This document shows positions 1 to 20,247 of a DNA stretch of 20,247 nucleotides, piece by piece. The stretch is taken from positions 1-20,247 of IMG/VR virus record IMGVR_UViG_3300025687_000437; one strand, written 5' to 3'. A program made the translations under genes and the position numbers. Source of the stretch: a virus. Within the stretch, counting starts at the first letter, position 1. Every line of letters starts with the position of its first letter. The notes beneath the pieces are model-generated. The model saw only the letters and a program-made list of their open reading frames with translations. It did no database searches and was not told where the DNA came from.

Positions 1-93
1 TCTATTACTGTCGGTGGCTCGTCGTACACCGTGCGTGAGAATCGCGCAATTGACGACGGAGTTTTTTCTGAATTACTGCTGAGCAAGGTGTAA
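1..93 (+). CDS. C-terminal end of a probable head-tail joining protein (partial)
   Basis: Only the last 30 codons are in the window, in frame 1, ending at a TAA at 91-93. The visible tail reads as short beta strands (SSYTVRENRAIDDG, then FSELLLSKV). This resembles the end of small head-tail connector or head-closure proteins of the lambda FII type, which sit just upstream of the tail terminator. The assignment rests mainly on position: the following genes are in lambda tail order. The fragment is too short to exclude another head-completion protein. An AAGG at 85-88, inside this gene's last codons, is a plausible ribosome binding site for the next gene. Confidence 0.5.
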   Translation, partial: SITVGGSSYTVRENRAIDDGVFSELLLSKV

Positions 94-95
94 AC

Positions 96-731
96 ATGTC
101 TGCCCAGAAAATTGACACTCGCGCAAGCTGGGCAACACGTAATCCGATTTTGCTTCCGGGCGAGATTGGCTTTGAATCCGACACTGGCAACGAAAAGGTC
201 GGAGACGGAAAGCTGCCCTGGAACAGGCTTCATTACTACGGATCTGCTGGGCATTGGGGGGAGTTTTCAAGCAATGTTGATCAAACTGCGACAGCAAATA
301 CCCCTACAGAAATCACCTTTAATCAGTACGACCCAAACGGTGACGGCGTTCGTCTCGAAAATGGAAGCCGCTTAACGGTCGATTTGCCTGGCGTTTATGT
401 TTTTGAAATTAATTTGCAACTGTCAAACGCAGATACTCAAATTCACGACGCTCATTTTTGGCTAAGAAGGAACAACAGCGGTAGTGCTGGTGATGTTTCA
501 TTAACCACCACTGCTGTCAGCGTTATTGAAAGTCACGGTGGAGTGCCAGGTAACAATAATTTGCTGCTTGATCACACATTGCTGCTTGCCGCGAATGATT
601 ACATCGAAATTATTTGGGCGCCAAGCGATGCAAACGTTACGTTGAAAGCGGGCGCTGCGATTACTAGCCCTTACACCCGTCCAAGTCGACCTAGCGTTGT
701 TTGCAACGTGTTCCAGGTTGCTTCTGCATAA
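96..731 (+). CDS. Two-domain virion protein: fibre-anchor-like N-terminus plus C1q/TNF-like jelly roll
   Basis: This 211-residue protein has an ATG seven bases after an AAGG at 85-88. Residues about 6-48 follow the pattern of the short N-terminal domain of the major tropism determinant and phage hyaluronate lyases (SWATRNPILLPGEIGFESDT, then KVGDG and a W/Y-rich end). That domain normally attaches a fibre or spike to the virion. Residues about 58-211 alternate polar and hydrophobic strands, with FNQYDPNG early, DLPGVYVFEINLQLS in the middle and a closing NVFQVASA, as in C1q/TNF-like jelly rolls. The family knowledge suggests a trimeric ligand-binding or decoration protein. It is unusual that it lies between head-tail joining and tail terminator genes, not with the fibres. 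It could be a capsid or neck decoration, or a collar fibre. No catalytic motif is seen. Confidence 0.6.
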   Translation: MSAQKIDTRASWATRNPILLPGEIGFESDTGNEKVGDGKLPWNRLHYYGSAGHWGEFSSNVDQTATANTPTEITFNQYDPNGDGVRLENGSRLTVDLPGVYVFEINLQLSNADTQIHDAHFWLRRNNSGSAGDVSLTTTAVSVIESHGGVPGNNNLLLDHTLLLAANDYIEIIWAPSDANVTLKAGAAITSPYTRPSRPSVVCNVFQVASA

Positions 732-733
732 CG

Positions 734-1159
734 ATGGCTGACACAGTACGTGAGAAGATCCTCGCCCGGATGAAAACCAATCTGGACGCGATCACCACAG
801 CAACGATTTACCGCTCACGTGTTGAGCCTTTGGCTCGCGGCGAGGTTCCAGCAATCATTATTGAGCCTGTGAACGATCAGCCGGTTGATACCAGCTTTTA
901 CGACAAGCTGGATTGGACAATGCGAGTCAGGATTACAACTTTGGTTAGGGCAGCGCTGCCTGACGACGATTCAGACACCTATACCCAGCAAGTGCATGCA
1001 AGGTTGATGGCTGATCAAACCTGCAATGGCAACGCCCTTGACTTGACACCTGATCGAACGGACTTCAGCCTGTACGAAGCTGATGTACCTTTGGGCATCA
1101 TCAGTCAGGATTATTTAGTGCGTTATCGCACTAGCAGAACTGACCTAACTAGCAACTGA
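734..1159 (+). CDS. Tail terminator / tail completion protein (lambda U-like)
   Basis: The protein has 141 residues when started at the ATG at 734; an upstream TTG at 701 lies inside the previous gene. It is close in size to lambda gpU (about 131). The pattern fits minor tail protein U-like terminators: an N-terminal helix (VREKILARMKTNLDAI), a strand with a PAIIIEP core, a DWTMRVRITTLVRA strand and a final segment of strands. Such proteins form a hexameric ring that stops tail tube growth and joins the tail to the head. It sits directly upstream of the tail tube gene, the U-V order of lambda. There is no clear Shine-Dalgarno sequence and only a 2-base gap after the previous stop, so translation is probably coupled. 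Confidence 0.75.
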   Translation: MADTVREKILARMKTNLDAITTATIYRSRVEPLARGEVPAIIIEPVNDQPVDTSFYDKLDWTMRVRITTLVRAALPDDDSDTYTQQVHARLMADQTCNGNALDLTPDRTDFSLYEADVPLGIISQDYLVRYRTSRTDLTSN

Positions 1160-1163
1160 CATC

Positions 1164-1316
1164 ATGGCTAAAATTCGTAAGGAAGTTCCCAATCCCGGCG
1201 CGGGCGGCAGTTACTTGTTTGACCCTAAAACTGGGAAACTTACACTGATCACAGAACCACCCGCTCCCACCGAAAATGGCACTGACTCGGAAGAAATTCC
1301 TGATTGCGAAGATTGA
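1164..1316 (+). CDS. Small 50-residue protein between tail terminator and tail tube genes, function unknown
   Basis: An ATG at 1164, four bases after the terminator stop, opens a frame of 50 codons that ends at TGA 1314-1316. It overlaps the start of the tail tube gene by 41 bases in another frame. The product begins MAKIRKEVPNPGAGGSYLFD and continues PKTGKLTLITEP, ending in an acidic tail (DSEEIPDCED). The basic N-terminus, the PNPGAGGSY stretch and the DPKTGKL turn look like a deliberate small protein. I recall similar short ORFs at this place in other tailed phages, where they have no known role. Ribosomes finishing here would meet the V-like start about 40 bases upstream, which could set expression of the tail tube gene. 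It is too short for homology to be certain without a search. Confidence 0.6.
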   Translation: MAKIRKEVPNPGAGGSYLFDPKTGKLTLITEPPAPTENGTDSEEIPDCED

Positions 1317-2217
1317 GTCAACCTATGGGACTGATCCAACTCCCGTAGGCGGCTCTAACGCAATTCAGGTTACCAACCTTGATGTGACCCCGATTGAGTC
1401 TGACAACGTTCAGGCTGCGGCTTATCAAGGATTCATTGGCAACAGCACCCGCGCAACCCTGGTTGCAAACAAGCGTGTCAGCGTCACTTTTGATGTTGAA
1501 CTGGCTGGTTCTGGTACTGCTGGCACAGCCCCGGCGTTTGGTCCGCTGCTGAAGTCCTGCGGTTTGTCTGAAACGATTGTGGCTAGCACCAGCGTTACTT
1601 ACGCAGGTGTGAGCAGCAGCTTTGACTCTGCAACCATTTATTGCTTCTACGACGGCACCCGTCACAAGATTACTGGTGCTCGCGGCTCTGTCAGCTTCAA
1701 CTTCACCGCTGGTCAGTTTGCTGTTGCCAGTTTCAACTTCATCGGGATCTACAACGCTCCTGATGGCACTGCACTGTCTGGCGACTTCACGGTTGCTAAC
1801 CAAGCTGCAGCACTTGAGGTCAACGACACCAACATGACCACCGCCACCTTCTTTGGTGAGACGAGTCAGCGCATTGAGTCGTTTGATCTGGCTCTGAACA
1901 ACGAGCTGATCTACAAAGAAACCGCTTCCAACAAGGAAGTGCTGATCACTAACCGTGCCCCTGGCGGTACTGCTGTGATCGAGGCTCCTGCAATCGGCAC
2001 CACCGATTACTTTGCTGATGCAGTGGGTGTTGCAACTGCTTCTACCAGCCTCGTGCTTGGTGCAACTGGCGGCAACATCGTCACCCTGACTGCTGCGCAA
2101 ACGGATGTTACCGGAGTATCCTATGGCGATACCAACGGTGTCATCTCGTTGTCCATGCCCTACCTGGCTCTGCCCAGCACCAGTGGCAATGACGAGCTGT
2201 CACTAGCTTTCACCTGA
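1276..2217 (+). CDS. Major tail tube protein (lambda V-like)
   Basis: This 313-residue, beta-rich, lysine-poor protein is full of Ser, Thr, Ala and Gly. The opening (LTRKKFLIAKIESTYGTDPT) and the early DVTPIESDNV, followed by a TFDVELAGSG strand, are typical of siphovirus tail tube proteins of the phage tail tube superfamily. It would polymerise as hexameric rings around the tape measure to form the tail tube. It sits between the U-like terminator and the G/GT chaperones, exactly the place of lambda V. Lambda gpV (246 residues) ends in an Ig-like domain. Here the C-terminal extra segment (about 240-313) is also beta-rich but shows no recognisable Ig-like signature. The ATG at 1276 lies inside the preceding small ORF, so translational coupling is likely. 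Confidence 0.85.
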   Translation: MALTRKKFLIAKIESTYGTDPTPVGGSNAIQVTNLDVTPIESDNVQAAAYQGFIGNSTRATLVANKRVSVTFDVELAGSGTAGTAPAFGPLLKSCGLSETIVASTSVTYAGVSSSFDSATIYCFYDGTRHKITGARGSVSFNFTAGQFAVASFNFIGIYNAPDGTALSGDFTVANQAAALEVNDTNMTTATFFGETSQRIESFDLALNNELIYKETASNKEVLITNRAPGGTAVIEAPAIGTTDYFADAVGVATASTSLVLGATGGNIVTLTAAQTDVTGVSYGDTNGVISLSMPYLALPSTSGNDELSLAFT

Positions 2218-2223
2218 TTCTGC

Positions 2224-2550
2224 GTGGCATTCGTCCTCAAGAAGACTGCTTCCTACAAGTGGGAAGTCAAGGTTGAAGTCCCCGTTGACGGCAACCAATT
2301 TGAAACTCAAGCGTTTGAGGCAGTCTTCAAGAAGATCAGCCGTTCAGCCTTTAATAATCTCGTCGATAAGGGTGATGACGCTCTTGTTGGCGAGATTTTG
2401 CTTGGTTGGGAGGGCATCAATGATGACGCTGGCAAGCCTGTTCCTTTCACGGAAAAAAACAAGCAGCAGCTCTGTGATGATCCTTATGTACTGCGTGCCT
2501 TGATCCAGGCTTACGCAGACAGCCTGACTGGAGTTACCGCAAAAAACTAA
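2224..2550 (+). CDS. Tail assembly chaperone, short form (lambda G-like)
   Basis: A GTG start six bases after the tube stop gives a 108-residue protein with a strand-rich N-terminus (TASYKWEVKVEVPVDG) and a helical remainder ending in DSLTGVTAKN. Position, size and the frameshift at its end identify it as the G-like chaperone of a long-tailed phage. In lambda, gpG coats the tape measure protein and keeps it soluble until tube proteins assemble; it is absent from the virion. The last two codons before the TAA at 2548-2550 lie in an A AAA AAC slip site at 2541-2547, so some ribosomes make the longer G-T fusion. A second in-register A AAA AAC occurs within the gene at 2454-2460. Confidence 0.85.
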   Translation: MAFVLKKTASYKWEVKVEVPVDGNQFETQAFEAVFKKISRSAFNNLVDKGDDALVGEILLGWEGINDDAGKPVPFTEKNKQQLCDDPYVLRALIQAYADSLTGVTAKN

Positions 2551-2584
2551 AAGACGCCGCTGAGTACTGGGCAAAAGGCGGCGT
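2541..2584 (+). promoter_or_regulatory. Programmed -1 ribosomal frameshift signal for the G/G-T chaperone
   Basis: The slip site A AAA AAC (2541-2547) is in register with the G-like frame and directly precedes its TAA. After a six-base spacer, ACGCCGC at 2554-2560 pairs perfectly with GCGGCGT at 2578-2584, and a G-U pair (2553-2585) can extend the stem. The 17-base loop contains CTGGGC (2567-2572), which can pair with GCCCAG at 2626-2631, so a pseudoknot is possible. Slip site, spacing and stem all fit known -1 frameshift signals, and -1 shifting at this gene is conserved in long-tailed phages. Confidence 0.88.
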
Positions 2585-2888
2585 TGTTGATGAGCGGGAA
2601 GCGGATTTAAAAGCTTTGGGTGCCAGCCCAGAGCAAATTGCTGCATCAAAACTGGAGACAGTTGAGCAGCATTGTGAGGTGTGGGAGGAGAACTGGGATG
2701 TTGTGTTGATGTTCGTGCGAATGTCTACACAGTGGCATACGAGCATGGCGGGGCTGACGGGATTGAACTACCCGAGTCTTGAATGGCTCTGTAAGCTGTA
2801 TTCAGTCAAGGATCCTGTTGCCATCTTTGAGGGCGTGCAGGTGATGGAAATGGCAGCCCTTGCCGTTCTGAACGCGAAAAGCAAATGA
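2547..2888 (+). CDS. Frameshift extension of the tail assembly chaperone (T segment of G-T fusion)
   Basis: This segment has no convincing start of its own: the first candidate is a TTG at 2616 without a ribosome binding site. The -1 frame relative to the G-like gene is open from 2478 to the TGA at 2886-2888. Slipping at 2541-2547 joins 108 residues of G to 113 residues that start LKDAAEYWAKGGVV, giving about 221 residues. In lambda, the T part of gpGT recruits tail tube protein to the tape measure-chaperone complex. Here the segment is helical and acidic, with a W-rich region (VWEENWDVVLMFVRMSTQW) and the NYPSLEWL motif. Its stop overlaps the tape measure ATG as ATGA (2885-2888). Confidence 0.85.
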   Translation, partial: LKDAAEYWAKGGVVDEREADLKALGASPEQIAASKLETVEQHCEVWEENWDVVLMFVRMSTQWHTSMAGLTGLNYPSLEWLCKLYSVKDPVAIFEGVQVMEMAALAVLNAKSK

Positions 2889-5266
2889 GCATCACTTCTG
2901 AGATTCGCCTCCGCGTCAGAAAAGAAGGCGATGTTGTGCTGAATCAGCTCAGCGCAAAGCTGAATGATGTTGCGCAGCGTTCAACTTTAACAAGTGCAAA
3001 ATTTAAAGATCTTTCTTCAACTCTTAAGCAAACAGATAATCAAATCAGAACCAAAAGTATTAATGGTCTGAATGACTATGCGCGTGCATGGCGCGAGCTA
3101 GCAAATAGCGTTGATATCACTAGCCGAGAATTTAAAGAGGCAACACGCGAGGCTCAGCGTTTTGAGCAGGCTGCTGCAAAGGCTCAGGGGCGGCGTGGTG
3201 GTGGTCGTTTGGCTGGCATGGCTCGCACTGCAGGTGCAGTGGCTGCAGCGGGCATATTCGGCGGTCCAGAAGGTCTTATTGGCGCCGGTATTGGCGGCAT
3301 TCTTGGTGGCGGTGCGGTTGGCGCAGGCGTAGGCGGTGCAATTGGCGCACAAGTCGGCATGTTCCGTCAATCGCTTGGCGAAATAGCCACTTTTTCAGCG
3401 GAACTTGCTCGTCAAGAGCGAGCATTAGAAGGGGTAGTCAGAACGCAAAATGAATATGCATATGCGCTTGAAGCCGTTGGTAGGGCGACCAAAGATTTCG
3501 CAATTCCTACAAGCGTATTAACTCGTGAATTCACCAAACTGCAGGCTTCTGTTGCTGGTTCTGGTGGCACTGTTGAAGATACTGAGAAATCATTTAGAGC
3601 AATTGTTGCTTCCATCCGAGCCACGGGTGGATCCATTGAAGATGTCAGGTCTGCACTGACTGCCACTGCTCAAGTTTTTAGTAAGGGCAAGGTTTCTGCT
3701 GAAGAACTTCGGCAACAGATTGGTGAACGCTTGCCTGGTGCTTTTACGATCTTTGCTGCGTCAATGAATAAAACGCCAGCAGAGCTGGATAAGGCATTGG
3801 AGAAGGGCGAAGTAAGTCTTCAAGACTTCATGGGCTTTGTTGAAAAGCTGCTTGATGAATACGAAGACAATGCCAAAAAGATTGCAGGCGGACCAGAGGC
3901 TGCGGGTGATCGCTTAAAGGTTGTTCTTGAGGATCTAAAGAAAACAACTGGTCCGATTCTTAAAGATATTGGTTCTTCTTTTCAGTCTTTTGCGGCGGAT
4001 GCAGCCCAAGCGCTTGATGGATTGATCAAGAAAATGGTCGAATTTGGTCGTCAGATGGAAGAAAAGCTTGGCGGACAATTATTGCAAAATGCAATTAAAA
4101 ATGTACAAATACAAGACACAGTTATTAGGCAGCTTGAAGCAGAGGCTCTCGTCAGGGTGGGCGGTTTAAGCGATACCGAAAAACAACAACTGCAATTAGC
4201 AAAAACTTTAAGAGCTGGAAGTTTAAAAGTAATTGAAGGTAGAAAATTTGGACCAGAGTTGCCATCTGCACCCAGCAAATTGCCTGGTGTTGATCCAACC
4301 AAAACCAAAACCAAGACCGGAGGAAAAGGTCAAGCCGATTATTCAGTTGCACTGGCAAATGCTCTTATTGCCGCAGAAAACGAACTGAATCCAATCAAAA
4401 AAATTCAGCTTGAATATGATGCTGAAATTTTAAAAATCAACGAAAGTAAACTTAAGCCTGAGCGGAAAAGGGTTGCTCTAAACGCTGCAAACGTAAAACT
4501 CAACGAGCAATCATTGAAGCTCGGCAATCAAATGGCGGCTGGTAATGCGGCTCTCATTATTAAAGATGGCGAACGCAATCGGCAAATTGAGCAAACAATT
4601 AAAAATCTTGAAATTGAAGCTGGAATTATTGATGAAAAACAAGCAAGGCAAATCGAAAAAGATCGCTTGATACAGCAGCTGAAAAAAGACGGTGCAACTC
4701 TTACCGAAGAGCAATTGCAACGCATTGATAAGGCTTACGAGGGCATCAACAAGAAAACCTCTGAAAGCATGCAGCTGTTCAAGCAGATTGGTCAGAACGT
4801 CGTCTCGGCGTTGTCTGATGCCTTCATGAGCTTGTTTGATCAAGCCAAGTCGCTTCGTGAAGTGCTTACAGATCTGCTTCGCTCCACTGCTCGTCTATTT
4901 GTTGAGTTTGGTTTGCGGGCAGGCATGAAGAGTATTTTTGGCTTTGCCAATGGCGGCATCATGACCGGCAACGGACCACTGCCCCTGAAGCGCTACGCAA
5001 GGGGTGGTATTGCCAACTCACCGCAGCTAGCCATGTTTGGCGAGGGCAGCACTCCTGAGGCTTACGTACCGCTGCCTGATGGTCGCAGCATCCCAGTCAG
5101 GATGAAAGGCGGCGGTGATATGGGCAACATCGTGGTCAACGTTGATGCTGCTGGCAGCGCAGTACAAGGCAACCAGCCTGATGCCAATAAACTGGGTGAA
5201 GCACTTGGCATTGCAGTGCGTCAGGAACTGATTCGCCAGAAGCGTCCCGGAGGCTTGCTCGCATAA
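2885..5266 (+). CDS. Tape measure protein (lambda H-like)
   Basis: This 793-residue protein sets tail length and later helps DNA enter the cell. The N-terminus is a long helical region (to about residue 100). A Gly/Ala-rich hydrophobic stretch follows at about 118-160. The conserved tape measure domain spans about 160-330 and contains SKGKVSAEELRQQIGERLPG (266-285). A long charged helical region then runs to about 660. The end (about 684-745) has the usual repeats around ANGGIMTGNGPLPL, RYARGGIANSPQLAMFGEGS and TPEAYVPLPDGRSIPVRM, as in lambda-type tape measures. Taking about 0.15 nm per residue, the tail would be about 120 nm if the full length counts. The ATG overlaps the chaperone stop. 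The stretch at about 4,080-4,700 is visibly richer in A than the flanks, which may reflect a mosaic history. Confidence 0.93.
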   Translation: MSITSEIRLRVRKEGDVVLNQLSAKLNDVAQRSTLTSAKFKDLSSTLKQTDNQIRTKSINGLNDYARAWRELANSVDITSREFKEATREAQRFEQAAAKAQGRRGGGRLAGMARTAGAVAAAGIFGGPEGLIGAGIGGILGGGAVGAGVGGAIGAQVGMFRQSLGEIATFSAELARQERALEGVVRTQNEYAYALEAVGRATKDFAIPTSVLTREFTKLQASVAGSGGTVEDTEKSFRAIVASIRATGGSIEDVRSALTATAQVFSKGKVSAEELRQQIGERLPGAFTIFAASMNKTPAELDKALEKGEVSLQDFMGFVEKLLDEYEDNAKKIAGGPEAAGDRLKVVLEDLKKTTGPILKDIGSSFQSFAADAAQALDGLIKKMVEFGRQMEEKLGGQLLQNAIKNVQIQDTVIRQLEAEALVRVGGLSDTEKQQLQLAKTLRAGSLKVIEGRKFGPELPSAPSKLPGVDPTKTKTKTGGKGQADYSVALANALIAAENELNPIKKIQLEYDAEILKINESKLKPERKRVALNAANVKLNEQSLKLGNQMAAGNAALIIKDGERNRQIEQTIKNLEIEAGIIDEKQARQIEKDRLIQQLKKDGATLTEEQLQRIDKAYEGINKKTSESMQLFKQIGQNVVSALSDAFMSLFDQAKSLREVLTDLLRSTARLFVEFGLRAGMKSIFGFANGGIMTGNGPLPLKRYARGGIANSPQLAMFGEGSTPEAYVPLPDGRSIPVRMKGGGDMGNIVVNVDAAGSAVQGNQPDANKLGEALGIAVRQELIRQKRPGGLLA

Positions 5267-5643
5267 TGGCTACCTTTGACGATTCCACTGTTGGCACCAG
5301 CACTGGCGGAACAACGCCTGATTTTGGTGCGGTCAAAAAGTCTGAACCCAAGACTCGCGTTGTTCAGTTTGGCGATGGATACCAGCAGCGATTGATGTAT
5401 GGCATTCCATCTCACATGAATCCCAAGGTTTGGGATCTCACTTGGACCGCCAAAACAAATTCAGATGCTGATGCAATAGAGGCATTTTTTGATGCACGTG
5501 CTGCTGATGCAGCAAGCTTTGACTGGACTCCCATTGATGAGTCAACTGCTTACAAATGGGTTTGTCGCAGTTGGCAGCGTGAGCATCAATACGCAAACAT
5601 CAACCGTATAACGGCAACGTTTGAGCAGGTGTTTGAACCGTAA
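5266..5643 (+). CDS. Minor tail protein (lambda M-like)
   Basis: A 125-residue protein that starts in a TAATG overlap with the tape measure stop. Its pattern is that of the phage minor tail protein M family: PDFGAVKKSEPKTRVVQFGDG near the N-terminus (with GDGYQQR), a central WDLTWTAKTNSDADAIEAFF, a FDWTP turn and a closing CRSWQREHQ plus beta strand. M-like proteins form part of the distal tail ring between the tube and the tip complex. It is slightly longer than lambda gpM (109). The order H-M-L-K-I-J that follows is intact. Its own stop overlaps the next ATG by one base. Confidence 0.85.
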   Translation: MATFDDSTVGTSTGGTTPDFGAVKKSEPKTRVVQFGDGYQQRLMYGIPSHMNPKVWDLTWTAKTNSDADAIEAFFDARAADAASFDWTPIDESTAYKWVCRSWQREHQYANINRITATFEQVFEP

Positions 5644-6386
5644 TGGCAGTTCCTGTTTCTGAACTACAGAAGATCAATCCAAGCAGCATCATTGAGCTGT
5701 TTGAGCTTGAGCTTTTTGCCAATATTCATGGCGCCTCTTTTACTTATCGTTTCCACGCTGGCACTAATGCACTAACGACCAACGGTGACATCGTTTGGGA
5801 CAGCAATGCCTACAGCAGACTCCCCATTGAAGCTGAGGGATTTGAATACAACGCCGAAAGCGGTAGCCTGCCCCGCCCGACGATTCGCGTTGCCAACCTG
5901 CTCGGCAGCATTACAGCAATTCTGCTTGACGTTAATACCACCACGGCAGGCAATGATCTGACTGGTGCCAAGCTGACTCGCATCCGCACTTTGGTGCGAT
6001 ACATAGACGGCGCAAACTTCACTGGCGGCACCAATCCTTACGGCACTCCAGATACGAGTGCCAAGCTGCCCTCTGAGATTTATTACGTTGCCCGCAAGGT
6101 CACAGAAACCAGAGACCTTGTTGAGTTTGAACTTGCTGCAGCCTTTGACCTTGCTGGTGTTCGCGCCCCTAAGCGTCAATGCAGCGCCAACCTTTGCCCG
6201 TGGATTTACAAAGGCTCAGAGTGCGGCTACAGCGGCAGCAGTTATTTCGACGAAAACGACAAAGCGGTGACGGATTCTGCCGACGACAAATGCGGCAAGC
6301 GTTTAAGCAGCTGCCAAGCACGATTTGGCTCTACTGCTGAACTGCCCTTTGGTGGCTACCCCGGCATTGGAGCATTTAACGGATGA
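5643..6386 (+). CDS. Minor tail protein (lambda L-like), probable iron-sulphur protein
   Basis: A 247-residue protein matching the minor tail protein L family. It has a beta-rich N-terminal domain ([29 protein letters not shown]), a middle with [13 protein letters not shown] and a C-terminal cysteine domain. Cysteines are at 180, 185, 194, 217 and 224. The last four are spaced 9, 23 and 7 residues apart. As I recall, lambda gpL binds a [4Fe-4S] cluster through C173, C182, C205 and C212, which have the same spacing, so metal binding is likely here too. The protein would sit in the tip complex next to J. It overlaps M at its start and K at its end (by four bases). Confidence 0.88.
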
Positions 6387-7090
6387 ACCCGACCGCTAAG
6401 GCTGCAGCACTGGAACACGCAAAGGCGGAAGATCCACGCGAAGCCTGCGGTTTGTTGGTGGTCATCAAGGGTCGCAAGCGTTATGTCCCATGCCGGAATC
6501 TGGCAGAGGGCAATGAGTTTTTTATCCTTGACCCTGTTGACTACGCCGCCGCCGAAGACAAGGGCGAAGTTGTTGGCGTGGTGCATAGCCATCCCGTCAC
6601 CCCACCGATTCCAAGCGAAGCCGACAAGGTTGCTTGTGAGAAATCCGGTCTGCCTTGGTACATCGTCAACCCCAAAACCGAGCAATGGGGTCAGGTGTCG
6701 CCTGAAGGCTACAAAGCACCGTTAATCGGACGTTCATGGGTTTGGGGCGTCAGCGATTGTTGGACGCTGGTGCGGGACTGGTACGGCGAGCAGGGAATTG
6801 AATTGCCCGACTGGGATCGTCCGACGACTCCAGAAGAGTTCAACCAAAACCCAATGTTTGACGATTGCTGGCGTGAGGCTGGCTTTCACGAGGTGGACAT
6901 TGCCGAAATGCAGGCTGGCGATGCCATGCTGATGGCGATTGATTCCAACAAGCTGAATCACGTCGGCGTCTACATAGGTGACCAGCTGGTGTTGCATCAT
7001 TTACGTGGTCGCCTGTCCAGTCGTGACTTATTGGGCGAGTGGCTTTTAAAATGCACAGGTAGGGTCTTGCGTTATGGAAAAGGAAATTAG
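6383..7090 (+). CDS. Tail tip assembly protein with JAMM and NlpC/P60 domains (lambda K-like)
   Basis: A 235-residue two-domain protein. Residues about 1-105 form a JAMM/MPN metalloprotease-type domain: E20, then H68-x-H70, seven residues, S78-E-A-D81, the full JAMM motif. Residues about 115-235 form an NlpC/P60 cysteine peptidase domain with C126 in [11 protein letters not shown]193 in NHVGVYIGD and a polar third position near H205. Both active sites look complete. In phages of this type the protein is needed for tail tip assembly, and the NlpC/P60 half may cut peptidoglycan stems during entry. Its start overlaps L by four bases and its end overlaps I by 17 bases. Confidence 0.88.
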
Positions 7091-7763
7091 GCTCTACGGA
7101 CCACTGGCTAAGTTCATTGGTCAGCGCAAGTTTTTAGCGGAAATCAGCAGCGCAGGCGAAGCGGTCAGGATGCTGCTGGCTAATTTCCCCGGACTGGAAC
7201 GCCACATGGCAGACCAGCATTACAAAGTGATTGTTGACGGATATGACACTGATTTAGAAGAGATTCATTATCCAGCTAGCCAAACAATCAAAATCGTTCC
7301 CGTCTTGGGAGGCGCTGGTGGTGGTGTTGGCAAGATTGTTGCGGGGGTTGCATTGGTTGCATTTGCAATTGCTACTGCTGGTGTCGGCTCTGGTTTTCTT
7401 GGTTTAGGTGCAGGCTTGACCGGTGCTGTTGGACCATTTGCAGGTGGTCTCACAAGCGGCTTCATTCTTGGTTCTGCAGCCTCAACCGTTATTGGTTCCA
7501 TTGGTGTTGCTCTTGTCTTGGGCGGCGTTTCGCAGTTGCTCTCACCAACGCCTCAGCTCGGTCAGATCGGTCCGGCTTCTCAATCGATAGGTAGCAGCAG
7601 GACAACAACAACGGAAGGCACCGAAATGGATCCGCAAGAGTCCTACAGCTTTAGTGGGATTCAGAACACCAGTCGCCAAGGAACTCCCGTGCCTGTGGTC
7701 TACGGCGAAACTATCGTGGGATCGGTGGTGATCTCCGCTGGCATCGACGTTGACACGATCTGA
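7074..7763 (+). CDS. Tail tip assembly protein (lambda I-like)
   Basis: A 229-residue protein (lambda gpI is about 223). Residues 1-80 look like a ubiquitin-like fold: [41 protein letters not shown] and IKIVPVLGG. Residues about 80-160 are Gly/Ala-rich and hydrophobic ([19 protein letters not shown]), as in gpI relatives. The C-terminal part (about 170-229) has [20 protein letters not shown] and GSVVISAG, a strand pair that family members share. The protein helps to assemble the tip with J, K and L and is probably not retained in the mature virion. It starts within the end of K and ends one base before the J start. Confidence 0.85.
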
Positions 7764-7764
7764 C

Positions 7765-10700
7765 ATGGCTAAGAAAAAGCAGAATCAGATCATCGGCGCA
7801 GGTGGTGGCGGCGGTGGTAGTCAACCAGTCGTACAGCAAACGGTCGTTGTCCAGCAGTCAGCACCCCCAGCTGTCAGAACGCCAATTCGCACAGCGGACA
7901 ATCTGGCGTCCACTGCCTTTGGCAATATTCTCGATTTGCTTTGCGAAGGCGAGATTGAAGGATTCCCGTCTGCGCGTGATTACACCCGTGGTACAGATAA
8001 TTACAACAAAGCACTGCTTAAAGATGTTTATCTGACTGATACGCCAATCTTGCGATCTGGCGCTGATGTAACAAACCTTACGGAAGCAGATTACAACTTT
8101 AAAGGTGTCACCGTTGAGGCACGGTATGGCACCAACGCGCAAACCTATATTCCCAAATTTGGTGACACAACTGAAGACATCAAAAGTGTCAACGTAGAGA
8201 TTCTTCAAGCAACGCCAGTCACCCGCCAGATCACTGATACCAACGTCGATGCAGTCCGCGTCAGCATTGCAATCCCAAGGCTTGAGCGTGGCACGAATGA
8301 GGGCGACGTGCTTGGCACTAGCGTCACGATCAGCATTCAACTGCAATACAACGGCGGCGGTTACACCACCGTCAAAACTGACACGATCAGCGGACGCACA
8401 GCGGACAAATACGAACGCGACTATTTGATTGATATTGATGGCGCATTTCCTGTTGATTTGCGCGTGGTGCGTGATTCAGCAGACAGCAGTGACACGAACG
8501 TAAATCCCACTTATTTCACGGCTTACACCGAACTGATTTATCAGAAACTGCGCTACCCCAACAGCGCGTTGGCGGCGGTCAGATTCCAAGCAGAGCAGTT
8601 CAATAACATCCCTGCGCGGGCGTATCGAATCCGTGGCATCAAGGTCAAGATCCCAAACAATGCCACTGTCGACGCAGCTACTGGGCGACTGACTTATAGC
8701 GGCACTTGGACTGGCACCTTTGGCGCTGCTCAGTGGACCACCTGCCCCGCGTGGATCCTCTATGACCTGCTGATCAGCAAGCGTTACGGCTTTGGTGACC
8801 ATGTTGCCGAGGCGCAGCTAGACAAATTCGCCTTTTATTCCGCATCGCAATACGCCAACGAACTTGTAGACGATGGCACGGGCGCTGGCACTAAAGAAGC
8901 ACGTTTTAGCTGTAATGCCCTGATCCAAAACCAATACGAGGCATACAAGCTGATCAATGACCTTTGCTCGGTCATGCGCTGTCAGCCGTATTGGGCGACT
9001 GGTGCGCTGACGATCACGCAAGACAAGCCGACTGATTCCAGCTACCTGTTCAACCGCTCCAACGTGCTGGAACCGGGGTTTAGCTATGCAGGCAGCGACC
9101 TGAAAACCCGCCACACAGTTGCAGTTGTCAGCTATCTCGATCTGGACAGCCGCGAACAGAACTACGAAATTGTTGAAGACCGCGACGCCATCGACAAGTA
9201 CGGCTGGGTCGCTACTGAGATCAAAGCCTTTGCCTGCACCTCACGCGGTCAAGCCAACAGGCTGGGGCAATGGATTCTTTACTCCGAACAGCAGGAAACA
9301 GAAGTCTGCAGCTTTAGCGCCTCGATTGATGCCGGTGTGTTGGTCCGCCCCGGTGCTGTTGTTGACGTGCAAGACCCAATGCGGTCTGGTGTGCGTTTCG
9401 GCGGCAGGATTGTCGGCTCTGGTGCAAAGACGGTTTCAGTTGACGACACCACCGGATTGCCAAGCAAGGATGCAACGATCAGTGTTTTGCTGCCTGATGG
9501 AACGCTTGAAACGCGAACCATTGTTAGCCGCACTGGCGTCCTGATCACGGTTGATAGCAACTGGTCAACGCAACCGCAGAAAAACAGTGTTTGGGTGATT
9601 CAAACCACTGCAATTCAGACCCAGCAATACCGCGTGCTAACGGTCAAAGAGCGTGAGGGCAACGTCTACGACATCACCGGACTGCTCTACAACTCCAGTA
9701 AATACGATTACGTCGAGCGTGGGTTCAAGCTGGCAACGCGCAGCATCACGAACCTCAACCCAATCCCTGACGCGCCAACCAGTCCAAAGGCATCAGAAAA
9801 GTTTTATGCCGCCAACGATCAAGCCAAGGTCAAGATCATCCTTAGCTGGGCAGCAGTCAAAGGCATTCCGCAGTACAAGGTGCGCTATCGCGCTGGTGAC
9901 GATAACTGGGAGCAACTGACGGTCACCAAGCCTGACACCGAAATCCTTGATACCCGCGCTGCCACCTACAACTTCGAGATTTACAGCATTAACTCGCTGG
10001 GTCGGCAGTCCTCGGATTTTGCCAGCCTGACCTTCAACGCCATTGGCAAAACAGCTGTTCCGGCTCAGGTTCAGAATCTGCGATTTGAGGCGACCAGCGA
10101 AAAAGAAGGCACGCTTAAGTGGGACGAAACCACTGAGCTTGACGTTAAAAACGGCGGCAAGGTCTACATCCGCCATTCGAGCCTGACCGATGGCAGCGCC
10201 ACTTGGAGTAACTCGGTTGACCTGATTGAGGCTGTCGCTGGTTCTGCCACTAGCGCCACGATCCCGCTGATTGAAGGCGAAGTGCTGGTCAAGTTCGCGG
10301 ATGATGGCGGACGACTTAGCACCAATGAGACGAGCATCATCATCGACCTGCCCGACACGCTTGGGCGGTTGCTGGTGGAAGATCGCCGCGAGGATCAGGA
10401 CGCCCCGCCATTCCAAGGCAATAAAACCGACACGTTCTATAGCGAGGAGTTTGACGCGCTGACGCTGGACGGCACCGAGGATCTAGACGACGTGACCGAC
10501 GTTGATGATCTGCCCAGTTTTGATTTCATGGGTGATATCACCAGCAGCGGTGAATACGCCTTTACCGACACGCTGGATCTTGAGGGCGTGTTTTCGCTGG
10601 ATCTGGAGCGGCGGTTCGTCACTCGCGGCTTCTACCCCGGTGACCTGATCGACGCCAAAACCGAACTGATCGACGACTGGGACGACTTCGACGGTGACAC

Positions 10701-11178
10701 CGTGGACAAGGTCAACGCCAAGCTGTTGGTCCGCCGCACTGATGACGATCCGACCGGGACACCAACTTGGACTAGCTGGCAGGATTTCGCCAATGGCACC
10801 TTCAAGGGTCGGGCGTTTCAGTTCAAGGCTGAGTTGACCAGCACCGATACCGCCCAAAACATCCTTGTCGATGAATTGGGGTATCTGGCGCAGTTTGCCC
10901 GCCGTCAGGAGCAGAGCAGCGCAGCAGTCGCCAGTGGTGCAGGCGCTAAGGCGATCACCTTTGGGAATGCCTTCTTTACTGGCACGGCATCACTGCTGGG
11001 GACCAATAGCAACTTGCCTAGCATCGGCATCACGGCTCAGAACATGCAGAGCGGTGACTATTTCGAGGTCAGTAGCGTCAGCGCCACGGGGTTCACGGTG
11101 ACGTTCAAAAACAGCAGCGATACCGCAGTTGATCGCAATTTCAACTGGAGTGCTGTTGGCTATGGCAAGGCTGGGTAG
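7765..11178 (+). CDS. Tip attachment protein / central tail fibre (lambda J-like)
   Basis: I chose the ATG at 7765 (MAKKKQNQIIG), which gives 1,137 residues, close to lambda gpJ (1,132). An in-frame TTG at 7750 lies within the I-like gene. A Gly/Gln-rich leader is followed by TADNLASTAFGNILDLLCEG, the conserved gpJ opening, and the tip hub domains run to about residue 660. Two fibronectin type III-like domains follow (about 669-760 and 764-862). A strongly acidic stretch comes next (about 901-927, DLDDVTDVDD), then a beta domain. A C-terminal beta module (about 1056-1137) resembles an H-type lectin-like fold and ends in FNWSAVGYGKAG. The N-terminus builds the tail tip ring, and the C-terminus probably touches the host surface receptor. 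The 28 bases after the stop show no clear terminator. Confidence 0.92.
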   Translation: MAKKKQNQIIGAGGGGGGSQPVVQQTVVVQQSAPPAVRTPIRTADNLASTAFGNILDLLCEGEIEGFPSARDYTRGTDNYNKALLKDVYLTDTPILRSGADVTNLTEADYNFKGVTVEARYGTNAQTYIPKFGDTTEDIKSVNVEILQATPVTRQITDTNVDAVRVSIAIPRLERGTNEGDVLGTSVTISIQLQYNGGGYTTVKTDTISGRTADKYERDYLIDIDGAFPVDLRVVRDSADSSDTNVNPTYFTAYTELIYQKLRYPNSALAAVRFQAEQFNNIPARAYRIRGIKVKIPNNATVDAATGRLTYSGTWTGTFGAAQWTTCPAWILYDLLISKRYGFGDHVAEAQLDKFAFYSASQYANELVDDGTGAGTKEARFSCNALIQNQYEAYKLINDLCSVMRCQPYWATGALTITQDKPTDSSYLFNRSNVLEPGFSYAGSDLKTRHTVAVVSYLDLDSREQNYEIVEDRDAIDKYGWVATEIKAFACTSRGQANRLGQWILYSEQQETEVCSFSASIDAGVLVRPGAVVDVQDPMRSGVRFGGRIVGSGAKTVSVDDTTGLPSKDATISVLLPDGTLETRTIVSRTGVLITVDSNWSTQPQKNSVWVIQTTAIQTQQYRVLTVKEREGNVYDITGLLYNSSKYDYVERGFKLATRSITNLNPIPDAPTSPKASEKFYAANDQAKVKIILSWAAVKGIPQYKVRYRAGDDNWEQLTVTKPDTEILDTRAATYNFEIYSINSLGRQSSDFASLTFNAIGKTAVPAQVQNLRFEATSEKEGTLKWDETTELDVKNGGKVYIRHSSLTDGSATWSNSVDLIEAVAGSATSATIPLIEGEVLVKFADDGGRLSTNETSIIIDLPDTLGRLLVEDRREDQDAPPFQGNKTDTFYSEEFDALTLDGTEDLDDVTDVDDLPSFDFMGDITSSGEYAFTDTLDLEGVFSLDLERRFVTRGFYPGDLIDAKTELIDDWDDFDGDTVDKVNAKLLVRRTDDDPTGTPTWTSWQDFANGTFKGRAFQFKAELTSTDTAQNILVDELGYLAQFARRQEQSSAAVASGAGAKAITFGNAFFTGTASLLGTNSNLPSIGITAQNMQSGDYFEVSSVSATGFTVTFKNSSDTAVDRNFNWSAVGYGKAG

Positions 11179-11206
11179 AGTAGACAAAAGACTGCGCTAG
11201 GCGGCT

Positions 11207-11998
11207 GTGGCAACGCACGACTACAACATTGCTAACGGCACGGGTTCGGCTGTCCGTAGTGATCTAAATAACGCCCTCGCCGCAATCGTCAGCAATAACA
11301 GCAGCAGCACGGAACCCGCCACCACGTTTGCGTTTCAGTGGTGGGCAGATACCAATACCACCACCCTCAAGTTCCGCAACGCTGCGAACAGTGCATGGAT
11401 TTCTGTAGGGGATTACAGCACTGCCAACTTCGGCTTGCTGACCAGCGCCACTGCGGCTAGCACCTATCTGGCATTGGCTGGTGGCACCGTCACTGGTGCG
11501 CTGAACATTGGCACCGCTGGTTCGCTGGTGTTTGAGGGCGCCACGGCGGATGACTTTGAGACCACGCTGGCGGTTACGGATCCAACGGCTGATCGCACGA
11601 TCACGTTGCCTAACGCCACTGGCACGGTCCCGCTGCTCAGCTTGGCGCAGACCTTTACGGCAGCACAACGCGGCAGCATTTCGGCAATCTCGGTTGCTTC
11701 TGGCGATACCAGCAAGACGCTGGACTTTGCCACCGCTAACAACTTTGCCCTGACGCTTGCCAATACGGCATCCTGCACGCTGGCTAACCCCAGCAACTTG
11801 ACGGCAGGACAAAGCGGTTCGATCTTTGTGGTGCAGGACGCCACGGGCGGGCGATTATTGACTTACGGCAGCCAATGGGATTTTGCGGGCGGAACTGCGC
11901 CTACTCTGTCCACGGCTGCATCGGCGGTTGATCGTATTGATTACGTCGTCCGCACGACCAGTTCCATCCACGCCGTCTTCACCGCTGCTTACTCATGA
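11207..11998 (+). CDS. Side tail fibre protein
   Basis: A GTG start gives a 263-residue protein opening MATHDYNIANGTG, with VRSDLNNALAAIVSNN and FQWWADT following. This N-terminal pattern is common in fibre proteins of marine tailed phages, which supports the GTG. The middle holds LALAGGTVTGALNIGTAG and ATADDFETTLAVTDPTADRT, with ITLPNATGTV, a typical fibre repeat. The C-terminus is Ser/Thr/Ala-rich beta structure ending VDRIDYVVRTTSSIHAVF. It lies 28 bases after J and overlaps the next gene by four bases (ATGA). It is likely an appendage attached near the tail tip. No enzyme motif is seen. There is no Shine-Dalgarno sequence. Confidence 0.82.
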   Translation: MATHDYNIANGTGSAVRSDLNNALAAIVSNNSSSTEPATTFAFQWWADTNTTTLKFRNAANSAWISVGDYSTANFGLLTSATAASTYLALAGGTVTGALNIGTAGSLVFEGATADDFETTLAVTDPTADRTITLPNATGTVPLLSLAQTFTAAQRGSISAISVASGDTSKTLDFATANNFALTLANTASCTLANPSNLTAGQSGSIFVVQDATGGRLLTYGSQWDFAGGTAPTLSTAASAVDRIDYVVRTTSSIHAVFTAAYS

Positions 11999-14382
11999 GC
12001 ATCATTGGTAGCAATATCCTTGCTGGCTCTAGCGGTCAGGGCGGCGCGTATGAGATCGAGCAAAGCTTGCGGTTTAACTCGGCGGATTCGGCGTACCTAA
12101 ATCGGACTTCTGCTGCTGGAAACAGAAGAACATTCACAGCATCTGCGTGGGTTAAAAAAGCGGCTTTAGCTCAATCTGGCTTTCAGGCTCTCGTCACCTG
12201 GACTGATTCAGGCGGCACTAAAGATGAATATTTTGGATTTCAAATTTCTAACGCCAGCGATACTGTCTGGATTTTTTCAAGAACTGGTGGCACCGATTAT
12301 TACATTTCGACATCAGCAGTATTGAGGGATCCGTCGGCATGGTATCACTTGGTATTTGTTGTTGACACAACCCAAGCCACTGCCACAGATAGATTCAAGA
12401 TTTATATTAATGGCGAATTAGCGACGATTGCTACTTCCGCTTACCCGCCACAAAACCATGATTTGCCTTATGTAAATGTAAGCGGCAAAGTTGGTTACAT
12501 TGGCGCTTGGTACGACAATCCTTGGTATTACCTAAACGGCTATCTAGCCGAAGTCAATTTCATCGACGGCTCTGCCCTTGACCCTACCGATTTTGGCGAG
12601 TTTGACGATAACGGCGTTTGGCGTCCTATCAAGTACGCAGGCAGCTATACCGGCAACTCGTTCTATCTGAAGTTTGATGCTGCTGATGTAGACGGCGATT
12701 CCAGCGGTCTTAGTAACGATTGGACTGCTAACAACATTTCCACCACCGGCACTGGTACGGACGTGATGAGCGACACGCCGACGACGAACTACGCGACTCT
12801 TAATGCTATTGATCCAGTCAACGTTATTTTTACTGAGGGCAATCTAAAAGGACAATTTAACAATGACTATGAAACTGCGCGCTCCACAATAGCTATGACC
12901 GCTGGAAAGTGGTATTGGGAAGTCGTTGGAAGTACACCTACTGGATCGCTTTTTGCAGGTGTGGTAAATAAAAACGCTAACCTTAAAGGCTATGTAGGTC
13001 AGGACGCTAATGGTTGGGCGTTTGTGGATGGCACCGGAAACCTGCACCACAACGCATCAAACACCGCTTACGGAAGTGCTGTGTCTGACGGTACTGTCAT
13101 GGGGTTTGCTTTTGACGCCGACACTGGCAAGATGTGGGTAAGAAACGCTTCTGGATATTTTGCTTCTGGCAACCCAGTAGCAGGCACCAATCCTGCAATG
13201 ACTGCAGGTGCTGGCGAGTATTATCCTGCTTGTGGCGAATACTATTCAAACGGTTCGTTTACTATAAATTTCGGACAACGCGCCTTTGCCTACACCCCAC
13301 CGACCGGCTTCAACGCACTGAACACCGCCAACCTGCCCGCGCCGGACATTGCGGATGGGTCGGATTATTTCAATACAGTGCTTTATACAGGCGATGGTGC
13401 CAGCAGCCGTTCAATCACAGGCGTTGGTTTCCAGCCGGACTTTGTATGGCTAAAACGGCGAAGCGGTGCTGGTGATCACAGTCAATACGATGCTGTGCGT
13501 GGCGCCACCAAGCTGCTGCAATCCAGCCAGACAAATGCCGAACAAACACTGACCAATAGCTTGACCTCATTTGATACCGATGGTTTTGGCGTTGGTACTT
13601 ACGAAAACGCAAGCAGCATTACTTACGTTGGCTGGAACTGGCTCGCAGGCGGCAGCGTCTCAGCCGATAACAACACCGACGGCAGCATCCCCAGCACGGT
13701 AAGCGCCAACCCCACCGCTGGATTCTCGATTGTTAGTTATACGGGAACAGGCACGGCTGGTACGGTCGGTCACGGTCTTGGCGTGCCTCCATCTTTCTAT
13801 GTCGTAAAGAACCGCGATGGTGCGTATTTCTGGCCGTGCTATCACGCATCTTTGACCAATCCCGCAACAACGTATATCGGATTAAATGAAACAACGGCTC
13901 AACAGACAGGAGAAACTCACTGGAACAGCACGGCTCCGATTTCTACGGTGTTTAGTGTAAATACACAACTTTCTGTTAATAATTCAGGCGACGATTACAT
14001 CGCCTACTGCTTTGCCGAAGTCGAAGGCTACAGCAAGTTCGGCAGCTACACCGGAAATGGTTCCACCGATGGTCCGTTTGTGTGGTGTGGGCTTAGGCCA
14101 AAACTAATTTTGATGAAGTCAAGCACAAACTCTGCAACGCCTTGGCAGATTTTTGATTCCGTGCGAGAACCTGAAAACACGGTTGAGCAGACACTTATCG
14201 CCAATGGATCAAGTAGTGAGCCATACGACACTGCTTCGCCCGTAGATTTTCTCAGTAACGGCTTCAAGTTGCGTGGCGGCGCGTCTAGTTACAACAACTA
14301 CAACACTGGTACTTGGATTTTTGCCGCATTTGCTGAAAACCCATTCGGCGGCTCCGGTGTTTCGCCCGCTTGTGCAAGATAG
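11995..14382 (+). CDS. Receptor-binding fibre with LamG-like, SPRY-like and three tandem beta domains
   Basis: This 795-residue protein is a string of sugar-binding-type folds. Residues about 20-205 look like a LamG/concanavalin A-like sandwich (SLRFNSADSAYLNR, FTASAWVKK, WYHLVFVVD, FKIYINGELA, GYLAEVNFIDG). Residues about 276-450 look like a SPRY domain (GKWYWEVVGS, GFAFDADTGKMWV, FTINFGQRAFAY). Three copies of another domain follow, at about 460-552, 576-681 and 683-786. Each opens with YTG-x-G, then G-x-x-P-x-F/L-x-x-x-K, and closes with an aromatic hydrophobic strand. They resemble the DUF7483-type domains I know from marine phage structural proteins. Base composition shifts between blocks, which suggests exchange of binding domains. 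It is probably a tail-tip adhesin. Confidence 0.8.
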   Translation: MSIIGSNILAGSSGQGGAYEIEQSLRFNSADSAYLNRTSAAGNRRTFTASAWVKKAALAQSGFQALVTWTDSGGTKDEYFGFQISNASDTVWIFSRTGGTDYYISTSAVLRDPSAWYHLVFVVDTTQATATDRFKIYINGELATIATSAYPPQNHDLPYVNVSGKVGYIGAWYDNPWYYLNGYLAEVNFIDGSALDPTDFGEFDDNGVWRPIKYAGSYTGNSFYLKFDAADVDGDSSGLSNDWTANNISTTGTGTDVMSDTPTTNYATLNAIDPVNVIFTEGNLKGQFNNDYETARSTIAMTAGKWYWEVVGSTPTGSLFAGVVNKNANLKGYVGQDANGWAFVDGTGNLHHNASNTAYGSAVSDGTVMGFAFDADTGKMWVRNASGYFASGNPVAGTNPAMTAGAGEYYPACGEYYSNGSFTINFGQRAFAYTPPTGFNALNTANLPAPDIADGSDYFNTVLYTGDGASSRSITGVGFQPDFVWLKRRSGAGDHSQYDAVRGATKLLQSSQTNAEQTLTNSLTSFDTDGFGVGTYENASSITYVGWNWLAGGSVSADNNTDGSIPSTVSANPTAGFSIVSYTGTGTAGTVGHGLGVPPSFYVVKNRDGAYFWPCYHASLTNPATTYIGLNETTAQQTGETHWNSTAPISTVFSVNTQLSVNNSGDDYIAYCFAEVEGYSKFGSYTGNGSTDGPFVWCGLRPKLILMKSSTNSATPWQIFDSVREPENTVEQTLIANGSSSEPYDTASPVDFLSNGFKLRGGASSYNNYNTGTWIFAAFAENPFGGSGVSPACAR

Positions 14383-14868
14383 ATGAAAGTAAAAGCTACT
14401 GGCGTAAGTAAGCATCCCCTGTACTCAACTTGGATGAGCATGAGGGCGAGGTGCAATAAAGTAAATCACAAACACTATTCCAGTTATGGCGGCAGGGGAA
14501 TCAAGGTCTGTGATCGCTGGAGCATTGCCGACGGCGAAGGCACGGGTTTTATGAACTTCGTGCGTGACATGGGTGAAAAGCCTTCACCTGATCACACGCT
14601 TGAAAGAATCAACAACGACGGACCGTATTCGCCTGAAAACTGCTGCTGGGCGACTTGGGACGTTCAAATAGCGAACAAACGCAGGCGTAATCGTCCGTCA
14701 CCCGGAGAAACAAACCCTGCAGCCAAACTCAGCAACATTGAAGCTTCTGAAATCGTCTGGCTTGCCGGTTGTGGTGCGCGAGTTGTGGACATTGCCAAGG
14801 CGTACAACATTTCAAGATGCCACACCTACAAAATTATTAGTGGTCAACGGTCTTCTGCTCTAGCCTGA
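14383..14868 (+). CDS. HNH-type homing endonuclease with C-terminal helix-turn-helix
   Basis: The ATG follows the previous stop with no gap; the product has 161 residues. The N-terminus has HPLYSTWMSMRARC, YSSYGGRGIKVCDRW and FMNFVRDMGEKPSPDH. The core TLERINNDGPYSPENCCWAT contains the HNH-like residues: D70-H71, N77/N78, N86-C87 and N98. This is a frequent free-standing endonuclease family in phage genomes. After GETNPAAKLSN (about 109-119), residues about 119-157 look like a helix-turn-helix (ASEIVWLAGCG, VVDIAKAYNISRCHTYKII) that would bind the target DNA. Such genes spread by cutting copies of the locus that lack them. Its placement among fibre genes without disrupting either neighbour fits that. 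The target site cannot be read from one sequence. A non-homing nuclease is the alternative. Confidence 0.72.
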   Translation: MKVKATGVSKHPLYSTWMSMRARCNKVNHKHYSSYGGRGIKVCDRWSIADGEGTGFMNFVRDMGEKPSPDHTLERINNDGPYSPENCCWATWDVQIANKRRRNRPSPGETNPAAKLSNIEASEIVWLAGCGARVVDIAKAYNISRCHTYKIISGQRSSALA

Positions 14869-14885
14869 CCTATGAAACGGGCGCA

Positions 14886-14910
14886 CACCACCGCTAACAT
14901 CTAACCATGG
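14886..14910 (+). promoter_or_regulatory. Repeated intergenic motif, copy A (possible promoter -10 region)
   Basis: This stretch matches 15487-15511 at 19 of 25 positions without gaps. The shared core is CGCTAA, then AT, then AACCAT. TAACAT at 14895-14900 could serve as a -10 hexamer. A transcript starting about seven bases later would begin at or next to the ATG at 14907 and be nearly leaderless. I see no good -35. The role is inferred only from the repetition and position. Confidence 0.3.
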
Positions 14911-15476
14911 GATTCCTACTCAACGGTCAGCCTCTTCGCGTTGGTCGCCCCTTCACTGATGCTGACGGGGTGCAATACCCCTCGAACTGGCTTCGCCTTG
15001 CTAGCGAGGCTGATAAAGCTGCAATCGGCATCACTTGGGAAGCAGACCCTGCCCCAGTTGATACCCGTTTTTACTGGGACCACGATCTCCCCAAGCGGCT
15101 TGAGGACGAGCCTGCGGTAGATGAAGACGGCGACCCCGTGCTGGATGCTGACGGCGTTCAGATCATCAACAAAGGTCTGAAAACTGAGTGGATCGCCAAG
15201 CAGAAAGAGATTGCAGGCAGCCTGCTGGCACCTACTGACTGGTACGTCACCCGCAAGGCTGAGGATCCCACCGCTGGAATCCCAGCTGCTGTTGCCACTT
15301 ACCGCGCTGCAGTTCGCACCACCAGCGGCACCCGCGAGGCTGAAATTAACGTCTGCACTACTACGGAAGAACTGGCAGCACTTGTGACCGCTCAACCTGT
15401 GGTGTACGTCGAAGCAACCGGCGCAGCGGAACCCAACCCTGAACCGTTCCTTACTTCTTGGCCTGAGCAGGACTGA
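14907..15476 (+). CDS. Probable tail fibre assembly-like protein
   Basis: This 189-residue protein opens MGFLLNGQPLRVGRPFTD and has GVQYPSNWLRLASEADKAAI, a pattern common to proteins next to fibre genes. The middle is acidic (AVDEDGDPVLDADG). The C-terminal half, with GSLLAPTDWYVTRKAEDPTA, IPAAVATYRAAVR and helical repeats, looks like the C-terminal domain of phage fibre assembly chaperones. These usually help a neighbouring fibre fold or trimerise. Which of the nearby fibres is the partner cannot be told from the sequence. It is separated from the HNH gene by 38 bases that contain motif copy A. No catalytic motif is seen. Confidence 0.6.
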   Translation: MGFLLNGQPLRVGRPFTDADGVQYPSNWLRLASEADKAAIGITWEADPAPVDTRFYWDHDLPKRLEDEPAVDEDGDPVLDADGVQIINKGLKTEWIAKQKEIAGSLLAPTDWYVTRKAEDPTAGIPAAVATYRAAVRTTSGTREAEINVCTTTEELAALVTAQPVVYVEATGAAEPNPEPFLTSWPEQD

Positions 15477-15486
15477 TTCTTTTGGC

Positions 15487-15511
15487 CATCATCGCTAAAA
15501 TTCAACCATTG
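15487..15511 (+). promoter_or_regulatory. Repeated intergenic motif, copy B (possible promoter -10 region)
   Basis: This is the partner of 14886-14910, 19 of 25 positions identical, in the 46-base gap before the next gene. TAAAAT at 15496-15501 is close to the bacterial -10 consensus. A start about seven bases downstream would leave a leader of about 15 bases before the ATG at 15523. The -35 region is not convincing: only a weak CTGATT at 15472-15477 has about the right spacing. Treat it as a candidate only. Confidence 0.35.
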
Positions 15512-15522
15512 CTTGGTTTGTC

Positions 15523-15855
15523 ATGACACTCGGCTTAAGGTCTGATTTTGAGACAGAAACGCTGACGACTCTAACAGCTGTTGGCGTTAGCGATTCTGTA
15601 ACTACTGCAGGCGTCAATGTCTGTTTTCAAGTGACTGTCACTGATATCGGCACCAACGTGGTGGTCCGGTTTGAAGGCAGCTTGGACAACACCAACTTTT
15701 TCAATCTTGACCAAGGTGGCGCCGACACCACAATTACGGCAAACGGCACTTCCGGCTATGCCTTGAATGGCTGCCCTGTGCAGTATTTGCGTTTGCGTTT
15801 GGTCAGCATTAGCGGTGGCACGCCTAACGTTGCTTGCGTTATTGGAGCGATGTGA
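15523..15855 (+). CDS. Small beta-rich structural protein, function unknown
   Basis: This 110-residue protein alternates hydrophobic strands and short polar turns: FETETLTTLTAVGVSDSVTT, VCFQVTVTDIGTNVVVRFEG, SLDNTNFFNL and YLRLRLVSISGG. The pair of a T/V-rich strand and VRFEGSLDNTNFF is typical of small phage structural beta-sandwich proteins, where EGSLDG-like turns recur. It lies between a fibre-assembly-like gene and a large fibre, so it is probably a virion part or a fibre-associated factor. Two cysteines lie in the C-terminal half (in NGCPVQY and NVACVIGAM) and one in the N-terminal half. I do not recognise a named family with confidence. Confidence 0.6.
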   Translation: MTLGLRSDFETETLTTLTAVGVSDSVTTAGVNVCFQVTVTDIGTNVVVRFEGSLDNTNFFNLDQGGADTTITANGTSGYALNGCPVQYLRLRLVSISGGTPNVACVIGAM

Positions 15856-15858
15856 TCA

Positions 15859-17637
15859 ATGGCAAAGAATCTGACGACTGGACTGCAGCGCGGTCTGCGG
15901 CAGAGCATTGCAGGTGGCCTTGGAACGGGCGACCTGTTTTCAACTGCTTCATTGGATCTTCAGTTTGCGCGGCACAAGTCGTTAGATTCTCGTGTCACTC
16001 ACACCCGCCAAAGTAGCGCAACGTATGTTGACGGCGATGGGGTGATTAGAACGGCGGTTACTAATTTGTTGTTGCAGTCGGAGGATTTTTCGACGACGTG
16101 GACAACAAACGGAACTTGCAGTGTTTCTCCAGATCAAGCCGTGGCACCAAACGGAGAATTAACGGCTGATGAGATTACTGTCAATAATGGTCTTGCTAAC
16201 CATATTACCCAGCCTGCTTCTATTACAAGTGGCACTACTTATACTTTAAGTGCCTATGTAAAAGCAGGGACAATTTCAAGTATTACACTTCGTACCGCAA
16301 TTACGGGCAGCGATGGTTATATCGTTTACGCATTTGCTACCGATAGCATTTCCATAGCTACTCCAGCTTTGATATCCAGTGCTAGCTCAGTTAGCTTAGG
16401 CAATGGATGGCACAGATTGTCAATGCAATATACGCCAACTGTTTCTGGCACCGCAGGTATTCGAATGGGTGGCGGAAATACAAACAACGGTACATTTTAT
16501 TTATGGGGCGCCCAACTAGAGGAATCCAGCACCGTCGGACAATACGTCAAAACCACCACCGCGAAAAACGGTGCTCCACGGTTTGATCACGACCCAACGA
16601 CGGGTGAGAGCTTGGGGTTGTTGGTGGAGGAAAGTAGGGAGAATTTGTTGTTGCAGTCGGAGGATTTTTCTACGACTTGGAGTGAATCAGACGCATCAGT
16701 TTCCGCAAATCAAACTATTGCTCCAGATGGCAATGCAACAGCGGATAAGCTTGTTTGCGGAACAGGTACCCCACTTTTTCAAGGCGTTGTCCAGTCAATC
16801 ACAGCAACTTCGTCTGCAACTAGGTTCTCAGTTTATGTTAAAGCTGCAGAGCTTGACCAAATTGAGCTAAGGTCGTTCAGCCCTACCAACTTGGCAGTTT
16901 TTGAGCTGTCTACGCAACAGGTATTGTCTCAATCTGGCTCACCAGATCCTACGATTACAGATGCTGGGAACGGGTGGTATCGTTGCTCTATTACTAGTTC
17001 TAGCTCTGGTGTAACTTCTTTCCGCATTTCACTTGCATCAGGCGGAAGCCGCACATTTACACCGATTCTAGGCGCTGGTCTCTACCTCTGGGGCGCCCAA
17101 CTCGAAGCCGGTTCCTTCCCCACCAGCTACATCCCCACCGAAGGTTCTACCGTCACCCGCGCTGCTGACGTGACGAGTATTACGGGGACGAACTTCTCAA
17201 GCTGGTATAACAACAGTGAGGGGACGGTGTTTGCGGAAGTGACGCCTCTCCAAACTTCAGCGGGCAATCAATTTATATGGAGAGTCTCTGCAAATGATTA
17301 TGGCAACACCGTGTTTCTCAATCAGACAGGATCAGGCATCTATAGTTTTGGCTCGTCATCTGGGGGTGTGTTTGACGGAATTACGTCCTCTAGCGCATAT
17401 ACCTTAAACCAAAAAGCGCGGCTGGCTGGTGGGTACAAGAGCAACGATCTTGCGCTTTCTTTCAGCGGATCTAATGTCAGTACGGATAGCAGTGCGACAA
17501 TACCTCTAAGCGTAAACCGTTTAAATATCGGCTCGGACCATTTAGGAGCTAACCAAAACAAACTTACCACCATCCGCCGCCTAACCTACTGGCCAACCCG
17601 ACTTTCTAATGACACCCTGCAAACCATTACCCGGTAA
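15859..17637 (+). CDS. Tail fibre/spike protein with tandem carbohydrate-binding-like domains
   Basis: This 592-residue protein starts three bases after the previous stop. After an N-terminal segment (about 1-70, with RVTHTRQSSATYVDGDG), two homologous domains of about 190 residues follow. Each opens NLLLQSEDFSTTW and each ends in a Y/F-LWGAQLE strand. The first covers about 69-220 and the second about 262-415. Between them is the linker GAPRFDHDPTTGESLGLLVE, common in phage fibres of this type. The remaining C-terminal region (about 430-592) is a further beta domain ending RRLTYWPTRLSNDTLQTITR, a pattern seen at the end of many phage fibre proteins. The repeats look like carbohydrate-binding module sandwiches of the family 4/9 type, so surface-sugar recognition is likely. 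The start and end anchors of the repeats are conserved even in DNA sequence. Confidence 0.78.
   Translation: MAKNLTTGLQRGLRQSIAGGLGTGDLFSTASLDLQFARHKSLDSRVTHTRQSSATYVDGDGVIRTAVTNLLLQSEDFSTTWTTNGTCSVSPDQAVAPNGELTADEITVNNGLANHITQPASITSGTTYTLSAYVKAGTISSITLRTAITGSDGYIVYAFATDSISIATPALISSASSVSLGNGWHRLSMQYTPTVSGTAGIRMGGGNTNNGTFYLWGAQLEESSTVGQYVKTTTAKNGAPRFDHDPTTGESLGLLVEESRENLLLQSEDFSTTWSESDASVSANQTIAPDGNATADKLVCGTGTPLFQGVVQSITATSSATRFSVYVKAAELDQIELRSFSPTNLAVFELSTQQVLSQSGSPDPTITDAGNGWYRCSITSSSSGVTSFRISLASGGSRTFTPILGAGLYLWGAQLEAGSFPTSYIPTEGSTVTRAADVTSITGTNFSSWYNNSEGTVFAEVTPLQTSAGNQFIWRVSANDYGNTVFLNQTGSGIYSFGSSSGGVFDGITSSSAYTLNQKARLAGGYKSNDLALSFSGSNVSTDSSATIPLSVNRLNIGSDHLGANQNKLTTIRRLTYWPTRLSNDTLQTITR
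16063..16091 (+). repeat. Direct repeat 1a: exact 29-base anchor opening a fibre domain
   Basis: These 29 bases recur exactly at 16642-16670, 579 bases (193 codons) downstream, in the same frame. They encode the start of NLLLQSEDFS. The following bases are nearly identical too (ACGAC and TGG shared), while the domain cores between the anchors have diverged. Confidence 0.85.
16504..16517 (+). repeat. Direct repeat 2a: 14-base anchor closing a fibre domain
   Basis: TGGGGCGCCCAACT occurs here and again at 17089-17102, 585 bases apart and in the same frame. It encodes the WGAQL of each domain's last strand. Together with the 29-base repeat it brackets each of the two divergent domains. Confidence 0.8.
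16642..16670 (+). repeat. Direct repeat 1b: second copy of the 29-base anchor
   Basis: This is identical to 16063-16091 and opens the second tandem domain of the same fibre gene. The identity is far higher than that of the domain bodies, which suggests a recent duplication or recombination at the anchor. Confidence 0.85.
17089..17102 (+). repeat. Direct repeat 2b: second copy of the 14-base closing anchor
   Basis: This is identical to 16504-16517 and closes the second tandem domain. The next residues (EAGSFPTSYIPTEGS) are a common phage fibre sequence after such domains. Confidence 0.8.
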
Positions 17638-17639
17638 TC

Positions 17640-17948
17640 ATGGAAGAAGAAATCCTCACACCGCCCATCGGTCCGTTCTTCCGGTTTGCGGATGCTGCTG
17701 TTGGAATGGCTGCGCTTGATGACGCTGGTCTGCTTGATGATGACCTGAACCCCATCACCGCTAGCCACTATCACGCCCTTGATGTAATCGGCACCATTTC
17801 TCGTGGTGGTGAGTGGGACGAAGACGGCAACGTCATCACCGAACCCACCGTGCTCGATGGCTGGCACGTCAACTACGTTGGTGAGTTGCCTGCTGGCTGG
17901 GAGCAGTACGCTGTAATACCTGAACAGCCTTACCGGGTGTTTGCGTAA
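17640..17948 (+). CDS. Small acidic fibre-region protein, function unknown
   Basis: This 102-residue acidic protein starts two bases after the fibre stop. It has PPIGPFFRFADAAVGMAALD, a DDDLNPITASHYHALDVIGT stretch and a C-terminal LDGWHVNYVGELPAGWEQY, followed by YRVFA. The GWHVN-Y-GELP-GW end recurs in small proteins next to phage fibre genes, which may assist fibre folding or be minor virion parts. I cannot name the family with certainty. Its stop overlaps the next ATG by one base (TAATG). Confidence 0.6.
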   Translation: MEEEILTPPIGPFFRFADAAVGMAALDDAGLLDDDLNPITASHYHALDVIGTISRGGEWDEDGNVITEPTVLDGWHVNYVGELPAGWEQYAVIPEQPYRVFA

Positions 17949-18085
17949 TGGCAGTCAAGTCAAAAACTGCACTGGGGCGGGTTGAGCACAAAGCCGGTCG
18001 CCCCAAAACCACGTCTCAGGGTTACGGGCAACATTCCCGCCCTCGCCGTCGCGGTAAGAAGCCCTTGCGCGGTCAAGGCAGATAG
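17948..18085 (+). CDS. 45-residue very basic protein, function unknown
   Basis: The ATG at 17948 overlaps the previous stop; the TAG at 18083-18085 directly abuts the next ATG at 18086. The product begins MAVKSKTALGRVEHKAGRPK and ends RGKKPLRGQGR. It is rich in Lys, Arg, Gly and Gln, with hardly any hydrophobic residues and no cysteine, so it is probably unstructured alone. The tight packing on both sides supports a real gene. Small basic proteins with the same K-S-K-T-x-x-G start and RGQG-type ending are, as I remember, common in cyanophage genomes, without a known role. Nucleic acid or membrane-lipid binding is a guess from charge alone. Confidence 0.7.
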   Translation: MAVKSKTALGRVEHKAGRPKTTSQGYGQHSRPRRRGKKPLRGQGR

Positions 18086-18325
18086 ATGGACAACCGCTTG
18101 TCACTGCTCGGTGGTGCACTCGCGTTGCTAACCACTGTTGTGGCGACGACGGTCACCATCGACTCGCGTTACGCCAAGTCAGCAGAAGTCAAACAGCAAT
18201 TTTGCCAAGCACGCAAACAGCAACTGCGTGACCGTATTTTTGAGCTGGATCTAAAGAATCCCAAAACACCAAACGACAGAGCGTTGCGAGAATATCTGCA
18301 ACAGCAACTTCGTGATGGATGCTGA
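18086..18325 (+). CDS. Small N-terminally membrane-anchored protein in lysis region
   Basis: This 79-residue protein has a hydrophobic stretch at about 6-25 (LLGGALALLTTVVATTVT) after a short positive N-terminus. A charged helix follows (SAEVKQQFCQARKQQLRDRI, FELDLKNPKTP, REYLQQQL). One anchor followed by a charged helix is the layout of inner-membrane spanins and holin-associated proteins. Its place before an M15 peptidase agrees with a lysis role, but no lipoprotein (o-spanin) partner is visible in the window. The gene starts right after the previous stop and overlaps the next ORF by 11 bases. Call it a membrane protein of unknown function, possibly lysis-related. Confidence 0.65.
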   Translation: MDNRLSLLGGALALLTTVVATTVTIDSRYAKSAEVKQQFCQARKQQLRDRIFELDLKNPKTPNDRALREYLQQQLRDGC

Positions 18326-18458
18326 AACCTTAGAGAACTGGCGAAAGATCAAGGCAGCACTGGAAGCAGCAAATAAGAAGGATTGCGATTATTACAAAAG
18401 GGCAGTTGCTATCTTGAAGGGACAGCCAGATCCATGGCGCCCACCTTCGATAAACTGA
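18315..18458 (+). CDS. 47-residue hypothetical protein
   Basis: The ATG at 18315 overlaps the end of the membrane protein gene; a GTG three bases earlier is an alternative start. The product begins MDAETLENWRKIKAALEAAN and continues KKDCDYYKRAVAILKGQPDP before WRPPSIN. The helical LENWRKIKAALE and YYKRAVAI segments look like a compact two-helix protein. I recall similar short proteins in cyanophages but no function. It has no signal sequence or membrane segment. The overlap with its neighbour and the well-formed helices favour a real gene. Confidence 0.6.
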   Translation: MDAETLENWRKIKAALEAANKKDCDYYKRAVAILKGQPDPWRPPSIN

Positions 18459-18465
18459 CCGCATC

Positions 18466-18470
18466 AGGAG
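18466..18470 (+). promoter_or_regulatory. Ribosome binding site AGGAG
   Basis: AGGAG lies six bases before the GTG at 18477. It is one of the few clear Shine-Dalgarno sequences in this window and it settles the choice of that GTG as the start. Confidence 0.75.
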
Positions 18471-18476
18471 AAAGCC

Positions 18477-18680
18477 GTGGATCCTTTTCTGACGCCATTG
18501 GTAACGGCTGCAATTATTGCCGGTGTCAGTGCGCTTTGGAGGATCGATAAGCGAGCCAGCGTGATGGATGCTCGCATGGCTTTGATTTTGGAGCAGATCA
18601 CGGCTTTGCGATCAGACCATAAAGAAAGACTGGACGATCACGAAATCAGGATTCGCTCTCTGGAACAAGGTCGCAAATAG
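18477..18680 (+). CDS. Small membrane protein with coiled coil, putative holin accessory (XhlA-like layout)
   Basis: The GTG start is supported by AGGAG at 18466-18470. The 67-residue product has a hydrophobic segment at about 4-21 (FLTPLVTAAIIAGVSALW). A heptad-like helix follows (MALILEQITALRSDHKERLD, then DHEIRIRSLEQGRK). The ending is like that of XhlA-type haemolysin/holin accessory proteins, although in that family the membrane segment is often at the C-terminus. It could help to form or time a membrane lesion with the neighbouring small membrane proteins. The evidence is layout only, so the name is tentative. It ends 30 bases before the next ORF. Confidence 0.62.
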   Translation: MDPFLTPLVTAAIIAGVSALWRIDKRASVMDARMALILEQITALRSDHKERLDDHEIRIRSLEQGRK

Positions 18681-18710
18681 CACTAGGCTGATCTAGGTCA
18701 CCATACTCTT

Positions 18711-18848
18711 ATGGACTTTCTCAACGAAGCTTGGTTTTGGGTGCTGATCGGTGCAGCGTCTGAAATCATCGGCATGTCGCCTTTGAAGTCGAACAGCGTA
18801 ATTCAGCTTGTGCTGACTGCTGTCAAATCGCTCAAGCCAAAAAAGTAG
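18711..18848 (+). CDS. 45-residue membrane microprotein, short (0-frame) product
   Basis: An ATG at 18711 gives 45 residues: MDFLNEAWFWVLIGAASEII, then GMSPLKSNSV, IQLVLTAVKS and LKPKK. It has a hydrophobic/aromatic N-terminal helix (about 3-21), a short turn, an amphipathic helix (about 29-41) and a basic tail. Short proteins with the same W/F-rich, A-A-S-E-I-I-G, K-S-N-S-V-I/V-Q-L pattern are, to my memory, widespread in cyanophages without assigned function. The last codons are CCA AAA AAG TAG, which form an in-register A AAA AAG slip site followed by a large stem-loop, so a longer form is probable. The 30-base leader has no Shine-Dalgarno sequence; CATACT at 18702-18707 is too close to the ATG to be a convincing -10. 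Confidence 0.72.
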   Translation: MDFLNEAWFWVLIGAASEIIGMSPLKSNSVIQLVLTAVKSLKPKK

Positions 18849-18911
18849 ACGGCATCCCTGCGGACGGGCGCTGGCTTTATCGGTTCAGCACCCGTTCCAG
18901 TTGGGATGTTG
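18839..18911 (+). promoter_or_regulatory. Probable programmed -1 frameshift signal: A AAA AAG plus nested stem-loop
   Basis: A AAA AAG at 18839-18845 is in register with the 18711 frame (cc-A AAA AAG TAG). Downstream, C18850-G18911, two G-U pairs and CATCCC (18853-18858) with GGGATG (18903-18908) form an outer stem. An inner stem pairs 18862-18874 with 18885-18897, with one C-A mismatch (18869/18890) and two G-U pairs. The spacer is 4 bases to the first pair, or 7 to the perfect core. Slip site, stop, spacing and structure all fit a stimulated -1 frameshift. Confidence 0.68.
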
Positions 18912-19147
18912 CTAATCGCGCCATTCAAGCGCGGAAATTTCATACTATTTTGCCGCACAAAATTGATGCAGAGGTTGAGCGTGTAGCCGAGATCATTGAT
19001 TTAGAACTGGAGCGGCAGAAGCGGCATCCAGAAATTAAACACGAAGAGCCAACACCTGAGCAGACCGGCGATAGCCGTTTACTCGGTGGACCGATGTCAA
19101 TTTCTTCACCTTGGGACGATGACCCAGAACCGCCTTCGGCTGCATGA
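18845..19147 (+). CDS. Probable -1 frameshift extension of the membrane microprotein
   Basis: This frame is open from upstream of 18845 to the TGA at 19145-19147. It has no ATG, GTG or TTG until a TTG at 18950 that lacks a ribosome binding site. The part before that TTG still reads like protein: VDGIPADGRWLYRFSTRSSW, then DVANRAIQARKFHTI. Slipping by -1 at 18839-18845 joins 45 residues of the microprotein to 100 more, giving about 145 residues. The extension has a mixed N-terminal part, a charged helix (DAEVERVAEIIDLELERQKR) and an acidic, Pro-rich tail (SPWDDDPEPPSAA). It has no membrane segment, so it would be a soluble domain on a membrane anchor. The end overlaps the M15 peptidase start by 29 bases. 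I do not recognise a family. Confidence 0.65.
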   Translation, partial: VDGIPADGRWLYRFSTRSSWDVANRAIQARKFHTILPHKIDAEVERVAEIIDLELERQKRHPEIKHEEPTPEQTGDSRLLGGPMSISSPWDDDPEPPSAA

Positions 19148-19727
19148 CTTGTTCCGGTATTACAAGGAATTGCCGCATCAGACTGCTGCGATTACGGAAC
19201 TTGAGGAGGCAATCCTCAAGAAGTCGCCTGCGATTTTTAACCGCGACCAAGAGTGGTTTAAGACTTGGAGCCAGGCAGGAAAACAAGTCGAGACCTCTCC
19301 TAAAAGCTTGTTCACTCCTGATAAGCCTTGGAGTTTCAAGGTCACTCCAAACGTGACTTACGGCGAACTGACGCTGAATGAAGAGGAGCGTCGTTTTACT
19401 AAGCAACAACAATGTGATACCGCCTTGGAATTGTGCAAGTACTTAGAAAAAGTGCGGGCACATTTTGGCGGCAAGCCAATTGTAATTACTAGTGGTCATC
19501 GTCCAGCGGCAATCAATCAACGTGTTGGCGGCTCTAGCCGGTCGGAGCACTTGTACAACATGGATGGCGTCGGCGCTGTTGACTTTTACATCGCTGGCGT
19601 CGATATCTACGCAGTACAGGAGTATGTTGATCAAACTTGGCCGTACAGCCTTGGATACGGCGCACCGAAAGGGTTCGTGCATCTAGGCAAGAGGCTGGGT
19701 GGTCCACGCATTCGATGGAATTACTGA
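19119..19727 (+). CDS. M15-type peptidase, probable endolysin
   Basis: With the ATG at 19119 the product has 202 residues; an in-frame GTG at 19086 would add 11. Residues about 119-202 form an M15A-type zinc peptidase domain: VITSGHRPAAINQRVGG, then SRSEHLY, a loop, GAVDFYI and GFVHLG. The likely zinc ligands are H144, D155 and H188, with R128 in SGHRP typical of the family. Between H144 and D155 there are ten residues, about four more than in the usual S-x-H-x-x-G-x-A-x-D motif. The N-terminal part (about 1-115) is helical and charged and may bind the cell wall or regulate the enzyme. These enzymes cut peptide cross-links in peptidoglycan. No signal peptide is seen, so release would need a holin; the small membrane proteins upstream are candidates. 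Confidence 0.8.
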   Translation: MTQNRLRLHDLFRYYKELPHQTAAITELEEAILKKSPAIFNRDQEWFKTWSQAGKQVETSPKSLFTPDKPWSFKVTPNVTYGELTLNEEERRFTKQQQCDTALELCKYLEKVRAHFGGKPIVITSGHRPAAINQRVGGSSRSEHLYNMDGVGAVDFYIAGVDIYAVQEYVDQTWPYSLGYGAPKGFVHLGKRLGGPRIRWNY

Positions 19728-20247
19728 GTGTCTGTTCTCTGTGATTGGCAGATTCGCAACCTCTGCGAAGGGCATGGCATGGTCATTCCCTTTAACGAAG
19801 AACTTCTCAACCCAGCGTCAATTGATGTGCTGCTAGGCGATCATTTGATGATTGAGGACGCCATGAACGTTGATCTGCGCAAGATCAGCATTCGCGGTTA
19901 CACAGCAGAAGATCCTTATTGGATGCGTCCCGGTGAATTTGTCTTAGCTGAGACTCAAGAAACCTTCGATCTGCCGGAACATGTTTCTGGCCAATTTGCG
20001 CTGAAAAGCAGCAGAGCGAGGGCTGGATACAGTCACATGCTCGCAGGCTGGTGCGACCCTGGCTGGCACGGCAGCAAGCTGACACTTGAACTGCAAAATG
20101 CACGCAAAATGCATTCTCTGCCGTTGTATCCGGGTCTAAAAATTGGACAAATTATTTTCTTTGAAATGAGTGAACGTCCAATTAAAAGTTACGCTGTAAC
20201 AGGACACTATAACAACGACAAAACAGTATCAGGTTCTAAAGTCCATC
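19728..20247 (+). CDS. dCTP deaminase / dUTPase-superfamily protein (partial, runs off the window)
   Basis: A GTG directly after the M15 stop opens a frame that continues past the window end; 173 residues are visible, most of a family member. It has NPASIDVLLGDHLMIED near the N-terminus, MRPGEFVLAETQETFDLP, the trimer-site motif KSSRARAG (93-100), GWCDPGWHGSKLTLELQN (107-124) and YPGLKIGQIIFFEMS. The E121 of LTLELQN stands where dCTP deaminases have their catalytic glutamate (VLEFYN in E. coli, as I recall). That argues for deaminase, or a bifunctional deaminase-dUTPase, over plain dUTPase. The enzyme would turn dCTP into dUTP or dUMP to feed dTMP synthesis for phage DNA. A nucleotide gene directly behind the endolysin is notable. 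Confidence 0.82.
   Translation, partial: MSVLCDWQIRNLCEGHGMVIPFNEELLNPASIDVLLGDHLMIEDAMNVDLRKISIRGYTAEDPYWMRPGEFVLAETQETFDLPEHVSGQFALKSSRARAGYSHMLAGWCDPGWHGSKLTLELQNARKMHSLPLYPGLKIGQIIFFEMSERPIKSYAVTGHYNNDKTVSGSKVH

Follow-up and report, generated by a model that had tools for sequence, protein, structure and literature searches.

A 45-codon, holin-like gene that lies just upstream of an endolysin gene in a 20,247-base viral contig (the window) is, we are close to certain, subject to programmed -1 ribosomal frameshifting at its 3' end. The gene, designated A, finishes on a slippery heptamer in its own reading register, and the -1 frame continues from there as a second open region, B. Translation would thus yield both the short protein A and an extended protein, A-B. 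This near-certainty is drawn from four features of the sequences: the heptamer and B occur together across relatives, B is selected as a protein, start codons of its own are mostly absent, and some relatives carry slip sites that are not runs of A. The best explanation for the arrangement, and in our judgement a probable one, is that the frameshifted gene provides a holin-like protein, A, together with a modulator of lysis, A-B. The features of the locus are collected in Table 1.

Table 1. Features of the frameshifted locus and its neighbours in the window.
Feature	Position	Strand	Details
67-aa protein with N-terminal membrane helix and coiled coil	18477..18680	+	Conserved upstream neighbour of A
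ORF A	18711..18848	+	ATG 18711, stop TAG 18846-18848; 45 aa, MDFLNEAWFWVLIGAASEIIGMSPLKSNSVIQLVLTAVKSLKPKK
Slippery heptamer A_AAA_AAG	18839..18845	+	In A's reading register; abuts the stop codon
B	18845..19147	+	-1 frame, 100 codons and stop TGA 19145-19147; product A-B of 145 aa
Predicted hairpin, candidate frameshift stimulator	18850..18911	+	4-6 nt 3' of the heptamer
Endolysin (Peptidase_M15_3)	19119..19727	+	Pfam PF08291, E 3.7e-20; ATG 19119 probable

ORF A ends in CCA AAA AAG TAG. The initial annotation of this DNA had described a 45-codon ORF with an in-register slip site at its stop, followed by a -1 frame open to 19147 with no ATG, GTG or TTG before the TTG at 18950, and the sequence bears out both points. 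The AF2 model of the A protein (pLDDT 84.6) comprises helices at residues 7-22 and 29-40 with a short helix between them, corresponding to one membrane helix and a second that is half-hydrophobic, with a basic tail. With a pI of 9.4, an acidic N-terminus and a basic C-terminus, the protein probably adopts an N-out, C-in topology. As expected of a holin, A is small, has a transmembrane helix and a charged tail, and is encoded inside the lysis module. In PHROGs it matches phrog_22542 (E 1.6e-19), a family of unknown function; searches of Pfam, PHROGs and NCBIfam matched no named holin family, the PHROG matches being to unknown-function families, and a motif pattern scan across the window gave no match.

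The gene order of the window runs from tail proteins through small ORFs to the M15 endolysin and further genes. The endolysin ORF is in A's frame and overlaps the last 29 nt of B. The coiled-coil gene immediately upstream of A is a possible partner of A; it is weakly XhlA-like in relatives (the S-CBS1 homologue against phrog_937 hemolysin, E 0.0024), and a membrane coiled-coil gene occupies this place in 86 of the 113 B-bearing loci with enough upstream sequence. Among the 104 B-bearing loci with 1.2 kb of downstream sequence, an endolysin follows in 74, in keeping with the location beside the endolysin given in the initial annotation, and a small terminase gene (terS) follows in 10; neither was recognised within 3 kb downstream in 16. 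In three T7-like isolates A sits between the tail fibre gene and terS, the place occupied in T7 by the holin gene 17.5. Two overlapping small ORFs further upstream in the window (18086-18325 and 18312-18458), the first with an N-terminal membrane helix, are possible further lysis or envelope genes. In one relative (L256, region 3138-4100) B lacks a stop ahead of the endolysin and continues into it in one frame, so that frameshifting there would give an A-B-endolysin fusion; the endolysin also has its own ATG.

The site at A had been called the second frameshift of the contig, and a tail-chaperone site, A_AAA_AAC, is indeed present at 2541. That heptamer (2541-2550, within the pair 2224-2888) stands right before the stop of a 108-aa ORF, and the -1 frame continues to 2888. 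Whereas a gene of the G/GT type lies upstream of the tape measure gene, A adjoins the endolysin.

B encodes an acidic (pI 5.1), mostly helical polypeptide; a single long helix spans residues 19-60, and the tail is disordered. Together with helix 7-22 of A, this upholds the earlier description of the 145-residue product as a membrane anchor joined to an acidic soluble domain. The AF2 model of B was too uncertain for a fold search (pLDDT 67, pTM 0.31), and a comparison of B with solved structures found no match. The C-terminus carries a conserved motif, L-GG-x-M-x-I-x-x-PW, of which LLGGPMSISSPW, LHIRAPW and GWSISLTSPW are examples. A dN/dS check proposed for the -1 frame was run on 382 pairs of 5-30% divergence, which are not independent of one another and of which practically none has a ratio above 1 (fraction below 1, 1.00). 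The ratio was 0.163 over the whole of B (pS 0.436, pN 0.099, no stops) and 0.125 over the 20 codons that follow the slip, in line with purifying selection; ORF A gave 0.164. Read in the two remaining frames, the bases of B gave 1.32 and 2.14, and each pair then had several stops.

To survey relatives of the locus, we searched IMG/VR with B alone, which returned 18 loci of 61-62% identity in the same -1 register. An A-like ORF lay in frame +1 to B and overlapped it at A's stop in 17 of these, and direct translation of the 18th (L001) revealed the same A. The A and B pair also occurs in the siphoviruses S-CBS1, S-CBS3 and KBS-S-2A of Synechococcus, in S-EIVl, and in the Autographiviridae S-B28, WH11-B and 7B11-B. 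Scans based on A extended the family to at least 526 relatives in IMG/VR. Relatives of A also occur in bacterial MAG contigs (L108-L112; Rhodobacteraceae, Hyphomonadaceae and others), which are probably phage contigs binned with bacteria. For the census we retained 142 non-redundant A loci from viral contigs and isolates, no two of them sharing over 90% nucleotide identity across A plus 90 nt; the presence of B in them was called by motif and then corrected by eye.

An open B in the -1 frame was found in 124 of the 142 loci, and all 124 have an in-register X_XXY_YYZ heptamer upstream of the 0-frame stop, within four codons of it. The heptamer is A_AAA_AAG in 110 loci, C_CCA_AAG in 7, G_GGA_AAG in 6 and A_AAA_AAC in 1; one locus (L184), for which the script chose an upstream T_TTA_AAG, also has AAA AAG and was counted as A_AAA_AAG. 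At the same place, none of 17 B-less loci has a heptamer, so the alignment of homologues suggested by the initial annotation came out as it had anticipated, with slip site and open -1 frame retained together. A further B-less locus (L039, with its near-copy L038, in the region of about 3130-3200 of L038) retains A_AAA_AAG as a relic after deletion of B. Because B served as a query in two of the scans, the ratio 124:17 should not be read as a population frequency; the weight of the argument is placed, at the level of sequence, on the association between heptamer and B. As a background, 1006 other plus-strand ORFs of at least 60 aa from the related loci were inspected over the four codons before their stops, and none has N_NNA_AAG (N = A, C or G) there. 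In E. coli, with stimulators present, the heptamers of highest reported efficiency are A_AAA_AAG, C_CCA_AAG and G_GGA_AAG (PMC4066793), and 123 of the 124 B-bearing loci use one of them.

That B is instead a separate gene with its own start, at TTG 18950 or at the TTG of S-CBS1 gp23, is very improbable, even though S-CBS1 gp23 and S-CBS3 gp22 are annotated as separately started. The first ATG, GTG or TTG in the -1 frame past the slip in the window is TTG 18950; about 35 codons of the conserved B domain precede it, so the conserved protein cannot originate there, and the initial annotation's proposal that a start there would overturn frameshifting needs correcting on this ground. The conserved IPxDGRWLxRFSTRS stretch precedes both the TTG 18950 and the gp23 start. 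S-CBS1 gp23 (NC_016164) is annotated from LWRFSTRS, downstream of the conserved GLIPADGRW, S-CBS3 gp22 (NC_015465) is likewise modelled from an internal codon that omits the conserved first residues of B, and KBS-S-2A has no gene model for B in GenBank. Upstream of the slip, the -1 frame, which is open and under protein-level selection, offers a start codon in 7 of 123 loci and none in the other 116; 6 loci lack one throughout B. These counts rule out independent initiation as a general mechanism, short of a family-wide use of rare starts such as ATT or ATC; the perfect co-occurrence of heptamer and B speaks against it as well. We give equally little credence to RNA polymerase slippage, or an assembly or sequencing error, in the six A residues of A_AAA_AAG, and reject both because 13 non-redundant loci have C_CCA_AAG or G_GGA_AAG with no run longer than three, and because A's stop and the -1 register recur across independent isolates and contigs.

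An RNA hairpin is predicted just downstream of the heptamer in the window, with a minimum free energy of -35.5 kcal/mol and a z score of -5.05; none of 200 shuffled sequences was equally stable. Over the family, windows at +6 to +30, just downstream of the slip site, fold more stably than shuffled sequences, with mean z from -1.0 to -1.45, against +0.13 to -0.62 for upstream windows. A gapless RNAalifold analysis of 64 loci found no universal downstream structure; the structures obtained for two sub-clades were weak, with changes on both sides in 0 pairs of one and 1 pair of the other. No covarying structure emerged for the family, and Rfam gave no match. The window plausibly has a stimulator, while one shared by the family is at most putative. 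Some tailed-phage frameshifts have been reported to operate without stimulators (PMC5009743).

These observations suggest the following mechanism. Most ribosomes would terminate at A's stop codon, yielding the 45-aa holin-like membrane protein, while a fraction would slip back one base on A_AAA_AAG, by tandem re-pairing of tRNA-Lys, and go on to make the 145-aa A-B. The longer product would combine A's membrane anchor with an acidic, mainly helical tail ending in the conserved PW-containing C-terminus, and the positive-inside rule would place this tail in the cytoplasm. A would serve as a holin or holin component, and A-B, entering the same oligomers at a fixed ratio, would modulate or perhaps delay pore formation. 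A secondary and likely effect is that the frequency of slippage may also feed into endolysin synthesis, since only frameshifted ribosomes would translate up to and past the endolysin start. Taken by parts, a role in lysis is likely; that A-B acts specifically as a holin modulator is a reading to which we give slightly less than an even chance. The notion of a ratio-controlled lysis system, raised by the initial annotation, fits the gene order.

The C-terminal motif of B offers a different perspective. It also ends stand-alone cyanophage proteins that have their own hydrophobic N-terminal segment, namely S-CRM01 g111/phrog_3316, proteins of S-CBP3 and S-CBP4, T4-GC410/phrog_6464 and S-CRES3 gp115. 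Loci with stand-alone proteins bearing the PW-type motif are L118, L119, L120, L123, L124 (the T4-GC410 family), L125 (g111), L273 and L274. An hhalign comparison of B with the stand-alone proteins gave a probability of 84.5 over the C-terminal 22 columns alone, a match so short that the motif relation counts as a lead and reaches no further than the C-terminal end of the tail. The shared motif might be a short, cyanophage-specific docking motif. In S-CRES3 the two parts are separate, an A-like ORF coming before a B-like ORF in one frame, and this arrangement suggests that A and B are functional partners joined elsewhere by frameshifting. The cyanomyovirus proteins with the motif sit outside the lysis region, and B may therefore do something other than regulate a holin. 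On this basis A-B could be a membrane-anchored adaptor that tethers the B tail for a purpose unrelated to the timing of lysis, for example by recruiting a factor of host or phage origin late in infection, with A perhaps a holin and perhaps not. Motif-bearing membrane-type proteins at several sites beyond lysis regions favour such an adaptor; it is nonetheless unlikely, given that B attached to A is nearly always found in the lysis module and that the profile match is confined to those 22 columns.

Alternatively, frameshifting might serve mainly to set endolysin translation, with slipped ribosomes opening or reinitiating at the endolysin start, slip frequency fixing the ratio of endolysin to A, and the sequence of B being secondary. 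In all 52 loci that have the common endolysin N-terminus, the endolysin gene shares A's frame and contains the stop of B 13-32 nt from its start. Where B is missing, A's own stop overlaps the endolysin ATG (L066, L071) or the endolysin begins within about 50 nt of A (L038, L039), so that ribosomes are always delivered there. The MS2 lysis gene is known to be coupled in a related way (cited in PMC5009743). We nevertheless think it unlikely that this is the main purpose, because selection on B at the protein level is strong far upstream of the overlap, at the ratio given above for its first codons, and because the T7-like phages keep B although their downstream gene is terS.

The reading that we prefer, a holin-like A with a modulating A-B, has partial precedents. 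The lambda gpG/gpGT pair similarly arises from a phage gene with a slip heptamer near its end and a -1 extended product made at a fixed ratio, but these are tail chaperones, whereas A is a membrane protein of the lysis module, and no sequence relation was seen. Lambda S105 and S107, a holin and its antiholin, are two lengths of one gene product made from two start codons. They provide our working analogy, as a small membrane lysis protein in two lengths at a set ratio; S107 and S105 differ at the N-terminus, whereas A and A-B differ by a long, frameshift-made C-terminal tail, and antagonism is only putative here. In T7, a -1 frameshift near the stop of gene 10A gives the capsid protein 10B. 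Like A-B, 10B and the products of other capsid frameshifts (PMC5009743) are minor, C-terminally extended proteins, but they derive from structural capsid proteins.

Dual-length holin products from two start codons are also known for SPP1 gp24.1/gp26 (PMC6316719). This system and XhlA/XhlB of PBSX resemble the present locus in combining a one-TM protein and a second small membrane protein with an endolysin; however, the TM helix of XhlA and gp24.1 is C-terminal and XhlB has two TM segments (PMC6316719), and the coiled-coil gene here is only weakly hemolysin-like. In MS2, whose lysis gene is coupled to coat translation, out-of-frame ribosomes likewise reach a lysis gene start (cited in PMC5009743). 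MS2 differs as an RNA phage with no conserved heptamer and with a downstream lysis gene in place of a selected fusion protein.

Frameshifting and dual-length holins are thus each known already, the latter through dual starts (lambda; SPP1, PMC6316719). What appears to be new is a holin-like gene whose second product would come from a conserved -1 slip, for which we found no counterpart among open-licence papers. Nor did the literature on frameshifting in cyanophages, holins or lysis cassettes within that set contain an earlier account of it, and the S-LBS1 and KBS2A papers mention neither a holin nor a frameshift.

Most known cases of programmed frameshifting in tailed phages concern tail chaperones, capsid proteins or tail proteins. 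The present one affects a small lysis-module membrane protein and recurs in cyanophages of unrelated morphotypes, and public viral contigs contain hundreds of relatives. B, unannotated or mis-started in GenBank, is a clear case of a conserved protein missed by gene callers, and the family offers 124 natural slip-site variants for study in a host other than E. coli. More tentatively, the locus may exemplify a widespread, unannotated form of lysis control in tailed DNA phages, in which one gene encodes a holin, A, and, through -1 slips at top-ranked heptamers, its membrane-anchored regulator, A-B, the slip also feeds the endolysin, and a single ratio sets all three levels. Since the gene lies in the cell-lysis module, the slip may help to set the timing or manner of host burst, which would provide a handle on lysis control in cyanophages, viruses that lyse a large share of marine primary producers.

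Follow-up and report, generated by a model that had tools for sequence, protein, structure and literature searches.

Predicted -1 ribosomal frameshifting at the end of a small lysis-cassette gene in Synechococcus-type cyanophages

Does the small gene at position 18711 of this phage DNA give rise to a single membrane-type protein, or do some ribosomes leave its reading frame at the end and produce a second, longer form? The window, by which we mean the whole stretch of 20,247 nucleotides that was analysed (positions 1 to 20,247 of the IMG/VR virus record IMGVR_UViG_3300025687_000437), has the gene content of a tailed phage, and its relatives among named records are Synechococcus phages. The initial annotation of this DNA had pointed to an A AAA AAG slip site placed directly before a large hairpin, and a base-by-base inspection located the heptamer at 18839-18845. 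We consider it probable, at roughly 85%, that ribosomes undergo a programmed -1 shift at this site, within a small gene that belongs to the lysis cassette of a Synechococcus-type cyanophage. Sequence comparison strongly supports a shift at the A AAA AAG itself, since slip site, -1 frame and position before the stop codon are conserved in more than 100 relatives.

Reading frames around the slip site

The 0-frame ORF (18711..18848, plus strand) encodes a basic protein of 45 aa (predicted 5.0 kDa) with a borderline hydrophobic segment and the C-terminus ..KPKK at the slip site. It matches phrog_22542 (E 1.6e-19), the PHROGs family for the short form, which is 49 aa long and has no function assigned in PHROGs. 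The slippery heptamer A AAA AAG (AAAAAAG; 18839..18845, plus strand) is phased to the 0 frame of this ORF and is followed immediately on its 3' side by the stop codon TAG (18846..18848, plus strand). On the same strand, the -1 frame is open from 18764, behind a stop at 18761, to 19147. Its part upstream of the slip (18764..18844) contains no ATG, GTG or TTG, and the earliest start-like codon is a TTG at 18950, within the conserved domain. The -1-frame extension (18845..19147, plus strand) comprises 100 aa, contains a DGRW..FSTRS domain and the C-terminal motif TGDSRLLGGPMSISSPW, and is conserved among relatives (pN/pS 0.19). The -1 frame has no upstream start, and a shift at the heptamer would therefore yield, beside the 5.0-kDa short form, a product of 45 + 100 = 145 aa (16.3 kDa; 18711..19147, plus strand), to which fused homologues align end to end.

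According to the mechanism that we propose, the majority of ribosomes would read 18711-18848 to the stop and give the 45-aa membrane-type protein. A fraction of them would pause on the A AAA AAG through the downstream hairpin, perhaps through the adjacent stop codon too, and the two lysine tRNAs would slip one base back, from AAA-AAG to AAA-AAA. Translation in the -1 frame would then run to 19147 and give a 145-aa protein in which the same N-terminus is followed by a soluble domain and the ..I..PW motif. Both products would have one start site, and the signal would set their ratio. Stimulation by the hairpin, the efficiency of the shift and membrane insertion are parts of this scheme that we infer, and the two forms may work together to time or localise lysis, the short one in a holin-like way and the extended one as a modulator or tether.

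The whole window was scanned for heptamers (X XXA AAZ or X XXT TTZ) lying at the end of a 0-frame ORF, immediately before its stop codon, and leading into a long -1 frame. Two places were found, the one at 18839 and one at 2541 (A AAA AAC TAA). The latter slip site (2541..2547, plus strand), located before the TAA at 2548, belongs to the tail assembly chaperone pair, and its 113-codon -1 frame reaches the tape measure gene (2885-5266). It is the classical tail assembly chaperone frameshift and serves as an internal comparison of the same layout as at 18839. Among dsDNA phages, the G/GT -1 frameshift of tail assembly chaperones (lambda G-GT) is a conserved feature (Xu, Hendrix and Duda, 2004, cited in PMC3483164). 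The site at 18839 resembles it in that an X XXY YYZ heptamer closely precedes the stop of the 0 frame and in that a -1 shift would give two forms with a common start, one short and the other extended at its C-terminus. It differs in that the 18711 gene encodes a small membrane-type protein adjoining an endolysin and does not stand before the tape measure gene. A family match that would indicate homology of the 18711 gene product to tail chaperones was not found.

The E. coli dnaX gene has a Shine-Dalgarno stimulator upstream of its slip site. Unlike in dnaX, no Shine-Dalgarno-like stimulator was detected upstream in the window, and one was present in 4 of 53 representatives. The outcome differs as well, the dnaX shift leading to a shorter product and the shift proposed here to a longer one. 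Common to both are the identical heptamer, a downstream hairpin and, as predicted here, a reliance on the lysine tRNA UUU (PMC5009743).

Conservation and selection across the junction

Relatives were collected by searches with the fused protein, with its alignment and with the N-terminal part of a relative, which together gave 171 records including the window. All counts are based on the 134 of these records that are distinct around the junction, and every one of them carries the 45-aa domain. In 115 of the 134 distinct loci, a canonical X XXY YYZ heptamer precedes the 0-frame stop by 0 or 3 nt (101 A AAA AAG, 11 C CCA AAG, 2 G GGA AAG and 1 A AAA AAC), and 114 of these 115 have an extension in the -1 frame of 40 aa or more (40-109 aa). 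The extension was also present in 70 of the 80 loci retrieved by the N-terminal part alone, a query that cannot favour it. Upstream of the slip, the -1 frame is without a start codon in 105 of the 115 heptamer loci. All 19 loci without a slip site are also without the extension, and the two parts fused in one frame were not seen among the 134 distinct loci. Two lysines are written A AAA AAG at all 101 A-type sites, as compared with 3 of the 155 lysine pairs that occur in other long ORFs of these loci, and the need to encode lysine therefore does not account for the slip site.

The long form might also be produced by transcriptional slippage on the A6 run instead of ribosomal slippage. Slippage of the polymerase on runs of A is well established as an alternative (for a review, see PMC5009743), and a run of six is mildly prone to it, but 13 distinct relatives with C CCA AAG or G GGA AAG, in which runs do not exceed three or four, keep the same frame relation. 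Moreover, slippage by tRNAs is what X XXY YYZ phasing, together with a structure that starts 4-7 nt downstream, typically marks, and we regard an origin in transcription as very unlikely. A homopolymer of six A is likewise a frequent place of indel errors, which could suggest that the sequence was misread or misassembled, or that the gene was broken recently. The chance of this is negligible, and for the family it is refuted, as over 100 distinct contigs share the arrangement with isolate genomes that were sequenced separately (S-CBS1, S-CBS3, KBS-S-2A, S-EIVl, S-B28, WH11-B and 7B11-B), and as selection acts on both sides of the junction.

This selection was analysed in 94 pairs of relatives. 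Substitutions at the three codon positions numbered 460/211/1222 in the 0 frame before the slip and 727/420/1900 in the -1 frame after it, with third positions predominating in both. The corresponding pN/pS values were 0.18 and 0.19, as against 1.2 to 2.6 in the other frames; after the slip, the remaining two frames gave 1.24 and 2.02. For the first 12 codons past the slip, pN/pS in the -1 frame was 0.11. Because selection switches there, with 0.11 from the first codons, we take the slip site to be the point where ribosomes enter the -1 frame and consider a separate downstream start unlikely.

These values bear on the alternative that the -1 frame is a separate gene, with its own start or with reinitiation at the 0-frame stop, and that the slip site is incidental. 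Such an arrangement would agree with the 0-frame stop falling within the -1 ORF, with the annotation of S-CBS3 and S-CBS1 as two hypothetical genes, and with the Cyanobium locus L175, which lacks a canonical heptamer and has a GTG overlapping the stop. It has a slim chance of being correct, since the -1 frame of the window offers no ATG, GTG or TTG until the one inside the conserved domain, and conservation begins at the first codon after the slip. In addition, if the -1 frame had a start of its own, A AAA AAG, C CCA AAG and G GGA AAG would not be held in register where the 0 frame ends.

The 45-aa domain also occurs without slip site or extension, ending in AAG AAA or other codons, in the loci L009, L028-L031, L060-L067, L081, L088, L090 and L134-L148. 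These lineages represent natural losses and could reveal the purpose of the long form. At 3140-3160 of L175, the sequence reads C CCC AAG TGA with the GTG overlapping the stop, and a switch from frameshifting to reinitiation is possible in this locus.

In E. coli, a single lysine tRNA has been linked to the slipperiness of A AAA AAG (PMC5009743). A tRNA-Lys pattern covering both anticodons gave one match in the Cyanobium genome of L175, which was UUU (confirmed by ARAGORN), and none with CUU; coming from one genome and one pattern, this result favours slippage at A AAA AAG as supportive evidence only.

RNA structure downstream of the slip site

By hand pairing, the initial annotation had folded 18850-18911 into a single long hairpin. 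RNAfold likewise gives one nested stem-loop, located at 18846..18914 (plus strand), which is the presumed 3' stimulator. Its outer stem (18850-18858/18903-18911) contains all of the outer pairs that had been drawn, namely C18850-G18911, G18851-U18910, G18852-U18909 and CATCCC (18853-18858) with GGGATG (18903-18908), and the inner stem proposed at 18862-18874/18885-18897 corresponds to an inner arm that spans 18860-18876/18882-18901. The perfect core begins 7 nt past the heptamer, as had been claimed, and the 9-bp outer stem begins 4 nt past it. A spacer of 4-7 nt in the window agrees with the spacing of about 5-8 nt reported for stimulators (PMC4066793).

The fold is more stable than expected by chance. 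Its minimum free energy of -37.7 kcal/mol compares with a mean of -24.1 (sd 3.2) for dinucleotide shuffles, the control that had been suggested along with the hairpin (z -4.29), and 0 of 200 shuffles were as good. Measured against synonymous recodings that preserve the -1-frame protein, z was -4.02 and 1 of 1000 recodings was as stable; coding constraint therefore fails to explain the fold. An Rfam search of the window gave no RNA family match.

A family-wide structure test was carried out on 53 representatives under 80% identity, with z calculated against synonymous recodings. The mean z was -1.74 for the 75 nt past the slip and -1.90 for 90 nt, and segments upstream or further downstream ranged from -0.52 to -0.85. 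The most structured segment in these representatives is the one directly after the slip, and structure declines with distance from there. Stable folding after the slip is thus shared by the family and is not peculiar to the window.

The shape of this structure is another matter. A single conserved stimulator stem for the family was considered and dropped, as RNAalifold yielded no common fold among 41 aligned relatives. Compensatory substitutions, which had been proposed as a mark of a functional stem, found weak support: the pairs of the window are kept in 60.5% of cells among the 41 relatives, compared with 28-48% after displacement of the partner strand by 1-3 columns, but there is no structure common to all of them. 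Fifteen marine relatives possess a separate 27-pair hairpin with two covarying pairs. Relatives with C CCA AAG are nearest to the window in the extension, and in this group no significant structure after the slip was detected (mean z -0.22). From these comparisons, the hairpin appears to differ from lineage to lineage. Known stimulators likewise vary between relatives.

Because no single structure extends across the lineages, we hold the role of the stem at lower confidence than the frameshift. The stem might simply follow from the coding sequence, or serve the mRNA in another way, for example by limiting translation of the endolysin or by protecting the transcript, and the heptamer alone would then cause the shift. 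In E. coli, heptamers of this kind can indeed do without a stimulator (PMC4066793), and the lack of clear structure in the C CCA AAG relatives and of a common fold in the group would be in line with this. We judge it unlikely, yet deserving of some weight, since z reaches -4.0 against synonymous recodings, structure peaks at the slip site and falls off away from there, and the spacing is the one reported for stimulators. The stem is probably a stimulator of the frameshift. What had been claimed of it is borne out by position, by energy and by the family-wide peak of structure next to a strongly supported frameshift, but not by a conserved topology, nor by the C CCA AAG group, in which significant structure was not detected.

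The lysis cassette and its predicted products

The gene upstream of the frameshift gene in the cassette (18477..18680, plus strand) is an ORF for a small protein with an N-terminal hydrophobic segment (hydropathy peak 2.04) and a coiled-coil-like tail, a layout similar to that of XhlA. The window copy gave weak matches alone, to phrog_5225 (E 0.004) and to the holin family phrog_1296 (E 0.18). The genes in the same position in KBS-S-2A, S-CBS3 and S-CBS1 belong to phrog_26178 and are weakly similar to phrog_937 'hemolysin' (XhlA-type; E 5e-4 to 0.03). Downstream lies an endolysin with a peptidase M15 domain (19119..19727, plus strand; phrog_28234 endolysin, E 5e-77; Pfam Peptidase_M15_3, E 3.7e-20). 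Its ATG at 19119 is inside the -1 extension, and the overlap is formed by the final 29 bases of the extension. Of 20 sampled relatives, 13 have an endolysin as the next long ORF after the frameshift gene, as the window does. In T7-like relatives, the frameshift gene adjoins an HNH endonuclease or small terminase gene, and no endolysin is found there.

The endolysins adjoining the frameshift gene (19119-19727 and relatives) have a common N-terminal part, LFRYYK..PHQ, and their catalytic domains differ, being of the M15 peptidase, chitinase-like or lysozyme-like type. The idea that the extension tracks one endolysin type was rejected, as L060-type loci retain the endolysin without slip site and without extension.

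The short form is basic and contains a weakly hydrophobic, borderline segment (peak 1.48) and the conserved polar residues SE.IG.S.LK.NS..Q. The long form adds the IP.DGRW..FSTRS domain and the C-terminal ..I..PW, which are common even to lineages with differing middle parts. Neither the short form nor the extension matched a protein family of known function, and in searches of Pfam, NCBIfam and solved structures no known domain was recognised in either the extension or the membrane part. No holin family was matched by the 0-frame or the fused protein, and no holin is named in the cyanophage records examined. As regards a holin-like context, the small protein adjoins an endolysin, and its hydrophobic segment is borderline.

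The cyanomyovirus proteins of phrog_3316 offer a further point of comparison. The representative in S-CAM7 (AOV62138.1; L171:1267-1653) is membrane-anchored, adjoins lysin and lysozyme-like genes, is encoded in one frame and carries the same C-terminal motif TSLGGEMRLRSPW. The family match is weak (best E 1.4e-5, in L025); the phrog_3316 proteins differ in their N-terminal anchor and in their single reading frame. Since the S-CAM7 protein with this motif is found next to lysin and lysozyme genes, we infer that the long form may act in lysis from a membrane anchor and that the short form may be a truncated partner to it, their ratio being fixed by the frameshift. Neither form has been lost in most lineages, which suggests that both may be needed. 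Possible roles include holin activity, antiholin action and tethering of the endolysin. Tentatively, and with rather less than an even chance of being right, we propose that the frameshift sets the ratio of a short holin-like form to an extended antiholin or endolysin tether, and that lysis timing would in this way be tied to ribosome behaviour in siphovirus-like and T7-like Synechococcus phages.

In phage lambda, the holin forms S105 and S107 arise from dual start codons and differ by two residues. The gene described here would be similar in providing two forms of a small lysis membrane protein, mostly common in sequence and predicted to occur in a fixed ratio. It is dissimilar in using a frameshift and in a difference that amounts to a 100-aa C-terminal domain, and its holin activity is only putative. 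The order of a coiled-coil membrane protein, a small membrane protein and an endolysin is also that of the XhlA/XhlB cassettes (Bacillus PBSX), but the hosts here are cyanobacterial and Gram-negative, and any sequence homology of the frameshift gene to XhlB would be conjectural. To our knowledge, a frameshift is not part of any XhlA/XhlB-type system.

Known conserved -1 frameshifts in tailed phages affect mostly tail assembly or capsid proteins. We did not find a published description of a frameshift in a cyanophage lysis-cassette gene in the openly licensed literature, although one may exist elsewhere, and the accessible portions of the PRFect prediction survey, the 2016 recoding review and the GeneTack survey make no mention of a holin or of the 18711 gene. 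The mechanism would be a canonical bacterial -1 frameshift, and it is the gene that appears to be new. In the genome records examined, separate or missing hypothetical proteins take the place of the long product. If a conserved frameshift in the lysis cassette is real, annotation is wrong in many genomes, with the long product missing or split. It would also represent a compact means of holding two forms of a membrane protein at a set ratio and give a testable handle on the timing or localisation of lysis in cyanophages, which are important for carbon cycling in oceans and lakes.

Two further ORFs of the window are worth recording. Upstream of the cassette, a 79-aa ORF (18086-18325) has an N-terminal hydrophobic segment and a polar tail; its family matches are very weak, and it is possibly a candidate spanin component. 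In the tail region, a 161-aa ORF (14383-14868) resembles by eye a homing endonuclease of the HNH or AP2 type.
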